The position numbers and the translations under genes were made by a program. DNA of 64,000 nucleotides from Actinobacteria bacterium IMCC26103 (GTDB lineage: Bacteria > Actinomycetota > Actinomycetes > Nanopelagicales > Nanopelagicaceae): NCBI GenBank assembly GCA_002284875.1, contig CP015604.1:310001-374000 (forward strand). The letters run 5' to 3'. Of the stretch, positions 1 through 64,000 are shown in pieces (the stretch's first letter is position 1; the number at the start of each line of letters is the position of its first letter). The notes under the pieces were generated by a model. That model did not search any database. It saw only the letters and a program-made list of their open reading frames with translations, and was not told the DNA's origin.

Positions 1-481
1 CCAGGCCGTGATCTTTACAGATCTGATCAACTTGGGCGAGCATCTTAAAGAACTGGGTAACTTCATCGTTACTTAACTCTTCAGGATTTGCCCAATCCCA
101 TGTTTGTACTGGGCAAGAGACAAAGTGGGTTGCACCAATTTCTTGAAACTTCTTACTTGATTTCAGTGCCATATCAATCGTGGCTTTTTCTTGTGACTTA
201 TCGTGCAAGACAACTGGTGTGAAACCACCGATCATCGACATCTTAAATTCAGCTAATTGATCTTTTAGCTCTGCAGAATCATCAGAGAAGAAACCAGGTG
301 CGCCAAGTTCAGTTGCCGGCAGACCAAGACTTGTCATTTCAGATAAGACTCGCTTAGTTGGCAACATCGCACCCCAACCCGGTACTTCGCAGATTCCCCA
401 AGAGATAGGAGCGGATGCGATACGTTGCAAAAATGCGGTGGCCATTGGCTGATCATAACTTGCACGGTAAGGTCTGAACAT
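1..481 (-). CDS. Inosose dehydratase-like sugar isomerase/epimerase (partial, C-terminus cut off)
   Basis: About 160 N-terminal codons are visible; the frame is open to the window edge, so the C-terminal half lies outside. Near the N-terminus it carries APISWGICEVPGWG, followed by a conserved GLPATELGAPGFF stretch, as in IolE-type myo-inosose dehydratases and related xylose-isomerase-like TIM barrels. In IolE this family dehydrates 2-keto-myo-inositol, but relatives act on other keto-sugars. Two in-frame starts are possible: ATG at 481, which shares the palindromic CATG with the divergent gene's start, and ATG at 445 (MATAF). The second would leave room for a promoter and fits the family N-terminus better. 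Substrate is not determinable from the fragment. Confidence 0.7.
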   Translation of the reverse strand, partial: MFRPYRASYDQPMATAFLQRIASAPISWGICEVPGWGAMLPTKRVLSEMTSLGLPATELGAPGFFSDDSAELKDQLAEFKMSMIGGFTPVVLHDKSQEKATIDMALKSSKKFQEIGATHFVSCPVQTWDWANPEELSNDEVTQFFKMLAQVDQICKDHGL

Positions 482-1343
482 GACTATGGATATAGGCGGA
501 TCCTTCCGCCACGAATTAACTGGCAGTTTCTCGCAAGGATCTGACTCAAATCCGACCGTTGCAATGGTGGAGGCCTCTTTTAAGGCCAATAACCTGCACT
601 ATCGCTACGTCAATTGTGAAGTTAACCCAGACCAGTTGGAAGCAGCCGTTGCGGGCGCAAAAGCCATGAATTGGAAGGGTTTTAACTGCTCCATCCCTCA
701 CAAGGTAGAAGTAATTAAATATTTGGATGGTCTAGGGGAATCAGCGGCTCTAATCGGCGCCGTAAATTGCGCAGTCAATCGCGATGGCAAATTAATCGGT
801 GAAAATACCGACGGCAAAGGATTTTTAAAATCTTTTCTAGAGTTAACTCCGGCAAAGGATAAGACAATTGTTCTACTCGGCGCCGGCGGTGCTGCACGCG
901 CCATCGCAGTAGAATTAGCGCTAGCTGGTGCTACAAAGTTCTATGTCGTAAATCGCTCACGCGCTCGCGGGGAAGAGTTAACTGCGTTGCTTAACGAGAA
1001 GACTTCCGCATCAGCCGAATTCGTGGTATGGAATAAGACATATGAAATTCCGCAAGATGCCGAAGTTGTAATTAACTCAACTTCCATGGGAATGGTTAAT
1101 ACAGAAGGAAAACAAGATATTAACTTTGACTCAATTCGCCCCGGAATGTTGGCAGCCGATGTAATCGTAAATCCGCCACAAACTTACTTCTTAACTGAAG
1201 CTGGCAAGCGTGGCGCGACGACCTTACAAGGTTTAGGGATGGTTGTTAACCAAGCAGTTATCGGGATTAAGTATTGGACTGGCGCAGAAGTAGACGCTAA
1301 AGATCTAAATGACGAGCTATTGCGCGTTTTAGGACTTGCTTAA
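480..1343 (+). CDS. Shikimate dehydrogenase-family protein (AroE-like paralog)
   Basis: 287 aa, close to the usual AroE length. The Rossmann part is canonical: VLLGAGGAARA, then VVNRSRAR, and the late VINSTSMGM and LQGLGMVVNQA motifs. The catalytic Lys (NCSIPHK) and the NTDG motif with the catalytic Asp are present. The N-terminal substrate loop, normally a SHSLSP-type serine motif that grips the shikimate carboxylate, reads TGSFSQGSDSNPT instead. This suggests a quinate/shikimate-family dehydrogenase with a different substrate, which fits its position between sugar-acid genes. NAD(P)-dependent oxidation of a cyclic or polyol substrate is inference. Start at ATG 480, or ATG 486 six bases later. 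The last codons overlap the convergent GMC gene by 4 nt. Confidence 0.8.
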   Translation: MTMDIGGSFRHELTGSFSQGSDSNPTVAMVEASFKANNLHYRYVNCEVNPDQLEAAVAGAKAMNWKGFNCSIPHKVEVIKYLDGLGESAALIGAVNCAVNRDGKLIGENTDGKGFLKSFLELTPAKDKTIVLLGAGGAARAIAVELALAGATKFYVVNRSRARGEELTALLNEKTSASAEFVVWNKTYEIPQDAEVVINSTSMGMVNTEGKQDINFDSIRPGMLAADVIVNPPQTYFLTEAGKRGATTLQGLGMVVNQAVIGIKYWTGAEVDAKDLNDELLRVLGLA

Positions 1344-2833
1344 ACTTTAGCTAGATCAGATTCGGCAACTACGCGCAGCGCCTGTGCTGCAATAGTTAGC
1401 GCTGGGTTCATCGCCGCAGATGATGGGAAGAATCCACCATCAATTAAGTAAAGATTGTGATGATCGTGGCTGCGACAGTAGCCATCTACGACGCTGGTGC
1501 GCGGATCCTTACCTGCCACAGTTGTGCCGCATTGGTGCGAGTTCATTGAGATATCAAAAGGTTGTCTAAAGGTTGCTTGATAGCCGGCTTTGCGTAGAAC
1601 TTTCTTAGCCCGGCGCAGTAGCTCCATATGAGTCTTCATTCCTACAGCGTTTCGGGCCAGCTTAATAGCCCCATTTTCAGCGATAGTTACGCGGTTTTCT
1701 GGGTGGGGCAGATCTTCGCTCATAACCACAAATTCGACGCTGTGATCTGAAATCAAGTTAAGCAATGGCAGCGGCACTAACTTGGCAAATGATTTCATCA
1801 TGATGCCTTGTACTTTGCCGATTAACTGAACTGCGCCAAGTGGATAACCCTTGCCACCATCTAAGTACCAGTCCGTAAATGAGAGCGTCTTCTGAAAAGT
1901 CACATCGTTCTTACGGCGCATATCAACGGCTGCAATATGGCTGTTGTTATGCATCATAAAGTTACGGCCAACTTGATCAGATGAATTGGCAACTCCTGAT
2001 CGCAGCAATAGCGCAGCAGTATTTACAGAACCTGCTGAAATAACAAATTTCTTTCCATAAATCTCTAACTGCTCGCCGTTGCGTGTCGCCTCTAAATGGC
2101 TTACCGATTTTCCATCGCTAGTTAGGACAATTCGATTTACCTGCACAGATGTCATAAGGGTCACGTGACCGGTCGTGATCGCAGGGTTTAAAGCATTAAC
2201 TTCAGCATCGCTTTTTGCATCAATTTTACAAACAAAGCCGTCGCAAGTTTTGCAGCGAATACATTTTCCACCTGGCCCTAAATCAATTCCCATGGAATTT
2301 GAATGCGGCTTAACACCGGCTTTGCTTAATCTTTTTCCAAGTTCTTCAACATATGGCTCGTGCTTCATTGCAGGATATGGAAATGGCTTCGTGCGATCGT
2401 TGCCGTAAATGTTTTGAGCATCGCCGTGTACTCGGTATAGCTCTTCAGCTTTGTAGTAATAAGGATCTAAATCATCATAGGTAAATGGCCAAGCCGGTGA
2501 GATACCTTCTTGATGCCTGATTACTCCAAAGTCATATCGGCTAAAGCGGGGCAGCGATGCGCCGTAGACCTTGCTATTTCCGCCGACGAAGTAATGAACG
2601 CCTGGAACAAACTCTCTATCTTTCTCATCCAGCCATTTCTCATTGGGCTTGTAGCGAGTCTTCATAAAGATTTCAGAAGGCGACCAATTCTCGGGCTCAC
2701 GCGGCATTCGCTCGCCACGCTCTAAAACAAGTGTTTTAACGCCCTTTTGCGCAAGTGCATAGGCAGTTGTAGCACCACCTATCCCAGAACCAACAATGAC
2801 CACATCCGATTCAATACGAACCGAAGTGGCCAT
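1340..2833 (-). CDS. GMC-family FAD-dependent oxidoreductase
   Basis: 497 aa. An N-terminal FAD-binding motif VGSGIGGATTAYALA (residues about 13-27) is followed by an ERG segment. The C-terminal GMC_oxred_C pattern includes NSHQCGTT and the closing DGGFFPSSAAMNPALTIAA block. A Cys-rich stretch around residues 190-206, CIRCKTCDGFVC, sits in the substrate domain and is typical of one bacterial GMC subgroup. These enzymes oxidise alcohol groups of sugars, cyclitols or related alcohols; the natural substrate here is unknown. No signal peptide is visible, so it is probably cytoplasmic. It lies 23 nt after the permease/ATPase operon on the same strand, suggesting that it acts on the transported carbohydrate. 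Confidence 0.82.
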   Translation of the reverse strand: MATSVRIESDVVIVGSGIGGATTAYALAQKGVKTLVLERGERMPREPENWSPSEIFMKTRYKPNEKWLDEKDREFVPGVHYFVGGNSKVYGASLPRFSRYDFGVIRHQEGISPAWPFTYDDLDPYYYKAEELYRVHGDAQNIYGNDRTKPFPYPAMKHEPYVEELGKRLSKAGVKPHSNSMGIDLGPGGKCIRCKTCDGFVCKIDAKSDAEVNALNPAITTGHVTLMTSVQVNRIVLTSDGKSVSHLEATRNGEQLEIYGKKFVISAGSVNTAALLLRSGVANSSDQVGRNFMMHNNSHIAAVDMRRKNDVTFQKTLSFTDWYLDGGKGYPLGAVQLIGKVQGIMMKSFAKLVPLPLLNLISDHSVEFVVMSEDLPHPENRVTIAENGAIKLARNAVGMKTHMELLRRAKKVLRKAGYQATFRQPFDISMNSHQCGTTVAGKDPRTSVVDGYCRSHDHHNLYLIDGGFFPSSAAMNPALTIAAQALRVVAESDLAKV

Positions 2834-2856
2834 TGTTTTACTTCTATTTTTAGAGA

Positions 2857-3651
2857 TTAGCGAACTGGCTTAAGTGCTTGGTCTTTCATATCGACTGTCA
2901 TAGCACCCGTCATGATTGCAACCACATCGTTCATGCTGTGTGTCTTTGGAGTTACAACTGCAGCGCGCTTTCCGAGGCGTTGTACCTGGATGCGATCTGC
3001 AACTTCAAAGACCTGGGGCATATTGTGTGAAATCAAGATAACTGGCATACCGCGATCGCGAAGTGATTCAATCAACTTTAGTACCTGACGTGATTCACGA
3101 ACACCAAGGGCTGCAGTTGGCTCATCCAGAATAATCAACTTCTGACCGAAAGCAGCGGCGCGTGCAACAGCAACTGCTTGGCGCTGTCCACCAGATAATG
3201 TTTCAACTGCCTGTGAGATATTTTGGATTGTTCCGATACCAAGGGCAGAGATATGTTCCTTCGCACCTTTACGCATTCCAGAGCCATCTAGCATGCGCAA
3301 GACAGATCCAAGTGGGCCTTTCTTACGAATCTCGCGACCGAGGTAAAGGTTTGAGGCGATATCAAGTGCTGGGGCAACAGCGAGTGTCTGGTACACAGTT
3401 TCAATACCGGCATGGCGGCCATCTTGCGGACGCTTAAATGACACTTGTGCACCATCGAGAATGATCTGACCTTCATCAGGAATTTCAGCCCCTGACAGAC
3501 ATTTAATTAGAGTTGATTTACCAGCTCCGTTATCGCCGACTACTGCGAGAACTTCGCCAGGAAATAGCTCGAGATCTGCGCCATCTAGCGCGACAACGCG
3601 ACCGTAGTTCTTGGTTACTCCAACTGCTTGCAGGATAGGGGCTTTACTCAT
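2857..3651 (-). CDS. Sugar ABC transporter ATP-binding protein (single domain, RbsA/FrcA-like)
   Basis: Walker A (GDNGAGKST), the signature motif (LSGGQRQ) and Walker B (LIILDEPTAAL) are all present, followed by the switch His in ISHNM. With about 264 aa it is a single nucleotide-binding domain, unlike the roughly 500-aa duplicated RbsA/XylG proteins. It matches the FrcA-type ATPases of fructose/ribose-family importers, which work as homodimers. The start is set at ATG 3651 (MSKAP), which overlaps the permease stop as ATGA and indicates translational coupling; a longer reading from 3672 would add seven unlikely residues. It would energise uptake of the carbohydrate captured by the lipoprotein at 4846-5913. 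Confidence 0.9.
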   Translation of the reverse strand: MSKAPILQAVGVTKNYGRVVALDGADLELFPGEVLAVVGDNGAGKSTLIKCLSGAEIPDEGQIILDGAQVSFKRPQDGRHAGIETVYQTLAVAPALDIASNLYLGREIRKKGPLGSVLRMLDGSGMRKGAKEHISALGIGTIQNISQAVETLSGGQRQAVAVARAAAFGQKLIILDEPTAALGVRESRQVLKLIESLRDRGMPVILISHNMPQVFEVADRIQVQRLGKRAAVVTPKTHSMNDVVAIMTGAMTVDMKDQALKPVR

Positions 3652-4691
3652 TTGCGTGCCTTTCTGATCCACTGGTCAACTGAGACCGCGAAGATAATTA
3701 GAAGTCCGATTGCAAGGAGCTGGTAGTAAAGATCTACTCCAGCAAGAGTTAGGCCGTTACGGAAAACACCCACGATGATCGCTCCGATTAGTGAACCGAA
3801 GATTGTGCCGCGACCACCGAAGAGTGAGGTACCGCCGATAACCACCGCAGTGATGGAATCTAAGTTCAGGTCGCTGCCAGTATTCGGGCTGGCCACGGTC
3901 ACGCGTCCGATCACGATCCAAGCAGAGAGTGCGAAGATCAAACCTGCAACCATGTAAACACCCATTAATACTCGGTTAACTGAGATACCTGCAAGACGGG
4001 CAGCGTCGATATCATCGCCAACTGCGTAAACGTGGCGGCCCCAACCGGTGTAGCGAAGTACGAACGCCAAAAATGAGTACATCGCAATCACGAATACGAC
4101 ACCTGTTGTAATTCGGAAAGGTCCGATATTTACATAGTGGCCAAGAGTTAAGAGGAATGGATCCATCTCAATTGATGGAACAGTTCCCTTTGTTAGCGTA
4201 AGGGTTAGCGCGAGGAATACGTTATAAGTTCCCAAGGTAACGATAAATGGTGGCAACTTAATTTTTGTAACCAAGAAGCCGTTAATTGCCCCGCCGAGCA
4301 TTCCAACTGCGAGCCCAATTGGGAAGGCTAGCCAGATTGACCAGCCAGCAGGGTGGCCTTCACCTGGAGTTCCTTGAACCAACTTCGCCATAGTCATAGA
4401 TGCAAAGACTGCAATTGCCCCGCATGAAAGATCGATACCGGCAGTCAGAATAATGAGAGTTTGTCCGGCGGCTACAGCACCAACAATTGCAACTTGCTGC
4501 AAGATAAGTGAAAAGTTAGATGGTGTTAAGAAGTTTTCATTGAAAAAGCTAAAGGTGATTGAGGCAAAGAGAAGTACGAAGGCTGAGCTAAGCCATGGGT
4601 ATTTATGGAGAGTCGCCTGGATTTTCTGGCTTAGTGATGCGCGATCTTGAAACTCCGCCGCTGCATCGTATGTGGCCGTATCTTGACTCAC
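3648..4691 (-). CDS. Sugar ABC transporter permease (RbsC/FrcC-like)
   Basis: 347 aa, highly hydrophobic, with roughly nine or ten membrane segments. It has family hallmarks such as LTAGIDLSCGAI near residue 82 and the late VVIGGTSLFGGRGTIFGSLIGA coupling region of branched-chain/ribose-type permeases (BPD_transp_2). A cytoplasmic N-terminal tail of about 35 residues is present. It forms the membrane channel with the single-domain ATPase downstream. It follows the binding-protein gene, separated by a strong hairpin at 4770-4814 that probably lowers permease expression relative to the binding protein. The transported sugar cannot be read from the permease itself. Confidence 0.92.
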   Translation of the reverse strand: MSQDTATYDAAAEFQDRASLSQKIQATLHKYPWLSSAFVLLFASITFSFFNENFLTPSNFSLILQQVAIVGAVAAGQTLIILTAGIDLSCGAIAVFASMTMAKLVQGTPGEGHPAGWSIWLAFPIGLAVGMLGGAINGFLVTKIKLPPFIVTLGTYNVFLALTLTLTKGTVPSIEMDPFLLTLGHYVNIGPFRITTGVVFVIAMYSFLAFVLRYTGWGRHVYAVGDDIDAARLAGISVNRVLMGVYMVAGLIFALSAWIVIGRVTVASPNTGSDLNLDSITAVVIGGTSLFGGRGTIFGSLIGAIIVGVFRNGLTLAGVDLYYQLLAIGLLIIFAVSVDQWIRKARK

Positions 4692-4769
4692 TTGTGGTCC
4701 TTTCGAAACTTTATTGGAATTCTAACTTACTTTAATTGTAGATTAAATAACATCACTACTTTGGTGATT

Positions 4770-4837
4770 GTGTTAAAGAGGGCGACTGCCGAAGCAGCCG
4801 CCCTCTTTAAACACTCTTCTTTAGTTATTTACTAAAG
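4770..4837 (-). promoter_or_regulatory. Intercistronic hairpins between binding protein and permease genes
   Basis: On the transcribed (minus) strand a near-perfect stem of about 20 bp (4770-4814) closes on a C-UUCG-G tetraloop: GGCTGC-TTCG-GCAGTC inside AAAGAGGGC/GCCCTCTTT. No U-tract follows directly, so full termination is not required. A second, shorter stem lies just upstream at 4819-4837 (ACTAAAG mirror pair around TATTT). Such structures between a binding-protein gene and its permease commonly stabilise the upstream mRNA after 3' trimming or cause partial termination, giving an excess of binding protein. Which mechanism applies here is inference. Confidence 0.75.
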
Positions 4838-4845
4838 AGCTGGGA

Positions 4846-5913
4846 TTAACCCCAAGCGTTTGCTAGACCGTATTCAGTTGTCTCTGATGGGACACCCTCT
4901 TGTGGGTCATCAGTGATCAACTTGACACCTGTGTTGAAGAAGTCAAGGCCCTCTGAATTAGATGGCTTTGTACCATTCTTCACGATGTCGTAGATAGCTT
5001 GAACACCAAGGTCAGCCATCAATAGTGGGTACTGCTGTGAAGTCGCGTTGATGCAACCTGACTTAACAGCGCCGATACCGGCTCCACCACCGTCAACAGA
5101 AACCATTGCATCGATCTTGACGCCTGCAGCCTTAGCAGCAGCACAAGCTCCGATAGCAGTTGGTTCGTTGATTGTGTAAACAACGTTGATCTTCTTGTTC
5201 TTAGCAAGAAGCTTCTCGAGACCGGTTCGTCCACCGTCTTCGTTAGCTCCAGTTGCTACGTTTCCAACGATCTCGTAGTCGCCACCTGAGTACTTGCCAG
5301 TCTTGGCTTCGTCTCCCATGACCTTAGGATCCTTAACATCGATTCCCATACCATCTAGGAAGCCGTTGTCGCGGCAGTAGTCAACAGACACAATACGATC
5401 ATCGAAGATGTCGAGAAGTGCGATTGTTGCTTTCTTGCCAGCAAGCTTCTTAGCTGTCCACTGACCGATTAGACGACCAGCTTCGCAGTTATCTGTTGCG
5501 AATGTGATGTCAACAATGTCGGCAGGATCTGGTGGTGTATCTAGGGCAATTACGAATAGACCTGCATCGCGGGCCTTAGTGATTGCTGCGTTAACTTCTG
5601 TTGATACTGGAACAATCAAAATACCAGCGTGCTTTGCAGATACAGCGTTTTCGATCGCTGCGATCTGACCTGCGTAATCTGATTCATCCTTACCAGATGA
5701 AACAGTTAGCTCTACGCCAAGTGACTCTGCCTTAGCAGTAGCACCCTTGATCATTGCAACGAAGAATGGGTTTGACTGATCTTTGGTAATTAGTGAAACA
5801 GCAACTTTGTCGCCGCTTCCACTATCGCTCTTTGAACATGCAGAGAGCACAAGCATTGACGCTGCGGCTACAGCAACAATTGCTGCAGTGCGGCGTGAGA
5901 AAAGCTTTGCCAT
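4846..5913 (-). CDS. Sugar-binding lipoprotein of ABC importer (ribose-type periplasmic binding protein)
   Basis: 355 aa. The N-terminus is a lipoprotein signal: basic MAKLFSRR, a hydrophobic core and lipobox LSAC, giving a lipid-anchored Cys near residue 26. The mature part starts with VAVSLITKDQSNPFFVAMIKG, the characteristic first strand of Peripla_BP_4 (PF13407) proteins that bind ribose, fructose, inositol, apiose and related sugars. A strong ribosome-binding site (AGGAGGAAAT) lies upstream of the ATG. It is the first gene of the importer operon. Ligand identity is unknown. The adjacent D-apionate-like enzymes make apiose or another branched or furanose sugar a reasonable candidate. Confidence 0.92.
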   Translation of the reverse strand: MAKLFSRRTAAIVAVAAASMLVLSACSKSDSGSGDKVAVSLITKDQSNPFFVAMIKGATAKAESLGVELTVSSGKDESDYAGQIAAIENAVSAKHAGILIVPVSTEVNAAITKARDAGLFVIALDTPPDPADIVDITFATDNCEAGRLIGQWTAKKLAGKKATIALLDIFDDRIVSVDYCRDNGFLDGMGIDVKDPKVMGDEAKTGKYSGGDYEIVGNVATGANEDGGRTGLEKLLAKNKKINVVYTINEPTAIGACAAAKAAGVKIDAMVSVDGGGAGIGAVKSGCINATSQQYPLLMADLGVQAIYDIVKNGTKPSNSEGLDFFNTGVKLITDDPQEGVPSETTEYGLANAWG

Positions 5914-6048
5914 ATGTATTTCCTCCTATAGGTGGGTCAATCGCTGCCGATACTACATAGGGACGACCCTCAATAAAAGGGTTTTTAGGCGAAAATTGGA
6001 TCGTTACCCAACCGTTACTCGGTGCAGAAAGAGCGTTATTTTGCGGCT
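5914..6048. promoter_or_regulatory. Leader region of the ABC importer operon
   Basis: This 135-bp gap separates the stop of the ApnL-like gene (higher coordinates, same strand) from the start of the binding-protein gene. It carries that gene's Shine-Dalgarno sequence (AGGAGG, about 5922-5927) and must contain its promoter. A short GC-flanked stem ACCCT-N-AGGGT (about 5969-5988) lies in the middle and could end the upstream transcript. No clear operator could be assigned by eye. Confidence 0.4.
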
Positions 6049-7830
6049 TTAGCCCCGTATCAGGGCGATCTCAAAGGGGGCCAGGGTCAATGGGAAATCG
6101 GCCGAAATGGGAGTTGTCTCAGCATATGACCACCAGTCCATGATTTGGCTGGCGCGGTCACATTCATCGCCGCGCAAACTCTGAATGGATTTATAGCCGG
6201 CCAAGACCTTGGCGGTGATTTCAAGGGACCAAGGGCGGAGGGAAGCCACAAGAATTCTTTTCGTCTCTCTATTTTCAAATGCTACCCACGAATTATCAAG
6301 TGAAGTCGCAATTGTTATTTGATGGGAGTGATGTGCGCCAAGGGCCGAAAGCGCATGAAATGTTGGAGAAAACTTTGTAGCACCGTTTTGCGAATAAATA
6401 ACTCCGGATTGACCAAATAGTTCGTGCCAACTTCCAGAGAATGCACCGGCGCTCGCAAGCGCAAAGATGGAACCAAGTGTCCAAGCTGCGCCTTCTATAG
6501 TTCTAATACGAGATGCCGCATCTAAATTTGCAAAATTAATTCGCTCATCTCGCGAATGCCCAGTCTCAGGATTCCCACGAGTTGAAAAGGTAATCGGTGA
6601 GATAAAAACCTGTGGAGCTAAATACTTTTGTGCAAACTCAATTGACTCACGCTGGGTGTATAAAGTTTTAAAGATAGTTTCGGTATCTGCCGAATGCACC
6701 GTTGGCACCATCGAATATGAAACCGAGCTTCCAAATTCATATTTATTGCGGTGTAGATCAACTAGGTAAGCATCACTTCCTGGAATGAAAGAGCTAAGCG
6801 ATTCATTCTTTGGTAGGTCAGTTGCTTCAACAATTTCGCGGCCTTCGCGCTGAATTAATATCCGCGAACCGGCAGGAACTCTTTGGCTTAACTTTGTAAC
6901 TTCAGCTTGCAATGCAGCGCCGCCTTTAGATGAGAGCAGAGCCGCCTCCAAGATAAGCCCGCTAGATGAAGTAGTCGCAATCTTCTGGGCGGTAAGTGAC
7001 TCCTCATTTACTCGCAAATGATCGATATCGAGTAAAACCATTGCTTTTTCCAGGTCATCGGGGGATAACAAAGGCTCGGTATTAAATTGCAGACCGATAC
7101 TTGGCAGAGCTTCAATCTCGCGCACCACGATCTTTGCTGGGTCTGTAGCAGCACCACTTGGCGCGCCAACTTCAAATTTAATACTTTGCTTCCAGATGCT
7201 GCCCGCACTTGTTACAAATGGACGCGGTTCGCTTAACGACCCGCTATAGATTTTATAAGTGTTATCAGTCCAGTTACGTTGATCTTCCGCTTCTAGAACT
7301 TTTCCAGTTGAAGTTGCCTTAATAAAGCGTTGGTCGGGTGCCACAAAGTGCATCTCATTTGCTGCAGGAAATAAACCTTGGGTGACTCCATCTATTACGC
7401 GCTGCGGTGAAATATCTTGCAGAAGCTTATAAGTATTTCCAGAAGAGTTAACTGTTGATCCCATCCAGTCGCCGCTATGGAGACATAGACAAATTCCCCA
7501 ACGATTAACTGAATATTCGGCTAAACCTTTTAATTGATAGTCAACTGAAAAAGTATTATCTGTTGTGAGTGTAATTATGGTTTGTGCCTCTAGCGCACCA
7601 ACAAAAGTATCTGAAATCGTAACTATGCAATCCGCGCCATTTATTTTTACATCTTCTGTGTGGCTATCCGCAACAAGAGTTGACCAATCCCACGGTCTAA
7701 TCGCGGTGTAGAGCAGATCAATTAGCTGGGTACCTTTATAAGTGATGTTTCGCGCTGCAGCTTCTGCTAAGTCTAAAGTGAAATCTCCATGTTCTACCCG
7801 CGATGTATCGGGCCAGTGATTTGTACTCAC
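6049..7830 (-). CDS. D-apionate lactonase-like protein (ApnL family, putative)
   Basis: 593 aa with no signal peptide or membrane segment. The recognisable block is around residues 180-205, EAEDQRNWTDNTYKIYSG, followed by PRPF. I associate this pattern with D-apionolactonase (ApnL) of D-apiose catabolism, which opens D-apionolactone to D-apionate. A preceding WGICLCLHSGDWMG and a C-terminal all-beta part are also visible. It is the last gene of an operon with SDR, TIM-barrel and ApnO-like genes (4-nt ATGA overlap with the SDR gene) and next to a sugar importer, which supports sugar-lactone hydrolysis. Exact substrate is uncertain; assignment is from memory of family motifs, not a search. Confidence 0.55.
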   Translation of the reverse strand: MSTNHWPDTSRVEHGDFTLDLAEAAARNITYKGTQLIDLLYTAIRPWDWSTLVADSHTEDVKINGADCIVTISDTFVGALEAQTIITLTTDNTFSVDYQLKGLAEYSVNRWGICLCLHSGDWMGSTVNSSGNTYKLLQDISPQRVIDGVTQGLFPAANEMHFVAPDQRFIKATSTGKVLEAEDQRNWTDNTYKIYSGSLSEPRPFVTSAGSIWKQSIKFEVGAPSGAATDPAKIVVREIEALPSIGLQFNTEPLLSPDDLEKAMVLLDIDHLRVNEESLTAQKIATTSSSGLILEAALLSSKGGAALQAEVTKLSQRVPAGSRILIQREGREIVEATDLPKNESLSSFIPGSDAYLVDLHRNKYEFGSSVSYSMVPTVHSADTETIFKTLYTQRESIEFAQKYLAPQVFISPITFSTRGNPETGHSRDERINFANLDAASRIRTIEGAAWTLGSIFALASAGAFSGSWHELFGQSGVIYSQNGATKFSPTFHALSALGAHHSHQITIATSLDNSWVAFENRETKRILVASLRPWSLEITAKVLAGYKSIQSLRGDECDRASQIMDWWSYAETTPISADFPLTLAPFEIALIRG

Positions 7831-8543
7831 CGCGCAGTCATTCCGCCATCGACTGCGTAAGAAGCGCCAGTTGCAAATGATGAATCAGTCGATACCAACC
7901 AATTAACTATTCCGATCAAATCACGCGGATCTCCCATACGACCAAGTGGTGTGCGGCGAATTAAATCTGGACCTTTTTCAGGATCATCCCAAATCTTCTT
8001 AATAAGAGGTGTTGACATAGTTCCGGGAACAACCACGTTAGAGCGCACACCATCTTCTTTATAATCGGCGGCGATTATGCGAGATAGGCCCATCATCCCT
8101 GCCTTGGATGCTCCGTATGCGGTGTAGCCAGCGCCTTCCATAGTTATCCCAGTAGGCGAGCCGATTAGAACAACTGAGCCGCGGCCGGATTTAACTAAAA
8201 ATGGCATCGCGTATTTAACAGATAGAAATGCGCCAGTGAGATTGATATCAATCGTGCGCCGCCACGTATCTAATGTGACCTCGCCAATTTTCGAATCACT
8301 GCCGACTAATTGCACACCAGCTGCAACGATTATGGCATCTAGCTTTTCGATCTTTTTAAAAGCTTCCTTGACCGAATTTTCATCGCTTAAATCAACGCTA
8401 ATAAATTTAAAGCTTTCATCTGCAGGTTTAACAAAATCTAGGTTGTAGACCGTTGCCCCATCTTCTAGCAAGCCTGTTGCTAAAGCAGAACCAATCCCAC
8501 CAGAACCGCCGGTAATAGCAACGTGATATCCGCTTAGCTTCAT
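7827..8543 (-). CDS. Short-chain dehydrogenase/reductase (SDR)
   Basis: 238 aa, classical SDR length. It has the NAD(P)-binding motif TGGSGGIG near residue 11, the catalytic YTAYGASKAG (Tyr-x3-Lys) near residue 150 with upstream Ser in VLIGSPTG, and the C-terminal SFATGASYAVDGGM typical of the family. An Asp after the second strand (YNLDF) favours NAD over NADP. It overlaps both neighbours by 4 nt, so it is translated as part of the operon. It probably oxidises or reduces a hydroxyl of the carbohydrate acid or sugar handled here; the specific reaction cannot be read from sequence. Confidence 0.88.
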   Translation of the reverse strand: MKLSGYHVAITGGSGGIGSALATGLLEDGATVYNLDFVKPADESFKFISVDLSDENSVKEAFKKIEKLDAIIVAAGVQLVGSDSKIGEVTLDTWRRTIDINLTGAFLSVKYAMPFLVKSGRGSVVLIGSPTGITMEGAGYTAYGASKAGMMGLSRIIAADYKEDGVRSNVVVPGTMSTPLIKKIWDDPEKGPDLIRRTPLGRMGDPRDLIGIVNWLVSTDSSFATGASYAVDGGMTAR

Positions 8544-9358
8544 ACTTTCAATCCTAGCGATTTACGTAAGAAGGAAACACTTTCTGTAGCCCAACTATCT
8601 TCCAACGCCACTGTCTCTGCGTAACTTTCTTGGCGCGGGGTCCATATTTCAATTACTGCAGTGATATCGCGCTTAGTTCCTCCAACAGATTCGATAACTG
8701 CAGCAACATCTAAGCGACCCTGCCCAAGTGCGGTGCCACGCACCGTAAATCCCATCTGACCATTTGTGCGAACGATTTCAAAATCCTTCAAATGCACATT
8801 AATTGCCCGTGGGGCTAACGCTGGAATAACGGTGTTAGGCGCTTCTACCGCTCCTAAAGAATTAACAGTGTCTAAGCAGATACCAACCCAATCAGCGCCA
8901 ACGCGATCGATAATCTCGTTAAATTGTGCGCAAGTTAAGCGATCATGATTTTCGATTGCTAATTTAATATTTGCTGCCTTAAATTTTGCGCCAAATGGTT
9001 TTAAGAGATCGCAAATCTCAGCCATATCTGGTTCGTGGCCCTTGCTATCAATTACTACGCGCAATAGTGGTGATCCCAATATTTGTGCGATTTTTAAGAA
9101 GCGCTCAATATTTTTGGCTTTAATACCGCGCGTGCCAACTTCTAGAGCTATCGAATAACTATCGGCAGCTGCCTTTAATTTGTACAGCTCATCATCAGCT
9201 AAATGCCCAATAGGTAAGTTATCGGCGATTTGCAGCACATCAGCGCCAAGGACTCGCGCCCGTTCCAATAATTCAAATGCGTTCATAACCACCGGGTGAT
9301 CGGCTTCGATTCCGCCGATCGCCCAAGGAAAGGTAAAGCTAGAAACGCCTAGTTTCAT
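8540..9358 (-). CDS. Xylose isomerase-like TIM-barrel sugar isomerase/epimerase
   Basis: 272 aa of the AP_endonuc_2 fold. The metal-site pattern is visible: the Glu of VEVGTRG-type strands, LAIENHD (Glu and His), CLDTVNSLG (Asp), NVHLKDFEI (His) and VIEIWTP (Glu) in order. Relatives include sugar and keto-sugar isomerases and epimerases and dehydratases such as IolE/IolH; D-apiose isomerase also belongs to this broad fold to my knowledge. It sits between the ApnO-like and SDR genes (9-nt gap and 4-nt overlap). A role in isomerising or epimerising the imported carbohydrate or an intermediate is inference. Confidence 0.8.
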   Translation of the reverse strand: MKLGVSSFTFPWAIGGIEADHPVVMNAFELLERARVLGADVLQIADNLPIGHLADDELYKLKAAADSYSIALEVGTRGIKAKNIERFLKIAQILGSPLLRVVIDSKGHEPDMAEICDLLKPFGAKFKAANIKLAIENHDRLTCAQFNEIIDRVGADWVGICLDTVNSLGAVEAPNTVIPALAPRAINVHLKDFEIVRTNGQMGFTVRGTALGQGRLDVAAVIESVGGTKRDITAVIEIWTPRQESYAETVALEDSWATESVSFLRKSLGLKV

Positions 9359-9366
9359 CTTGGGAT

Positions 9367-10212
9367 TTACTTATCTCCACCGGTGATTTGTTTAACGCTA
9401 GCGAGCACATTCTCTGGCTCAAAGATTGAAGCCCAATCATCACGGAAGAGTGAACCTTGCGCGTTCTTTAGCGCCATCAAAGCGCCATCAGACAACTTCC
9501 AATTTAGCTCTTCAAATAAGAGCGCGATGCTGATCTGAAGGTGTCCCATACAGAAATCTTTTGCAGCAGCCTCTGGTACTCCGAGATCAATAACTTTCTG
9601 CAGACCTTGGGTAATTACTTCTACACAACCATTAATTAGGGTTTCGCTAAGCGCGGGCTCTAGCAGCGCCATTTGCTGCACGGTGATGCGGTGGCTGGCG
9701 CTAATTGGCGCAAACATTTCAGTGGCAATGGTTTCAACTAAATCTGCTTCTTCTTCGGTGCCCCATGCGATAGCGAAAACAAGTGCTTGAGTCGCAAGTC
9801 CGCCGCCCCAATAATCGCGGCGCGCAGCAGGATCAGTCTCACCCAACAAACTAAATACTGGTGGATGCGTTGGATGGCAGACGAAACAACTTATATCCTT
9901 GCGCTTTTTTACACGGCTAGCCGCAATAGCAGCCGGATCTAAAAAGAGAATCTTTGTTCCAGGATCTAGCTTTGGGACTACTTCATCTGAAATTTGTCGA
10001 ACTAAAGCATCTGGAGTTGTGAAAATTACAACATCGGTGCCTTTCAGGGCATCATCTAGATCCATAACTTCTAAACCAGCTTCGCGAATGCGCGCTTGTC
10101 CGGCTTCAGATTTTTCAACGAAACGAAGTTGGTACTTCTTGGTTTCAAGAAGTGGTTTGGTAATTCGATTACCCATCTTCCCGCCGGCGCCCAAAATCGT
10201 TACAACAGTCAT
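9367..10212 (-). CDS. D-apionate oxidoisomerase-like dehydrogenase (ApnO family, putative)
   Basis: 281 aa. An N-terminal Rossmann motif, VTILGAGGKMGNRI, is followed by a distinctive CHPTHPPVF segment (about residues 108-116), then ETDPAARRDYWGGG. The C-terminal helical domain has ASHRITVQQMALLEPALSET and a late LFRDDWASIFEPE. This is the 6-phosphogluconate-dehydrogenase-C-like family that includes D-apionate oxidoisomerase, an NAD enzyme that oxidises D-apionate with migration of a hydroxymethyl group to 3-oxo-isoapionate. It is the first gene of a four-gene operon ending with the ApnL-like gene; the pairing supports the call. Other dehydrogenases share the fold, so function is probable, not certain. 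Confidence 0.6.
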   Translation of the reverse strand: MTVVTILGAGGKMGNRITKPLLETKKYQLRFVEKSEAGQARIREAGLEVMDLDDALKGTDVVIFTTPDALVRQISDEVVPKLDPGTKILFLDPAAIAASRVKKRKDISCFVCHPTHPPVFSLLGETDPAARRDYWGGGLATQALVFAIAWGTEEEADLVETIATEMFAPISASHRITVQQMALLEPALSETLINGCVEVITQGLQKVIDLGVPEAAAKDFCMGHLQISIALLFEELNWKLSDGALMALKNAQGSLFRDDWASIFEPENVLASVKQITGGDK

Positions 10213-10289
10213 CAGTTCTCCTATGAATTATGGTTTGCCTACTTTTTCAACTCTAGCAGCAGGAATATCCTCTGCGGTAGGCTCCTCAG
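10213..10289. promoter_or_regulatory. Divergent promoter region between ApnO-like and araB genes
   Basis: This 77-bp spacer must hold back-to-back promoters for the ApnO-like operon (minus) and the ribulokinase operon (plus), so the two could share a regulator. A Shine-Dalgarno-like AGGAGA serves the minus gene (about 10214-10219, read on the minus strand). No convincing palindrome was found by eye. Confidence 0.4.
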
Positions 10290-11975
10290 GTGCCAGATTC
10301 AGCTACTAAAGACTTTGCTAATAAATATGTAATTGGCGTTGATTACGGAACTCTTTCCGGTCGCGCACTTCTGGTTCGAGTCTCTGATGGCGCCGAAATT
10401 GCAACTTCAGTTTATGAATATCCACACGCAGTAATTGAAGAAACGCTGCCAACATCAGGTGCCAAACTTCCACCTGATTGGGCGCTGCAAGTTCCAGCAG
10501 ATTATGTTGATGTTCTCAAAGTTACCGTTCCTGCAGCCTTAAAAGAATCTGGGATTGATCCAGCATCGGTTATCGGAATAACTACAGATTTCACCGCCTG
10601 CACAGTTTTGCCCGTTAAAGCAGATGGCACACCACTTTGCGAACTACCGGAATTTTCTAAGAACCCACATGCCTTTGTGAAACTATGGAAGCACCATTCC
10701 GCGCAACCACATGCGGATCGAATTACTGATCTTGCGCACTCACGAAAGGAGCCATGGATTTCGCGTTACGGAGGGAAAATTTCATCGGAATGGGAATTTG
10801 CTAAAGCGCTGCAAGTTCTGGAAGATGCCCCTGAAATTTATCAAGCGATGGATAAATGGGTGGAAGCAGCTGACTGGATTATCTGGCAGCTCTGCGGAAA
10901 ATATGTGCGAAATATTTGTACCGCTGGATATAAAGGTATTTATCAAGATGGAAAGTATCCAAGTAAGGAATACCTAGCCGCGCTTAATCCTAAATTTGAA
11001 AACTTCATCTCTGAAAAGCTAGAACATGAAATTGGTCAGCTAGGCGCAGTTGCCGGAACTTTAAGCGCAGAAGCAGCAGCTTGGACTGGACTAAACGAAG
11101 GTATTGCAGTTGCAGTTGGAAACGTTGATGCGCACGTAACTTCAGCTGCTGCAAATGCAGTTAACCCAGGACAGATGGTTGCCATCATGGGTACATCTAC
11201 TTGCCATGTAATGGTTTCGGAGAAATTTGCTGAAGTACCTGGCATGTGTGGAGTCGTCGATGGCGGAATTATCGATGGCGCACTTGGCTATGAAGCAGGC
11301 CAATCAGGCGTTGGCGATATCTTCGGCTGGTTTGCTAATAATTACACACCCGCTGAATACACCGCAGCAGCCGCAGCTAAAGGCGTAGATATACATACCT
11401 ATCTATCTGATTTAGCTAGCGCGCAACCAGTTGGCGCACATGGTTTAGTCGCACTCGATTGGCAGAGCGGCAACCGATCTACCTTGGTAGATCACCAGTT
11501 ATCAGGGCTGATCATGGGCCTAACGCTTTCCACTAAACCTGAGGAAATTTACCGAGCCATCGTTGAATCAACTGCCTATGGTGCACGCAAGATCGTGCAG
11601 ACCTTTAATGAATCTGGTGTACCGGTAAAAGAGTTCATCGCTGCCGGTGGGCTAATCAAAAATAGATTTGTAATGCAGATCTATGCAGATGTATTGGATA
11701 TGCCGATCACAATTATTAAATCAGCCCAAGGTCCCGCACTTGGTTCTGCGATTCACGCAGCCGTTGCTGCCGGTGCCTATAAGGATGTACAGACTGCTTC
11801 AGCGGCGATGGGTGGAGTTGCGCCAGAGCGCTACCAACCAATTGCCGCTAACGTTGCGGTCTATAACGATCTCTATACGCACTACAACAATCTTTATGAA
11901 AGCTTTGGGCACAATGGTGCAATGCATTCACTGCGCGCGATCCGCGATCGCGCCCTTACAGGATCGGCAAAATAA
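10290..11975 (+). CDS. araB: L-ribulokinase
   Basis: 561 aa, the length expected for AraB and longer than most FGGY kinases. It opens with VIGVDYGTLSGRALLV, the AraB-type phosphate loop, and has the AVGNVDAHVTSA and MGTSTCHVM adenosine-site region plus the late FIAAGGLIKNRFVMQIYADVL block. It phosphorylates L-ribulose to L-ribulose 5-phosphate. The start is a GTG at 10290; an ATG at 10328 is out of frame. It overlaps the next gene by one base (TAATG), forming an araBD unit. No L-arabinose isomerase gene is present in the window, so the source of L-ribulose is unclear. Confidence 0.88.
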   Translation: MPDSATKDFANKYVIGVDYGTLSGRALLVRVSDGAEIATSVYEYPHAVIEETLPTSGAKLPPDWALQVPADYVDVLKVTVPAALKESGIDPASVIGITTDFTACTVLPVKADGTPLCELPEFSKNPHAFVKLWKHHSAQPHADRITDLAHSRKEPWISRYGGKISSEWEFAKALQVLEDAPEIYQAMDKWVEAADWIIWQLCGKYVRNICTAGYKGIYQDGKYPSKEYLAALNPKFENFISEKLEHEIGQLGAVAGTLSAEAAAWTGLNEGIAVAVGNVDAHVTSAAANAVNPGQMVAIMGTSTCHVMVSEKFAEVPGMCGVVDGGIIDGALGYEAGQSGVGDIFGWFANNYTPAEYTAAAAAKGVDIHTYLSDLASAQPVGAHGLVALDWQSGNRSTLVDHQLSGLIMGLTLSTKPEEIYRAIVESTAYGARKIVQTFNESGVPVKEFIAAGGLIKNRFVMQIYADVLDMPITIIKSAQGPALGSAIHAAVAAGAYKDVQTASAAMGGVAPERYQPIAANVAVYNDLYTHYNNLYESFGHNGAMHSLRAIRDRALTGSAK

Positions 11976-12637
11976 TGGGTGAAAAGAAAAATTTACAAAG
12001 CAAAGTCTGCAAATTAAATATTGACCTGCAGCGATATGGGCTAGTTGCATGGACTGCCGGCAACGTTTCTGAACGTATGGCTGATGGAAAAAGTTTTATG
12101 ATCAAACCAAGTGGCGTTAGCTATGAAGATTTAGTTCCATCTCAGATGATTATCTGTGATCTTGATGGAAAAGTTCTCGAAGGTGAACTCTCCCCTTCTA
12201 GCGACACTTTTACCCATGCCTATATCTACCGCCATATGCCAGAAGTCGGCGGCGTCGTTCATACACATTCAAATTACGCAGCAGCTTGGAGCGCAATACA
12301 TAGCGCCATTCCTTGCGCGCTAACTGCGATGGCTGATGAATTCGGTGGCGAAATTCCACTTGGCCCATTTGCGCTTATTGGTAATGATGAAATCGGTAAA
12401 GGTGTGGTTCAAACCCTTACGGGACACCGATCTTCAGCGGTAATCATGAAAAATCACGGAGTTTTCGCAATCGGTAAAGATGCCACCGCCGCAGTTAAAT
12501 CTGCGGTTATGTGCGAAGACGTTGCAAAGACAACTTGGATCGCAAAGACGCTGGGTAATCTGCAATTACTTGATCAAGCCAGCATCGATAAGTTGTATGA
12601 CCGCTATCAAAATATCTATGGGCAACGCGGTAATTAA
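11975..12637 (+). CDS. araD: L-ribulose-5-phosphate 4-epimerase
   Basis: 220 aa class II aldolase/epimerase family. Visible elements are TAGNVSERM near residue 24, KPSGVSYEDL, then SSDTFTHAYIYR, and the metal-binding VVHTHSNYA pair of His residues plus the later KNHGVFAIG His. This matches AraD rather than fuculose-phosphate aldolase because of length and the SSDTFTHAYIY segment (substrate Thr and acid/base region). It converts L-ribulose-5-P to D-xylulose-5-P for the pentose phosphate pathway. It is translationally coupled to araB through a TAATG junction. Confidence 0.87.
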   Translation: MGEKKNLQSKVCKLNIDLQRYGLVAWTAGNVSERMADGKSFMIKPSGVSYEDLVPSQMIICDLDGKVLEGELSPSSDTFTHAYIYRHMPEVGGVVHTHSNYAAAWSAIHSAIPCALTAMADEFGGEIPLGPFALIGNDEIGKGVVQTLTGHRSSAVIMKNHGVFAIGKDATAAVKSAVMCEDVAKTTWIAKTLGNLQLLDQASIDKLYDRYQNIYGQRGN

Positions 12638-12690
12638 GCGTAATTATTAACCAATTTTAATTGCAGTAGTGATTGTGGGAAGATTTGCCA

Positions 12691-13458
12691 ATGGCTAATG
12701 ATGAACGTTTAACCCTCTCTGTCGACTGTGGCGGGCTCTTCTTAAAGAGCTGTGTTCTCGACGAGTCAGGAACGATGCACTCGAAGCCCGGTCGCGTGGA
12801 AACACCATATCCGCTTTCACCACAAAGATTTATGGATACGATTAAAGAGATTTCAGATTCACTTCCAACGACATATCGCGCAACCATCGGTATGCCCGGA
12901 ATGATTCGCCACGGTGTAGTTATCTCAACTCCGCATTACATGACTAAGAGCGGGCCACGCACACGTATTGATCCAGAACTCCAAGAACAATGGAGCGGAT
13001 TTGATATGCAGAACGCGCTATCTAAAAAATTAGAAATGCCAACGCGCGTATTAAATGATGCTGAAGTACATGGCGCAGGAATTATTTCAGGTTCTGGCTA
13101 TGAAGTAGTTATTACTCTTGGCACCGGGCTTGGTTTTGCAATCTTTTATGGTGGCTCTCTTTCACCACATATTGAATTTTCACACGCACCTGTGCGTCGT
13201 GCGACAACTTATGACACTTGGATTGGCGAACACGAGCGCCGCCGCCTAGGAAATGCTTTCTGGTCACGTCGCATTCGGGCCATGGTTGATGAACTTCGCC
13301 CGGTATTTATGTGGGATCGCCTCTATATCGGTGGCGGAAATGCTCGTTGTATCCGTCAAGCAGATTTAGATCGCATGGGCGATGAAGTTGTAATCGTTCC
13401 CAACGCGGCTGGTGTTGCAGGTGGCGTGCGCGCTTGGACTTTAGAGCAATACAAGTAG
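12691..13458 (+). CDS. ROK-family sugar kinase (polyphosphate glucokinase-like)
   Basis: About 255 aa from the chosen start ATG 12691 (MANDERL), preceded by GGGAAGA; a start at 12673 is possible but has poorer context. The ROK fold is shown by the LNDAEVHGAG catalytic Asp region (near residue 120), the VVITLGTGLGFAIFYGG phosphate loop, and the C-terminal YIGGGNAR. These resemble PpgK-type actinobacterial glucokinases. Unusually, the first phosphate loop reads SVDCGGLFLK, with Cys in place of the usual Gly/Ile of D-I-G-G-T, and it lacks the Thr. It probably phosphorylates a hexose at the 6-position; substrate and activity need testing. Confidence 0.72.
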   Translation: MANDERLTLSVDCGGLFLKSCVLDESGTMHSKPGRVETPYPLSPQRFMDTIKEISDSLPTTYRATIGMPGMIRHGVVISTPHYMTKSGPRTRIDPELQEQWSGFDMQNALSKKLEMPTRVLNDAEVHGAGIISGSGYEVVITLGTGLGFAIFYGGSLSPHIEFSHAPVRRATTYDTWIGEHERRRLGNAFWSRRIRAMVDELRPVFMWDRLYIGGGNARCIRQADLDRMGDEVVIVPNAAGVAGGVRAWTLEQYK

Positions 13459-13461
13459 TAG

Positions 13462-14778
13462 TTAAGTAACCTTTAATTTAAAGGCGCCTGCTGCGATTCC
13501 CGCAAACTCTGCAGCCCCTGTCGCCCCAGCCTCTGTTGCATCTGAAACTCGGTAACTTCCAAACTGTTTCTCTTTGGCGTAAGCAATAACTGGATTCTTA
13601 ATCCAGCCACCTGCAATTACAACGTTCTGTGCTTTACCGGTGTATTTTTCAATTAGCGAGATCATCTGCGCTGAGTCATCTACTAAATGTTCAACAGTTG
13701 CGCGAAATAGCGCAGCAGGTGAAACGGCGTCATCTAAGTTGGTAACAGATAGTCCATGGTAATCATTTACAACGCGCATCGCACTTGCGTTTGGATCAAT
13801 GGCAAGTGCTGCCTTACCAAGTGCGATCTTCTCTTCGCGTGTAGATACTCCGACTAGCGAACAGGCGCGCTCCAGAGTTAACCCGGTTGGCAGCGCGCCA
13901 AGCAAGGTGTAGTGATCTGCAATTACCGAACAACTCAAACCAACATTGGCCGCCGCTAATTCGGCGATTGCATCGCGTGTTAAGGGAGCTTTAAAAGTTC
14001 GAAGTAACGCTTCTGCAGTTCCCATTGAATCAAAAAGTGAGCCTTCATTTATCGCGCCGCAGTAATACGCAGCAGTGAAATGGTCGTGGCCGGCAATTGT
14101 TATTACTGCGCCTCTTAAAACTTCAGGTGCTTGGTTATTTACAACTCCGATTGGTTCACCGGCGACTACAAGGCGGGCCAAGAAGTCTTTTCCGCCACCA
14201 ACTAAAGCAATCGCTTCTTCCCATGGTTTGCGGGCTTCGACATCAAAGAAACCAGTGCGACTGACTAACGAAAGTTCATTAACTGGTTCGGCACCTAAAC
14301 AGTAAGCCACCCATTCAGGCGCTGATAGAAAGTACTTTGCCTTCTTAGATTCTGGATAATTTTTATTTAGCCAGAGCGTTTTGGAAATTGTTACGATCTC
14401 ATTTAACAAAGCGCCAGCACGTGCACGGAATTCAAAATCACCTAACTCTTTAATAATTGGCTCAGTTATTCCACGTGGATCATGCCAAGCTAAACCTGGA
14501 GATAGCGGTTTACCCGCCGCATCCATCAAGACGCCAGTTTCGCTAAATCCCGTAAAACCAATCGCTCGAACTTTCCCGCCAGCTAATTCAGCAGCCTTGG
14601 CAGCAACTGCGATGACGGTTTTAGCAAGCAGCAACATATCTATCTCGCTGAAATTCTTCTCATGTTTCCATGGAGTTGGTTCGGCGTATTCTGAAATAAC
14701 TTTCAAATTTAAATCAGTTGCGACCGCTTTAAGGCGTGATGTCCCAATATCTACGCCGATCAATATCTCTTGCGACAT
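13462..14778 (-). CDS. FGGY-family carbohydrate kinase
   Basis: 438 aa, shorter than the 480-510 aa of typical xylulose or glycerol kinases. It has the first phosphate motif LIGVDIGTSRLKAV, the substrate-domain GFTGFSETGVLMDAAGKPL with GLAWHDPRG, the mid VVIAGGWIKNPVIAYAKEK FGGY-C signature and SMGTAEALLR. It transfers phosphate from ATP to a sugar or polyol; xylulose-, gluconate- and fuculose-type substrates share these motifs, so the substrate is left open. It abuts manA on the same strand with no gap (stop of manA next to its start), suggesting co-transcription. Confidence 0.85.
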   Translation of the reverse strand: MSQEILIGVDIGTSRLKAVATDLNLKVISEYAEPTPWKHEKNFSEIDMLLLAKTVIAVAAKAAELAGGKVRAIGFTGFSETGVLMDAAGKPLSPGLAWHDPRGITEPIIKELGDFEFRARAGALLNEIVTISKTLWLNKNYPESKKAKYFLSAPEWVAYCLGAEPVNELSLVSRTGFFDVEARKPWEEAIALVGGGKDFLARLVVAGEPIGVVNNQAPEVLRGAVITIAGHDHFTAAYYCGAINEGSLFDSMGTAEALLRTFKAPLTRDAIAELAAANVGLSCSVIADHYTLLGALPTGLTLERACSLVGVSTREEKIALGKAALAIDPNASAMRVVNDYHGLSVTNLDDAVSPAALFRATVEHLVDDSAQMISLIEKYTGKAQNVVIAGGWIKNPVIAYAKEKQFGSYRVSDATEAGATGAAEFAGIAAGAFKLKVT

Positions 14779-15813
14779 TTATTCGGCGACTCGCGCCAAA
14801 TCTGCCAGTGGTGGGCGGCAGATAACTGCGTTGGCTCCAGAGAGTGAATATGCGCCGGCGGAGAATGGGATTACGACTGCGTCGCCTTTAGCAATCGTCA
14901 TAGTTGGCGCATTTGCAAAGGAGATTTCTCCATCCCCATCTAGAACTAACACAATCGCAAAACCTGCAGGTAGATCACCAGAACCAGGTGCTAAATGAGC
15001 CCGGAAATAGCCATCTGATTTCAGCGGCAGAATTGAACGTAAGGCGCCTCCAGAGAAAACATTATTGGTTATCAGAGAATCAAATTCTGCATCCGTGAGT
15101 GGATCAAGTTTTAAGGCATCAGTAACAGTTTCAAAACCTAGCCCGAGATGGCCATCTTTTATGCCATCTACTGCAAACCCTTCCCATTCCAAGAGCGCTG
15201 ATAAATCAGTTGGCTCTTGTAGCTCAAGCACAAATATTCCAGCATCAATTGCATGAGCAACTCCAGCAGGAACAAGCACAGCATCGCCAACTTTTACTTC
15301 CTTGCGGCGCAAAGATGCGAGCAGCGCTGCAGAGTCTTGGGCGCGAACTAATTTAAGAAGATCTCCCTTGTTCTGCTTAGATGCAAAACCCAAGCCAACA
15401 CCTGAACCAGCAGGTGCTTCCAAGATAATCCAGGCTTCAGTTTTACCGTGATCTAAACCTAAATGAGTTTTCGCAAAGGCTTTATTAGGATGATAGTGAA
15501 CCGGTAAGCGTTGATCTGGATCTAGCAACTTAACCAAAATTTCAGTAGATAAACCAAAGTTTTTAACGTGATCTGCGCCGAGCCATCCATCTGCATCTGC
15601 CTTAATTGCATCACGTAACAACGTTCCGTCTGCCAAGTGTGATAAACCTTGCTCGGCTTCACCGAAGCGAGTTGTTACTGAACCAATCCACTCTTCTGGA
15701 CGCATTGGCCCACCTGGCCCATGACGCAGCGCACCAATACGATTTCCACCGCGATAGAAGTGATCAAATTGATTAGATGGAAGTTTGGCGGGGGTAGTTG
15801 AACTCTGTGACAT
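14779..15813 (-). CDS. manA: Mannose-6-phosphate isomerase, class I
   Basis: 344 aa cupin protein. The metal-site cluster is visible around residues 95-120: DPDQRLPVHYHPNKAFAKTHLG, then KTEAWIILE (His-x-His and Glu). A second cupin half has VGDAVLVPAGVAHAIDAGIFVLELQEPTDLS, typical of type I phosphomannose isomerases. It interconverts mannose-6-P and fructose-6-P, feeding either mannose use or GDP-mannose (the fcl/gmd genes at 46.7-48.6 kb need GDP-mannose). It is the upstream gene of the manA-FGGY pair. The start is ATG 15813, in a short spacer shared with the divergent aldolase gene. Confidence 0.82.
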   Translation of the reverse strand: MSQSSTTPAKLPSNQFDHFYRGGNRIGALRHGPGGPMRPEEWIGSVTTRFGEAEQGLSHLADGTLLRDAIKADADGWLGADHVKNFGLSTEILVKLLDPDQRLPVHYHPNKAFAKTHLGLDHGKTEAWIILEAPAGSGVGLGFASKQNKGDLLKLVRAQDSAALLASLRRKEVKVGDAVLVPAGVAHAIDAGIFVLELQEPTDLSALLEWEGFAVDGIKDGHLGLGFETVTDALKLDPLTDAEFDSLITNNVFSGGALRSILPLKSDGYFRAHLAPGSGDLPAGFAIVLVLDGDGEISFANAPTMTIAKGDAVVIPFSAGAYSLSGANAVICRPPLADLARVAE

Positions 15814-15869
15814 GGTTCTAGACTACTTGTAGGATTAAGAAAATTACCAGCGAAAATGGAGTTACCTAA

Positions 15870-16700
15870 ATGTCTGATGTATCTATTCGCTTAAAGCGCC
15901 TCTTTAATAATGGCCGCTGCTTCGATATCGCAGTAGACCATGGCTTCTTTGGCGAAGGAACTTTCCTAGCTGGTATCGAGGATATGAAGGCAGCTGTAGA
16001 TACTTTGATCAATGCAGCCCCTGATGCCATTCAATTAACCCTAGGTCAAGCTAAGTTATTACAGAGCCACCCAAACCCCCATAAACCATCGCTTGTTTTG
16101 CGAACTGATGTAGCAAATGTTTATGGAAAAGTAATTCCAGATCACCTTTTTAGTATTTTGCTGGAAGAACCTGTTTTGCAGGCAGTGCGCCTTGATGCTG
16201 CGATTGTTGTTGTAAACCTTCTAGATTTGCCAGGTCGTCCTGAACTTCGTGATGCATGTATCCGCAACATCATGACGCTTAAGGCGCAATGTGAATATTA
16301 TGGAATGCCACTTATGGTCGAACCTTTAGTTATGAAAGATTCTTCCGCTGGCGGATACACATCTGATGGTGAACTTGAAAAAGTTGTTCCATTGGTTCGC
16401 CAAGCAATTGAATTAGGCGCCGATGTAATTAAGGCAGATCCAACAGATAATGCAGCTGATTATCATCACGTAATTCAAACCGCTGGTTCTGTACCAGTCC
16501 TTGTACGCGGTGGCGGACGCGTCTCTGATGAAGAGTTACTAAATCGCACCGCAGAAGTTTTAAAGCAAGGCGCCGCCGGAATTGTTTATGGTCGCAACAT
16601 CATCGCCCATCCAAAACCAGCAAAGATGACCCAGGCTTTGATGGCGATGTTGCACAACGGAACATCTGCAGCTGATGCGCTAAAGATTGTTAGCGCTTGA
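15870..16700 (+). CDS. Class I aldolase (DeoC/LacD/DhnA-type)
   Basis: 276 aa TIM barrel. It starts with CFDIAVDHGFFGEG, as in archaeal-type class I fructose-bisphosphate and LsrF-like aldolases. The Schiff-base Lys is in IELGADVIKADPTDN (near residue 190). A phosphate-binding end is seen in PVLVRGGGRVSDEE and GAAGIVYGRNII. It cleaves or forms a phosphorylated ketose or ketoacid; the exact substrate is not readable. A ribosome-binding GGAG lies in the 56-nt spacer. The next gene starts 1 nt after its stop, so aldolase, dehydrogenase and ribokinase form an operon. Confidence 0.82.
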   Translation: MSDVSIRLKRLFNNGRCFDIAVDHGFFGEGTFLAGIEDMKAAVDTLINAAPDAIQLTLGQAKLLQSHPNPHKPSLVLRTDVANVYGKVIPDHLFSILLEEPVLQAVRLDAAIVVVNLLDLPGRPELRDACIRNIMTLKAQCEYYGMPLMVEPLVMKDSSAGGYTSDGELEKVVPLVRQAIELGADVIKADPTDNAADYHHVIQTAGSVPVLVRGGGRVSDEELLNRTAEVLKQGAAGIVYGRNIIAHPKPAKMTQALMAMLHNGTSAADALKIVSA

Positions 16701-16701
16701 G

Positions 16702-17838
16702 ATGTCACAGCAAAAGCTAGTTAAACTCGGCATCATCGGCGGAGGGCTGATGGGCCGAGAACTACTGGCGTTGGTTGGCCGATGGGATGCGCTCTTAGAA
16801 CACCCGGTTCGACCAGTAATTACCGCAATCGCTGATACCTCAGATGCAGTTCGTGAATTCTTCACAAACGCGGGCGTAACCGAGTCATATAGCGACTATA
16901 AAGAGTTGTTGGCTAGTGCAGATGTTGATGTGGTTTATATCGCCGTTCCTCATAATCTGCACGAAGAAATTTATATCGCCACAATCAACGCCGGTAAAGA
17001 TTTCTTAGGCGAAAAGCCATTTGGGATTGATCTTGCCGCGGCTGAGAAAATTGCAGCAGCCTTGGATGGTAAATCTAACTTTGTCCGCGTATCTAGCGAA
17101 CTACCTTTCTATCCAGGTGCACAAGCTGCGGTGCGAGAAGTGCAATCCGGAAACCTTGGCGAAATAGTAGAAGTTCGCTCGGGACTTCTGCACTCATCCG
17201 ATATCGACCGCAAGAAGAAAATAAATTGGAAACGGCAACGTAAATTCTGTGGTGATATCGGCGTATTGGGCGATCTCGGAATGCATGCCGCGCATATTCC
17301 GCTGCGCCTTGGTTATAAACCAAGAAAAATTTTTGCAATTTTGGATGACATCGTTACCCAACGTGAAAATGCCGGCGGCGAACAAGTGCCTTGCGATACT
17401 TTCGATAACGCAGTACTTGCGATGCGCGCGAAGAACCCGGGTAACGATCGCGAATTTCCTATGTTCTGGGAGATGAAGAGAATCGCACCAGGTGAAAGCA
17501 ACACCTTCTTTTTCAGCGCAATCGGTATGACCGGGGGAGTTCGTTTCAGCACAAAGAACCCAGCGGTTTATCACACCTTTGCGTTACGAAATGGTGAACA
17601 AGTCTGGTCAGAGATTCAACCTGGCCACGTTACTAATTGGCCGGTAATCACCGGACATATCTTTGAATTTGGCTTTCCAGATGCGCTCTTGCAGATGTGG
17701 GCGGCATATTTTGCAGAACGTGAAGGAAAGCTGGGAGATCGCTTCGCCTGTGCATCTGTTGCAGAAGTCATTGATTCCCATAAGGCTTTTGCAGCAGCGA
17801 TGAAATCTCACGAGACTCACGCAGAAATTTTACTTTAA
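16702..17838 (+). CDS. Gfo/Idh/MocA-family oxidoreductase
   Basis: About 378 aa. It has an N-terminal Rossmann motif, LGIIGGGLMGREL, then the family signature DVDVVYIAVPHNLHEEIYIATINAGKDFLGEKPFG, with the catalytic Lys of EKP. The C-terminal alpha/beta domain includes GDIGVLGDLGMHAAHIP, with the conserved Asp and His of substrate binding. Start at ATG 16702 (MSQQ), directly after the aldolase stop; a start at 16687 would overlap it. Such enzymes oxidise sugars or inositols with NAD(P). D-apiose dehydrogenase is one member family, so a link to the ApnL/ApnO-like genes is possible but not shown. Confidence 0.82.
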   Translation: MSQQKLVKLGIIGGGLMGRELLALVGRWDALLEHPVRPVITAIADTSDAVREFFTNAGVTESYSDYKELLASADVDVVYIAVPHNLHEEIYIATINAGKDFLGEKPFGIDLAAAEKIAAALDGKSNFVRVSSELPFYPGAQAAVREVQSGNLGEIVEVRSGLLHSSDIDRKKKINWKRQRKFCGDIGVLGDLGMHAAHIPLRLGYKPRKIFAILDDIVTQRENAGGEQVPCDTFDNAVLAMRAKNPGNDREFPMFWEMKRIAPGESNTFFFSAIGMTGGVRFSTKNPAVYHTFALRNGEQVWSEIQPGHVTNWPVITGHIFEFGFPDALLQMWAAYFAEREGKLGDRFACASVAEVIDSHKAFAAAMKSHETHAEILL

Positions 17839-18759
17839 ATGAAAGATCTAGCTGGAACAAATATCGCGGTCATCGGTAGCACGATGATGGATTTAACTGT
17901 CTACGCCGATATCTTGCCTGCAGCTGGTGAGACTAGATTCGGCGATAGCTTCACAACTGGTTTCGGTGGCAAAGGCGCTAATCAAGCGGTGATGGCCGCG
18001 CGAACTGGTGCGAAGGTAACGATGATTACCGGTATCGGAAGAGATGGATTCGGCGATGAAAGTTTGCAGAATTTCAAAGATTGTCAGATGGATACAACTT
18101 CAGTTCTACGTCTTGAAACCCACACCGGTGTTGCCCATATCTGGGTAGATGGCCAAGGTCAGAACCGTATTTCAATTGTTCCCGGCGCTAATTTTGCTTT
18201 AACTCCGCAAGATGCAAACGATGAAGTAGGTAAGTTGAAAAATGTAAGTGTTTTGATTGCGCAATGTGAGATCCCTCAAGAAGTTACGCTGGCAGCTTTT
18301 CGCACCGCACAAGACCTGGGCATCACAACGATTCTAAATCCAGCACCATATCAACCCCTCACTGATGACTTACTTAAATTAACTGATTGGTTAATCCCCA
18401 ATGAGATTGAATTTGCAGAATTAGATCATTCTCATCGCGCGCCGGATTCAGATGAAATAATTGCTTCACTTCGCTCCAAAGGCAGAACCATTGTGACGCT
18501 CGGCAGTGAGGGCGCAGCGTTAGTCACGCTAGATGGAAAAGTTAAAAGATTTAGCGCAAAGAAAGTTAGCGCAGTAGATACAACCGGGGCCGGAGATTGT
18601 TTTATCGGTGCATTTGCGGCAGCTCTGGCATCAGGTGCCAGCGAAGATAGCGCTGTGCAATTTGGAATTGATTGTGCGACCAAGAGCGTTATGCGAAAAG
18701 GTGCACAATCTTCTTACCCAAAGTTAGATGAGATGGATTTCAGCCTGATCGTAAAATAA
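17839..18759 (+). CDS. rbsK: Ribokinase (PfkB family)
   Basis: 306 aa, usual ribokinase length. It contains GGKGANQAVMAARTGA near residue 43, the sugar-binding Asp region early (VIGSTMMDLTVYAD), and the ATP-site signature DTTGAGDCFIGAFAAAL with catalytic Asp near residue 250. The GGKGANQA motif is more typical of ribokinases than of fructokinases. It phosphorylates D-ribose at C5. It starts immediately after the dehydrogenase stop and converges with the RbsD-like gene, whose 3' end overlaps its last 20 nt. The ribose role is supported by the adjacent RbsD pyranase. Confidence 0.85.
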   Translation: MKDLAGTNIAVIGSTMMDLTVYADILPAAGETRFGDSFTTGFGGKGANQAVMAARTGAKVTMITGIGRDGFGDESLQNFKDCQMDTTSVLRLETHTGVAHIWVDGQGQNRISIVPGANFALTPQDANDEVGKLKNVSVLIAQCEIPQEVTLAAFRTAQDLGITTILNPAPYQPLTDDLLKLTDWLIPNEIEFAELDHSHRAPDSDEIIASLRSKGRTIVTLGSEGAALVTLDGKVKRFSAKKVSAVDTTGAGDCFIGAFAAALASGASEDSAVQFGIDCATKSVMRKGAQSSYPKLDEMDFSLIVK

Positions 18760-19129
18760 CACTGCTGTATGGCACAGCATCGCCAGTATGAATGATTCCT
18801 AAAGCTTGACCGACTTTAACTTTGAAGTCCTCGTGGGGAATAACAGTTGTCTTTAATCCACCATGATGCTTTTTATAATCTGCAACGGTGGCAGCATCAA
18901 CTTTAGCTTCAAATTCTGCGGCTAAATACATGCCGGTTAAATCCAAGTGCGGCAAGATCGCATCAAGAACCTGGCAGACCGTCGGAGTTCCCATAATGAG
19001 TGCAAGATCAATAGTTTCCACGTTGGGATAAGTCGGAAACGGTCCATCAACAATTGCGATCGTATTTACATGGCGAAAGCGCGCCAAGAGAGATGCCAGG
19101 TCCCCATTGATAATTCCATTTTTTATCAT
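18740..19129 (-). CDS. rbsD: RbsD/FucU-family sugar mutarotase (D-ribose pyranase-like)
   Basis: About 129 aa from ATG 19129 (MIKNGIIN), preceded by AGGGAATT; an upstream start at 19162 is less likely. It has the family core: N-terminal LARFRHVNTIAIVDGPFP, with the catalytic His and Asp (family IGHTD..VIADAG-like), and the C-terminal PYSSVILRSG (family PYANVIL). The enzyme interconverts pyranose and furanose forms so that ribokinase receives furanose. The motif order is complete but His-Thr-Asp is changed to His-Val-Asn, so the substrate may differ from ribose. It is convergent with rbsK. Confidence 0.78.
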   Translation of the reverse strand: MIKNGIINGDLASLLARFRHVNTIAIVDGPFPTYPNVETIDLALIMGTPTVCQVLDAILPHLDLTGMYLAAEFEAKVDAATVADYKKHHGGLKTTVIPHEDFKVKVGQALGIIHTGDAVPYSSVILRSG

Positions 19130-19180
19130 GAATTTATAATTCCCTAGTAATCGCCTTCGCACAAGCGCTAAACTTGAAAA

Positions 19181-19816
19181 ATGCCTGAAGAGCTAGCCAA
19201 CCAAGCAGCCGCACTTGCCCGAATCCAAGAACATCTGGAGAAAGCCACCGAACGTGTATTAATTGGAATTATCGGCAAACCTGGCGCCGGTAAGTCGACT
19301 CTCTCGAAATTTCTATTGAGCAAGCTACCAAAAGAATTTGTCACAGTGGTGCCAATGGATGGATATCACTTGAGTAATAAGGTATTAAAAGAGCTAAAGC
19401 GCGCCGATCGTAAAGGCGCCCCCGATACCTTTGATGTGGCGGGGTTTGTATCGCTAGTAAAACGTATCCGCTCTGAACAGACCAATAATATTTATTATCC
19501 AATTTTCGATCGTGCGATCGAAGAATCCATTGCCGCTCAAGGCGTCGTTACCTCAGCAACCAAGGTTGTAATCATTGAGGGAAATTATTTACTGCATGAT
19601 GAAGGTGGCTGGGAAGTCGTAAACGATCTTCTTGATGAGAGCTGGATGGTCGATGTCGATGACGATAAACGAATCTCTCGCTTGATCTCGCGCCATATTG
19701 CTTATGGCAAAGAGCCCGAAGCGGCAAAAGCTTGGGCGAAAGGCACTGACGAAGCCAATGCACAACTAATCGAACGCGGACGTTACCGCGCCGATTTCGT
19801 TGTTGCTATTGATTAA
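19181..19816 (+). CDS. P-loop kinase of the phosphoribulokinase/uridine kinase family (FrcK/YggC-like)
   Basis: 211 aa. Walker A GKPGAGKST is near residue 33; PMDGYHLSN and the later VVIIEGNYLL are the standard second and third motifs of the PRK/URK/CoaA family. The short length and the RKGAPDTFDVAGFV lid segment resemble proteins annotated as fructose-transport kinase FrcK or nucleoside/nucleotide kinase. Substrate is uncertain: a sugar or nucleoside is plausible given ribokinase and RbsD next door. The stop overlaps the 3' end of the convergent aminotransferase by 4 nt. Confidence 0.75.
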   Translation: MPEELANQAAALARIQEHLEKATERVLIGIIGKPGAGKSTLSKFLLSKLPKEFVTVVPMDGYHLSNKVLKELKRADRKGAPDTFDVAGFVSLVKRIRSEQTNNIYYPIFDRAIEESIAAQGVVTSATKVVIIEGNYLLHDEGGWEVVNDLLDESWMVDVDDDKRISRLISRHIAYGKEPEAAKAWAKGTDEANAQLIERGRYRADFVVAID

Positions 19817-21225
19817 CTACGCAGAGCTACAGCAAAGGAGCGGAAATCTTCGACCAAAATGTCGATCTCTTTCTGTCCATGTGCCAAACTAATCAACCAC
19901 TGCTCATCAAGGCCCGGAGGGGTAATAATTCCGCGATTTAATGACCAGAGCCAGGAAAGTTCTGCAACTGCAAAGTCTGTTGCCTTGTAATCACGATAGT
20001 TGCGAACTGGGTTTGTAGACCAAGTAATACAGCCTTTAACTCCAAAGCCAACGGTATGTGCTGGAAGTTGGTACTCGTCGATTATTTCAGAGATTCGTTC
20101 CAGTGCTTGTTGGTTTAGCGCTTCAGCAGCAGCAAGAGTTTCGGCATTACAAATTTTATCTACAGCGCGAACACCAGCCATCGCTAATGGATTTCCGTTA
20201 AATGTACCGAAGTGGGCCATTTTACCGTTTGTCACATAATCCATGTACTTCTGTTTGCCACCAAAGGCTGCCAGAGTTAATCCACCACCAATTGACTTAG
20301 CCAAAGTAATTAAATCTGGCTGCACGCCAAGTCTTTGTGCGGCGCCTTGATGTCCGGCAGTTAAACCAGTTTTAACCTCATCAAAAATTAAAATGATTCC
20401 GTATTGATCGCAAAGTTCACGAACGCGTTCTAAGTAACCAGCATCTGGCAGAACAATTCCGATATTTTCTAGAACTGGCTCAACTATGAAGCACGCGATA
20501 GTTGAAGAGTGCTTTTCAAAGATCGCCTCTAGCGATTCAGGATTGTTATAAGGAACTACAAATACATTTCCAGTTACTAAATTTGAATCAGTTACTGGAG
20601 TTGGAAAGTCCGCATCTCCTGCAGATTCAACCTTGGGCTTTGATGAGACAACAAATGGATCATAGCTTCCGTGATATCCGCCCTCGACCTTAACTATGTC
20701 GCTCTTGCCACTTGCAGACCTGGCAACTCGAACCGCATACATCGTTGACTCAGTGCCTGAGTTTGTAAATCGCACCTGATCTATTCTAAAACGACGGCAG
20801 ATTCGTTCTGCGGCATCGGTTGAAATTGGAGATGGGGTAACAAAGAGCATTCCTGTGTCGAGAGCGGCTTTAGCCTCTTCTACGACAACTGGATTTAAGT
20901 GGCCAGCGAGCATTGCGCCAAAGCCCATAGATAGATCTAGCAATTGGCGACCATCAACATCGGTCATCCACGCGCCTTTAGCGGAGACGATCGAGATTGG
21001 ATATGGATCCCAGTGCTGGAAGCTAGAGGTAACTCCAAGGGGGAGCGACTTCATAGAGCGTGCGCTCTCGGTGGCTGAGCCCTTAGTGTTTTTGGTAAAT
21101 AGTTGCCATTCTGAGGCTAGTAAAGAAGCTACTTTCTCAGGCGATATCGGCGTGGATGTTGCTGGTAGTGATCTAAAACTTTCCGCATGATGCGATTGTG
21201 TAATCATTTTAAAGCTGTACGGCAA
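19813..21225 (-). CDS. Class III aminotransferase (glutamate-1-semialdehyde aminomutase-like)
   Basis: 470 aa PLP enzyme. DVDGRQLLDLSMGFGAMLAGH, RFTNSGTESTMYAVRVA, IILIFDEVKTGLTAG (PLP Asp) and DLITLAKSIGGG (catalytic Lys) are in the right order, followed by HFGTFNGNPLA. The overall pattern is that of GSA-like aminotransferases outside the haem pathway. The first about 35 residues are non-conserved, so the start may be internal (for example the second Met). It may transaminate an amino sugar or amino acid; no partner in the window fixes the substrate. Confidence 0.82.
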   Translation of the reverse strand: MPYSFKMITQSHHAESFRSLPATSTPISPEKVASLLASEWQLFTKNTKGSATESARSMKSLPLGVTSSFQHWDPYPISIVSAKGAWMTDVDGRQLLDLSMGFGAMLAGHLNPVVVEEAKAALDTGMLFVTPSPISTDAAERICRRFRIDQVRFTNSGTESTMYAVRVARSASGKSDIVKVEGGYHGSYDPFVVSSKPKVESAGDADFPTPVTDSNLVTGNVFVVPYNNPESLEAIFEKHSSTIACFIVEPVLENIGIVLPDAGYLERVRELCDQYGIILIFDEVKTGLTAGHQGAAQRLGVQPDLITLAKSIGGGLTLAAFGGKQKYMDYVTNGKMAHFGTFNGNPLAMAGVRAVDKICNAETLAAAEALNQQALERISEIIDEYQLPAHTVGFGVKGCITWSTNPVRNYRDYKATDFAVAELSWLWSLNRGIITPPGLDEQWLISLAHGQKEIDILVEDFRSFAVALRS

Positions 21226-21356
21226 AGGTTTCTGATTTAGAAACTCGTTTGAGAAGTACTCTCCCCGTCATTTTCATTCTTTCGAATGTGTCGTAAGTAT
21301 CTCCGAAGTTAAAAAAAGTTGCAACCCCTACCCCTTTTTATGCGAGAAGTTCGGGC
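21226..21356. promoter_or_regulatory. Divergent intergenic region, aminotransferase / glycosyltransferase
   Basis: 131 bp between divergent starts. It holds two promoters by necessity. AT-rich runs and a short inverted ATTCTTTCGAAT-like segment (about 21277-21290) are visible, but no firmly assignable site. Confidence 0.35.
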
Positions 21357-22796
21357 GTGTCTCATAAACTTCCGTTCGTTATGGAAAAACCAACAATAAT
21401 TCTTGCAACAAGTAATGGCGTAGGTATGGGCCATTTAGCCCGGGCATCGGCAATTGCGCACGCGTTAAAAGAGTATGCAAATCCCATCATTGTTTCAATG
21501 GCCGGTGGAATTGCGGAAGTTCCAGAATTTATGGGGATACGTTGCGAATATATTCCAGGGCGCGATCGCTTGTGGATGTCACGCGAAAAATGGGACGCGT
21601 ATCTTCGCGATCGTTTATTGGCTCTGGTGGATGAAACTGGCGCACGCGTACTTTCCTTTGACGGAGTTGTTCCTTATCCAGGGGTAATTGCTGCAAAGTT
21701 TGGCCATCCAGAACTCTCCTTAGTTTGGGTGCGTCGCGGTTTATGGCAGAAAAAACCGCAGCGCTTTGTTTTAGGTTTGCAATCAAAGATGATGGATCAC
21801 ATAGTTGAACCTGGTGATATCGCTCGAGCGTATGATTTTGGTCCAACTGCAAAACGAGGAGATGCAACTCTGACATCACCCGTTTCGCTATTTCAAAAAA
21901 GCGATGCCTTTTCTCGTGATGAAGCCCGTCAGTTATTAGGACTTGACCTAAATCGACCAGCAGTTCTGGTTCAACTTGGCACTGGCGATAGCGATGTTAA
22001 CGAGAAGATGACCGCTGCTTTATCTGGCCTACTTGGCTGGAAAGATCTTCAAGTAATTCTCACCAAGCAACCGTTAGATAAAGACGGCAACTCACTTGCT
22101 CCGGCGGGTTTAGATATTCGCGTGGTGCGCTACTTCCCACTGGCTCGCGTACTGCGCGCCTTTGACGCTGCTATATGTGCAACCGGCTACAACGGGGTAC
22201 ATGAACTTTTGCCCGCTCAGGTGCCGACCGTGTTTGTCTCAAACATCCGCGGCACCGATGACCAAGAAGCACGCGCGAAATGGTGTAACGATTTTGGATT
22301 TGCAATACGCGCCGATCAAGCAGATCTAGCAGATATCACCGCCAAGGTGCGTTCGTTACAAGATCCACAATTACGTATGAAGTTAAGTGAGAAATGTAGT
22401 GAACTTCCGAACCCAACGGGTGGTGTTGAAATTGCAAAGATTCTTTACGAGCTTGCGATAGCAAAAGAACCAATTAGGCCTTCCCGAATTACCTATTTAC
22501 GTTTAACTATTCAAGAACATATCAACCGCGGGATGCGACATGTGGTTTATATGGGACTTCGCCGGCTAGTTCTTATTTATCGCACAATACGCCCGCATAA
22601 AATTGAACAAGTAACGCGTCAGGCGCCGCCAATCTGGGGCGATCAACAGACCGCAAAAGAAATACATAGCCTTATAAAAGGTGAGCAACGCTTTGAACAT
22701 TTGATTTCGGGCGCATCTGAAAAATACAAGGTTCGCCGTGCAGAAATTGCGAAAGCGGCGTATGGTGATCTGACAGAGGCGATCGAGAGAACATGA
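21357..22796 (+). CDS. Glycosyltransferase, MurG/UDP-glycosyltransferase-like (GT-B)
   Basis: 479 aa. The N-terminus ILATSNGVGMGHLARASAIA is the Gly-rich loop of MurG-like GT-B enzymes. The C-terminal half has VLVQLGTGDSD, then ATGYNGVHELLPAQVPTVFVSN and GTDDQEARA, a donor-binding pattern seen in undecaprenyl-linked and capsular glycosyltransferases. A C-terminal extension of about 110 residues with many basic residues follows the GT domain. The GTG start at 21357 gives the listed length; an ATG at 21381 is an equally good alternative. Acceptor and donor are unknown. The next gene, a small membrane protein, overlaps by 4 nt and is probably translated with it. Confidence 0.75.
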   Translation: MSHKLPFVMEKPTIILATSNGVGMGHLARASAIAHALKEYANPIIVSMAGGIAEVPEFMGIRCEYIPGRDRLWMSREKWDAYLRDRLLALVDETGARVLSFDGVVPYPGVIAAKFGHPELSLVWVRRGLWQKKPQRFVLGLQSKMMDHIVEPGDIARAYDFGPTAKRGDATLTSPVSLFQKSDAFSRDEARQLLGLDLNRPAVLVQLGTGDSDVNEKMTAALSGLLGWKDLQVILTKQPLDKDGNSLAPAGLDIRVVRYFPLARVLRAFDAAICATGYNGVHELLPAQVPTVFVSNIRGTDDQEARAKWCNDFGFAIRADQADLADITAKVRSLQDPQLRMKLSEKCSELPNPTGGVEIAKILYELAIAKEPIRPSRITYLRLTIQEHINRGMRHVVYMGLRRLVLIYRTIRPHKIEQVTRQAPPIWGDQQTAKEIHSLIKGEQRFEHLISGASEKYKVRRAEIAKAAYGDLTEAIERT

Positions 22797-23122
22797 ATTT
22801 CAGAACTTGGATGAAAAAGACAAAGGCTGGGCACTTTCTGTGGCGCATCATAATTGGAGTAGCTGGTGGTTCAGTTACAGTTATAGGTGCCATAGCTCTA
22901 GTTGGCCCCGGCCCTGGAATATTAATTGTGCTTGCTGGACTTGGAATTTTGGCTTCTGAATTTGCTTGGGCTGCGCGAGTAATGGTTCACACCAGAACTT
23001 ATGCGCAAAAAGCCGCCGATCAAGTTGGTATGCCAAAGTGGGCACAACTTGCACTTATCGCAGCCGCCGCCGTTATATCTATCTTCGTGATCTTATATTT
23101 ATATAAAACTGGCAAGATCTAA
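22793..23122 (+). CDS. Small membrane protein with PGPGW domain
   Basis: 109 aa with two clear membrane segments (about residues 18-60 and 83-103). The loop VGPGPGILIVLAGLGILASEFAWA is the core of the PGPGW family (TIGR02611/PF09656-type), common as an uncharacterised actinobacterial membrane protein. Function is unknown. It overlaps the glycosyltransferase by 4 nt (ATGA), and its 3' end is 1 nt from the convergent kynA stop. Confidence 0.82.
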   Translation: MNFRTWMKKTKAGHFLWRIIIGVAGGSVTVIGAIALVGPGPGILIVLAGLGILASEFAWAARVMVHTRTYAQKAADQVGMPKWAQLALIAAAAVISIFVILYLYKTGKI

Positions 23123-23920
23123 TTAAAACTGGGAACGTATATCCCAAAGATCTTTAAAGACTGGATTAAATAAAGTACTCGCTAAGTATTTAACTCCATC
23201 AGAGCCACCGGTACCTGCTTTTTGCCCAATAGTGCGTTCTACCATTTTCACATGGCGATACCGCCATTCTTGCAATCCTTCATCGATATCCATTAACCGT
23301 TCACAAACCATCGCAGATTCGGGATCTTCACGGTGCACGGCAAGTAGCGCAACGATTACACGTGGATCGGATTGATAGTGCGTTGCTTTATCTCGGTTTA
23401 ATATTTCATCAGGGATTTTATGACCACGTTTGGCAAGGTAAGCAAGCGTTGAGTCCCAAATCGAATTACGAGATGAGATCTCTTTTATCTCGGCCTGTAC
23501 CGCAGGTGGTAGATGAGATGCCATTTTTGAATCGCGTCGCCCCAATAAAGCTTCTACTTTTCTAAATTGAGCAGATTGGAAACCACTGGATGAAGATAGA
23601 TATCCGCGGAAAGCGTTAAATTGCAGTGGTGTCATAGTTTCTAAAATATCTACCTGTGTGACACAAACTTTAAGTATGGTGCGAATTCTCCCCAGTATGG
23701 CCAAAGAACGATGGGTATCACCTGATTCGAGCGCTTTAGCCGCTTCATTAAATTCATGTATTAATTGCTTAAACCAGAGCTCATAACTTTGATGGATGAT
23801 GATAAAAAGCATCTCATCGTGTTCTGGGCCATCAGATAGCGGGGTTTGTAGCGAAAGCAACTTGTCAATTGCTAAATATGAATTGTAAGTAAGTGCAGAA
23901 TCGAATTCGCCGTTGCTCAA
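23123..23920 (-). CDS. kynA: Tryptophan 2,3-dioxygenase
   Basis: 265 aa, typical bacterial length. The haem/substrate motifs are present: LFIIIHQSYELWFKQLIHE near residue 50 (family HQ.YELWFKQ), FNAFRGYLSSSSGFQS in the middle and FNPVFKDLWDIRSQF at the end. It oxidises L-tryptophan to N-formylkynurenine, the first step of the kynurenine route. It is downstream of kynU with 4-nt overlap, forming a two-gene operon. A kynurenine formamidase gene (kynB) is not visible in the window. Confidence 0.93.
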   Translation of the reverse strand: MSNGEFDSALTYNSYLAIDKLLSLQTPLSDGPEHDEMLFIIIHQSYELWFKQLIHEFNEAAKALESGDTHRSLAILGRIRTILKVCVTQVDILETMTPLQFNAFRGYLSSSSGFQSAQFRKVEALLGRRDSKMASHLPPAVQAEIKEISSRNSIWDSTLAYLAKRGHKIPDEILNRDKATHYQSDPRVIVALLAVHREDPESAMVCERLMDIDEGLQEWRYRHVKMVERTIGQKAGTGGSDGVKYLASTLFNPVFKDLWDIRSQF

Positions 23921-25191
23921 GTGACTCTCGAATCAGTTGTTTTAATCTTCTCGTATTGACGTGTTGCGACTAGATCGCGAATGCGCGCAAATCCATCCCA
24001 TACTTCCACATAAGAAGTTGGAAGCGGTGCAATTGCAAGACGAATTGAATTGGGGGTTCGGTAGTCAGGAATAACATCAGCAAATTCGCGCAGCGCTACA
24101 CAGATTCGTGCAGCTTCCGGATGGCCGATTGAAATATGTCCGCCGCGTTCTTGTGGATTGCGCGATGTTAGTAAAGTAAATCCAAGTTCTGCCAGCCATG
24201 CATCGTAGAGTTGAATCATCATCTCAGTGCCAATGGCGGCCTTTTCTGAGATTGCACCAATGCCGGCTTCTTCGATCATCGTAAATGCGCTCTTAATGCA
24301 ACGCAATCCAATAAGTGAAGGGCTAGCGATTTGGAAGCCACGTATACCTGGTGCGCGTTCAAAGTCAGCGCCCATTGCAAATTGTTCACCTTGCGAGAAC
24401 CAACCTTGTATCGGAACTTGAAGTTCTGCTTGCACCCTCTTATTTACATATAACCAAGCTGGTGCACCAGGTCCAGAATTACCATATTTATAGGTGCAGC
24501 CAACTGCGATATCAACACCATTTTTATCAAAATCCATCTCGATCGCACCAACTGCGTGGCTGGCATCCCACAACATAAACGCGCCATGTTTACGAACTAA
24601 ATCGGTAAGTGACTTAATATCATTTCGCGCACCAGAGCGATATTGAATTACCTCTAAAGTAACTAGCGCCACATCATCGTTTAAATATGGTGCCAGAATT
24701 TCCGGTGTTATTCGTTCATGCTCGGCCGAACCGGCAGATTCGTTATCAATAATTACAAGCTTTAATCCAAACTGCTTGGCGATACCATCGAGGATGTAAC
24801 GATCTGTTGGAAAATTAGCGGCATCAGTAATAATGGTTTTCCGACCTGGCCGGGCATGAATTGCAGCGAGTGCTAGTTGATAGAAATTAACTGAAGTCGT
24901 GTCGCAAGCCAATACTTGTCCCGCGGCTGCGCCGAGTGTGGCGCGACCAATTAAATCCCCAGTTGGTTGAGCTTCATCTACCCAATGTCCCCATCCGGTT
25001 ACAACTTCAGGACCCCACTCATCTGTCATAAATGAGTTGACGGCAGAAATTGTCGAAAGTGGCAGCCGTCCTAGCGAATTGCCATCTAAATAACAGATAT
25101 TCGAATCGCCGATCACAAATTGAGAACGGAAACGAGCCAGCGGATCGCGAGCATCTAGATCAAGTGCAAACTGTCGGTCAGTGGCCTTCAT
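23917..25191 (-). CDS. kynU: Kynureninase
   Basis: 424 aa PLP enzyme. YLDGNSLGRLP opens the fold, FMLWDASHAVGAIEMD carries the PLP-contacting Asp/His pair, and DIAVGCTYKYGNSGPGAP holds the PLP Lys. The C-terminal GHISIGHPEA and PDYRTPNSIRLAIAPL are family hallmarks. It hydrolyses kynurenine to anthranilate and alanine. With kynA it gives a tryptophan-to-anthranilate route if formamidase activity is supplied elsewhere. The start is ATG 25191, 24 nt from the divergent ABC-F gene. Confidence 0.93.
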   Translation of the reverse strand: MKATDRQFALDLDARDPLARFRSQFVIGDSNICYLDGNSLGRLPLSTISAVNSFMTDEWGPEVVTGWGHWVDEAQPTGDLIGRATLGAAAGQVLACDTTSVNFYQLALAAIHARPGRKTIITDAANFPTDRYILDGIAKQFGLKLVIIDNESAGSAEHERITPEILAPYLNDDVALVTLEVIQYRSGARNDIKSLTDLVRKHGAFMLWDASHAVGAIEMDFDKNGVDIAVGCTYKYGNSGPGAPAWLYVNKRVQAELQVPIQGWFSQGEQFAMGADFERAPGIRGFQIASPSLIGLRCIKSAFTMIEEAGIGAISEKAAIGTEMMIQLYDAWLAELGFTLLTSRNPQERGGHISIGHPEAARICVALREFADVIPDYRTPNSIRLAIAPLPTSYVEVWDGFARIRDLVATRQYEKIKTTDSRVT

Positions 25192-25215
25192 AGTTGAAAG
25201 GTACGCTCTCCCATC

Positions 25216-26985
25216 GTGGCGCGCAATCTTGTCAATATCGAAGAGGTCAGTAAGGCCTTTGATATTAGAGCGCTGCTCGAAAGAGTTTCCTTAGGAGTTT
25301 CTGAAGGCGATCGCATCGGAATCGTTGGGCGTAATGGATCAGGCAAAAGTACTTTAATGAAAGTTATTGCATCCGTTGAAAGCCCAGATCAAGGCAGAGT
25401 AACTAAAGCAAATTCAGTGAAAATCGGCTTGCTATCACAGGTAGATAAAGCTGACCCAAATTCAACTGTAGGCGATGTCGTAATTGGCGACAAAGCAAAA
25501 CATGAATGGGCTAGCGATTCCGGAATTAGAGAAGTATTTACCGGACTCTTTGGTGGATTTGATGATCACTTATTTGAAAGAAAATTCGCTACTTTATCTG
25601 GTGGAGAAAAACGTAGAGTCGGTTTAGCAAAGCTATTAATTGATGAACTTGATTTAATTCTTCTCGATGAACCAACTAACCATTTAGATGTCGAAGGTGT
25701 GGCATGGCTGGCTAACCACCTAAATAACCGTAAATCCCTAGCCGTTCTTGTTATTACACACGATCGCTGGTTTCTTGATGCTGTTACCGATAGAACATGG
25801 GAAGTAGTCGGTGGAAAAGTTGAAGAGTATGACGGAGGATATTCCGCATTCGTATTAGCTAAAGCAGAGCGTGCACGACAAGCCAACGCAATGGATGCCA
25901 GACGCAATAACTTGATTCGCAAAGAACTTGCTTGGTTGCGCCGCGGCGCTCCCGCACGAACAACAAAACCTAAGTTCCGCGTTGATGCAGCCAATGTTTT
26001 AATTGCAGAAGAGCCGGCTCCTCGCGACCAAGGCGAGTTACTGCGCTTTGCACGCAATCGTTTAGGTAACACTGTCTATGAAGCTCACCATTTACAGATT
26101 CGCGCTGGAGATAAAGAGTTAATTGATGATTTGTATTGGAACGTTGGCCCCGGAGATCGCATCGGAATAGTTGGAATTAATGGATCTGGCAAGACGACGC
26201 TAATGCGCACCCTGGCTGGACAGGTACAGCCATTTGGCGGAAAGCTAACCACGGGAGTAACGGTAAAAGCAGCCTTTCTAACCCAACATTTAGATGAGTT
26301 AAACCCGCAATGGCGTGTACTTGAAGCAGTAGAAAAAGTGGCAGCCCATATCGAATTAGGTAATGGAAAATCTCTATCGGCTTCGCAATTATGCGAACGG
26401 CTGGGTTTTGATAAAGATTCACAGTGGACACCAGTGGGCGACTTATCCGGCGGTGAAAAGCGCCGCTTGCAATTGACCCGTCTCTTGATGGACTCGCCAA
26501 ATGTTCTTTTACTTGATGAGCCAACCAATGATTTTGATATTGAAACCTTAACCGAGTTAGAAGATTTGCTCGACAGTTTTGGTGGAACTTTAATTGCCAT
26601 CTCACACGATAGATATTTTCTCGAGCGCGTCTGCGATAAGTTTGTTGGTCTGTTAGGAAATAAATCACTACGGGATTTACCGCGAGGGGTTGATCAGTAT
26701 CTTGAACAACGCGCAGATTCCATACAAAGTGCGAATGTGGATACAAAGGTAAAGAGCGTTTCTTCAGCATCAGAGCAACGCCAGTTAAAGAAGGATTTAG
26801 CGCGACTTGAGAGACAGATTGAGAAAGCAAAAGCTCGTATAACTGAACTCGAGCAATCGCAGGCAGATGCCGCTTTTGATCCGGCAGAGCTCACGCGCGT
26901 AAGCCAAGAACTTGAATCGCAACGAGCCGAACTAAACTCTCGCGAGGAAGAATGGCTAGAAGTCACGCTACTGCTCGAGCCATGA
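25216..26985 (+). CDS. ABC-F family ATPase (Uup-like)
   Basis: 589 aa with two ATP-binding cassettes. Walker A motifs GRNGSGKST (about residue 38) and GINGSGKTT (about residue 318), signatures LSGGEKRR and two Walker B sites ending in DEPTNHLDVEG and DEPTNDFDIET are all present. There are no membrane segments; the linker has basic residues and the C-terminus is a coiled-coil arm (KKDLARLERQIEKAKARITELE), as in Uup. ABC-F proteins act on ribosomes or DNA-related stress, not transport. The start is GTG 25216. No clear drug-resistance subtype can be assigned. Confidence 0.88.
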   Translation: MARNLVNIEEVSKAFDIRALLERVSLGVSEGDRIGIVGRNGSGKSTLMKVIASVESPDQGRVTKANSVKIGLLSQVDKADPNSTVGDVVIGDKAKHEWASDSGIREVFTGLFGGFDDHLFERKFATLSGGEKRRVGLAKLLIDELDLILLDEPTNHLDVEGVAWLANHLNNRKSLAVLVITHDRWFLDAVTDRTWEVVGGKVEEYDGGYSAFVLAKAERARQANAMDARRNNLIRKELAWLRRGAPARTTKPKFRVDAANVLIAEEPAPRDQGELLRFARNRLGNTVYEAHHLQIRAGDKELIDDLYWNVGPGDRIGIVGINGSGKTTLMRTLAGQVQPFGGKLTTGVTVKAAFLTQHLDELNPQWRVLEAVEKVAAHIELGNGKSLSASQLCERLGFDKDSQWTPVGDLSGGEKRRLQLTRLLMDSPNVLLLDEPTNDFDIETLTELEDLLDSFGGTLIAISHDRYFLERVCDKFVGLLGNKSLRDLPRGVDQYLEQRADSIQSANVDTKVKSVSSASEQRQLKKDLARLERQIEKAKARITELEQSQADAAFDPAELTRVSQELESQRAELNSREEEWLEVTLLLEP

Positions 26986-26999
26986 GTTAAAATATTTCT

Positions 27000-27530
27000 A
27001 TGAATAAAATTACACACGCTGTCGAGGTAATTCTTTTCCGTAGCCGATTTCTACTGGCCCCGCTTTATATGGGCCTTGTAGGAGCACTAATTCTCTTGGC
27101 TTATCGATTCGTTGTGGAGTTCTGGCACTTAGCGGAGAAGACGGCTGATGTAACAGCGAGTGAATTTACGCTCTCTTTGCTAGCCCTATTAGATCTAACT
27201 CTTTTGGCGAATCTGATTTTGATGGTGATCTTTGCCGGATATGAAAACTTTGTATCACGTATTGATGTTGCAACTACTTCAAAGGATCGCCCACATTGGA
27301 TGGGAACTATTGATTTCAGTGGTCTAAAAATTAAACTTATCGGATCACTAGTTGCGATTTCGGTAATTGAACTGCTTAAAGATTTTATTGAGCTCTCCGG
27401 ACAAGATCATGTTGGCGGCGGTACAAAGTGGCGAATCGTCATCCATCTGACTTTCGTTGTCTCTGGTGTTCTCTTTGCCCTCATGGATTGGATCGCTGAT
27501 AAGCGTGAATTCCAGGGCACTCATTCTTAA
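27000..27530 (+). CDS. UPF0114/YqhA family membrane protein
   Basis: 176 aa with about four membrane segments. The N-terminal FRSRFLLAPLYMGLVGALILLAY and the conserved LLDLTLLANLILMVIFAGYENFVS loop match the YqhA/UPF0114 family of uncharacterised inner-membrane proteins. A following WMGTIDFSGLKIKLIGSLVAIS segment is also conserved. Function is unknown. Its stop touches the start of the next membrane gene (TAATG), so the two are translated together. Confidence 0.85.
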   Translation: MNKITHAVEVILFRSRFLLAPLYMGLVGALILLAYRFVVEFWHLAEKTADVTASEFTLSLLALLDLTLLANLILMVIFAGYENFVSRIDVATTSKDRPHWMGTIDFSGLKIKLIGSLVAISVIELLKDFIELSGQDHVGGGTKWRIVIHLTFVVSGVLFALMDWIADKREFQGTHS

Positions 27531-28489
27531 TGGTTAAGAGCAATCAAAGGTTAGATTTTCTTGCCGCAATCTCAGGTTTAATGATCGCCTTTCAGGCGCG
27601 CGCTAATGGAGAACTCTCACATCGCATGGGAAATCCGATAGAGGCGGCTCTTGTTTCATTTGGATCCGGCTTACTAATTATCTCTGTCATTTCATTTTTT
27701 AACCCTGCAATCAAAAAAGGAATGAAGAATTTACGTACTGCTATTTCAAAAAATGAGATTCCGGTCTGGACTCTCTTCGCCGGAATGCTTGGCGGCAGTT
27801 TTGTTGCAGTACAAACCCAGATAGTTCCAGTAATCGGTGTTGCGATTTACTCAGTTGCCTCAATTGCCGGGCAGACCGCTGCATCCCTAATTGTCGATCG
27901 CATTGGCCTAACTGGTGGCGGAAAGAAACACATAACCGCCAAACGAGTAACAGCAGCGGGCGTAACGGTTTTAGCGGTCTTGGTCTCTGTTCTTGATCGA
28001 ATTGATGCACAGAATTTATCTCTCTGGGCGGTCTTATTTGGATGTGTTGCGGGTGCGATTGTTGGCGTACAGCGTGCGCTTAACGGACAAATAAATGAAA
28101 GCACCCACCAGAGTTTTGCTACTTCGCTACTTAACTTCATTATGGGAACAACCTTTTTAGTAATATTTTTAGCGATTGGGATGTTAATAAATCGAGCAGA
28201 TGTTGTAGCGCTGCCTGCAGGATCGTGGTGGATGTATACCGGTGGAACAATCGGAGTTATCTATATCGCCTTTACATCAACCATCGTGCAACATCTTGGG
28301 GTTCTAACTTTTACCTTAATAAGCGTTGGTGGCCAACTCGTTGGATCGCTTCTCATTGATCTTTATTCGCCAACTGCTGGCGTACATGTAAGTGCCTACT
28401 TAGTAAGCGGAATAGTTATGACTTATATCGGGGTTGTCGTGGGTGGCGTCGGTAATTTACCAAAGCTGAAATTAGCGAAGCGGCAATAA
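27530..28489 (+). CDS. DMT-superfamily transporter, YdcZ/DUF606 type
   Basis: 319 aa, very hydrophobic, with about ten membrane segments arranged as two similar halves (QARANGELSHRMGNPIEAALVSFGSGLL in the first, QRALNGQINESTHQSFATSLLNFIMG in the second). This repeat with the N-x-x-L and FA/SF motifs is typical of the YdcZ family of putative small-molecule exporters. The substrate is unknown. Its final 74 nt overlap the convergent DedA gene, so C-termini of both are encoded on opposite strands. Confidence 0.82.
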   Translation: MVKSNQRLDFLAAISGLMIAFQARANGELSHRMGNPIEAALVSFGSGLLIISVISFFNPAIKKGMKNLRTAISKNEIPVWTLFAGMLGGSFVAVQTQIVPVIGVAIYSVASIAGQTAASLIVDRIGLTGGGKKHITAKRVTAAGVTVLAVLVSVLDRIDAQNLSLWAVLFGCVAGAIVGVQRALNGQINESTHQSFATSLLNFIMGTTFLVIFLAIGMLINRADVVALPAGSWWMYTGGTIGVIYIAFTSTIVQHLGVLTFTLISVGGQLVGSLLIDLYSPTAGVHVSAYLVSGIVMTYIGVVVGGVGNLPKLKLAKRQ

Positions 28490-29036
28490 AGAAAGTAGCT
28501 ATCGCATAAGAAGAGCTCTTAACCCAAGGCAGAGTCGCGGCATAGAAACCAGCCAAGGTAATTCCGACTCCCCATAAAAGCGCACCTAATGCGTTTGCTG
28601 ATAGAAACTTGTAGTAATTCATCTTGGCAGCACCAGCAATCGGCGGGACGAAAGTGCGAATCCATGGGAAGAAGCGAGCCGCGACAACTGCCCACCACCC
28701 AGTTTTATCGTAAAAATCTTCAGCGTTACTGATCATGCGCTTCACGCGTGGAGATTTTTTCTTATCTAAATAAGGTCGGCCAACGACGCGACCAATAACA
28801 AATCCGACTTGATCTCCAAAGAATGCGGCCAAGAAGATCGCCGAAACTAAAATAACGATATTGATATTGCCATGCGCTGCGGCCACCAAACCAGCGCTAA
28901 ATAAAACTGAATCTCCGGGTAAAAAGAATCCAAATAAGAGTCCAGTTTCGATAAACACAATCGCTGCGACTACGAGATAGAAGATAAATGGGGCAAGTGA
29001 AGATAATTGAGCATCGAAAGATGCAGCGAGCTCCAT
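28416..29036 (-). CDS. DedA family (VTT domain) membrane protein
   Basis: 206 aa. The DedA/VTT core is clear: FIETGLLFGFFLPGDSVLFSAG near residue 28, then AFFGDQVGFVIGRVVGRPYL, and the conserved FYDKTGWWAVVAARFFPWIRTFVPPIAG with the membrane-embedded Arg and Pro residues. Members act as lipid scramblases or flippases, for example in undecaprenyl-phosphate or phosphatidylethanolamine recycling. It is followed on the same strand, upstream by position, by malic enzyme with no spacer. Confidence 0.9.
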   Translation of the reverse strand: MELAASFDAQLSSLAPFIFYLVVAAIVFIETGLLFGFFLPGDSVLFSAGLVAAAHGNINIVILVSAIFLAAFFGDQVGFVIGRVVGRPYLDKKKSPRVKRMISNAEDFYDKTGWWAVVAARFFPWIRTFVPPIAGAAKMNYYKFLSANALGALLWGVGITLAGFYAATLPWVKSSSYAIATFFIAASLISALVNYRRHPRQPRYKS

Positions 29037-30356
29037 TTAAACGCTCTTTTTTACCGCGGCGGCGACCTTTGAAACCACTTGAGAGTCAAAGACGCTTGGG
29101 ACGATAAATGAGGCATTTAATTGCGAGGAAGAAACGCAAGATGCGATCGCCTCTGCTGCAGCAATTAATAGTTCATCGGTGATTTTATGAGCGTTGGCAT
29201 CTAACAGCCCACGAAAGATTCCGGGGAAGGCCAGCACATTGTTAATTTGATTTGGTTGATCACTGCGACCGGTTGCAACAACAGTTGCATATTTACGGGC
29301 AATTACCGGATCGATCTCTGGATCTGGGTTAGCAAGGGCAAACACAATTGAACCCTTTGCCATAGATGCGACATCGCTTTCCTTTAAGACATTGGGTGCA
29401 CTTACTCCGATGAAAACATCTGCACCCTTCATGGCATCGGAGATATTTCCCGTGAAACCTGGAGTTACACAACCATCGATATCGAAAGCGACAATTTTTT
29501 CTGCACCGCTCTTGGCTAAAAGTCTAGAGATTGCAGTTCCAGCAGCGCCTGCTCCGCTCATAACGATAGTTATCTCGCCCATCTTTTTATTTACTAATTT
29601 AAGCGAGTTAGTTAAAGCTGCCAACACAACAATTGCAGTACCGTGTTGATCATCATGAAATACGGGAATATCCAATAAATCTCGTAAACGTTCTTCTATT
29701 TCAAAGCAACGAGGTGCAGATATATCTTCTAAGTTAATGCCTCCATAAACGGGTGCTATTAATTGCACAGTGCGGACAATTTCATCAACATCCTGGGTAT
29801 CTAAACAAACTGGCCAGGCATCTACATCAGCAAAACGTTTGAAGAGCGCTGCCTTACCTTCCATAACAGGAAGCGCCGCAGCGGGTCCGATATTTCCTAA
29901 ACCAAGTACTGCAGAGCCATCTGTAACTACAGCAACGGTATTGCGCTTCATAGTTAGGCGACGCACATCAGATGGATCGTCAACAATGGCCTGACAGATG
30001 CGAGCTACGCCAGGGGTGTATGCACGAGAGAGATCATCTCTTGTCTTTAAAGGCACTTTTGATTGAACTTCTAATTTGCCGCCCAGGTGCAATAAGAAAG
30101 TACGATCACTTACTTTTCGAACAGTCAGGCCAGTATGTGCAGTTAATGCGGCATTAATTTCTTGTGCATGATGGGCATCTAAAGTGTCGCAAGTAACGTC
30201 GATTACAACTTTTTCCAAGAGAGATTCAACTACATCGAGCGCAGTTATCGTTGCACCCGCACCTGTAATTACAGAAGTGATTAAGGCAACTGGCTGAAGT
30301 TCTGGTGCGCCTTCAACACGAATAGTTATTCCGTAGCCTGGAGAAGTTGAGGCCAC
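29037..30356 (-). CDS. NAD-dependent malic enzyme with N-terminal ACT domain
   Basis: 439 aa. Residues about 5-78 form an ACT-like regulatory domain (ITIRVEGAPELQPVALITSVITGAG). The malic enzyme core follows: AYTPGVARICQAI, GSAVLGLGNIGPAAALPVMEGKA, IPVFHDDQHGTAIVV with metal-binding Asp residues, and the NAD loop MSGAGAAGTAISRLL. It decarboxylates malate to pyruvate. The ACT fusion suggests allosteric control by an amino acid or related ligand, a usual feature in Actinobacteria. It directly follows upp on the same strand with no gap. Confidence 0.9.
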   Translation of the reverse strand: MASTSPGYGITIRVEGAPELQPVALITSVITGAGATITALDVVESLLEKVVIDVTCDTLDAHHAQEINAALTAHTGLTVRKVSDRTFLLHLGGKLEVQSKVPLKTRDDLSRAYTPGVARICQAIVDDPSDVRRLTMKRNTVAVVTDGSAVLGLGNIGPAAALPVMEGKAALFKRFADVDAWPVCLDTQDVDEIVRTVQLIAPVYGGINLEDISAPRCFEIEERLRDLLDIPVFHDDQHGTAIVVLAALTNSLKLVNKKMGEITIVMSGAGAAGTAISRLLAKSGAEKIVAFDIDGCVTPGFTGNISDAMKGADVFIGVSAPNVLKESDVASMAKGSIVFALANPDPEIDPVIARKYATVVATGRSDQPNQINNVLAFPGIFRGLLDANAHKITDELLIAAAEAIASCVSSSQLNASFIVPSVFDSQVVSKVAAAVKKSV

Positions 30357-30995
30357 TTAAACAACACCGTATAAACGATCGCCTGCATCGCCTAGTCCGG
30401 GAACGATGTAGCCATGATCGTTGAGCTTTTCATCCAAGGCGCCAGTTACAAGTTTGATAGGCACACCTGAATTTGCAAATGCATCTTCTAAAACTTTAAT
30501 TCCTTCAGGAGCTGCGAGAATGCAAATTGCGGTGATGTCATCGGCGCCACGTTCGATTAAAAAGTTAATAGCCGCAACCAATGTGCCGCCAGTTGCCAAC
30601 ATTGGGTCGAGCACGAAACATTGACGCCCCGCTAAATTTTCTGGCAAGCGATTGGCGTAAGTGCTTGCTTTAAGTGTCTTCTCATCGCGGACCATTCCGA
30701 GGAAACCAACTTCAGCCGTTGGTATCAATCGAGTCATGCCCTCCAACATTCCAAGTCCGGCACGCAAGATTGGAACAACAACTGGCCGCGGATCAGAGAG
30801 TTTTAGCCCGACCGTTGTAGTCACCGGAGTCTTAATCGAAACTTTTTCAGTACGGACATCGCGGGTTGCTTCGTAGGCGAGCAAAGTTACAAGTTCTTCA
30901 ACAAGGTGGCGAAATGTCGGGGAGTCGGTTTCTTCATCGCGTAGAACGGTCAATTTATGTGTAATCAGCGGGTGGTTGGCGACATGAACTTTCAT
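30357..30995 (-). CDS. upp: Uracil phosphoribosyltransferase
   Basis: 212 aa from ATG 30995 ([15 protein letters not shown]), the normal Upp N-terminus and length; the frame stays open to 31265, but the extra residues do not belong to the family. The PRPP loop [14 protein letters not shown] is near residue 130, and the C-terminal [16 protein letters not shown] closes the uracil site. It salvages uracil to UMP. The start is only 46 nt from the divergent TadA-associated gene, so their promoters overlap or one is leaderless. Confidence 0.95.
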
Positions 30996-31041
30996 GGCTC
31001 CTACCTTACAGGGCTTTCTATCTCGTCCAATGAGTGGGAAT

Positions 31042-31524
31042 ATGTCCGATGTGACGGATGCAATGGTGAACGAGGTAGATATCGCAGTTGCCGCATGGCA
31101 CGAGGATGGCCGTTGGAATTTGGCGCTATTACCTGATGCACATGATTTACCACATATTATTGATCGCTTAAAGTCACAGCAAACCAACGGTGGTGCGATT
31201 GCGTTGTTGGCAATCGATGAAGAATTCTTTATGGTGATTCGCGTTTTAGGATCACATATCAGCATGTTTCTCAGCGATGTAACTTGTGCAATGGATTATG
31301 AAGTTGCAGCTGATTTATTAGAACTTTGTGATTTAGATTCTCCAGAAGAAGATGAAGAACCGTTGCCAGTCGGACACTTAGATATTTTGGCTGACCTGGG
31401 AATAAACCAAATGGAACTTTCAACTCTCTGTGATGACGCCGAACTTTTTCCAGATGAACAATTAGAAGCAATCGCAAGCCGTCTGGGATTTGCTGAACAA
31501 TTTGCTGAGCTATTGGAGCTATAA
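31042..31524 (+). CDS. tRNA adenosine deaminase-associated protein
   Basis: About 160 aa, acidic. [17 protein letters not shown] near the N-terminus and [34 protein letters not shown] in the middle match the actinobacterial TadA-associated family (TIGR03941). It is encoded directly upstream of tadA. Its role is not established; conserved pairing suggests it helps or regulates tRNA deamination. The start is placed at ATG 31042 (MSDVTDAM), preceded by GTGGGAAT; a longer start at 30994 would share a CATG with the divergent upp start and is less likely. Confidence 0.8.
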
Positions 31525-31553
31525 GAATTTCTATTCAAAGTCCAGAATCGCTA

Positions 31554-31985
31554 ATGGACAAGGCGATTGCGTTAGCCGAAAAAGCGATTGCAACCGGTGA
31601 TGTTCCAGTTGGTGCAATCATTGTAAATTGCGATGGCGAATTAATTGGCAGTGGTGCAAACGAACGCGAAGCTAATAACGATCCAACCGCACACGCAGAA
31701 ATAGTTGCGATTCGTAACGCAACGAGTTATCTACAAAATTCAAGGCTAGATGGTTGCACCTTGGTCGTAACTTTAGAGCCATGCGCAATGTGTGCCGGTG
31801 CTATCGCCCAATCCCGAATTTCAAATTTAATCTTCGGCGCTTGGGATGAAAAAGCGGGCGCAGTAGGCTCGATTTGGGATGTAATTAGAGATCCCCGAGC
31901 GCTCTATAAAATCAACGTGACATCTGGCATACGCGAGAAAGAGTGTGCGAAGCTATTAACGCAATTCTTTGAAGGACAGCGCTGA
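31554..31985 (+). CDS. tadA: tRNA-specific adenosine deaminase
   Basis: 143 aa. Zinc-site motifs HAEIVAIRNA (His and catalytic Glu, about residue 53) and PCAMCAGAI (two Cys, about residue 83) are intact, with DVPVGAIIV at the start of the fold. It deaminates A34 to inosine in tRNA-Arg(ACG). The listed ATG at 31554 gives a slightly short N-terminus. The same frame is open upstream (I-S-I-Q-S-P-E-S-L before the Met) without an ATG, GTG or TTG, so a rare ATT start at 31527 cannot be excluded. Confidence 0.93.
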   Translation: MDKAIALAEKAIATGDVPVGAIIVNCDGELIGSGANEREANNDPTAHAEIVAIRNATSYLQNSRLDGCTLVVTLEPCAMCAGAIAQSRISNLIFGAWDEKAGAVGSIWDVIRDPRALYKINVTSGIREKECAKLLTQFFEGQR

Positions 31986-31986
31986 T

Positions 31987-34329
31987 TTAGACGAGCAATT
32001 GGTAAGACGGATTTAAAATAGTTAATACGCCTTCTTCTTCGCCAACCATTCCTTCTGCACGAATTTGTGCTCCAACTTCCAGGCCAGCGATTTCACGGCG
32101 GCCCAGGAAGTGCAGAGTTACACCTCCGGTTTGATCCCAAACTTCAACCTGCAGAAGTGGAGCTGATCCCTTAGCTGCGCTCTTTATTGCAGTTACTTGC
32201 CCTTGCACCTGTGCGCGCATACGCCAAGTAATTTCTCCGATTGGCGTTAAGTCTTCGGCGTAATGGCTAATTGGCTCAACTGGCTTGATTACCTCTGCAA
32301 CCTTTTTAAATTCTGCCGCCTTAGCTGTCGATGAAGCTTTAGCTTTTGGTTGCGGATGAATAGTCAGCTGTGATCCTGAGGTAATGCGATCGACGTCAAA
32401 TGGAACGATCGTTGCGACAACACGTTGTAATTGTGAGATCGGGGCTGCAATTTCTTCCGCAGTCTGATCATGCAAAAGGCGTCCCAAGAAACCTGAATAT
32501 GCTCGTCGTGGAAGCAGCAGAGTTAATTCGACATCACTTTTTTCGGTCATACGAATTGCATAATCAACAGCCGCGTTCGCTAAACGGCGATCAGGGCAAT
32601 CTATTAATTCGAGTGTCACATCATCTAGAGCATCTGAGGCCGCCCAAGCGTCTCTGATATCTTCGGCGCGACGATCATCGATTACAAAGTGAACTGCGCT
32701 CAAATTACGGGGCTTTAGGCTGCGGGCATATCTAATTGCGCCTACGGTTGCGATATCAACGTTATCTACCAAGACAGTTACGTTGTGGCGCGCGATAGTT
32801 GTGGCGCGCTCTTGCTCTTGTCGAACTAAGAGGGCTTCTTGTTCACGGGTGTATTGACGACGCAAACGTAAGAAAGTCATTACCAGAATTGGTGCAGTAA
32901 CAAGAACCAACCAAGCGCCTTCTGTAAATTTAACAACTGAGAAGATAATTACAATTGCTAATGAAACTGAACCGGCGATCGCATTTATAATTACTCGCGC
33001 CCGCCAACCCTTTGGCTTAGTTCGTAGCGAATGCTTGGTCATCCCAAAACCAGCCAAGGTAAATCCAGTAAATACACCGAGTGCGTAAAAAGCAACTAAG
33101 TGTTCAACAGAACCAGCCGTGATAATCACTAAGAGAAGTCCGCCACCGGCAAGAAGTAAAATACCGTTCGAGAAAGCTAAACGGTGGCCACGCTTAGTCA
33201 GCTGACGAGGTAAATAACCATCGGTTGCAACGAAGTTACAGAGCAGTGGAAAAGCGCTATATGTGGTGTTCGCACCAGCAAAGAGAATAAGCATTGTCGC
33301 TAGCTGCACCAAGATAAACATAGCGCTGCCGAATGTGCCTTCACCGACTGCAGCTTTTGCAATCTGCGAGATAACCGTTGGTGTACCGGATTCGTACGGC
33401 ATTGCATGTATGTGATGGGCAAAGTAAGAAACACCAAGAACTAAAGTGCCGAGGATGCAGCTCATAACAACCAGGGTGCGCTTGGCATTTACATGCTCTG
33501 GTGTCTTGAAAAGGGCAACACCATCAGAAATCGCTTCTAAACCAGTTAGCGATGAACCACCATTTGCAAATGCACGAAGCAAGATAAATATGGCAGCGCC
33601 AGTTAACAGCCCTTGCTCTTGGCCAATATGAACTGCGCCAGGTAGATCAGTAGCAAGAGTTGGCAGCGTGCCTTGCGATAAACGCCAAAGCCCCATACCA
33701 AAGACAATCATCATGCAACCTACGAAGAAATAAGTTGGGAAGGCAAATGCCTTTCCTGCTTCTTTGACGCCACGTAAGTTGCCGTAAGTTAGAAGTGCGA
33801 TAACTGCAAAGATCATGGGCATCTTCCAAGATGCGATTGATGGGAAAGTTGAAATGATTGCGGCAACACCTGCTGCAGATTGAATTGCAACAGTTACGAT
33901 GTAATCGAGCATCAAAGCAACGGCAGCAATCTGTGCAACAACTGGTCCAAAATTATCGCGCGCAACAATGTAGGCGCCACCGGTCTTTGTATAGACATCA
34001 ATCACGTTTCGATATGACAGTGTGATCAAAACTAAAATCGCTAAAACAACTGCCGTCATCGGCATTAATATTGCAAAAGCGGCAAGACCAAATGCTGGCA
34101 AAAGTGCGATCAAGATTTGTTCGCTGCCATAAGCAGAAGATGAAATACAGTCTGAGGAGAGAATTCCTAAGGCATACCGCTTTGATAAACGTTGATGGCC
34201 CAGCGAGTGACGGTTTAGCGCTCCACCCAGAAAAGCGCGCTTGATTTTGTAGCTAAGCGGATCCTTAAGGTGAGCATGATCCTGAAGTGCAACAGGCTGT
34301 GGCGCACCATCTGTCCATGACTTTGGCAC
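31987..34329 (-). CDS. APC-superfamily permease fused to C-terminal OB-fold-like domain
   Basis: 780 aa. Residues about 35-480 hold roughly twelve membrane segments with APC signatures (SSDCISSSAYGSEQILIALLPA and KTGGAYIVARDNFGPV). A cytoplasmic part with a UspA-like segment follows (VTVLVDNVDIATVGAIRYARSLK). The last about 85 residues, from EITWRMRAQVQGQV, have the beta-rich look of an OB-fold (LLQVEVWDQTGGVTLHFLGRR). The permease portion resembles the KimA/YdaO-type potassium and amino-acid transporters of Actinobacteria. In other Actinobacteria a separate OB-fold gene lies near such a permease and Trk genes, so this is a natural fusion. Transport substrate is unproven. Confidence 0.85.
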   Translation of the reverse strand: MPKSWTDGAPQPVALQDHAHLKDPLSYKIKRAFLGGALNRHSLGHQRLSKRYALGILSSDCISSSAYGSEQILIALLPAFGLAAFAILMPMTAVVLAILVLITLSYRNVIDVYTKTGGAYIVARDNFGPVVAQIAAVALMLDYIVTVAIQSAAGVAAIISTFPSIASWKMPMIFAVIALLTYGNLRGVKEAGKAFAFPTYFFVGCMMIVFGMGLWRLSQGTLPTLATDLPGAVHIGQEQGLLTGAAIFILLRAFANGGSSLTGLEAISDGVALFKTPEHVNAKRTLVVMSCILGTLVLGVSYFAHHIHAMPYESGTPTVISQIAKAAVGEGTFGSAMFILVQLATMLILFAGANTTYSAFPLLCNFVATDGYLPRQLTKRGHRLAFSNGILLLAGGGLLLVIITAGSVEHLVAFYALGVFTGFTLAGFGMTKHSLRTKPKGWRARVIINAIAGSVSLAIVIIFSVVKFTEGAWLVLVTAPILVMTFLRLRRQYTREQEALLVRQEQERATTIARHNVTVLVDNVDIATVGAIRYARSLKPRNLSAVHFVIDDRRAEDIRDAWAASDALDDVTLELIDCPDRRLANAAVDYAIRMTEKSDVELTLLLPRRAYSGFLGRLLHDQTAEEIAAPISQLQRVVATIVPFDVDRITSGSQLTIHPQPKAKASSTAKAAEFKKVAEVIKPVEPISHYAEDLTPIGEITWRMRAQVQGQVTAIKSAAKGSAPLLQVEVWDQTGGVTLHFLGRREIAGLEVGAQIRAEGMVGEEEGVLTILNPSYQLLV

Positions 34330-34389
34330 ACAAACTCCTTCAGTTACCGCGACTGGCGCGTCTAATTACCTCTTCAGTATGCTCATCTT

Positions 34390-35808
34390 ATGCGCACTAA
34401 GTTATATATAGATGGTCAATGGGTCGATGGAAACGGGACTTTGGATGTAATTGATCCAAGCGACGGCTCGATAATCGCAAAAGTTGCTACCGCCGGAGAT
34501 GCCCAAATTGAAGCCGCGCTAGCTGCCGCCGACCGCGCCGCGCCCGCCTGGGCAAAGACCGCGCCCCGCGTTCGCGCGGAAATGTTACGTAAAGCATTTG
34601 AGTTAATGATCCAAGAGGCAGATTATCTAGCTGAACTAATTTCTAAAGAAAACGGTAAAGCGATCACCGATGCAAAAGGTGAAGTTGCCTACGCCGCCGA
34701 ATTTTTCCGTTGGTTCTCTGAAGAAGCCGTTCGCATCGCCGGCGATTTCCGAATGTCGCCCAGTGGTGACAAGCGAATTCTTGTAACCCATCAACCTGTT
34801 GGGCTATCGCTCTTAATTACCCCTTGGAATTTTCCTGCGGGTATGGCAACTCGCAAGATCGGCCCTGCTATTGCTGCCGGCTGCACCATGATTTTAAAAC
34901 CAGCAGGTGAAACACCACTTACTGCGCTCGCCATCGTCGATATCTTAGATCGCGCCGGAGTTCCAAAGGGCGTCGTTAATTTAATTTTGCCAACCCCAAC
35001 CGCACCTGCAATGGCAAAAATGTTGCACGACAAGCGAGTTAAAAATCTTTCATTCACCGGTTCAACTGAAGTCGGCCGCATTATCTTGAAAGAAGCCGCC
35101 GACAATGTGATTCGCTGTTCAATGGAGCTCGGTGGAAACGCACCATTTGTTGTTATGGATGATGCCAATATTGATGAAGCAGTTAAAGGTTTAATGCTCG
35201 CCAAGATGCGTAACGGTGGCGCTGCTTGCACCGCTGCAAATCGTGTTTATGTACAACGCGCGGTTGCACAAGAGTTCATGGAAAAGTTTGCAGCAGCTAT
35301 GGGCGCATTTGTTATGGGCCGTGGTCGCGATGCTGGCGTACAACTTGGTGCCAGCGTTTCAGTTAAAGAGCGCAATAAAATTGCCGAACTTGTAGATAAC
35401 TCAATCAAGGCTGGCGCCAAGGTATTAACCGGGGGCAAGACCCCAGATGGACCAGGTGCCTTCTATCCAGCAACAGTTTTAGAGGTAGATAAAGCAGCGG
35501 AAATTCTCAACCATGAAGTATTCGGTCCAGTTGCTCCGGTTGTTGTATTTGATACCGATGCCGAGGCAATCGAATTATCCAACAGTACCGATTTTGGACT
35601 AATTAGTTATGTTTACTCAGAAAACTTAAAGCGCGCGATTCAGATCTCTGAAGCAATCGAATCAGGAATGGTTGCGATCAATCGTGGAATGATTTCAGAT
35701 CCGGCTGCGCCATTCGGTGGCGTTAAGCAATCAGGCTTAGGCCGCGAAGGTGGCTTCGATGGAATCCACGAATTCCTCGAGACTAAATACATTGGCGTCG
35801 AGATTTAA
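34390..35808 (+). CDS. NAD(P)-dependent succinate-semialdehyde-type dehydrogenase
   Basis: 472 aa aldehyde dehydrogenase. The Glu of MELGGNAPFVVMDDA (general base) and the catalytic Cys in GGAACTAANRVYVQ are present, with TPWNFPAGM upstream and the C-terminal PFGGVKQSGLGREGG. Family comparison favours succinate-semialdehyde dehydrogenases (GabD-like). The substrate may be another aldehyde; nothing adjacent decides. It is divergent from the APC permease across a 60-bp gap. Confidence 0.85.
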   Translation: MRTKLYIDGQWVDGNGTLDVIDPSDGSIIAKVATAGDAQIEAALAAADRAAPAWAKTAPRVRAEMLRKAFELMIQEADYLAELISKENGKAITDAKGEVAYAAEFFRWFSEEAVRIAGDFRMSPSGDKRILVTHQPVGLSLLITPWNFPAGMATRKIGPAIAAGCTMILKPAGETPLTALAIVDILDRAGVPKGVVNLILPTPTAPAMAKMLHDKRVKNLSFTGSTEVGRIILKEAADNVIRCSMELGGNAPFVVMDDANIDEAVKGLMLAKMRNGGAACTAANRVYVQRAVAQEFMEKFAAAMGAFVMGRGRDAGVQLGASVSVKERNKIAELVDNSIKAGAKVLTGGKTPDGPGAFYPATVLEVDKAAEILNHEVFGPVAPVVVFDTDAEAIELSNSTDFGLISYVYSENLKRAIQISEAIESGMVAINRGMISDPAAPFGGVKQSGLGREGGFDGIHEFLETKYIGVEI

Positions 35809-35826
35809 TTATTTGCAGAAGGTTCC

Positions 35827-36156
35827 TCAGAGTTCGACTTCGTAGGAAGCCATAAGACGCGCTAATTGATTTTTTATACATTCGATCTGCCAATTCTCGT
35901 CACCACCTAAAGCACTCCAGGAGTTCCGAAACCTTTCAGAACCATCTAAATTCTCAGTTTCGATTTGAAATCCAGGGTTGTGCGATGATCCGTTTTTGCT
36001 CAGCAAATATCGTTTAGCGCTAAATTCAATTTGAGAAGAACCTTCCTGGAGCATTTTTAAGGCCAGATTATCCAAAAAAGTTTCTTGACTCTCCAAAATT
36101 TCGCGAGCGAGCAGCACAACAACGGCCTCTCTATCGAAATTTTGGGATGCTTCCAT
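35827..36156 (-). CDS. Hypothetical protein, 109 aa
   Basis: The frame gives a soluble, moderately acidic protein (REAVVVLLAREILESQETFLDNLALKML near residue 10) without signal peptide or recognised domain. Codon use looks coding, and a Shine-Dalgarno-like GGAAAT precedes the ATG at 36156. It lies at the edge of the tRNA-linked accessory region. Function unknown. The plus-strand ORF overlapping it is a shadow. Confidence 0.5.
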   Translation of the reverse strand: MEASQNFDREAVVVLLAREILESQETFLDNLALKMLQEGSSQIEFSAKRYLLSKNGSSHNPGFQIETENLDGSERFRNSWSALGGDENWQIECIKNQLARLMASYEVEL

Positions 36157-36198
36157 TTCCTAAGTGTCTCATTTTTGGATGCGCATGTGAAGCCCTAT

Positions 36199-36686
36199 TT
36201 AAGTGCCGCAATGTATTTCAATTGTTTTCGGAGAACGAGTCCGACCCGCGTAGTTCCATTTGCCGTTAATTAGCGCCTTGGCATAAGCAACTCCATAAAA
36301 CTTTGTCCGTTTAAAATTTTTGCAGTCTACGAGAGTGTCATAATTTCTTACAACCGTACCTTGAGAAGAAGATTTACCGGGATCTGTAACAGAACTGTTG
36401 AGCATAGGATTGCCAAATTTTTCCACTTTGTAGATGTTGACCGTAAGCGAAACTCGCTCTTGTACGACATTACAAATTGACCTGGCTTTGACAATCACGG
36501 CACGTCTACTGCCAAGTTTAAGTTCATGTCTAGAAATGTGAGCATTATCAATTTCGATTCTGCAAATTGCTTTTTAATTTCTGGCTGCGGGCTTGCCGCA
36601 GTTGCCAGAGGCATAAAAAGAATCGGTGTTAAACAGCAGACACTCATTAAGATGCGCTTGATTGCTTTCTTTCTTAAATATTTCAT
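36199..36686 (-). pseudogene. Frameshifted small secreted Cys-containing protein
   Basis: Two minus-strand frames join into one coherent product. The first (36686 downward) encodes a Sec signal peptide (MKYLRKKAIKRILMSVCC..., cleavage near ATAAS) and runs into EIKKQFAES. The second is open from just after a TAA at 36574-36576 and encodes AICRIEIDNAHISRHELKL... through to a C-terminal IEIHCGT. The junction is a run of five A in the coding strand (T5 at 36571-36575 on plus). Adding one A, or a -1 slip on AAAAAG, gives EIKKAICRIEID with four conserved-looking Cys residues. Taken separately, the first frame would end after 63 aa. Likely a disrupted exported protein, or an assembly error; function unknown. 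Confidence 0.55.
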
Positions 36687-36740
36687 CCGAGAAATATCTA
36701 AGATTTGAAGTTTCAGCCTAGAAAGTTATCCACAGAGCGA

Positions 36741-36812
36741 GCGGAGGATGAGGGATTTATCCGCTTCAGCCTGGGTAATTCCCCCTTTTTTAGGTAAACG
36801 GGTCATAAAAGG
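36741..36812 (-). repeat. Copy A: tRNA-Ser 3'-end-derived repeat (putative attachment site)
   Basis: The first 18 bp (GCGGAGGATGAGGGATTT) are identical to the 3' end of the intact tRNA-Ser gene at 41564-41581. The rest is shared, with few changes, with copy B at 37870-37942, including GGGTAATTCCCC and GGTAAACGGGTCATAAAAGG. The GGAT/ATCC-type arms around AGGGATTT can pair. This is what remains after element insertion into a tRNA gene: the displaced 3' end of the target, followed by the element's own arm. Confidence 0.7.
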
Positions 36813-36816
36813 CACG

Positions 36817-37056
36817 TTACCTATTCTCGTCTTGTTCCGCAATACTCTTTAGATAGAAGGTAGAACTGCAGGCTTTTAATCCGTGGGTCGTCGGTGAGCC
36901 CGACAGGGCCCATTTGTATCTGAGCGTGAAAATAGCGGTTTTGAAATTCTTTTGCCAATCAATTCCTTTATCCGTCACTCTCCAAATCGCCAAGAGGACA
37001 GCCTCCGGCTTATAGGGCGACTCGTCTTTGTATGTTGCATTAATGCTATATAGCAT
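36817..37056 (-). CDS. Hypothetical protein, 79 aa (uncertain)
   Basis: A short soluble frame (MLYSINATYKDESPYKPEAVL..., then AIWRVTDKGIDWQKNF) with no signal peptide or known domain. Its ATG sits within the overlapping palindromes at 37043-37064, so if real it is divergent from and co-regulated with the Xre gene. No good ribosome-binding site is seen. It may be a chance ORF. Confidence 0.3.
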   Translation of the reverse strand: MLYSINATYKDESPYKPEAVLLAIWRVTDKGIDWQKNFKTAIFTLRYKWALSGSPTTHGLKACSSTFYLKSIAEQDENR

Positions 37057-37064
37057 ATATGCTA
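37043..37064. promoter_or_regulatory. Overlapping palindromic operator upstream of Xre regulator
   Basis: ATGCTATATAGCAT (37043-37056) and TAGCATATATGCTA (37051-37064) are both perfect 14-bp palindromes sharing a half-site, giving three TGCTA/TAGCA half-sites in a row. Their place at the start of the Xre gene is typical of an autoregulatory operator. Confidence 0.6.
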
Positions 37065-37070
37065 CTTCCT

Positions 37071-37304
37071 ATGAGTCGCAATCCAGAAGAACCGGTCTAT
37101 AACCGTATTGAAGAAGTCCGTGCTGCCTTAGGCCTAACCAGGCAAGATCTTGCCGATAAGGCTGGCGTGCACTACCAAACTATTGGCTACCTAGAACGTG
37201 AGGAATACAGCCCCTCACTAGTTCTAGCTATCCGTATAGCTAAGTCACTTAACCAAGAGGTATCAGAGCTCTTTTCACTCACCCCATTCAAGAAAGGAAA
37301 GTAA
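37071..37304 (+). CDS. Xre-family helix-turn-helix regulator
   Basis: 77 aa from ATG 37071 (MSRNPEEP); an ATG at 37059 in the same frame would add four residues. The HTH spans about residues 14-65: VRAALGLTRQDLADKAGVHYQTIGYLEREEYSPSL, a Cro/CI-type domain of the short regulators paired with membrane proteins. It probably represses its own operon via the palindromes at 37043-37064. The downstream membrane-protein gene starts 2 nt after its stop, so the two form a unit. Confidence 0.85.
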   Translation: MSRNPEEPVYNRIEEVRAALGLTRQDLADKAGVHYQTIGYLEREEYSPSLVLAIRIAKSLNQEVSELFSLTPFKKGK

Positions 37305-37306
37305 AA

Positions 37307-37852
37307 ATGTCGAAGAAGAACAAGTTTTATTGGTTTGAGGGCGTTACTGAAAAAGAAGTCAAGTCATTACTGACCGATGAGAACTCAAAATTCGGATGGC
37401 TTAGACCTCAGCGCAATCGCAGAGTCCTAGTTGGGCTGATGGTCGTGGGCCTTATTGCAGTGTCGATGGGAAGTTACTGGCCCACTTTGAAAACGAATAT
37501 GAACTTATCTGACGGAACTGCGGTAGTGATTTACAGCGTTACAGCGATCTTCGTTATTTTTGCTGTTCTAGTTGGCTATTTGTTCCTCCGCATAAGCGTT
37601 AGAGGTATAGGAGATGCACCTAACGAACTTCTTGATGAGCGCCAAATTAAGGTGCGAGATACTTCATTCCGATATGCCTACTACGCAATGGGTTATTTAG
37701 TTCTAGGGCTTTTGCTATTGATGCTATTCGGACCTGAGCTGAAGATGTTCCAACCAGAAGGTAATGATGGAAGCTATTTAGTAATTGCTACCCTCTTTGC
37801 TTTTTCATCTATGCCATCAATGGTCTTGGCCTGGCGAGAGCGAGATATCTGA
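37307..37852 (+). CDS. Membrane protein paired with Xre regulator
   Basis: 181 aa with about four membrane segments (near residues 45-65, 72-95, 125-145, 158-176). The loop NELLDERQIKVRDTSFRYAY contains the LDERQ signature of membrane proteins commonly found after small Xre regulators. The N-terminal about 40 residues are hydrophilic. An AGGAAAG sequence just upstream of the ATG is a good ribosome-binding site. Function is unknown; related pairs are suspected regulators of stress or sensing. Confidence 0.72.
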   Translation: MSKKNKFYWFEGVTEKEVKSLLTDENSKFGWLRPQRNRRVLVGLMVVGLIAVSMGSYWPTLKTNMNLSDGTAVVIYSVTAIFVIFAVLVGYLFLRISVRGIGDAPNELLDERQIKVRDTSFRYAYYAMGYLVLGLLLLMLFGPELKMFQPEGNDGSYLVIATLFAFSSMPSMVLAWRERDI

Positions 37853-37866
37853 TCTGCTTATAGGTT

Positions 37867-37942
37867 CTGGCGGAGGATGAGGGATTTATCCTCTTCAGCC
37901 TGGGTAATTCCCCGTTTTTTTTGGTAAACGGGTCATAAAAGG
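37867..37942 (-). repeat. Copy B: tRNA-Ser 3'-end-derived repeat (putative attachment site)
   Basis: CTGGCGGAGGATGAGGGATTT (37867-37887) is identical over 21 bp to 41561-41581 at the 3' end of tRNA-Ser including the CCA. The following 55 bp match copy A nearly throughout. GAGGAT...ATCCTC and CCCGTTT...AAACGGG inverted arms allow two hairpins. It separates the two tandem units of the island. Confidence 0.72.
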
Positions 37943-37953
37943 TAACTCAGTAA

Positions 37954-39498
37954 CTATTTACCTAGATCGAATTGAAGCTGATTGGAATCTCTTAATCGTT
38001 TTAAAGACCAGTTGTTAGTGAGTTCGTCAAACAAGACTGTTCCCAGTCCCTTTCCTCTTTCCTTTTGCACTTCACCGTTGGAAACTATTACATAACGGAC
38101 GGAATCTTCGTGAATAAACCCACTAATTCCAATAACGGTGGCAGAACTATGACGGATCGCATTTGAAATCCCTTCCTGGATCAAAGTAACCGCAATCGGA
38201 AATGTCGATGATTCCACCACATCATTTTCAAAACTCAAGTTAATTTCAGCAATTCCTTCCCAAGCGGCGGCTATGGCTTCCAACTTGGAGAGAGAGTCCA
38301 CCAATAATTCTCTTGAAACGCTGTGGTGATCTTGATTCAACAACTTTGCTGCTCGAAACAATGCCTTCCTACCCATAGCGACGTCACCGGTTTCTGCAGC
38401 CTCGATTAGTAGATGGCTACACGCAGTTAAACCAGATTGAATCTCACCATGCAAGTAATTTGCCATAAAGGAATAATCTTCAGTTGAAGCAAAATTCTGT
38501 GGACCAGACTTTATTTCTGAATCAATGATTACTCCAAGTCGAGCCAGTATTCCTTCTCTATTCCTATTCAAGACTTCCGAGAAGTTATAAGAGCCTAATG
38601 CCGCGAAATAGAGGGCCAAAAGGAACAGGTGCACAAATATGGGAGAGAAAAATTCATCAGAAAAGTTCAAGTTATTTGGCAATAATTCCGAGAAGATAAT
38701 TGGAGTGAGAAACCCCCCAATGATGATGATTGTATTGGCGGCTTTTCGAAGAATGTATTTTCTATCATGAAGCGTTTCAATTGCATAATAGATTATTAAA
38801 TTAGGTAGAAGATAAATTGCACATTGAGCAAGAGCAAAAGAAATTCCAAAGGTGAATTGAATACCTAAAAATAGATACATAGTTGAAATCAAGGCAATTG
38901 GCACAACATGGAGCTTCTCGCTCAGTAACGACATTTGCAGTGCATTTTTGGAGGAAAGCCTATTAATATTTCTAGTGTCTTTCCGATCTAAACTTCTTGT
39001 CATTGGGCGAATCTCTGAATGGATTAGAGCCTTAATCTTTGCCGATTCCTGGAGATAGTCCATTACACCATCTGACTTTGTAAGAAGTTTTGTCATTTCT
39101 CTTTCAAAGGAGGTAGAGAGGTATTTGAGGCGCTTAAGCACCTGATCAATTTCTGCAGCAGTCCTTACCAAAGATTCATCACTATGGAGATTTCTTTGCT
39201 TAATTTGTAGGGCAGTTGTCAATAATCGGGAATACTCTTTTTGAAATGAATGTCTGGTTACGTAAAAAGAGGTGATGGTCATAAACCAGACAGGAGTCGC
39301 CAATGTTGAATTTAGAATCTTGTACCAATTTGTGAAGAGCATCTCCATTCGAAAGGTTGCAACTAACCCACAAATAAAGATTCCACGGAGCGTACCCAGT
39401 ATGAAAAGAGAAAAGATTTCAAAAGCTCTGGATTCTAATCTTGATGCCAGATTCCTTAAGATGATCAGGAAAGGCGCAAGAGATATGTGTGAAAGCAA
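37954..39498 (-). CDS. Membrane sensor histidine kinase (degenerate HATPase)
   Basis: 514 aa as measured from a TTG at 39498. Two hydrophobic clusters (about residues 20-75 and 190-305) flank a coiled cytoplasmic part. The C-terminus has a His in NYLHGEIQSGL suited to a HisKA_3 dimerisation helix, an N-box QEGISNAIRHS, and GKGLGTVLFDEL. The usual D-x-G-x-G of the ATP lid reads SNGEVQ, so nucleotide binding may be altered. The frame is open without a stop back to 39630, immediately after the response-regulator stop, and the first membrane helix would be cut by the TTG start, so the real start is probably further upstream (perhaps ATT at 39630). It is co-directional with the regulator. Confidence 0.72.
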   Translation of the reverse strand: MLSHISLAPFLIILRNLASRLESRAFEIFSLFILGTLRGIFICGLVATFRMEMLFTNWYKILNSTLATPVWFMTITSFYVTRHSFQKEYSRLLTTALQIKQRNLHSDESLVRTAAEIDQVLKRLKYLSTSFEREMTKLLTKSDGVMDYLQESAKIKALIHSEIRPMTRSLDRKDTRNINRLSSKNALQMSLLSEKLHVVPIALISTMYLFLGIQFTFGISFALAQCAIYLLPNLIIYYAIETLHDRKYILRKAANTIIIIGGFLTPIIFSELLPNNLNFSDEFFSPIFVHLFLLALYFAALGSYNFSEVLNRNREGILARLGVIIDSEIKSGPQNFASTEDYSFMANYLHGEIQSGLTACSHLLIEAAETGDVAMGRKALFRAAKLLNQDHHSVSRELLVDSLSKLEAIAAAWEGIAEINLSFENDVVESSTFPIAVTLIQEGISNAIRHSSATVIGISGFIHEDSVRYVIVSNGEVQKERGKGLGTVLFDELTNNWSLKRLRDSNQLQFDLGK

Positions 39499-39630
39499 TC
39501 CAACAAGAATCCAAGCTGTAAGTGTTCTGAAATTCGGAGTTTCATGATCTGCCGATAGAACCGCAACAATTGTTGAAATAGGGGCGGTAATTGCAAATGT
39601 CCGCCAACTTAAGAAAGATAAATTTGAAAT

Positions 39631-40272
39631 TTAGGTTCCCTGACCCTTATTGTCAAAGTACGCACGGACGATTTTTACTCTTTGATGGGTATCCGCAGTT
39701 TTTTCGATACCAAGATGCCGCATGATTCTCGAGATACTTTGCTCTATCGCCTGCTCTGATACATCACGTTTTCTAGCAATTTCTTTTGTGCTCATTCCTT
39801 CAGAGATATCTTTCAATATTTCTACTTGGTTAAGCGACATTCCACCGAGTGGGCTGCTCCTTATCCACGGGACAGAACGTTTTTGCGTGGGTTTGATAAG
39901 CGCAAGAGAGACTTGTTCTGCGATGGATGCCGTAGATCCCATATCTAATTTATTTAAATAAATTGCCCCTTCAGGCAAATTCGGAACTGCTTGACCTATA
40001 AGGCGAGGATCTTTATATGTTGTTAAGAAGACCAAGCCAATAGTCGGATTATTCTTGCGCATTGCGACTGCAACATCGATTCCTGTCGGTCCAAGCCCTA
40101 AATCGAAATCGAGGATTGCAACATCAGGATTGTGTAATTGTTGGGCTTTCATTGCTTCAACCGCAGTGGCAACTCGAGCTTTAACATCGAACCCCTGCAG
40201 TACTAGTGCATCACCAAGTACTGCTCGCGTAAAGGAATCATCTTCAATAAGGATAATTTTGCCTTTACTCAT
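39631..40272 (-). CDS. NarL/LuxR-type response regulator
   Basis: About 213 aa from ATG 40272 (MSKGKIILIEDDS). The receiver has the acidic IEDD pocket, the phospho-acceptor Asp in DVAILDFDLGLGP (near residue 52), and the Thr/Lys residues of LTTYKDP and LNKLD. A LuxR HTH at the C-terminus (about residues 148-205) reads SLNQVEILKDISEGMSTKEIARKRDVSEQAIEQSISRIMRHLG. The kinase gene follows in the same frame directly after its stop. It probably controls the divergent collagen-like gene via the CTTGG-N5-CCAAG pair at 40333-40370. Confidence 0.87.
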   Translation of the reverse strand: MSKGKIILIEDDSFTRAVLGDALVLQGFDVKARVATAVEAMKAQQLHNPDVAILDFDLGLGPTGIDVAVAMRKNNPTIGLVFLTTYKDPRLIGQAVPNLPEGAIYLNKLDMGSTASIAEQVSLALIKPTQKRSVPWIRSSPLGGMSLNQVEILKDISEGMSTKEIARKRDVSEQAIEQSISRIMRHLGIEKTADTHQRVKIVRAYFDNKGQGT

Positions 40273-40332
40273 ATGACCATAATGGCAGAAATTCAATCGC
40301 TCAATAAGGGTTTGAAAAATATTTAATCAAAC

Positions 40333-40370
40333 CTTGGTTAAGCCAAGTTAAGTACCTTGGCAAAACCAAG
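40333..40370. promoter_or_regulatory. Paired inverted repeats CTTGG-N5-CCAAG
   Basis: Two sites, CTTGG-TTAAG-CCAAG (40333-40347) and CTTGG-CAAAA-CCAAG (40356-40370), start 23 bp apart, about two helical turns. They lie between the divergent response-regulator gene and the collagen-like gene. Binding by the NarL-type regulator is inference. Confidence 0.6.
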
Positions 40371-40412
40371 TACATAAGTGTGTTTATGGGGAAAAGAGTT
40401 GAGTCTATAACC

Positions 40413-41549
40413 ATGAGAATTTTACAAATGAGAAGCCTTCGTTCCAGAAAGACTTTAATTAGTTTAAGTCTTTTACTTGCATTTGCTGCACTTCCATCGG
40501 TTGCATCGGATCTAAACTCCACGGCAAGTAAGTATTTGTTGTGCGTAGACCTTAAAAGTAAAAATGTGACTCACCCGTCAAGTAAAAAATGTCCCAAAAC
40601 TTCTAAAGAGCTTCTTATTAATAGCCAAGCAGCGCAAGGTCCAATTGGCCTAACTGGAGCAGCCGGGCTCAATGGCCGAAACGGCATCGATGGGAAAACG
40701 CTTTGGAATGGAACCTTGGATCCTCAAGATTTATTAGGTGCACCTGGTGATGTGTATATAAATACTGCAACAAAATATTTATTTGGACCAAAAACTTTAG
40801 AAAATACTTGGCCAATCGGATTTTCAATCGTTGGTCCAGCTGGCTCGCAAGGCATTCAAGGTATACCTGGTTTTCCAGGAGCCAATGGTGCAAACGGAGG
40901 ACAGGGAGCTTCTGGTGCAACGGGTGCCACAGGTGCAAAAGGTGATGCGGGAGATTCCGGAAGCTCTCTTTCATGTGCTCTCGGCGGTAAATGTCAGATT
41001 GGATCTACTGGTCCTGGTGGCGGTGTTGTTTATTACTATTCAGAAGCGGGATTCACAATGACAGGTGCTCCGTGTGGAAGCTCCTGTCATTATCTCGAAG
41101 TTGCAAATTTAAATTGGCGTGGTGTTTATGAAGTTTTTCGTGACGGCCCAGACATTAAGTGGGCAAAAACAGATACAACGAAGGTTGCAGGCGCTCAAGG
41201 TGTAGCAATTGGAACAGGTTTTGCGAACTCCGAAGCAATTGTCACCCAACAAGGTGCGTGCACAAGCATGGCAAGTTGTGACTTTGCGGCTGGGCTTGCA
41301 AGACTATATACCGGCGGTAGTAAAAATGATTGGTTCCTGCCTTCGTTGTATGAATTGAAACTTATCTTTGCGAATGTTTCTGATCAAATGTACGTCACCG
41401 GCCGAATTTGGTGGAGTTCTTCTCAAGATGATCAAACAGCGACAAATGCGTACGGTCTATGGACTGGAAATAACTTGTACGCATTAACTCCGGTGGCGTA
41501 CCAAAAAGTTGACACCCTTTTGGAACTTAGGCCCATAAGGGCCTTCTAA
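40413..41549 (+). CDS. Secreted collagen-like protein with DUF1566/Lcl-like C-terminal domain
   Basis: About 378 aa from ATG 40413; in-frame starts at GTG 40380 and ATG 40386 exist, but lie at or next to the operator. A Sec signal (RKTLISLSLLLAFAALPSVASD) leads to a mature part with two runs of Gly-x-y triplets, GPIGLTGAAGLNGRNGIDGK near residue 70 and a longer block (GPAGSQGIQGIPGFPGANG...) near residue 140. The C-terminal part has GPGGGVVYYY, then GGSKNDWFLPSLYEL, WWSSSQDD and LLELRPIRAF, as in DUF1566/Lcl_C surface proteins. Cys residues in the middle may form disulfides. It is probably an exported adhesin- or fibre-like protein, under the divergent two-component system. Function is unproven. 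Confidence 0.75.
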   Translation: MRILQMRSLRSRKTLISLSLLLAFAALPSVASDLNSTASKYLLCVDLKSKNVTHPSSKKCPKTSKELLINSQAAQGPIGLTGAAGLNGRNGIDGKTLWNGTLDPQDLLGAPGDVYINTATKYLFGPKTLENTWPIGFSIVGPAGSQGIQGIPGFPGANGANGGQGASGATGATGAKGDAGDSGSSLSCALGGKCQIGSTGPGGGVVYYYSEAGFTMTGAPCGSSCHYLEVANLNWRGVYEVFRDGPDIKWAKTDTTKVAGAQGVAIGTGFANSEAIVTQQGACTSMASCDFAAGLARLYTGGSKNDWFLPSLYELKLIFANVSDQMYVTGRIWWSSSQDDQTATNAYGLWTGNNLYALTPVAYQKVDTLLELRPIRAF

Positions 41550-41561
41550 GCTTCTCAAATC

Positions 41562-41649
41562 TGGCGGAGGATGAGGGATTTGAACCCTCGAAAGGTTGCC
41601 CTTTACACGCTTTCCAAGCGTGCGCACTCGGCCGCTATGCGAATCCTCC
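41562..41649 (-). tRNA. tRNA-Ser (GGA)
   Basis: 88 nt on the minus strand. The acceptor GGAGGAT pairs with ATCCTCC, followed by discriminator G and an encoded CCA. The anticodon arm ACGCT-TTGGAAA-AGCGT shows anticodon GGA. A long variable arm (TAAAGGGCAACCTTTC) and the GGTTCAAATCC T-arm confirm class II Ser. Its 3' end is the source of copies A and B. Order tRNA-Ser, SRP RNA, dnaX is a known actinobacterial arrangement. Confidence 0.97.
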
Positions 41650-41706
41650 TGGCGGGATCGCTCCCGACTGGCTAAGGGTAACGGGGTAATAACTATGATT
41701 ACGCCA

Positions 41707-41796
41707 GATCCCTCACGCGGCATTACCGCGCTGAACTCCCCCAGGGTAGGAATACAGCAAGGGTAGGCGCGCTCTAATGGGTGCGTGGGGGGTCCC
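41707..41796 (+). ncRNA. ffs: Signal recognition particle RNA (4.5S, bacterial small type)
   Basis: The arms CCCTCACGC (from about 41710) and GCGTGGGGG (to about 41791) close a long hairpin. The apical domain CCCCCAGGGTAGGAATACAGCAAGGGTAGG matches the SRP domain IV consensus (symmetrical loop with GGAA and AGCA). It lies between tRNA-Ser and dnaX, its usual actinobacterial place. Exact ends are approximate. Confidence 0.82.
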
Positions 41797-41839
41797 TTAA
41801 GATTGTGAAGAATTTAAAGCGCAGAAGAGAGGAGTGAAT

Positions 41840-43603
41840 ATGTCACTCGCGTTGTATCGCAAGTATCGACCATCTGTATTTGCAGATGTGATCGGACAAG
41901 AACATGTGACTGTTCCACTCTCGAACGCACTCACTTCTGGCAAGACACATCACGCATATCTATTTAGCGGACCACGTGGTTGCGGAAAAACTTCTAGCGC
42001 TCGCATCATGGCGCGCTCGCTTAACTGCGAACAAGGTCCAACCCCAACTCCTTGCGGCCTTTGCCAATCATGTAAGGATTTAGTTGCAAATGGTCCAGGA
42101 TCACTTGATGTTATTGAATTAGATGCGGCGACCCACGGTTTAGTCGATGATGCGCGCGATCTGCGCGATAAAGCATTCTTTGCACCAGTCCAAAGCCGTT
42201 ACAAGATTTACATCATCGATGAAGCCCATCAGCTCGGACCAGGAGCCGCCAATGCGCTCTTGAAAGTTGTGGAAGAGCCACCTCCCCACGTTATTTTTAT
42301 CTTTGCAACAACCGAACCAGAAAAGTTGATTTCAACTATTCGTTCACGTACTCACCACTATCCATTCCGCTTAGTTCCGCCTGGAATCTTGGCCGAACAC
42401 CTTGAAAAGATTTGCAAAGAAGAAGGCGCAACTGTTGCTAAAGGCGTTATTCCTTTAGTTGTGCGCGCAAGCGGGGGATCAGTTCGTGATGCCCTTTCCG
42501 TCCTAGGCCAGCTATTAGCCGGTGCTGGTCCCGACGGGGTTAGCTACGAAATTGCAATTCAATTGCTTGGCTTCACCGATGGTGCGCTACTAGATGATGC
42601 TGTTGATGCACTCGCCGCACGTGATGGCGCAACGTTATTTAAAACCGTTGATCGCGTAATCGAATCAGGCCACGATCCACGTCGCTTTGCAAGTGATTTC
42701 CTTGAACGCCTGCGCGATCTGATGATCGTTGATGCACTCGCTTCAACTAACGCTAATTCTATTTTGCGCGAACTACCTGATGATCAGTTAGAACGTATGC
42801 GCACCCAAGCAACCAACATCGGCGCCGCAAACTTATCTCGTTGCGCAGATGTTGCTGCTGAAGGTTTAACTCAAATGCGCGGTGCAACTGCGCCACGTTT
42901 AATTCTCGAACTCATCTGCGGCCGTATGTTATTGCCAGGTGGCGATAACACCGAAGCAGGAATGCTCTCCCGAATCGAACGCCTAGAGCGCGTCGAAAAT
43001 ATTTCAACACCGGCACCAGTTGCTGCACCAACCCCAGCTGTCGCGAAATCCAAAGTTGCTGCACCTGTACCAGCAGAGACTTCAAAAGAAACTGTTGGCG
43101 GAGGCGACTCTAAAGAAGCTTTTCCCGAGTCGCCAAGCCAAGCAGTTTCTGTGAAGTCAGAAAAAGTTCCCGAGTCGACGAGCCAACCTGCTTCGGAGAA
43201 AAACAAAGTTATGGATATCGCTGGTTTGCGCCGCTTGTGGCCAGATGTAATCGAAAACGTGAAGAAGCGCCGTCGCCTAACCTGGTCCTTACTTTCAGCC
43301 TCAGCCCAAATCGTCGCGATTGACGAGAAGCTAATAACAATAGGCATTGTTAACGCCGGCGCCCGAGATTCATTTGTTCGCTCTGAATCAGATGAAATTC
43401 TGCGCCAAGCTTTTATCGAAATAGTCGGCATTGATCGCAAGATCGAAGTCGTTGTGGATGCTTCTATTGATACAACATCAACTCCTGAAGCGCGCGCGGT
43501 TCGTAAAGATGAAGCGCCATCAGATAAGAACTTGTTATCGGGTGCAGCACTGCTTGCTGCTGAACTTGGCGCAACTGTGATCAACGAAAAGAATAAGAGT
43601 TAA
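41840..43603 (+). CDS. dnaX: DNA polymerase III subunit gamma/tau
   Basis: 587 aa from ATG 41840 ([11 protein letters not shown]), with AGGAG just upstream; the GTG at 41834 is less likely. Walker [12 protein letters not shown], the zinc site [10 protein letters not shown] and [11 protein letters not shown] (Walker B) mark the AAA+ clamp-loader core. [21 protein letters not shown] and the Ser-Arg-Cys sensor follow. The C-terminal tail is Ala/Pro/Ser-rich and then a tau-like domain ([23 protein letters not shown]). It loads the sliding clamp at the replisome. recR starts at its stop (TAATG). Confidence 0.95.
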
Positions 43604-44214
43604 TGAGCGCTGGCATGTATGAAGGTGCGATCCAAGATCTCATCGATGCGCTAGGTCGCTTGCCTGGTATTGGACCAAAGAGCGCACAAAGAATTGCATT
43701 TCATATTTTGCAGAGCGATGGCGATGCGGCACTTGCTTTGATCGATGCAATTCGTACAGTAAAAGAACGCGTTCGCTTCTGCGATCAATGTGGCAACGTT
43801 TCCGAAGAGGCTGAATGCCGCATCTGTCGCGATCCACGCCGCGATCCATCAGCAATTTGCGTTGTTGAAGAGAGTAAAGATGTCATCGCAATCGAGCGCA
43901 CCCGCGAATTCCGTGGCAAGTATCACGTCTTAGGTGGTGCGATTAGTCCGATCGATGGAATTGGCCCTGATCAATTGCGCATTCGCGAGTTAATGGTTCG
44001 TTTATCTGATTCAAATATCACCGAAGTTATCTTGGCGACCGATCCCAACCTCGAGGGCGAAGCAACTGCTACTTATCTAGCTCGCTTGATTAAACCGCTC
44101 GGGATAAAGACTTCTCGATTGGCCAGCGGCCTGCCGGTTGGTGGCGACTTGGAATATGCAGATGAAGTAACGCTCGGCCGCGCCTTTGAGGGCCGCCGTA
44201 ACGTAGAAGGCTAA
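43603..44214 (+). CDS. recR: Recombination mediator RecR
   Basis: 203 aa, usual length. The HhH region [18 protein letters not shown] is near residue 15, the zinc finger [16 protein letters not shown] near residue 57, and the Toprim acidic residues in [12 protein letters not shown] and [16 protein letters not shown]. It supports loading of RecA with RecF/RecO at gaps. Coupled to dnaX through TAATG, the standard dnaX-recR pair. Confidence 0.97.
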
Positions 44215-44306
44215 CCGTCTCACTATTTGAACGGATGCCTGTCTCATTAATTGAGATTTGCTGAAATTAGGTAGCCCTAAAATAGATATTGCTTCACTAT
44301 TAACCC
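44215..44306. other. Intergenic region before lysC
   Basis: 92 bp separating recR from lysC. It should hold the lysC promoter. An ATTAATTGAGAT run and a TAGCCCTAAAATAG segment are visible, but no riboswitch-like fold or certain operator could be recognised. Confidence 0.4.
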
Positions 44307-45578
44307 ATGGGACTGATCGTTCAGAAATATGGCGGATCCTCCGTCGCCGATGCCGAGGGCATGAAGCGCGTGGCTGCCCGCATCGTGGCAGCGAAGAAAG
44401 ATGGCAACCAGGTCGTTGTCGTCGTTAGCGCAATGGGCGATACAACCGATGAATTGATCGATTTAGCTAACGCCGTTACCCCAATTCCGGGCGGACGCGA
44501 ACTTGATATGTTGCTAACTGCCGGAGAACGAATTTCTATGGCGCTACTTGCCATGGCGATTTCAAATTTAGGACATGAAGCGCGATCCTTTACTGGTTCG
44601 CAAGCCGGAGTTATTACAGATTCGGCTCATGGTCGCGCGCGCATCATCGATGTAACGCCAGGGCGAATTCAAGAAGCGCTCGATGACGGTGCGATTGCAA
44701 TCGTTGCTGGCTTTCAAGGAATTTCGCAAGATACAAAAGACATTACAACACTCGGTCGCGGTGGATCCGACACAACTGCAGTTGCACTTGCAGCCGCCCT
44801 TGATGCCGATGTCTGTGAAATTTACACCGATGTTGATGGCGTCTTTAGCGCGGATCCTCGCGTTGTTCCAAGTGCGCGCAAATTAAAGACTGTTACTTAT
44901 GAAGAGATGTTAGAGCTAGCTGCAGCTGGTGCGAAAGTTCTGCACTTGCGCTGCGTTGAATATGCACGTCGATACAACTTACCAATTCACGTACGTTCAT
45001 CATTTTCACCAAACGAAGGAACCTGGGTGGTTGAAAACCATCCTGAAGGAGGAAACATGGAGCAAGCAATCATCTCGGGAATCGCACACGATAAGACCGA
45101 GGCAAAGATAACGATTGTTGGCGTTCCCGACCGCACAGGTATTGCAGCGCGCATTTTCCAAGCAATCGCTGATGCCGATATTAATATCGACATGATTGTG
45201 CAGAACGTATCTGCTGCTGCAACTGGACTAACTGATATCTCTTTTACTGTTCCAAAAGCAGAAGGTGCTAATGCCACAGCGATTTTGCAACGTATTCAAG
45301 GCGAAGTTGGCTTTGCCTCAATTCAATACGATGATTCCATCGGCAAACTCTCATTAGTTGGCGCAGGAATGCGCTCACATCCGGGCGTAACCGCAACCTT
45401 CTTTGCTGCGATGGCTGAGGCTGGACTCAATATTGAAATGATTTCAACATCTGAAATCCGAATTTCTATTATCTGTCGCGAAAGTGACCTAGAAAAGGGC
45501 GTTCGCGCGGCACATACCGCATTCGGTCTGGATGCTGATCAAGTAGAAGCAGTTGTTTATGGAGGATCGGGACGATGA
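44307..45578 (+). CDS. lysC: Aspartate kinase
   Basis: 423 aa. The kinase domain has [15 protein letters not shown] at the start, [18 protein letters not shown], and the late [10 protein letters not shown]. Two ACT repeats form the C-terminal third (from about residue 255: [18 protein letters not shown] and later [20 protein letters not shown]). It phosphorylates aspartate for lysine, threonine and methionine. Allosteric control by Lys/Thr through the ACT domains is expected. A second in-frame start at 45057 encodes the regulatory part alone. The asd gene overlaps its stop (ATGA). Confidence 0.95.
45057..45578 (+). CDS. Aspartate kinase regulatory (beta) subunit, internal start within lysC
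   Basis: In frame with lysC. A strong AGGAGG sits 5 nt before ATG 45057 ([12 protein letters not shown]), exactly where the ACT region begins, giving a 173-aa product. The corresponding internal start is known in Bacillus and Corynebacterium, where alpha and beta subunits form a heterotetramer. Expression here is inferred from the site. Confidence 0.7.
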
Positions 45579-46669
45579 CTAAGAAAAAAGCCAGGGTTGT
45601 TAAGAAGACAAAGAGCGAGAAGAAGTTACCTTCGCTTGCTGTAGTCGGTGCAACCGGCGCAGTCGGAACGGTGATGCTAGATATTTTAAGCAAACGTAAA
45701 AATGTTTATGGTGAGATTCGTTTAATTGCTTCTGCACGCAGCGCTGGCAAGAAGTTAACTTGTCGCGGTGAAGAGCTAACCGTTGTCGCGCTTTCTCCCG
45801 AAGCATTTGATGGGATCGATATCGCTATGTTCGATGTTCCAGATGAGATCTCTGCTGAATGGGCACCAATCGCTGCCAAACGTGGCGCAGTTGTTGTAGA
45901 TAACTCTGGTGCTTTCCGCATGGATAAGAAAGTTCCATTAGTTGTCCCGGAAGTAAACCCTAAAGAAATCAAAAATCGTCCTAAGGGAATTATCTCTAAT
46001 CCAAACTGCACAACACTGTCCATGATCGTTGCTATGGGAGCTCTTAATAAGAAATTTGGTCTAAAGGAACTTGTTGTCTCTTCTTACCAAGCAGCATCAG
46101 GTGCGGGCCAACTAGGTATTGATGCACTTCACGATCAGATTTCAAAAGTTGCCGGAAAGAACCTTGGTTCAGTAGCTAAAGATCTTCGCGACGTAATCAA
46201 GGATTTGGGACCATTTCCTGCACCACTTGCCATGAACGTTGTCCCATGGGCTGGTTCTCTGAAAGAGGCTGGTTATTCATCTGAAGAACTAAAGGTTCGT
46301 AATGAATCACGCAAGATTCTTGGCATGCCAAAACTTAAGGTCGCAGTTACATGTGTGCGCGTTCCGGTAATCACAACTCATTCACTTACCGTGCATGCAA
46401 CTTTCTCTAAAGTTGTTACTCGCAAGGAGGCGCAATCTGCACTTAATAAAGCAGAAGGCGTATTGCTTTATGACAATCCAGAGAAGAAGGAATTTCCAAC
46501 TCCGGCAGATGTTGTAGGAACTGATCCAACTTGGGTCGGTCGCGTACGTCAGTCGTTGGATAACCCTAAATCAATCGATTTATTTGTCTGCGGCGATAAT
46601 CTGCGCAAAGGTGCAGCGCTAAATACGGCACAAATCGCAGAACTCATTGCTGCTGAATTCACTCGCTAA
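45575..46669 (+). CDS. asd: Aspartate-semialdehyde dehydrogenase
   Basis: 364 aa. The NADP loop [13 protein letters not shown] begins at about residue 23; the catalytic Cys is in [12 protein letters not shown], with [10 protein letters not shown] and the later His-containing [11 protein letters not shown]. It reduces aspartyl phosphate to the semialdehyde. Unusually, the first 17 residues ([17 protein letters not shown]) are very basic and have no counterpart in usual family members. It overlaps lysC by 4 nt (ATGA), so the two are translated together. Confidence 0.93.
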
Positions 46670-46700
46670 TTCAGTAACGCCTCGCCTGTAGACTCATCGC

Positions 46701-47633
46701 ATGTCCGTTGTTGTCGCAGGTTCCACAGGTCTTGCTGGTTCGGCGATAGTTCGCGCTTATGAAAAAGCTGGCGAAAAAGTAATCGGTATCAACCGCAACG
46801 TCTGCGATCTCCTAGATCGCGATGCCACCATCGCATTTATCAAGAAAGCCAAACCTGTAATAGTCGTAGATGCCGCGGCGAAAGTTGGCGGTATTGGCGC
46901 CAATAATGCATTTCCAGTTGAGTTCTTAGCCGATAACGTGCGAATTCAAAGTAATTTGATGGAGGCTGCGCACGCCGCTGATGTTGAGAAATTTATATTT
47001 CTTGGATCAAGTTGTATTTACCCACGTGATTGCGCGCAACCAATTAAAGAAGAGTATCTATTAACTGGACCGCTGGAAGAGACTAATTCGGCTTACGCAA
47101 TCGCCAAGATTGCAGGAATCGAATTAATTAAATCTTTCCGCAAAGAATATGGCCGCAAGTGGATTTCACTCATGCCGACAAATCTTTATGGACCCCGCGA
47201 TAACTTTGAACTTCAAGGTTCGCACGTTCTGCCGGCATTTATTCGTCGCTTCGTTGAAGCACATGCCGAAGGTCGCGCCAAAGAAACGTTGTGGGGCACT
47301 GGCTCTCCAATGCGCGAATTTTTACATGTGGATGATTTAGCATCCGCAGTTGTTCTAGCTGGTCAAAAATATGATTCAGCACAGCACTTGAATATCGGTA
47401 GCGGGGAAGATTTAACTATTAAAGCCCTTGCTGAACTTGTGGCCGAGCTTGCCGGTTTTATTGGCGAAATTGCCTGGGATTCATCAAAACCCGACGGAAC
47501 ACCACGCAAGGTTCTTGATGTTACAAAGGTTAAATCGCTAGGTTGGGAGCCTGCGATCTCACTACGAGACGGAATCGCTACAACCATCGAGTGGTATCTC
47601 GATGCAACTGCAAAGGGAGTAAGTCGACGATGA
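46701..47633 (+). CDS. fcl: GDP-L-fucose synthase
   Basis: 310 aa SDR-extended enzyme. It begins with [16 protein letters not shown], has the [37 protein letters not shown] segment typical of Fcl/WcaG, with catalytic Ser, Tyr and Lys, and the [10 protein letters not shown] stretch. It carries out epimerisation and reduction of GDP-4-keto-6-deoxymannose to GDP-L-fucose. It overlaps gmd by 4 nt and follows asd after a 31-nt gap. Confidence 0.93.
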
Positions 47634-48610
47634 GTAGAAAAGTTGCTTTCATCACTGGTGTAACCGGCCAAGATGGTTCATACCTTGCAGAATTTTTGCT
47701 CGCTAAGGGCTACGAAGTACACGGACTTATCCGCCGCTCATCAACATTTAACACTTCTCGCATCGATCACATTTATGAAGATCCACACGCTAAAAACCCA
47801 AAGCTTTTCTTGCACTACGGCGATCTCATCGATGGCGTTGGACTTACCAATTTAATTCGCGAAATCAAACCCACTGAGGTTTATAACCTAGGCGCACAAT
47901 CACACGTTCAGGTTTCTTTCACTATGCCGCAATACACCGGTCAGGTAGATGCCGTCGGTGCAGTTGGACTTCTTGAAGCTATCCGCTCAGCAGATATCGA
48001 TACTCGCTTCTATCAAGCATCAACTTCTGAGCTTTACGGCTCAACTCCACCACCTCAAAACGAAGTTTCAATGTTCCGTCCACAATCACCGTATGCAGCA
48101 GCAAAGTTGATGGCTTACTGGTGCACAGTTAACTATCGCGATGGTTACGGAATGCACGCCACAAACGGAATTTTGTTTAACCACGAATCACCACGACGTG
48201 GCGAAACCTTCGTAACACGTAAGATCACTCGCGCAGTAGCTGCCATCAAGGCCGGCAAGCAGGACAAGGTATTTCTTGGAAATCTCACCGCTGTGCGCGA
48301 CTGGGGTTATGCCAAAGAATATGTTGAATCTATGTGGTTGATGTTGCAGCAAGATAAGCCTTCAGATTACGTAGTTGCGACAGGTGTTGGAGCAACAGTT
48401 AAAGACTTTGCTGAAGCAGCCTTTGCACGCGCCGGTTTAAATTGGCAAGACCATGTTGAGACCGATAAGAAATACATCCGCCCAACGGAAGTTGATGCGC
48501 TTATTGGTGATCCAACTAAGGTGGAAAAAGCTTTAGGCTGGAAAGCTAAAACTCATTGGAAAGAGTTAGCCGAACTTATGGTTGACGCTGATATTGCGAA
48601 TTTGAAGTGA
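47630..48610 (+). CDS. gmd: GDP-mannose 4,6-dehydratase
   Basis: 326 aa from ATG 47630 ([10 protein letters not shown]), which overlaps the fcl stop; an in-frame start at 47543 would add 29 non-family residues. [35 protein letters not shown], the QASTSELYG catalytic region with [11 protein letters not shown] (Tyr-Lys), and [21 protein letters not shown] are all Gmd hallmarks. It makes GDP-4-keto-6-deoxymannose for fcl, feeding fucosylated cell-surface glycans. Its last 35 nt overlap the convergent phosphoesterase gene. Confidence 0.95.
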
Positions 48611-49409
48611 GCGTTACCAAACTTACTTCTGGCGGACTTGCTACGCGAATTCTGGCAAAAGGACTTGTTCCCATTCCAGCTGACACATGTAGATAAGGCT
48701 CGTCTCCAAATTTAGTTAACCCCCGCGCACGCCAAGTTGGTAAGTCACAATTTGTCGTTAGCGCGCGTGAACCACCAGGCAGTGGCAGACGAACTTGTCC
48801 GCCGTGCGTGTGTCCCGCAAAGATGGCATCTAAGCCATCGCTCGCCATACCTTCTAAAATTCTTAAATATGGTGCGTGAGTTACGCCAATTGCGATATCG
48901 CAAGGTCCAGGTTTACCTGCGACAAGTGAGTAATTATCAAATTCCAGATGAGCATCATCGGTGCCGCGTGATTCGATTGTTGTGTCATTGATTTTAATTG
49001 TGGCGCGGAAGTGATTTAGATTTTTCCAGCCGCGTGCTTGCAGACCTTTATCTAAATCTGGCCAAGGTAGATCATCGCCATGGATGCGTTTCCCGTGGCC
49101 TGGAAGTAAATATTTCAGTGGATTCTTCGGCTTTGGTGCGTAATAATCATTTGATCCAAAGACAAATAAGCCAGGAAGATTTAATAATTGATCAAGTGCG
49201 TCAAGGGCAACTGGAACCGCCTGCATATGTGCTAGAAAATCACCGGTCGAGATAACTAAATCAGGTGCCAAGTCGATAAAGGATTTAATATCTGCGATCT
49301 CTGTCTTACGGCCAGGGGTCAGATGTAGATCGGAAAAGTGCAGTACCCGAATCGGAGCGTGGCCAGTGGGCAGAATGGGTACTTCAGCCTGGCGAATTTG
49401 ATAAGTCAT
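48576..49409 (-). CDS. Metallophosphoesterase (calcineurin-like, YkuE/YaeI-type)
   Basis: 277 aa. Metal-binding motifs in order: [25 protein letters not shown] (N-D variant of GNHD), GVTHAP and [14 protein letters not shown]. It lacks a signal peptide. Relatives hydrolyse phosphodiesters, including lipid intermediates. Physiological substrate is unknown. Its stop lies inside gmd on the other strand. Confidence 0.86.
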
Positions 49410-49459
49410 TACGTGAGAAGATACACCCGAACAGTTCAGGGAATTGGAGCAACAAACAA

Positions 49460-49918
49460 GTGGGACTCAAAGAGACACTTAAGAGCGACCTCACCGAGGC
49501 GATTCGTAGCAGCAACAAGGTCGTATCGGGCACTATCCGCATGGTGCTGACTGCAATCACCAACGAAGAAGTTTCCGGAAAAGAAGCGCGCGTGCTATCT
49601 GATGACGAAATCATCACCGTGCTATCGCGAGAAGCCAAGAAGCGCCGCGAAGCAGCCGAAGAATTTGCTAAAGCTAATCGTCCAGATAAATCAGCCGAAG
49701 AAAAGGCCGAGGGTGAAGTAATTGCTAAATACCTGCCTGCGCAATTATCTGAAGATGATGTTAAGAAAATGATTGCAGCAGCCATCGCATCTACCGGTGC
49801 TGCTGGCCCTGCCGATATGGGCAAAGTTATGGGAGCTATAAAGGGCCAGATCGCGGGCAAAGCCGATGGTTCACTTGTTTCATCACTTGTTAAAGCAGCG
49901 CTAGCCGGAGGAAATTAA
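49460..49918 (+). CDS. GatB/YqeY domain protein
   Basis: 152 aa, all-helical. ETLKSDLTEAIRSSNKVVSGTIRMVL, DDEIITVLSREAKKRREAAEEFAKANRPD and the DMGKVMGAIKGQIAGKADGSLVSSLVKAAL tail fit the YqeY family, resembling the tail domain of the GatB amidotransferase subunit. Start GTG 49460 after GGAATTGGAG. Function is not established; a tRNA-related role is supposed. The next small gene starts on its stop (TAATG). Confidence 0.88.
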   Translation: MGLKETLKSDLTEAIRSSNKVVSGTIRMVLTAITNEEVSGKEARVLSDDEIITVLSREAKKRREAAEEFAKANRPDKSAEEKAEGEVIAKYLPAQLSEDDVKKMIAAAIASTGAAGPADMGKVMGAIKGQIAGKADGSLVSSLVKAALAGGN

Positions 49919-50070
49919 TGAAATTTGAATATGCAACAGTTCCACTTCTCTCACATGCCACAAAGCAGATCCTTGATACTTGGGGTTCTGATGGTTGGGA
50001 ACTCGTTACCGTTATTCCAGCACCAGGCGGCGAACAACTCGTTGCTTACATGAAGCGAGAGGTTAAATAA
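49918..50070 (+). CDS. Small DUF4177-like protein
   Basis: 50 aa, starting MKFEYATVPLLSHATKQILD and ending AYMKREVK, with DTWGSDGWELVTV in the middle. The WGSDGWELV core is the DUF4177-type signature of tiny cytosolic proteins frequent in Actinobacteria. It begins on the YqeY stop (TAATG) with GGAGGAAA upstream, and ends 2 nt before ridA. Function unknown, but clearly a gene by its placement, ribosome site and coding frame. Confidence 0.82.
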   Translation: MKFEYATVPLLSHATKQILDTWGSDGWELVTVIPAPGGEQLVAYMKREVK

Positions 50071-50072
50071 CC

Positions 50073-50534
50073 ATGTCAGTCGATGTCCGCGCGAAGCTTG
50101 CTGAAAAAGGATTGACTCTGCCAGTTGCTGCTAAACCAGTTGCTGCTTATGTTCCAGCAACAAAGACTGGAAAAATTGTTTTTACTGCGGGACAACTTCC
50201 TTTAGTTGATGGTGCAATGGCCGATACCGGCAAAGTTGGAGCTGAAATTACACAAGAGCGCGCTAAGGAACTTGCCGAAATCTGTGCCCTTAACTGTTTA
50301 GCTGCAGTTGAACTTGTTGCACCAGTTGATTCGATTATCAAAGTCGTTCGCGTGGTTTGCTATGTAAATGGTGCGCCCGGATTTATTAGCCAACCATTTG
50401 TTGCAAATGGTGTATCAGAACTCTTTATGCATATCTGGGGCGATGCTGGGATTGCGGCACGCAGCGCCATCGGAGTTGCAGAACTTCCTTTGAATTCACC
50501 GGTGGAGATCGAACTCACCGTTGAAGTTGCTTAA
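50073..50534 (+). CDS. RidA-family (YjgF/enamine deaminase-like) protein
   Basis: 153 aa, somewhat longer than typical RidA (about 130 aa). PVAAYVPATKTGKIVFTAGQLPLVDG, then ELAEICALNCLAAVELVAPVDSI, and a C-terminal AIGVAELPLNSPVEIELTVEV show the fold. The usual active-site Arg of RidA is in family position RSAIGV, seen here as ARSAIG. Possibly an imine/enamine deaminase; the subgroup is LDL-like rather than classic RidA. It follows the DUF4177-like gene in the same operon. Confidence 0.85.
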   Translation: MSVDVRAKLAEKGLTLPVAAKPVAAYVPATKTGKIVFTAGQLPLVDGAMADTGKVGAEITQERAKELAEICALNCLAAVELVAPVDSIIKVVRVVCYVNGAPGFISQPFVANGVSELFMHIWGDAGIAARSAIGVAELPLNSPVEIELTVEVA

Positions 50535-50544
50535 TTAAAGGGCT

Positions 50545-51228
50545 TTAGCGCGAACGTTTGCTTAGGCGTTCTAGATCAGTAATTAATACTGAACGTCCAT
50601 CTAGCCTGAGCCATCCGCGTCCTGCGAAATCGGCTAGAGCTTTATTTACTGTTTCGCGAGATGCGCCGACTAATTGGGCGAGCTCTTCTTGAGTTAAATC
50701 GTGATTTACCAAGAGACCTTCCGGCGTTGTCTTACCGAAGCGATCACCGAGATCGATTAGCGCTTTAGCAACGCGCCCTGGAACATCAGAGAAGACTAGA
50801 TCTCCAACTGCTTCATTTGTGCGACGCAAACGCTGTGACAAACGAGTAAGAAGTTGTAATGAAACTTCTGGGTTCTGCTTGAGCCATGGAATCACTTTTT
50901 CATGGCTAAGGGAAAGCAATTTCGCATCGGTAACTGCAGTTGCAGTTGAGGTACGTGGACCTGGATCAAAGAGGGATAGCTCGCCGAACATCTCGCCTGG
51001 TCCAAGGATAGAAAGCAAGTTTTCGCGACCATCTCCACTTGAGGTACCCAGCTTTAACTTGCCATCGACAATTACATATAAGTGCTCGCCATCATCGCCT
51101 TCTTTGAAGAGGATAGAACCCTTGGCGATCTTCACCGTATCCATGGAAGCGCGCAGCGAAAGGGCGGCAGCTTCATCCAGGGCGGTAAAGAGCGGGGCTC
51201 TTCGTACGACTTCTTCTTCTTGAGGCAC
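50545..51228 (-). CDS. Crp/Fnr-family transcriptional regulator (GlxR/Crp-like)
   Basis: 227 aa. The cyclic-nucleotide pocket GEMFGELSLFDPGPRTSTATA (near residue 80) keeps the Glu and Arg-Ser/Thr of cAMP-binding Crp proteins. The C-terminal winged HTH reads LTQEELAQLVGASRETVNKALADFAGRGWL. This strongly resembles actinobacterial GlxR/Crp, a global carbon regulator, relevant to the sugar island in the window. The start ATG 51228 lies 17 nt from the divergent nth gene. Confidence 0.9.
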   Translation of the reverse strand: MPQEEEVVRRAPLFTALDEAAALSLRASMDTVKIAKGSILFKEGDDGEHLYVIVDGKLKLGTSSGDGRENLLSILGPGEMFGELSLFDPGPRTSTATAVTDAKLLSLSHEKVIPWLKQNPEVSLQLLTRLSQRLRRTNEAVGDLVFSDVPGRVAKALIDLGDRFGKTTPEGLLVNHDLTQEELAQLVGASRETVNKALADFAGRGWLRLDGRSVLITDLERLSKRSR

Positions 51229-51245
51229 ATCAGTACTTTACTCTT

Positions 51246-51944
51246 ATGACCCCTGATCGCGAAACTCGAAAAAGCGCTCGGTCTATCTATCGGATACTGA
51301 GCAAGCGATATCCGAATGTTCGCTGTGAATTAGATTTCTCCAATCCACTCGAACTGACTATCGCAACGGTCCTTTCTGCGCAGTGCACCGATAAAAGGGT
51401 TAATCAAGTCACGCCAGCGTTATTTAAAAAGTATAAAAATGTTCGCGCGTATGCCAAGGCGCCGCTGGTCGATATCGAAGAATTAATTTATACAGCTGGA
51501 TTTTTCCGCGCCAAAGCGCGTCATATAAAAGGGCTAGCAGTTAAAATTATTGAAGATTTCGAAGGAGAAGTACCGCAGACGCTAGAAGAGCTAATTACCT
51601 TGCCGGGCGTTGGTCGCAAAACTGCCAATGTAGTTCTGGGCCATGCCTTCGATATTCCGGGAATTACCGTGGATACACATTTTGGCCGCTTAGCTCGCAG
51701 ATTTGAGTGGAGTAATTCGCAAGATCCCGTAAAAGTTGAATTTGAAGTGGGAGAGTTAATACCTCAAAAGGAATGGACCAACTTGTCGCAGCGAATGATT
51801 TGGCACGGCAGACGAATCTGCCATTCGCGTAAACCTGCGTGTGGTGCTTGTCCTGTTGCAAAAATTTGTCCGTCAGTTGGAATTGGTGAAATGGATAAAG
51901 CCAAAGCCTTGCTACTGGTTAAAAGTGATGCAGACTTCCGATGA
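51246..51944 (+). CDS. nth: Endonuclease III
   Basis: 232 aa. Helix-hairpin-helix TLPGVGRKTANVVLGHAF with the catalytic Lys, GITVDTHFGRLARR with the catalytic Asp, and a [4Fe-4S] site C-x6-C-x2-C-x5-C at the end (CHSRKPACGACPVAKIC). It excises oxidised pyrimidines and cleaves abasic sites. It overlaps the next gene by 4 nt (ATGA), the nth-TlpA-CvpA order seen in Actinobacteria. Confidence 0.96.
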   Translation: MTPDRETRKSARSIYRILSKRYPNVRCELDFSNPLELTIATVLSAQCTDKRVNQVTPALFKKYKNVRAYAKAPLVDIEELIYTAGFFRAKARHIKGLAVKIIEDFEGEVPQTLEELITLPGVGRKTANVVLGHAFDIPGITVDTHFGRLARRFEWSNSQDPVKVEFEVGELIPQKEWTNLSQRMIWHGRRICHSRKPACGACPVAKICPSVGIGEMDKAKALLLVKSDADFR

Positions 51945-52471
51945 AGCGTGCCCTGCTTGTAGTTACTGCGCTTTTGTTAACCGGTTGTGCAAATACTGAG
52001 CCCGCCGCCCAAAAAGGTGAAGTTATTTCCTGTAGTTCTGTTACAAGAGATAAAACTGTTATAGATGGAATCTCGGTTGAATGTGTCGATGGCACAACGG
52101 GGGCAGTAATTCAATCGCTGCGCGGCCCAATGGTTTTAAATGTCTGGGGCTCATGGTGCACCAGTTGTTTAGCTGAAATGCCAGAATTTGTTAGTTTTTA
52201 CAGCAAAGCCAAAGGCAAAGTGCAATTAGTTGGCGTTGCCGTTGAAGAGGCAGCACCAGCAAATTCCCAAAGGTTTATCGAGAAACATGGCATGACTTGG
52301 CCCAATTTTTATGATCGTGATAATAAAACCCGTGGATATTTCGGAATGGGCGTGCCGGTTACTTGGTTTATTGATGCTGCGGGCCAAGTTAAATATAAGA
52401 AGATTGGCATAGTTAAATCTGAAGCAGAGCTAATTGCCTTGACTGACAAATATCTAGGAGTAAAAATCTGA
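51941..52471 (+). CDS. TlpA-family thioredoxin-like lipoprotein
   Basis: 176 aa. A signal with lipobox (LLLTGCANTEP, lipidated Cys near residue 17) anchors it outside the membrane. The redox site WGSWCTSCLAEMPEF is a thioredoxin-fold C-x-x-C, with the later GVPVTWFIDAAG cis-Pro segment. It probably reduces extracytoplasmic disulfides, for example in cytochrome assembly. The stop overlaps the next start by 1 nt (A of ATG). Confidence 0.9.
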   Translation: MKRALLVVTALLLTGCANTEPAAQKGEVISCSSVTRDKTVIDGISVECVDGTTGAVIQSLRGPMVLNVWGSWCTSCLAEMPEFVSFYSKAKGKVQLVGVAVEEAAPANSQRFIEKHGMTWPNFYDRDNKTRGYFGMGVPVTWFIDAAGQVKYKKIGIVKSEAELIALTDKYLGVKI

Positions 52472-52965
52472 TGTTGGTGGATGCGGTAATCGCGATCGCA
52501 ATTTTGGTTTCGGCTGTAATTGGCTATAAGAACGGCTTCTTACGAACCATCTTTAAATTTATTGGCTACATCGCTGGAGGCGTTCTCGGAATCTACTTTT
52601 CACTTAAGTTTTCGCATGATTGGTCGCTAGATATAAAACGGATTGGTTTTGTAATTATTTCGATCATTTTAGGTGGAATAATTGGATCGTTCACCGGTGG
52701 CTTACTTGCCAAAGGGTTAAAAGCGACCGTGGTTCGTGGACCGCTGGCGCTATTGGATTCACTTGCTGGTGCCGCCCTTGATGTCATCCGCACTGTCATT
52801 GTGCTTTATTTGATCGCAGCCGTTCTGCTCTGGTCTCCTTGGGAATCAGTGCAAAGCCAAGTTGCCAAGAGCCAAATATTGTTAAACGTTCAGCCTTACA
52901 TCCCTCATTTAATTACCCAAGCCAACGACTGGGTAAAGGCAGAGTTCCTTAATCTTCATCTTTAG
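52471..52965 (+). CDS. CvpA-family membrane protein
   Basis: 164 aa with about four membrane segments; VDAVIAIAILVSAVIGYKNGFLRTIFKFIGYIAG at the N-terminus is the CvpA pattern. In many Actinobacteria this position is held by MarP, a CvpA-like membrane domain fused to a trypsin-like protease; here only the membrane part is present. Function unknown. Its last 17 nt overlap the convergent acs gene. Confidence 0.78.
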   Translation: MLVDAVIAIAILVSAVIGYKNGFLRTIFKFIGYIAGGVLGIYFSLKFSHDWSLDIKRIGFVIISIILGGIIGSFTGGLLAKGLKATVVRGPLALLDSLAGAALDVIRTVIVLYLIAAVLLWSPWESVQSQVAKSQILLNVQPYIPHLITQANDWVKAEFLNLHL

Positions 52966-54919
52966 CGCTATTTAAACCTTCTGAAATTAACTTCATAACA
53001 TTTGGATCGGCTAACGTTGTGGCATCGCCGACGGCGCGATTTTCGGCAACATCCTTTAATAAACGTCGCATAATCTTGCCGCTTCGAGTCTTCGGAAGTT
53101 CGGCCACGACCATAATCTGACGTGGGCGTGCGATCGCACCAATTTCCTTAGTCACATGAGCACGTAGTTCTTTTACTAATTCTTCACCACCTGCACTGGG
53201 AACGCCGCCGCGCAAGATAACGAAGGCGACAATTCCTTGCCCGGTCATCTCATCTGCAGCTCCCACAACAGCTGCTTCGGCAACTGCTGCATGTGAAACC
53301 AACGCTGATTCGACTTCAGTTGTAGAAATACGGTGGCCAGATACGTTCATTACATCATCAACGCGACCCATCAACCAGATTGCGCCATCGTTATCTAACT
53401 TTGCACCATCGCCAGCAAAGTAAATTCCCTTAAAGCGTGACCAGTATGTTTCTTTATAACGTTCATCTTCGCCCCAAACCCCGCGCAACATCGATGGCCA
53501 TGGTTGATCCAAGATTAAGAAACCACCATGTCCGTTTGGAACTGCTGCACCTTTATCGTCAACAACTTTTGCGCTGATACCAGGGATAGTTCTCATCGCA
53601 GATCCTGGTTTGGTTGCAGTGACACCAGGCAAAGGTGAAATCATGATGGCACCAGTTTCAGTTTGCCACCAAGTATCAACTATCGGGCAATTATTATTTC
53701 CAATTACTTCGCGGTACCACATCCAGGCTTCTGGGTTAATTGGTTCACCAACCGATCCGAGTAAACGCAGTGAAGATAGATTATGCGCATTAGGAAATTC
53801 ATCGCCCCATTTCATCCAGGTGCGAATCAAAGTTGGTGCCGTGTACAAAATTGTTACGCCATATTTAGCGATAATTTCAAAGATACGTCCCTTGTTTGGC
53901 GTATCAGGCGTTCCCTCATACATAACTTGGGTTGCGCCATTAATTAGTGGGCCATAAACGACATAAGAGTGGCCGGTAATCCAACCTACATCTGCGGTGC
54001 ACCAATAAATATCTGATTCGGGTTTGATATCAAAGACCACCCGATGGGTATAGGCGGCTTGCGTTAAATATCCGCCAGTGGTGTGGAAAATGCCCTTGGG
54101 CTTGGCAGTCGTTCCGGATGTGTAGAGAATAAAGAGCGGGTGCTCACTTTCGAAGAATTCTGGCGTGTGTGACTTACTTTGGCGGCCCACAATTTCATGC
54201 CACCAAATATCACGATCTGAGTTCCATGCAGTCTCTTGGCCCGTGCGCTTTACAACTAATACCTTGGCCACATTGTGTGAACCTTTTAGCGCTTCATCGA
54301 CAGCTGGTTTAAGCGCAAAAGCAGATCCTTTACGGAAACCACCATCTGCAGTAATTACCAACTTTGCATCGGCATCTTGGATACGAGATAAGAGCGCATC
54401 CGCCGAAAATCCGCCGAAGACAACCGAGTGCACGGCACCGATACGTGCGCATGCAAGCATCGCAACCGCCGCTTCTGGAATCATCGGCATATAAATTGCA
54501 ATACGATCGCCCGCGACAATTCCGAGTTCAGTTAAAGCATGGGCTGCTTGCGAAACATCTTCCAACATCTGCGAATAAGTAATTGTGCGAGTATCGCCAG
54601 GTTCACCTTCGAAGTGAAAAGCGATTCGTTCGCCACGCCCTGCTGCTACATGGCGATCTAGAGCATTGACAGATGCGTTGATCTTTCCGCCGATAAACCA
54701 TTTTGCATATGGCGGATTCCATTCCAGAACTTGGTTCCAAGGTTTATCCCAAGTTAGCTCGCGCGCTTGTACTTCCCAGAAAGCTAGACGATCTTTATCA
54801 GCGTGTGCGTACAAATCAGGTTTGGCATTGGCTTGCGCGGCAAAGGAAGGGCTCGGTGGAAAGAGGCGGCTCTCCTGAGAGAGGTTTTCAATCGAATCGC
54901 CAACTTTTTCTGAACTCAT
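52949..54919 (-). CDS. acs: Acetyl-CoA synthetase (AMP-forming)
   Basis: 656 aa, canonical length. The phosphate loop LFILYTSGTTAKPKG, the adenine-site TWWQTETGAIM, and YFAGDGAKLDNDGAIWLMGR with the hinge are in order; the C-terminal KTRSGKIMRRLLKDVA contains the acetylatable Lys. It activates acetate to acetyl-CoA. The start ATG 54919 has a strong family match at VQARELTWDKPWNQVLEWNPPYAKWF. Confidence 0.96.
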   Translation of the reverse strand: MSSEKVGDSIENLSQESRLFPPSPSFAAQANAKPDLYAHADKDRLAFWEVQARELTWDKPWNQVLEWNPPYAKWFIGGKINASVNALDRHVAAGRGERIAFHFEGEPGDTRTITYSQMLEDVSQAAHALTELGIVAGDRIAIYMPMIPEAAVAMLACARIGAVHSVVFGGFSADALLSRIQDADAKLVITADGGFRKGSAFALKPAVDEALKGSHNVAKVLVVKRTGQETAWNSDRDIWWHEIVGRQSKSHTPEFFESEHPLFILYTSGTTAKPKGIFHTTGGYLTQAAYTHRVVFDIKPESDIYWCTADVGWITGHSYVVYGPLINGATQVMYEGTPDTPNKGRIFEIIAKYGVTILYTAPTLIRTWMKWGDEFPNAHNLSSLRLLGSVGEPINPEAWMWYREVIGNNNCPIVDTWWQTETGAIMISPLPGVTATKPGSAMRTIPGISAKVVDDKGAAVPNGHGGFLILDQPWPSMLRGVWGEDERYKETYWSRFKGIYFAGDGAKLDNDGAIWLMGRVDDVMNVSGHRISTTEVESALVSHAAVAEAAVVGAADEMTGQGIVAFVILRGGVPSAGGEELVKELRAHVTKEIGAIARPRQIMVVAELPKTRSGKIMRRLLKDVAENRAVGDATTLADPNVMKLISEGLNSAKDED

Positions 54920-55049
54920 AACTCAGCAGATTACCCGTGATTATCAACAGGGGGAAGGTTTTTCGACTGTGATCGCCAAGATAAGAGAGATGATCCATGC
55001 CGTTGCAACACAACCCAGAGATAAACCAGAGATAAAAAGAAAGGAAAAA

Positions 55050-55148
55050 ATGCTCACCTCGTTTCTCGCACTCTTTCTCAAATTGATCACTAGCCCCGCT
55101 TTGCTGGCCGGCCTGATCGCCTTCCTGCAGAAGTCACTTCATCCCTAA
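55050..55148 (+). CDS. 32-aa hydrophobic small protein
   Basis: The frame encodes MLTSFLALFLKLITSPALL (first part) ending in AFLQKSLHP. It is almost entirely a single membrane helix with one or two Lys. A strong purine-rich ribosome site (AAAGAAAGGAAAAA) precedes the ATG, and a terminator follows 17 nt after the stop, so this is a self-contained transcription unit. Size and composition recall type I toxins and other tiny membrane peptides (Fst/Ldr-like), but no family match is claimed. No antisense RNA could be identified by eye. Confidence 0.6.
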   Translation: MLTSFLALFLKLITSPALLAGLIAFLQKSLHP

Positions 55149-55164
55149 GTCGGGCTGGATCGGA

Positions 55165-55210
55165 TGAAAAATCGCCATTTCCTACGCGTGAAGGGAATGG
55201 CGATTTTTCA
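55165..55210. terminator. Strong bidirectional hairpin terminator
   Basis: TGAAAAATCGCCATT (55165-55179) and AATGGCGATTTTTCA (55196-55210) form a perfect 15-bp stem with T/A runs at both sides, suited to stopping transcription of the small peptide gene (plus). Confidence 0.85.
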
Positions 55211-55305
55211 TACGCCTGCGAAGGTGGTTGGATAGGGCGTAAGCCTGAATTCGGCCCAATGAAGCGCTCGGTCAGGGATTACACCCGAGATATTTTGGAG
55301 TCATC

Positions 55306-56340
55306 ATGGCCATTGCAACCCCAGAAATTTATGCCGAAATGTTGGATCGCGCTAAAGCTGGCGCATTCGCATATCCGGCAATTAACGTTTCATCATCATC
55401 GACCCTGATCGCAGCCCTTCGTGGTTTCGCCGAAGCTGAATCAGATGGAATCATCCAATTCTCTTGGGGCGGTGCTGAATACGCATCCGGCTCAACTGTT
55501 AAGAACATGGTTGATGGCGCAGTGGCGCTCGCCGAGTTCGCACATGTTGTTGCTAAGAATTACAACGTAAATATTGCAATCCACACAGATCACTGCCCAG
55601 CGGAAAAGCTAGATGGCTACATGCGCCCACTTCTTGAAATTGGCGCACATCGCATCAAGAACGGCCAAGCACCATTGTTTAACTCACATATGTGGGATGG
55701 CTCAGCCGTTGATATGACTGAGAATATGAAGATTGCAGATGAACTTCTAACCAAGTCAGTTGCAGCTCGCACAATTCTTGAAATTGAAATCGGCGTTGTC
55801 GGTGGCGAAGAAGATGGCGTTGAGGCAAAACACGATGCCAAGCTTTACTCAACTCCCGAAGATGCTTTGATGACAATTGAAACACTTGGCCTCGGAGAAC
55901 GCGGTCGCTATATGGTTGCTGCAACTTTCGGTAACGTGCATGGTGTTTACAAGCCAGGCAATGTTGTCTTGCAACCAAAGATTTTGCAGACTCTGCAAGA
56001 TGCAGTTGTTGCCAAGAAGGGCCTTGCCGCAGGCAGCAAGCCAATGGACTTGGTTTTCCATGGCGGTTCAGGCTCACTTCTTTCAGAAATTCGCGATTCA
56101 CTTGATTACGGCGTAATTAAGATGAATATCGATACCGATACACAGTATGCATTTACTCGTCCAGTTGTTGATCACATGTTCAAGAACTACGACGGTGTAT
56201 TAAAGATCGATGGCGAAGTCGGAAATAAGAAGGCTTACGATCCACGTGCGTGGGGTAAGGCTGCTGAAGCAGGTATGGCAGCACGTGTTGCCCATGCTTG
56301 CGCAGATCTTCGTTCTACCGGCACATCACTCAAGAAGTAA
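55306..56340 (+). CDS. fba: Fructose-bisphosphate aldolase, class II
   Basis: 344 aa, zinc-dependent. IAIHTDHCPAEK carries the catalytic Asp and a zinc His. The zinc Glu/His region MVAATFGNVHGVYKPGN and LVFHGGSGS (phosphate loop) follow. It splits fructose-1,6-bisphosphate. Start at ATG 55306, preceded by TTTTGGAGTCATC. The distance to purA is 36 nt; they may be expressed together. Confidence 0.96.
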   Translation: MAIATPEIYAEMLDRAKAGAFAYPAINVSSSSTLIAALRGFAEAESDGIIQFSWGGAEYASGSTVKNMVDGAVALAEFAHVVAKNYNVNIAIHTDHCPAEKLDGYMRPLLEIGAHRIKNGQAPLFNSHMWDGSAVDMTENMKIADELLTKSVAARTILEIEIGVVGGEEDGVEAKHDAKLYSTPEDALMTIETLGLGERGRYMVAATFGNVHGVYKPGNVVLQPKILQTLQDAVVAKKGLAAGSKPMDLVFHGGSGSLLSEIRDSLDYGVIKMNIDTDTQYAFTRPVVDHMFKNYDGVLKIDGEVGNKKAYDPRAWGKAAEAGMAARVAHACADLRSTGTSLKK

Positions 56341-57660
<1,320 letters not shown>

Positions 57661-57663
57661 ACC

Positions 57664-58908
57664 ATGAAAATCCTCCTAGTCGGAAGCGGTGGTCGTGAAC
57701 ACGCACTTGCACTAGGACTACAGGCAGATCCAGCTTGCACCGAGCTGCATTGCGCGCCAGGAAATCCGGGTACTGCGCAGGTTGCTATTAATCACGCAAT
57801 TTCCGTAACTGATAATGCAGCAATAGTTTCACTTGCTAAGAAGTTGCAAGTTGATTTAGTTGTGATCGGCCCAGAAGCTCCTTTAGTAAATGGCGTTGCT
57901 GACTTACTTCGCGCCGCCGGAATCGCTACATTCGGCCCGTCAAAAGCTGCGGCGCAACTGGAGGGCTCAAAGCACTTTGCCAAAGGCGTTATGCGCGATG
58001 CCGGTGTACCAACAGCGCGCAGTTATACCTGCGAAAACCAAGAAGAGATAGAGAAAGCACTCGATGCTTTCGGTGCGCCATATGTAGTTAAAGATGATGG
58101 ACTAGCTGCTGGTAAAGGCGTTGTCGTAACCAAAGATCGCGGGATCGCCTTGGAACATGCGCTGGCGTGCAAGCGTGTAGTTATTGAAGAATTTCTAAAT
58201 GGACCAGAGATTTCTCTTTTTGGAATTTCAGATGGGCGCAATATTTTGCCAATGCAACCAGCACAGGATTTTAAGCGCGCCTACGATTTAGATAAAGGTC
58301 CAAACACTGGCGGTATGGGCGCTTACTCACCATTGCCATGGGCACCTGATGAAATTATGGATGAGACTTATGAAAAAGTATTGGCGCCAGTTATCGCCGA
58401 AATGGCAGCGCGCGGAACTCCGTTTATTGGTCTTCTCTACGCTGGCCTTGCACTTACCGATCACGGGCTACGGGTAATTGAATTCAATGCGCGCTTTGGG
58501 GATCCTGAAACTCAAGTTTTAATTCCCCGCTTGAAGACGCCACTTGCAACACTTCTGTACAAAGCGGCAACCGATTCGCTAGATGATGTTGCCTTGGATT
58601 GGCGCGAAGAAAGTGCGGTTACGGTTGTTCTTGCCGCATCGGGTTATCCAGATTCGCCGCAGGTAAATGGCGCGATCTCCAAGATTCCCAATATCGCTGA
58701 TACCAAAATATTTCACGCGGGTACTACACAAAGTGGCGATGCGCTAATTTCATCTGGCGGTCGCGTGATGACAGTTACTGGAATCGGTTCAGATTTAACG
58801 CAAGCCCGCGACCGTGCATATCGCGCCATCTCACAGATTGAACTATCCGGATCTTTCTATCGCAGCGATATCGCGCTAAATGCGTCGGTCGCCGAGAAGG
58901 GCAATTAA
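57664..58908 (+). CDS. purD: Phosphoribosylamine-glycine ligase
   Basis: 414 aa. MKILLVGSGGREHALALGL, the ATP-grasp segment YVVKDDGLAAGKGVVVT, EEFLNGPEISLFGISDG and GAYSPLPW follow in order, then IEFNARFGDPETQV for magnesium binding. It makes GAR. Its ATG is 3 nt after the purA stop. Confidence 0.97.
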   Translation: MKILLVGSGGREHALALGLQADPACTELHCAPGNPGTAQVAINHAISVTDNAAIVSLAKKLQVDLVVIGPEAPLVNGVADLLRAAGIATFGPSKAAAQLEGSKHFAKGVMRDAGVPTARSYTCENQEEIEKALDAFGAPYVVKDDGLAAGKGVVVTKDRGIALEHALACKRVVIEEFLNGPEISLFGISDGRNILPMQPAQDFKRAYDLDKGPNTGGMGAYSPLPWAPDEIMDETYEKVLAPVIAEMAARGTPFIGLLYAGLALTDHGLRVIEFNARFGDPETQVLIPRLKTPLATLLYKAATDSLDDVALDWREESAVTVVLAASGYPDSPQVNGAISKIPNIADTKIFHAGTTQSGDALISSGGRVMTVTGIGSDLTQARDRAYRAISQIELSGSFYRSDIALNASVAEKGN

Positions 58909-60330
58909 ATGGGGGAGAATAAGCCAGTGAGCGTCCTTGCTGATCGTTATGCATCCAAGGCAATGCGCGCCATCTTCGCACCAGAAGAGAAAATCATCGC
59001 CGAACGCCGTTTATGGCTGGCAGTAGCCCGCGCTCAAAACAAGCTGGGCCATGCAATTGCTGATTCAGTAATTGCAGATTATGAAAAAGTTTTAAATAAG
59101 GTAGACCTGGCATCCATCGATGAGCGCGAAAAAATTACCCGCCACGATGTGAAAGCCCGAATCGAAGAGTTCAACGCACTAGCCGGACATGAAGCAATTC
59201 ACGCCGGAATGACGAGCCGTGACCTAACCGAGAATATTGAAGCCCTACAAATCAAAAACGGTTTAGAGATCGTCCACGGCAAAGTTGTTGCAGTATTGAC
59301 GCAACTTGGCGAAAAAGCTGCACAATATTCTGACCAAGCAATTGCTGGACGTTCCCACAACGTTCCGGCACAGATAACAACTTTAGGTAAGCGCTTTGCA
59401 TCAGCTGCCGAAGAGTTACTTTTTGCCTACGAGCGCTTAGTTTCGCTACAAGATCGTTATCCAATGCGCGGCATCAAAGGCCCAGTAGGCACCGCACAAG
59501 ATTCAATCGATTTACTTGGATCATCTAAATCACACCAAGCTTTAGAAGCAGAGATTGCCAATGATCTTGGCTTTAATCGCGTATTAGATTCAACGGGTCA
59601 GATTTATCCGCGTTCATTTGATTACGATGTTGTAACCACCTTGGTGCAATTAGCAGCTAGCCCAGCATCGCTTGCAACTTCAATTCGCTTGATGGCGGGC
59701 GCCGAACTCGTGACTGAAGGATTTAAAGCCGGCCAAGTTGGATCTTCGGCCATGCCACATAAGATGAATACGCGTTCATGCGAGCGAATCAATGGTTTAA
59801 GCGTTATTTTGCGCGGTTATGCATCTATGGTCTCTGAACTTGCTGGTGATCAATGGAATGAAGGCGACGTTTCCTGCAGCGTTGTACGCCGCGTCGCCCT
59901 GCCAGATGCTTTCTATGCCATAGATGGTTTGCTCGAAACAACTTTGACGGTATTAAACGAATTCGGTGCATTTCCTGCGGTGATTCAAGCTGAATTAGAT
60001 CGCTATCTACCATTTCTTGCCACAACCAAGATTTTGATGGCATCTGTTAAAGCCGGTGTTGGCCGCGAAGTTGCCCACGAAGTAATAAAAGAACATGCAG
60101 TAAAAGCAGCGTTATTAATGCGTGAGGGCAAAGCCAACACTTTGCTTGATTCACTTGCTGCCGATACGCGCCTACCGCTTGATCGCGCAGCACTAGATGC
60201 GTTAATTAGCCAGCCAATTGAATTTACTGGCGATGCTCGCCAACAAATAGCTCGAGTTGTTAGTCGCATCGACGCGATTACATCCGCGCACCCTGCCGCA
60301 GCGCAGTACAAACCACATTCCATCAGGTGA
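58909..60330 (+). CDS. purB: Adenylosuccinate lyase
   Basis: 473 aa fumarase/aspartase superfamily member. DVKARIEEFNALAGHEAIHAGMTSRDLTENIEA and the signature GSSAMPHKMNTRSCERI (near residue 285) are clear. It acts twice in purine synthesis. The start may be ATG 58909, just after the purD stop, or GTG 58927 (VSVLADRYAS), which sits downstream of a GGGGGAG ribosome site and matches family N-termini. It overlaps purC by 4 nt. Confidence 0.95.
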   Translation: MGENKPVSVLADRYASKAMRAIFAPEEKIIAERRLWLAVARAQNKLGHAIADSVIADYEKVLNKVDLASIDEREKITRHDVKARIEEFNALAGHEAIHAGMTSRDLTENIEALQIKNGLEIVHGKVVAVLTQLGEKAAQYSDQAIAGRSHNVPAQITTLGKRFASAAEELLFAYERLVSLQDRYPMRGIKGPVGTAQDSIDLLGSSKSHQALEAEIANDLGFNRVLDSTGQIYPRSFDYDVVTTLVQLAASPASLATSIRLMAGAELVTEGFKAGQVGSSAMPHKMNTRSCERINGLSVILRGYASMVSELAGDQWNEGDVSCSVVRRVALPDAFYAIDGLLETTLTVLNEFGAFPAVIQAELDRYLPFLATTKILMASVKAGVGREVAHEVIKEHAVKAALLMREGKANTLLDSLAADTRLPLDRAALDALISQPIEFTGDARQQIARVVSRIDAITSAHPAAAQYKPHSIR

Positions 60331-61208
60331 GCGGCTTCGGTTTGGCTGGCCCACCGCCAGCACCAGCTATAAAAGGTTGGCAGCATCTTCGAACCGGAAA
60401 AGTTCGTGATCTTTACACCAATTCTAAAAATGAAATTTTATTAGTCGCCTCAGATCGCATTTCTGCCTTTGATTGGGTACTTCCAACTGAGATTCCAAAT
60501 AAAGGCGCGATCCTGACGCAGCTATCGCTATTTTGGTTTGAACTTTTAGAAGATATCGTTGCGAACCACATAATTAGGGATGATGTACCAAGTCAAGTGT
60601 CAGAACGGGCGGTGATTGTTAAACCACTAGATATGTTTGCGATCGAATGTGTAGCTCGTGGATATCTAACCGGCAGCGGGCTTTTAGAATATAAAACTAG
60701 CCAAGCAGTCTGCGGCAACTCGCTGCCAGCAGGTTTAGTTGACGGTTCACAGCTACCCGAAACGCTCTTCACACCAGCGACCAAAGTTGAAATTGGCGAT
60801 CACGATATAAATATTGATTTTGCAGATGCAGCCAAAATTGTTGGTGCTGCCGATGCCGAAGAACTTCGTGATCTAACTATCAAGCTCTATGACACCGCAT
60901 CCGAATTCGCGACTAGTCGCGGCATCATTCTGGCTGATACTAAATTTGAATTTGGACGCGATAGCAAGGGCGTTATTACCTTGGGGGATGAGGCGCTAAC
61001 GCCTGATTCTTCACGTTTTTGGGAAGCTGCCTCGTGGAAGCCAGGTAGCGTGCCAGCCTCATTTGATAAACAATTTGTAAGGGATTTCCTTACTTCAAGT
61101 GGCTGGGATAAGAAGAGCCCACCACCAGAATTGCCTGCAGAGATAATCGAAAAGACTGCAGCGCGATATGAAGAAGCATATTTTCGTATCACCGGTATGA
61201 AGTTTTAA
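60327..61208 (+). CDS. purC: SAICAR synthetase
   Basis: 293 aa, the long actinobacterial form. GKVRDLYTNSKNEILLVASDRISAFDWVLPTEIPNKG at the start, FAIECVARGYLTGSGLLEYK in the middle and IILADTKFEFGRDSKG near residue 195 mark the ATP and CAIR sites. The start is GTG 60327, overlapping the purB stop (GTGA). Confidence 0.96.
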   Translation: MSGFGLAGPPPAPAIKGWQHLRTGKVRDLYTNSKNEILLVASDRISAFDWVLPTEIPNKGAILTQLSLFWFELLEDIVANHIIRDDVPSQVSERAVIVKPLDMFAIECVARGYLTGSGLLEYKTSQAVCGNSLPAGLVDGSQLPETLFTPATKVEIGDHDINIDFADAAKIVGAADAEELRDLTIKLYDTASEFATSRGIILADTKFEFGRDSKGVITLGDEALTPDSSRFWEAASWKPGSVPASFDKQFVRDFLTSSGWDKKSPPPELPAEIIEKTAARYEEAYFRITGMKF

Positions 61209-61226
61209 GAGACTAGGGAGCAGCAA

Positions 61227-61472
61227 ATGGCAAAGATCGTGGTTGATGTGATGTTAAAGCCTGAAATTCTCGATCCACAAGGCGTTGCTGTCTCATCTGC
61301 ACTGCCGCGACTCGGTTTTAACTTTGCCAAGAGCGTGCGCCAAGGCAAACGCTTTGAGATTGAAGTAGAAGGCGATGCAACACCGGCACAACTGGCTGAA
61401 GTTGAAAAAGCTGCCGAAAAACTCTTGGCCAATCCCGTAATCGAAACTTTTACAGTAAGAGTTGAGAAGTAA
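61227..61472 (+). CDS. purS: Phosphoribosylformylglycinamidine synthase subunit PurS
   Basis: 81 aa, usual small size. KIVVDVMLKPEILDPQGVAVSSALPRLGF and the later FEIEVEGDATPAQLAEVEKAAEKLLANPVIE are PurS hallmarks. It forms the three-part FGAM synthase with PurQ and PurL. It precedes purQ with no gap. Confidence 0.96.
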   Translation: MAKIVVDVMLKPEILDPQGVAVSSALPRLGFNFAKSVRQGKRFEIEVEGDATPAQLAEVEKAAEKLLANPVIETFTVRVEK

Positions 61473-62141
61473 ATGAAAGTTGGCGTAGTAACTTTTCCAG
61501 GCACGTTAGATGATCGTGATGCTGCGCGCGCTGCTACCCATGCCGGAACAACTGCAGTCTCTCTCTGGCACAACGATGCCGATCTAAAAGGCGTCGATGC
61601 AGTTATCTTGCCCGGTGGATTCTCTTATGGTGATTATCTGCGCTGTGGCGCGATTTCCCGCTTTGCACCTGTTATGGAAAAAGTTATTGATGCAGCAAAT
61701 GGCGGAATGCCGCTGCTTGGGATCTGTAACGGTTTCCAAGTTCTATGTGAAGCTCATTTACTGCCCGGAGCGCTAACTCGCAATCACGAACTACATTTTC
61801 TCTGTCGCGATCAACAGCTTGAGATAACAAATAACCAAACAGCCTGGACTAGCGCTTTTACAGTTGGTCAGAAGATCGTTATCCCACTTAAAAACGGCGA
61901 AGGCTCTTTCCAATGTGATGATGCGACTTTGGCGATGCTGGAAGGTGAAGGCCGCGTAATCGCGCGCTACGTTGGCGATAACCCCAATGGTTCACGCAAT
62001 AAAATCGCTGGAATCACCAATGAACGTGGCAATGTAGTCGGTTTGATGCCCCACCCAGAACACGCGATCGATACTTTGACTGGCCCAACTGCCGATGGTT
62101 TAGCTTTCTTTACATCGGTGCTGACTGCGATGGTGAAGTAA
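61473..62141 (+). CDS. purQ: Phosphoribosylformylglycinamidine synthase subunit PurQ
   Basis: 222 aa glutamine amidotransferase. The nucleophile elbow [13 protein letters not shown] (Cys near residue 85) and the closing [10 protein letters not shown] (His and Glu) are present, with [16 protein letters not shown] upstream. It supplies ammonia to PurL. Its stop overlaps the purL start (TAATG). Confidence 0.97.
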
Positions 62142-64000
62142 TGGCTTTAGATACCGTCGCAATAGCTAAAACTAATCCCGATACAAAGCAACCATTTGCC
62201 GAACTTGGGTTAAAAGCTGATGAATATGCGCGTATTAAAGAGATTTTAGGACGCCGCCCCACATCTTCAGAGTTAGCGATGTATTCGGTCATGTGGTCAG
62301 AACACTGTTCTTATAAATCTTCGAAAGTACATTTAAAACAATTTGGGGATAAGGCAGTTAAAACTGATGCGCTATTGGTTGGTATCGGTGAAAACGCTGG
62401 CGTTGTCGATGTTGGTCAAGGCTATGCAGTAACTTTTAAAATTGAATCACATAACCACCCATCTTTTGTTGAGCCTTATCAAGGAGCAGCAACAGGTGTT
62501 GGCGGAATTGTTCGTGATATTTTGACGATGGGTGCTCGTCCAATTGCGATTATGGATCCACTTCGTTTTGGTCCGGCAGATGCTCCCGACACTCGTCGCG
62601 TCTTACCCGGAATAATCGCAGGCGTTGGTGGTTATGGTAACTGCTTAGGTCTTCCAAATATCGGTGGCGAAGTTGTCTTTGATGAGACATATATTGGCAA
62701 CCCGTTGGTAAATGCACTCTGTGTGGGCGTGATGAAACATAGCGATATCAAACTCGCTAAAGCCGCTGGCGCCGGAAACCTAGTCGTTCTATATGGTGCA
62801 AAAACGGGTGGTGATGGCATCGGTGGCGTCTCAGTTTTGGCATCTGAAACATTTGATGCAACTGGTCCTGCTAAGCGCCCTGCTGTGCAAGTGGGAGATC
62901 CCTTTGTTGAAAAAGTTTTAATCGAATGCTCACTTGAAATTTTTGCTGAAGATCTAGTTGTTGGTATCCAAGACCTTGGCGGGGCAGGCTTATCTTGCGC
63001 AACCAGCGAACTAGCCTCCGGGGGTAGCGGGGGAATGAAGGTCGAACTAGATCGAGTTCCGTTGCGCGATGCCACCTTGTCACCAGAAGAGATTTTGATG
63101 TCTGAATCACAAGAGCGTATGTGTGCAATCGTTGAACCCAAGCATATTGATCGCTTCTTAGAAATCTGTAAGAAATGGGATGTAACGGTAACCGTTATTG
63201 GTGAAGTAACCGATGGTGAAAGATTAGAAATTACTTGGCACGGTGAGCTAATTGTCGATGTACCACCTCGTACCGTGGCCCACGATGGTCCGGTATATAA
63301 CCGCCCATTAGGAAAACCTGACTATATAGATCGCGTTAACGCCGAAATTATTAACGTGCCTCGTCCTGAGACTGCAGATCAAATTAAAGATACCGTTCTT
63401 AAATTAGCTGCTACCCCAAATCTGGCAGATAAATCTTGGGTGACATCACAATATGATCGCTATGTTCAAGGAAATACCATTCAATCCCAACCTGATGATT
63501 CTGGAATGGTTCGCATCGATGAAAAGACAAACTTGGGTGTGGCCATTGCAACTGATGCCAACGCTAACTGGTCATATTTAAATCCTTATGAAGGAGCAAA
63601 GCTTGCGCTTGCGGAGGCTGCGCGCAATATTGCAACCGCGGGCGCAAAACCACTAGCCGTTACAAACTGCCTTAACTTTGGATCCCCCGAAGATCCTGGT
63701 GTGATGTGGCAATTTGCGGAATCTGTGCGCGGACTTGCCGATGGTTGTTTCGAAATGGGTCTGCCAGTAACAGGTGGCAACGTCTCTTTCTACAATCAAA
63801 CTGGATCTGTTGCTATCTTGCCAACGCCAGTTATTGGCGTGCTCGGGGTTATCAATGATGTGCGCACCAGAACACCGATGAGTTTTGATCGTGCTGGCTT
63901 GGAACTATTTTTACTTGGCGATACCGAAGATGATCTCGCCGGCAGCGAATGGGCTTATATGCACGGCCAACGTGGTGGAAAGGCGCCGATCGCTGATTTG
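62141..64000 (+). CDS. purL: Phosphoribosylformylglycinamidine synthase subunit PurL (partial, runs off window)
   Basis: 620 codons are visible, without a stop, of the roughly 740-760 expected for the small-type Pur[73 protein letters not shown] and [20 protein letters not shown] mark the two AIR-synthase-like halves. Starts at ATG 62141 ([12 protein letters not shown]) on the purQ stop. The ORF continues to the end of the window. Confidence 0.97.

Follow-up and report, generated by a model that had tools for sequence, protein, structure and literature searches.

An apnO-type operon for predicted oxidative D-apiose breakdown in a streamlined freshwater actinobacterium

We analysed a 64,000-nucleotide stretch of the genome of Actinobacteria bacterium IMCC26103 (the window) and found a four-gene operon core that probably encodes an oxidative, non-phosphorylating breakdown of D-apiose, a sugar of plant walls, in which the substrates and products are all ones that we infer. 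The SDR would oxidise apiose to apionolactone, the ApnL-like protein would open the ring to give D-apionate, the ApnO-like enzyme would oxidise D-apionate and move its hydroxymethyl group to form 3-oxo-isoapionate, and the TIM barrel, as a metal-dependent OiaC-type decarboxylase, would convert this product into CO2 and L-erythrulose. Since the decarboxylation would proceed without phosphorylation, OiaK and RuBisCO-like proteins (RLPs) would not be needed. D-apionate degradation by a decarboxylase of the xylose isomerase family involves ApnO, OiaC and an L-erythrulose kinase, and the core is a variant of this already known pathway. The gene identities, their order, conservation, co-occurrence and co-deletion were observed directly. 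An apnO operon without RLPs therefore need not be incomplete, which corrects that idea, and the locus suggests that small aquatic actinobacteria use apiose, of which we found no report in the literature searched.

All open reading frames of the first-pass annotation were found at its coordinates, on the minus strand, and these genes are real. The operon starts with the ApnO-like gene (9367–10212), which is followed by the TIM barrel gene (8540–9358, AP_endonuc_2) after 8 bp, and then by the SDR gene (7827–8543, adh_short_C2) and the lactonase gene (6049–7830), each overlapping its predecessor by 4 bp. After a gap of 135 bp comes the gene of a ribose-type sugar-binding lipoprotein (4846–5913, Peripla_BP_4), and 154 bp further that of an ABC permease (3648–4691, BPD_transp_2), which overlaps by 25 bp with the gene of an ABC ATPase (2857–3672, ABC_tran); the last gene of the run encodes a GMC oxidoreductase (1340–2833, GMC_oxred) and lies 23 bp downstream. 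From this spacing, the same-strand run extends past the 4846–10212 given earlier, to the GMC gene. Pfam and NCBIfam searches bore out the SDR and TIM barrel in the operon and the adjoining importer of the ribose type. The gene order was conserved in the related loci L036 and L038, where four-fold synonymous sites agreed at only about 35–60% in most genes, while the ApnO protein kept 95–98% amino-acid identity. The genes are therefore under purifying selection and not chance reading frames. When scanned for promoters and terminators, the sequence yielded fewer sites than its shuffled versions did.

The ApnO-like protein matched Pfam PF16896 (PGDH_C) with an E value of 3.4e-48, had an NAD-binding N-terminus and was 42.5% identical over 98% of its length to a protein of plasmid pBB1 of Cupriavidus necator N-1. 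The latter is the same as PDB chain 5t57_A over 278 aligned residues, except at the tag borders, and we take it to be the characterised ApnO. Among the relatives found in other genera, none was more than 48% identical, and in the ApnO tree the window protein was nested among apnO-type loci on a long stem (1.65 changes per column). The domain match, the homology and the tree support its assignment as a homologue of D-apionate oxidoisomerase, a resemblance already noticed in the first-pass annotation.

That annotation had also remarked on the absence of OiaK and RuBisCO-like apionate enzymes, and genome-wide searches agreed: the OiaK-type kinase family (PF07005) gave 0 matches, and the single RLP scored 73.5 bits on the OiaX model (cut-off 700), its best model being the MtnW-type enolase (208.7 against 409). 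This RLP was rejected as the missing decarboxylase, as it is MtnW-like and lies near mtnA and an aldolase/SDR fusion. Among 76 apnO loci outside the genus, 14 had a homologue of this TIM barrel near apnO, 47 had an RLP and/or OiaK, 15 had neither and none had both (Fisher p 1.1e-7, uncorrected for kinship among the loci), and the ApnO tree contained at least three switches between the two states. In the window, too, the AP_endonuc_2 TIM barrel stands beside apnO with neither RLP nor OiaK. Two explanations had been offered for the missing enzymes, either that they lie elsewhere or that the SDR and TIM barrel replace them; as 14 of 76 loci have the TIM barrel where others have RLP/OiaK, without overlap, replacement is the better explanation, with the TIM barrel as the substitute; the SDR more probably stands in for an earlier step (see below). 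By its Pfam domain and this co-occurrence the TIM barrel is proposed as an OiaC-type 3-oxo-isoapionate decarboxylase, which probably performs the step assigned to OiaK and RLPs without phosphorylation. These neighbourhood statistics make the TIM-barrel protein an alternative to RLP/OiaK across several phyla. The absence of OiaK and RLPs alone does not support the new kind of breakdown suggested at first, because a branch that avoids phosphorylation by using OiaC, a decarboxylase of the xylose isomerase family, has reportedly been described already. A point against the proposed route is the TIM-type locus L051, where another kind of PF07005-family kinase is also encoded upstream of apnO.

The lactonase is divergent. 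Pfam matched no family, and only the NCBIfam ApnL model NF049900 was found (E 3.6e-23), at 82 bits against a curated cut-off of 750, while a rhizobial ApnL member scored 987 bits. All 19 of the 19 residues invariant across 47 alignment rows were retained. Thus, of the ApnL likeness claimed earlier, remote homology stands, and the score stays far below the curated level; these residues support membership of an ApnL-like family in the wide sense, with lactonase as the predicted function. The structure model (pLDDT 88) resembled GH79/GH51/GH30 barrels over residues 231–593 (best Z 24.1, rmsd 3.9, 333 aligned residues). A cytosolic glycosidase was nevertheless not favoured, since the strictly invariant acids of the family are located in the N-terminal part and Asp358 occupies a position where 41 of 47 rows carry Glu. 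When the lactonase and TIM barrel sequences were searched against the PDB, all matches were weak and of the kind expected by chance.

For the SDR, identity was 43–44% to the SDRs beside apnO in the loci L121 and L122, with which it also grouped in a tree of 29 SDR rows (SH-aLRT 99). No homologue of ApsD (Gfo/Idh/MocA) was matched at E 1e-8 in the window-genus loci L035–L038, of which L036 covers 10 kb on each side of apnO. The SDR is therefore a more likely substitute for the first dehydrogenase, ApsD, than for the last steps, as a proposed D-apiose 1-dehydrogenase, and we propose that the related SDRs of L121/L122 likewise replace the known apiose dehydrogenase.

Compared with known systems, the core resembled the route of Pantoea At-9b (cluster order DHAK-TPI-TIM-ApnO) in that ApnO is next to an AP_endonuc_2 TIM barrel (31% identical) in a cluster without RLP or OiaK. 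It differed in having no DHAK-type kinase, in an operon that includes the SDR and the ApnL-like lactonase, and in the TIM subgroup (motifs ENHDR/LDTVNS and not ETYEQ/LDPAN). With the rhizobial oxidative D-apiose cluster of Pararhizobium qamdonense (ApsD, ApnL, ApnO, OiaK, OiaX) it shared ApnO (42%), the ApnL family and a ribose-type importer, but it has no ApsD-like protein, OiaK or OiaX, and the lactonase was only about 20% identical. L121 and L122 belong to the same actinobacterial class and carry DHAK, RpiB, TIM, ApnO, SDR and ApnL genes (also TPI in L121). TIM, ApnO, SDR and ApnL-family genes are together there as well, but ApnO was only 35% identical, their TIM barrel is Pantoea-type, and DHAK and RpiB are present.

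The importer and GMC gene could form a second unit on the same strand that serves another sugar, with the core using a different importer. This is quite possible, if short of probable, and compatible with apiose oxidation by the core. In genome G030 a single deletion removed the SDR, TIM, ApnO, araB and araD genes along with most of the lactonase gene, of which the final 99 codons remain; the importer and GMC genes were kept, so their link to the core is loose. G031 also has the GMC, ATPase, permease and binding-protein genes together, with a prolidase-like gene after them, and the 135-bp gap before the binding-protein gene holds a conserved motif that is present in G030 too. Against two units, core and importer were still neighbours in L036, L038 and L148, the relatives with contigs that reach across the junction, and apnO clusters elsewhere likewise have ribose-type importers. 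The ATPase has a single nucleotide-binding domain, and its matches to models of two-domain sugar-transporter ATPases are confined to about the first 240 positions. The binding protein was 26–28% identical to known apiose-cluster binding proteins (28% to that of E. coli SE15); the SE15 protein and the rhizobial one beside apnO were 48% identical to each other. The nearest solved structures to the GMC protein were glucose and fructose dehydrogenases, and an apiose oxidase was not favoured, given its retention in G030 without the core. This genome has no GH140 apiosidase, so direct feeding on plant polysaccharide is not indicated; the first-pass annotation had presumed plant or algal polysaccharide as the food.

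L-erythrulose would have to be used without its usual kinase. The DHAK-type kinase (PF02733) of the OiaC route had no match in this genome, with the same search positive in 3 of 14 control genomes, and there is only one RpiB, which leaves the genome without the usual steps of L-erythrulose use. The divergent araB-araD pair (10290–12637, plus strand) was disfavoured as erythrulose enzymes, since its strong matches to the ribulokinase (798 bits, cut-off 583) and L-ribulose-5-phosphate 4-epimerase (344, cut-off 251) models, with araA alone elsewhere in the genome, favour L-arabinose. The genome encodes six FGGY kinases, among them one at 13462–14778 on the minus strand (FGGY_N), which was retained in G030 after core loss, was only 23–26% identical to AplK-type kinases and is a candidate only. 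A module at G000:C1:297744-301975 (L003:745-4976), ending 8 kb before the window, clusters a split transketolase, an FGGY kinase (G000:C1:299496-300917) and an isomerase. These are the same gene kinds as in the non-oxidative D-apiose route of E. coli SE15, which uses AplK, AptA and AptB (PMC13001218), with transketolase subunits 39–44% identical to AptB/AptA and the kinase 35% identical to AplK. Unlike that route, the module has no importer beside it, and the tree placed its kinase outside the GlpK clade of the genus, with grouping with AplK left unresolved. The module may fill the L-erythrulose gap or be a second route; candidate entry points for L-erythrulose are its FGGY kinase and split transketolase, or a different member of the set of six FGGY kinases. 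It is rather unlikely that this 1.46-Mb genome holds two apiose routes, via apulose and by oxidation, with the L-erythrulose of the second drained by the kinase and transketolase of the first. If true, the two routes would merge in a previously unreported way, without a DHAK-type kinase.

The upstream module also bears on a doubtful alternative, in which the core performs the same chemistry on a different aldose, linear or branched, such as D-hamamelose or an acid derived from arabinose, the specificity of its ApnO- and ApnL-like enzymes having changed, and apiose is used through the non-oxidative module with its AptB/AptA- and AplK-like proteins. The loss of araB-araD together with the core fits this, as do the long ApnO stem, the lactonase below its cut-off and the binding protein not close to apiose-cluster ones, which also count against our preferred reading, like the missing DHAK. 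However, the lactonase keeps every invariant residue, and outside the genus the core homologues accompany genes resembling those of ApsD and ApnL, and GH140 in 3 loci. Of the 14 TIM-type loci, 3 held this apiosidase-family gene, with a Pfam check for L061 and L071, against 0 of the 62 others, and D-apiose oxidation by the core remains our preferred reading.

The TIM barrel model (pLDDT 90) folds like the D-tagatose 3-epimerases, at a Z of about 25, and residues E136, D163, H189 and E237 were invariant across 19 aligned proteins, so epimerase or isomerase chemistry is possible on this model. That the protein is a sugar isomerase or epimerase, with decarboxylation by an enzyme elsewhere, would agree with the kept metal-site residues and with the lack of any decarboxylase model matching it, but is quite improbable in a genome without OiaK or an OiaX-like RLP and with TIM and RLP/OiaK strictly exclusive across loci. 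In NCBIfam, the operon proteins matched no OiaC model. A plasmid search with the TIM barrel also matched E. coli and Salmonella plasmids, at about 29% identity and in an unrelated context.

The genome of IMCC26103 is a single contig of 1,456,516 bases, and the window (positions 310,001-374,000) carries eight consecutive minus-strand genes: an ApnO-like gene (9367-10212), a TIM barrel (8540-9358), an SDR (7827-8543), an ApnL-like lactonase (6049-7830), a sugar-binding lipoprotein (4846-5913), a permease (3648-4691), an ATPase (2857-3672) and a GMC oxidoreductase (1340-2833). The araB and araD genes are divergently oriented relative to the ApnO gene. The junctions of the first four genes (the core) are 4 bp overlaps or an 8 bp gap, so these genes are coupled, and the binding-protein gene has a 135 bp gap on one side and 154 bp on the other. 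Judged from sequence, the operon is conserved and probably functional, of the apiose/apionate type, with a TIM-barrel decarboxylase, an SDR as entry enzyme and a divergent lactonase, which would place the TIM-decarboxylase type in a new lineage. The motif GTAACnGTTnnGTAACGAT (6000-6018, minus strand), 5' of the binding-protein gene, showed few changes among relatives and is a possible candidate operator.

The first-pass annotation had seen neither OiaK (3-oxo-isoapionate kinase) nor a RuBisCO-like decarboxylase, and the genome-wide search bore this out. PF07005, the OiaK family, had no match in the whole genome, and PF00016 had a single one, a RuBisCO-like protein (RLP; L002:10098-11195) that reached 208.7 of the 409 needed for the MtnW-type enolase model and 73.5 of the 700 needed for the model of the decarboxylase OiaX, with an mtnA passing its cut-offs nearby. 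Because PF07005 gave no match and the sole RLP is nearer to MtnW than to OiaX, neither RLP-route enzyme is present. The alarm over missing enzymes was mostly resolved, the TIM barrel being the probable substitute for RLP/OiaK. The RLP, below all cut-offs, follows mtnA and a gene for an aldolase/SDR fusion in a region (L002:293-11195, about 473-484 kb of the contig) that also holds an ABC transporter and hydroxyacid dehydrogenases; this region may encode a variant of methylthioribose or deoxyribose salvage.

The genome collection was surveyed for apnO with an ApnO alignment, and of 537 places confirmed the 80 best were taken, a sample and not a census; four near-copies of the window (L035-L038) among them were excluded. 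Among the remaining 76 loci, several of which are cut off by the end of a contig (part of the TIM gene is visible in L040 and L050), a TIM homologue lay near apnO in 14, RLP and/or OiaK in 47, both in 0 and neither in 15; L063, where RLP and OiaK are present and a TIM gene lies 8.4 kb off, was classed as RLP/OiaK only. This exclusion had a Fisher p of 1.1e-7, kinship not being corrected for, and the ApnO tree with the "neither" rows dropped gave at least three changes between the two states. The TIM homologue was within 331 bp of apnO in 13 of the 14 loci, with one intervening gene in L071, and TIM-type loci were found in Chloroflexota, Bacteroidota, Verrucomicrobiota, Armatimonadota and others. 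One of them (L051) has, upstream of apnO, a different PF07005 kinase along with another PF16896 gene. A GH140 apiosidase homologue occurred in 3 of the 14 TIM-type loci (L042, L061 and L071; Pfam domain confirmed in the last two, E 1e-120 or better) versus 0 of the 62 others, and this connects the TIM-type cluster with apiose by a line of evidence separate from ApnO. On a Pantoea plasmid, DHAK (dihydroxyacetone-kinase type), TPI, TIM and ApnO genes are consecutive with rpiB and transketolase nearby, as expected if the TIM product is L-erythrulose. Carter et al. in 2018 reportedly described, according to MetaCyc, an apionate route with a decarboxylase of the xylose-isomerase family. An apn cluster with OiaK and 3-oxoisoapionate-4-phosphate decarboxylase, together with apiose growth, appears in PMC11747546. 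Two other genomes of the phylum (L124, L125) have apnO with RLP and OiaK homologues, and therefore both decarboxylation branches exist in the phylum. A separate TIM-barrel clade with DHAK, not directly adjoining apnO, was seen at L007:6213-11608, L009:7858-13613 and L063, the first two with a TRAP transporter, SDR and split transketolase; these clusters are possibly another sugar-acid route.

The TIM barrel has E136, D163, H189 and E237, invariant across 19 aligned proteins, which we take to be the metal ligands of D-tagatose 3-epimerase-type enzymes. Its model (pLDDT 90.1) was closest to isomerase Art22 (Z 26.3) and D-tagatose 3-epimerase (Z 25.0, 2.5 A, 242 aligned), and this modelled match establishes the fold, not the reaction.

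The initial observation of ApnL- and ApnO-like genes with an SDR and a TIM barrel holds. The ApnO-like protein carries PF16896 and shares 42.5% identity (98% coverage) with a C. necator N-1 protein encoded on plasmid pBB1. That protein equals PDB 5t57_A across 278 aligned residues except at the tag border and is presumably the characterised ApnO; on pBB1, RLP and OiaK homologue genes come after the apnO-type gene. The lactonase matched only the ApnL model NF049900, at 82 bits (cut-off 750), and a rhizobial ApnL scored 987. When 47 family members including the window's were aligned (fragments L037, 428 residues, and L070, 72 residues, left out), the window lactonase retained 19 of the 19 columns holding one residue in all rows, including E180, E182, D183, R185, W187, D189, K193 and Y195, and by these residues it is a divergent ApnL-like member.

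The known apiose dehydrogenase ApsD has a homologue in 9 of the 14 outside TIM-type loci, and none was detected in the window-genus loci (E 1e-8) or in the clusters L121-L123 of other actinobacteria (1e-4). L121 and L122 hold DHAK, RpiB, TIM, ApnO, SDR and an ApnL homologue together; SDR and ApnL are both absent from the stretch of L123 seen. The window SDR is 43-44% identical to those of L121/L122, and in a tree of 29 SDR rows from fetched loci they formed one group with the window-genus SDRs (SH-aLRT 99). Against at least 5000 plasmid records, identity was 33-40% among the ten matches listed. Since no ApsD-like gene was detected in these loci at those thresholds and a related SDR lies beside apnO in L121/L122, the SDR most likely replaces ApsD at the pathway entry.

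Orthologues of apnO were found in 4 of 37 genus genomes (some incomplete) and in two survey loci (L035, L038), and 7 of 396 phylum genomes, this one included, had a match at 1e-30. Compared with L036, the window's apnO agrees at 48% of four-fold sites, and the ApnO proteins are 98% identical; identity is 74% for the lactonase, 82% for TIM and 87% for SDR. Across 6049-10212, ApnO is 95-98% conserved between strains versus 74-87% for the other three, with similar synonymous divergence. In the relative G030 (L142:9056-9553), one contig joins the binding-protein gene and the last 99 lactonase codons directly to a ROK gene; the greater part of the lactonase gene was lost along with SDR, TIM, apnO, araB and araD, and the importer, GMC and FGGY genes were retained. 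Because this deletion took the core and spared the importer, the core behaves as a single unit to which the importer is not bound. GMC homologues (>65% identity) and the FGGY kinase each occurred in 7 of 61 genus genomes. Identity of the binding protein to its counterpart in the E. coli apiose cluster is 28%, and to the rhizobial protein next to apnO 26%, against 48% between those two proteins.

The real gap in the pathway is the L-erythrulose step: the genome has no Dak1 domain, one RpiB and six FGGY kinases. What looks like an operon (G000:C1:297744-301975, L003:745-4976), made up of split transketolase, FGGY kinase and RhaI/XylA-like isomerase, ends 8.0 kb short of the start of the window and resembles the non-oxidative apiose route. 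The two subunits of its transketolase share 44% and 39% identity with AptA and AptB of E. coli SE15, and its kinase 35% with AplK, the names used for D-apiose degradation in PMC13001218, where cluster-bearing strains grow on apiose. Given this resemblance, two apiose routes may coexist in the genome, or L-erythrulose may also be drained through the module. Genes of these four kinds likewise adjoin pectin-degradation genes on a Streptomyces plasmid, with transketolases at 58-59% identity. In a tree, the module's kinase fell outside the genus GlpK clade, its grouping with AplK not being resolved; close orthologues (83-85%) in G001 and G473 make 3 of 61 genus genomes with this one, and the two of these three that the apnO search covered, G001 and this one, both have apnO. 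Elsewhere in the window (23123-25191), two genes resemble tryptophan 2,3-dioxygenase and kynureninase, judged by eye alone.

What the first reader, a model, noticed from the sequence alone, without database searches (positions are those of the whole stretch)
36741..41581. Two tandem integrase-less units inserted at the tRNA-Ser 3' end
An 18-21 bp piece of the tRNA-Ser 3' end (CTGGCGGAGGATGAGGGATTT, 41561-41581) recurs exactly at 37867-37887 and, from GCGG on, at 36741-36758, all in the same orientation. The copies at A and B continue for a further 50 bp that they share with each other but not with the tRNA. That is the footprint of two related elements integrated one after the other at one tRNA target. 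Neither unit (1.1 and 3.7 kb) encodes a recombinase, and both carry regulatory or surface genes. This suggests small cargo elements moved in trans, or a decayed island; a cassette-like chain at one tRNA could be an undescribed accessory-gene loading system in streamlined freshwater Actinobacteria.
Basis: partly seen in the sequence, partly recalled or inferred. Interest (0 to 1): 0.75.

Follow-up and report, generated by a model that had tools for sequence, protein, structure and literature searches.

The report
Integrase-less gene cassettes at tRNA-Ser
In tiny-genome freshwater Actinobacteria, small gene packets without their own integration enzyme sit one after another at the end of a serine tRNA gene, share one recognisable attachment site that also appears at valine and lysine tRNA genes, and have moved between species, apparently by borrowing a phage-type integrase found at the same tRNA in two relatives.

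Summary
Two 72-76-bp copies (36741-36816, 37870-37946; 95% identical) each begin with the 18-bp 3' end of tRNA-Ser(GGA). They are the only two in this complete 1.46-Mb genome.

The site occurs in 38 of 296 family genomes and nowhere else among about 300 genomes of the class. Close relatives have empty sites (aldehyde-dehydrogenase gene, 10-20 bp, tRNA, dnaX) or different cargo. Insertion boundaries fall exactly at the tRNA core. Unit 2 is 94-96% identical to a unit in isolate IMCC19121, although flanking genes are only 70-79% identical, so it moved horizontally. Unit 1's end recurs in a third genome before a different unit.

Two relatives carry a tyrosine integrase beside tRNA-Ser(GGA)/(CGA), with an inverted copy of the repeat's arm exactly 20 bp from the core. 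This gives a symmetric attP centred on TGAGGG, a hexamer that tRNA-Ser, tRNA-Val(TAC) and tRNA-Lys(CTT) share. The same arm occurs with all three cores, including hybrid Ser/Val and Ser/Lys junctions.

Best reading: a CIME-like cassette chain, probably mobilised in trans. It is a new variant of a known kind. Excised circles and trans-mobilisation are not demonstrated.

The parts
34390..35808 (+). Aldehyde dehydrogenase gene: conserved left flank. In empty-site relatives its stop codon lies 10-20 bp from the tRNA core.
35809..36740 (.). Older leftmost unit (109-aa ORF and a small secreted-protein ORF of a cassette family, here split into two frames); its own left core is missing. Its 36199-36498 ORF groups with a protein family found beside the repeat in other genomes.
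   Evidence: absent in L098 and L099
36741..36758 (+). Core copy A (tRNA-Ser 3' end, GCGGAGGATGAGGGATTT); inferred exchange hexamer TGAGGG at 36749-36754
36759..36816 (+). Arm of copy A: GGGTAATTCCCC motif plus hairpin
36741..37869 (.). Unit 1 (1.1 kb). Cargo: Cro/C1-type HTH regulator and a 181-aa protein of unknown family. Its last 98 bp are 99% identical to acTH1 contig BJFU01000003 (L057), where a different unit follows.
36847..36917 (+). Degenerate tRNA-Lys(TTT) copy (84% identical to the intact gene at genome 383,356-383,429)
37059..37304 (+). HTH_3 regulator (81 aa)
   Evidence: Pfam PF01381, E 3e-12
37307..37852 (+). 181-aa protein, no family match
37870..37887 (+). Core copy B; inferred exchange hexamer TGAGGG at 37878-37883
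37888..37946 (+). Arm of copy B
37870..41563 (.). Unit 2 (3.7 kb). Same unit in IMCC19121 at 94-96% identity over 37866-40944, versus 69.5% and 78.6% in the flanks.
37954..39498 (-). Probable sensor histidine kinase (no Pfam or NCBIfam match; judged from the adjacent response regulator and a kinase-like motif)
   Evidence: inference
39631..40296 (-). Response regulator, LuxR type
   Evidence: PF00072, PF00196
40380..41549 (+). Secreted collagen-like surface protein. Its C-terminal part is unrelated to the copy in IMCC19121 at DNA level.
   Evidence: PF01391 just under cut-off; NCBIfam Lcl-like, below cut-off
41562..41649 (-). tRNA-Ser(GGA), the integration target; core at 41564-41581, exchange hexamer TGAGGG at 41572-41577
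41834..43603 (+). dnaX: conserved right flank

Best explanation
A chain of small integrative gene cassettes has been loaded one after another onto the 3' end of tRNA-Ser(GGA). Each cassette, as a circle, carries one attachment site: 18 bp copying the tRNA 3' end plus an arm. A tyrosine integrase exchanges strands within TGAGGG in the T-arm part of the tRNA, so the tRNA gene is rebuilt and the displaced core, with the element's arm, marks the far end. A new cassette can enter at any core, which gives tandem chains. The integrase is not in the cassettes. It is encoded by rare related elements at the same tRNA, two of which were found, and most likely acts on the cassettes in trans (CIME-like). 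Because tRNA-Val(TAC) and tRNA-Lys(CTT) share TGAGGG at the same position, the same arm has also been captured at those genes. Shown: the site, the boundaries, empty sites, horizontal transfer, the integrase-bearing relatives, the shared arm and the hybrid junctions. Inferred: the exchange point, action in trans, circular intermediates and the route between cells.
For: Empty versus filled sites: L098 and L099 have ALDH directly next to the tRNA. L102 versus L140 and L144 show homology ending at the last base of the core and resuming at the tRNA core, with 3.7-kb and 1.15-kb insertions; L159 versus L100 breaks at the core. Transfer: unit 2 is 94-96% identical to IMCC19121 while ALDH is 69.5% and dnaX 78.6%, and its left edge is at the core. 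Unit 1's end at 99% is followed by another unit in L057. Integrase-bearing relatives: Phage_integrase E 8e-19, adjacent to tRNA-Ser(GGA) in G227 and to tRNA-Ser(CGA) in G242. The inverted arm GGGGAATTACCC stands at exactly -20 in 5 of 60 right ends, including both integrase elements; chance is 0.5% per 60-mer. Same arm with Val and Lys cores, and hybrids L150 and L153. Hairpin covariation: 4 of 7 pairs with double changes, score 0.328 versus 0.137, 0 of 500 shuffles. Contigs end on the cargo side within 60 bp in 5 of 40 cases versus 0.19 expected, 0 on the other side.
Against: The integrase was found in only 2 of 296 family genomes against 38 with the site. The window's genome lacks that integrase, and four complete genomes with the site have only two tyrosine recombinases, of XerC/XerD size. 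Both integrase elements are cut by contig ends, so their far ends were not seen. Most cassette right ends, including both in the window, lack the inverted arm. No excised circle or read evidence. No viral contig, phage or plasmid carries the site or the integrase, apart from one 29%-identical plasmid integrase.
Confidence: 0.68

Rival explanations
1. Decayed accretion array. Complete integrase-bearing elements integrated in tandem, lost their integrases by deletion, and the leftover units now spread only by homologous recombination between repeats or flanks.
For: Most right ends lack the inverted arm. The leftmost unit has lost its left core and its small ORF is split. Integrase fragments survive in units at tRNA-Lys(CTT), tRNA-Phe and tRNA-Arg in other genomes.
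Against: Unit 2 moved between species with about 70-79% identical flanks, its left edge exactly at the core and already without an integrase. The arm hairpin is kept by compensatory changes, which neutral debris would not be.
Confidence: 0.27
2. Integron-like system: the site is recognised as a folded single strand, with the arm pairing with the tRNA core as in attC.
For: RNAalifold pairs the arm with the core. The second hairpin covaries strongly.
Against: Swap test: own-arm pairing with the core is no better than other-type arms for Ser sites and only somewhat better for Val. The arms have inverted repeats centred on the core as in double-strand attP. The integrase scores far below the cut-offs of Xer and integron models.
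Confidence: 0.06
3. The repeat is an ordinary terminator, RNA gene or extragenic repeat that happens to sit near the tRNA.
For: It has a GC-containing hairpin.
Against: Only two copies per genome, at tRNA 3' ends, with exact insertion boundaries. No T-run terminator there. No Rfam match.
Confidence: 0.02

Closest known systems
CIMEs (cis-mobilizable elements) and site-specific accretion, reviewed in PMC5704250
   Same: Tandem elements in one tRNA target that lack integration and transfer genes but keep attachment sites; a newcomer integrates in the site next to the tRNA.
   Different: CIMEs are decayed ICEs or IMEs. Here units are 0.8-7 kb of plain accessory genes with no trace of conjugation genes seen. 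One arm is found with three tRNA cores. The integrase source is very rare.
Dehalococcoides ssrA genomic islands (PMC3146451)
   Same: Tandem islands bounded by 20-bp direct repeats of an RNA gene 3' end with extra conserved flanking bases; about half lack the integration module.
   Different: Serine recombinase and tmRNA target there; tyrosine integrase and several tRNA genes here.
Additive flexible genomic island of 'Ca. Methylopumilus' at tRNA-Lys(CTT) (PMC10872708)
   Same: Recurring 20-bp tRNA-Lys 3' repeats with variable cargo in another streamlined freshwater lineage.
   Different: Different phylum and tRNA segment. The passages read report no shared arm beyond the tRNA bases and no retargeting.
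tRNA-anchored cassettes in 'Ca. Actinomarinales' fGI1 (PMC7771536)
   Same: Small cassettes inserted at tRNAs with direct repeats of part of the tRNA in streamlined aquatic actinobacteria.
   Different: Glycotype island with five tRNAs; in the section read, neither a conserved attachment arm nor an integrase is described.
Tycheposons (described for Prochlorococcus; cited in PMC10872708)
   Same: tRNA-anchored cargo carriers in streamlined plankton.
   Different: Tycheposons are 4-200 kb and carry a tyrosine recombinase; these units are small and carry none.

Membership tests
Tyrosine-integrase element at a tRNA 3' end | Direct repeat of the tRNA 3' end at the distal boundary, intact tRNA at the other | tested here: met
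Tyrosine-integrase element at a tRNA 3' end | Empty site with one core copy in relatives, insertion exact at the core | tested here: met
Tyrosine-integrase element at a tRNA 3' end | Integrase gene within the element | tested here: not met
   None in either window unit nor in the cassettes scanned; present only in related elements of G227 and G242
CIME (cis-mobilizable element) | No integration or transfer genes but attachment sites retained | tested here: met
   right arm incomplete in most units
CIME (cis-mobilizable element) | Derived from an ICE or IME by deletion | tested here: inconclusive
   No ICE or IME genes seen; parent element not completely recovered
CIME (cis-mobilizable element) | Mobilised by a co-resident element with matching site | not testable with these tools
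   needs reads or experiment
Tycheposon | 4-200 kb with its own tyrosine recombinase | tested here: not met
   units of 1.1 and 3.7 kb, no recombinase
Integron cassette array | IntI integrase in the genome | tested here: not met
   Own genome: two XerC/XerD-size recombinases plus the tRNA-Leu island integrase, which scores 55 bits against a 265-bit integron-integrase cut-off
Integron cassette array | attC fold pairing across the site | tested here: not met
   swap control negative for Ser sites

The most novel reading that the evidence does not exclude
A lineage-wide accessory-gene loading system. Integrase-free cassettes share one structured attachment site, and because the exchange hexamer TGAGGG is common to tRNA-Ser, tRNA-Val(TAC) and tRNA-Lys(CTT), they can be loaded onto, and moved between, several tRNA genes by a rarely resident integrase acting in trans. 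This would give streamlined plankton a low-cost way to exchange surface and regulatory genes between species.
Probability: 0.35. Interest if true: 0.72.

Novelty: new variant of a known kind. Interest (0 to 1): 0.56.

Why it matters
Streamlined freshwater Actinobacteria are among the commonest lake bacteria, yet how they exchange accessory genes is poorly known. A recognisable 76-bp site, with a model that finds it, marks where small packets of surface and regulatory genes enter and leave, and names the likely enzyme. Retargeting across tRNAs through a shared hexamer explains how a tRNA-specific element can change address. It can be tested with a purified integrase and short DNA, and with long reads from lake samples.

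Tried and rejected
(1) attC-like pairing of the arm with the tRNA core: suggested by RNAalifold but not supported by the arm-swap control; dropped. (2) Arm as coding sequence (minus strand MTRLPKKRGITQVEEDKSLILR): open in the variants translated by eye, but the variable bases 23, 26, 29 and 32 fall on second codon positions, so not supported. (3) Retroelement primer-binding site: the bases before the core (TGG) are not conserved. (4) Phage or plasmid origin: no site or related integrase in IMG/VR or INPHARED, and only a weak integrase match in PLSDB. The four viral contigs with the core (L254-L257) are three phage tRNA-Ser genes and one chance match. (5) Serine recombinase as mover: absent in 7 of 8 genomes searched. 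(6) Terminator or Rfam RNA: none. (8) A first tRNA-Lys pattern search found nothing because the T-loop was mis-specified; corrected.
Full report
OBSERVATION. tRNA-Ser(GGA) is at 41562-41649 on the minus strand. The 22-mer TCTGGCGGAGGATGAGGGATTT stands at 41560-41581 and 37866-37887, and its last 18 bases at 36741-36758. Copies A and B continue together for about 55 bases (95% identity, E about 1e-25) that the tRNA lacks. A covariance model of the site (R1) finds exactly these two places in the complete 1.456-Mb genome.

RELATED SITES. The 22-mer joining core and arm occurs in 23 contigs of species-representative genomes, most of them titled as actinobacterial MAGs plus the isolate IMCC19121. 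A model that also admits other cores (R2) finds the site in 38 of 296 genomes of the family, in 8 of 17 genera, at most three per genome. Among 297 genomes drawn from the whole class only members of this family have it.

EMPTY SITES AND ALTERNATE CARGO. In the conserved neighbourhood (aldehyde dehydrogenase - tRNA-Ser(GGA) - dnaX - recR), relatives G001 and G030 have the dehydrogenase stop codon 10 and 20 bp from the core, with nothing between. Elsewhere the gap holds quite different genes: the two-component/collagen unit, GNAT acetyltransferase, large secreted proteins, a Fic/Doc-type protein, a glycosyltransferase-like membrane protein. Pairwise comparison places the boundaries at the core. 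L102 (no unit next to the tRNA) matches L140 and L144 up to the last base of the core and again from the tRNA core on, with 3.7-kb and 1.15-kb insertions. L159 and L100 are 92% identical up to the last core base and then differ. L154 and L155 share a unit that starts at the core (85% versus about 72% in the left flank).

HORIZONTAL MOVEMENT. Unit 2 (37866-40944) is 94-96% identical to its counterpart in IMCC19121, whereas the dehydrogenase region is 69.5% and dnaX 78.6% identical. In 100-base bins most of the kinase and regulator region is 96-100% identical. The C-terminal half of the collagen-like gene is unrelated between the two at DNA level, as expected for a surface protein under diversifying pressure (inference). 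IMCC19121 lacks unit 1. The last 98 bases of unit 1 recur at 99% identity in an acTH1 contig (L057), followed there by core, arm and a different unit. Units therefore recombine as modules.

POPULATION SIGNAL. In fragmented assemblies, contigs end within 60 bp on the cargo side of the site in 5 of 40 cases (0.19 expected from contig lengths) and never on the other side. This fits co-occurring strains with different cargo behind one shared site. Repeat-induced breaks may contribute.

INTEGRASE. Neither window unit encodes a recombinase. The own genome has three tyrosine recombinases: two of XerC/XerD size and one inside a separate tRNA-Leu(TAA) island. Four complete genomes with the site (G189, G266, G280, G126) have only two each, and serine recombinases are absent in 7 of 8 genomes. 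In G227, however, a tyrosine integrase (Phage_integrase, E 8e-19) follows directly on tRNA-Ser(GGA) next to dnaX. In G242 an 89%-identical element, with the integrase cut at the contig end, sits at a tRNA-Ser(CGA) beside tRNA-Ser(GGA). Immediately before the core both read GGGGAATTACCC...CTG, the inverse of the arm motif GGGTAATTCCCC. The motif (up to two mismatches) stands at exactly -20 in five distinct right ends out of 60 sites, three of them without an integrase; the chance rate is 0.5% per 60-mer. The deduced attP is GGGGAATTACCCACGTTCTG - GCGGAGGATGAGGGATTT - ATCCTCTTCAACCTGGGTAATTCCCCG. Its centre of symmetry falls within TGAGGG (core positions 9-14).

RETARGETING. The same arm occurs behind cores that match tRNA-Val(TAC) (L153, L157, L173, L177, L229) and tRNA-Lys(CTT) (L146, L097, L152, L150, L170, L174). 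Several Val sites lie 1.3-1.8 kb from an intact tRNA-Val, and in G258 the Lys site lies 2 kb from a tRNA-Lys core. The three tRNAs share TGAGGG at the same position and differ on both sides of it. Two hybrid junctions switch exactly there: L150 (Lys left, Ser right) and L153 at 5448 (Ser left, Val right). One large, loosely defined family of secreted proteins (F5, 24 members by single-linkage clustering) lies next to the arm at tRNA-Ser, tRNA-Val and in one contig with a Lys-type core. Caveat: for some Lys-type sites (L150, L141) no intact tRNA-Lys was found within tens of kb, so those may be displaced or secondary sites.

ARM STRUCTURE. The distal hairpin of the arm is maintained by double changes in 4 of 7 pairs (covariation score 0.328 versus 0.137 in shuffles, 0 of 500; collapse when slid). 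This means the pairing itself is under selection. Whether that reflects a folded strand or a dyad-binding protein is unknown. A proposed pairing of arm and tRNA core did not survive an arm-swap control.

MECHANISM. The best reading is integration of small circles at tRNA 3' ends by a tyrosine integrase of the G227/G242 type, exchange within TGAGGG, entry at any core (hence chains), and mobilisation of integrase-less units by an integrase that is only sporadically resident. The first parts are well supported by anatomy. Action in trans, circles and the route between cells are inference. The main rival is a decayed array whose units now spread by homologous recombination. It is weakened by exact-edge transfer between species that are only 70-79% identical in the flanks, but not excluded.

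COMPARISON. Integrase-less tandem units at one tRNA are known as CIMEs formed by accretion (PMC5704250). Dehalococcoides ssrA islands are a close parallel with a serine recombinase (PMC3146451). Variable cargo between tRNA fragments has been reported in freshwater Methylopumilus and marine Actinomarinales (PMC10872708 and PMC7771536). What appears new, within the papers that could be searched, is the conserved structured arm, its appearance on three tRNA species with hybrid junctions, and the system in this lineage. Verdict: new variant of a known kind.

Noticed in passing
own genome G000:C1:71,072-89,654 (locus L095): A tRNA-Leu(TAA) chain: two intact tRNA-Leu copies 13 kb apart plus two further copies of the 3' end upstream. 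One unit carries its own tyrosine integrase, a 1058-aa methylase-like and a 1173-aa helicase-like protein that look like a defence or restriction system.
   Followed up: partly
own genome G000:C1:703,635-705,190 (locus L245, 6636-8191): A second cassette in the same genome, at tRNA-Lys(CTT): a core-like copy 1.5 kb from the tRNA, a secreted protein of the same cargo family (F5), and a different arm sequence.
   Followed up: partly
L096, L148, L162, L165, L168, L297: Some chains contain an 84-86-nt tRNA-Ser(CGA) whose 3' end is identical to that of tRNA-Ser(GGA) and serves as a core. In other genomes a tRNA-Ser(CGA) of 88-90 nt sits several kb away beside tadA. The tRNA itself may be mobile.
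   Followed up: partly
window 36847-36917: Degenerate tRNA-Lys(TTT) copy inside unit 1; the intact gene lies about 36 kb downstream. Possibly the scar of another element.
   Followed up: partly
window 40900-41549 versus L140: The collagen-like gene keeps its N-terminal part between species but has an unrelated C-terminal part at DNA level, suggesting domain swapping in a surface protein next to a two-component system.
   Followed up: no
repeat positions 23, 26, 29, 32 (window 36763, 36766, 36769, 36772): Within the otherwise invariant first part of the arm, variation is concentrated at every third base. Neither coding frame nor pairing explains it.
   Followed up: partly
L047 (2694-2909): A duplicated 3' end of the aldehyde-dehydrogenase gene lies between cassette genes, as if another element had used that gene end as its target.
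   Followed up: no
60 tRNA-Ser or repeat cores: Whether the tRNA gene encodes its terminal CCA (CTG before the core) varies between loci. The bases before the core come from whichever unit entered last.
   Followed up: no
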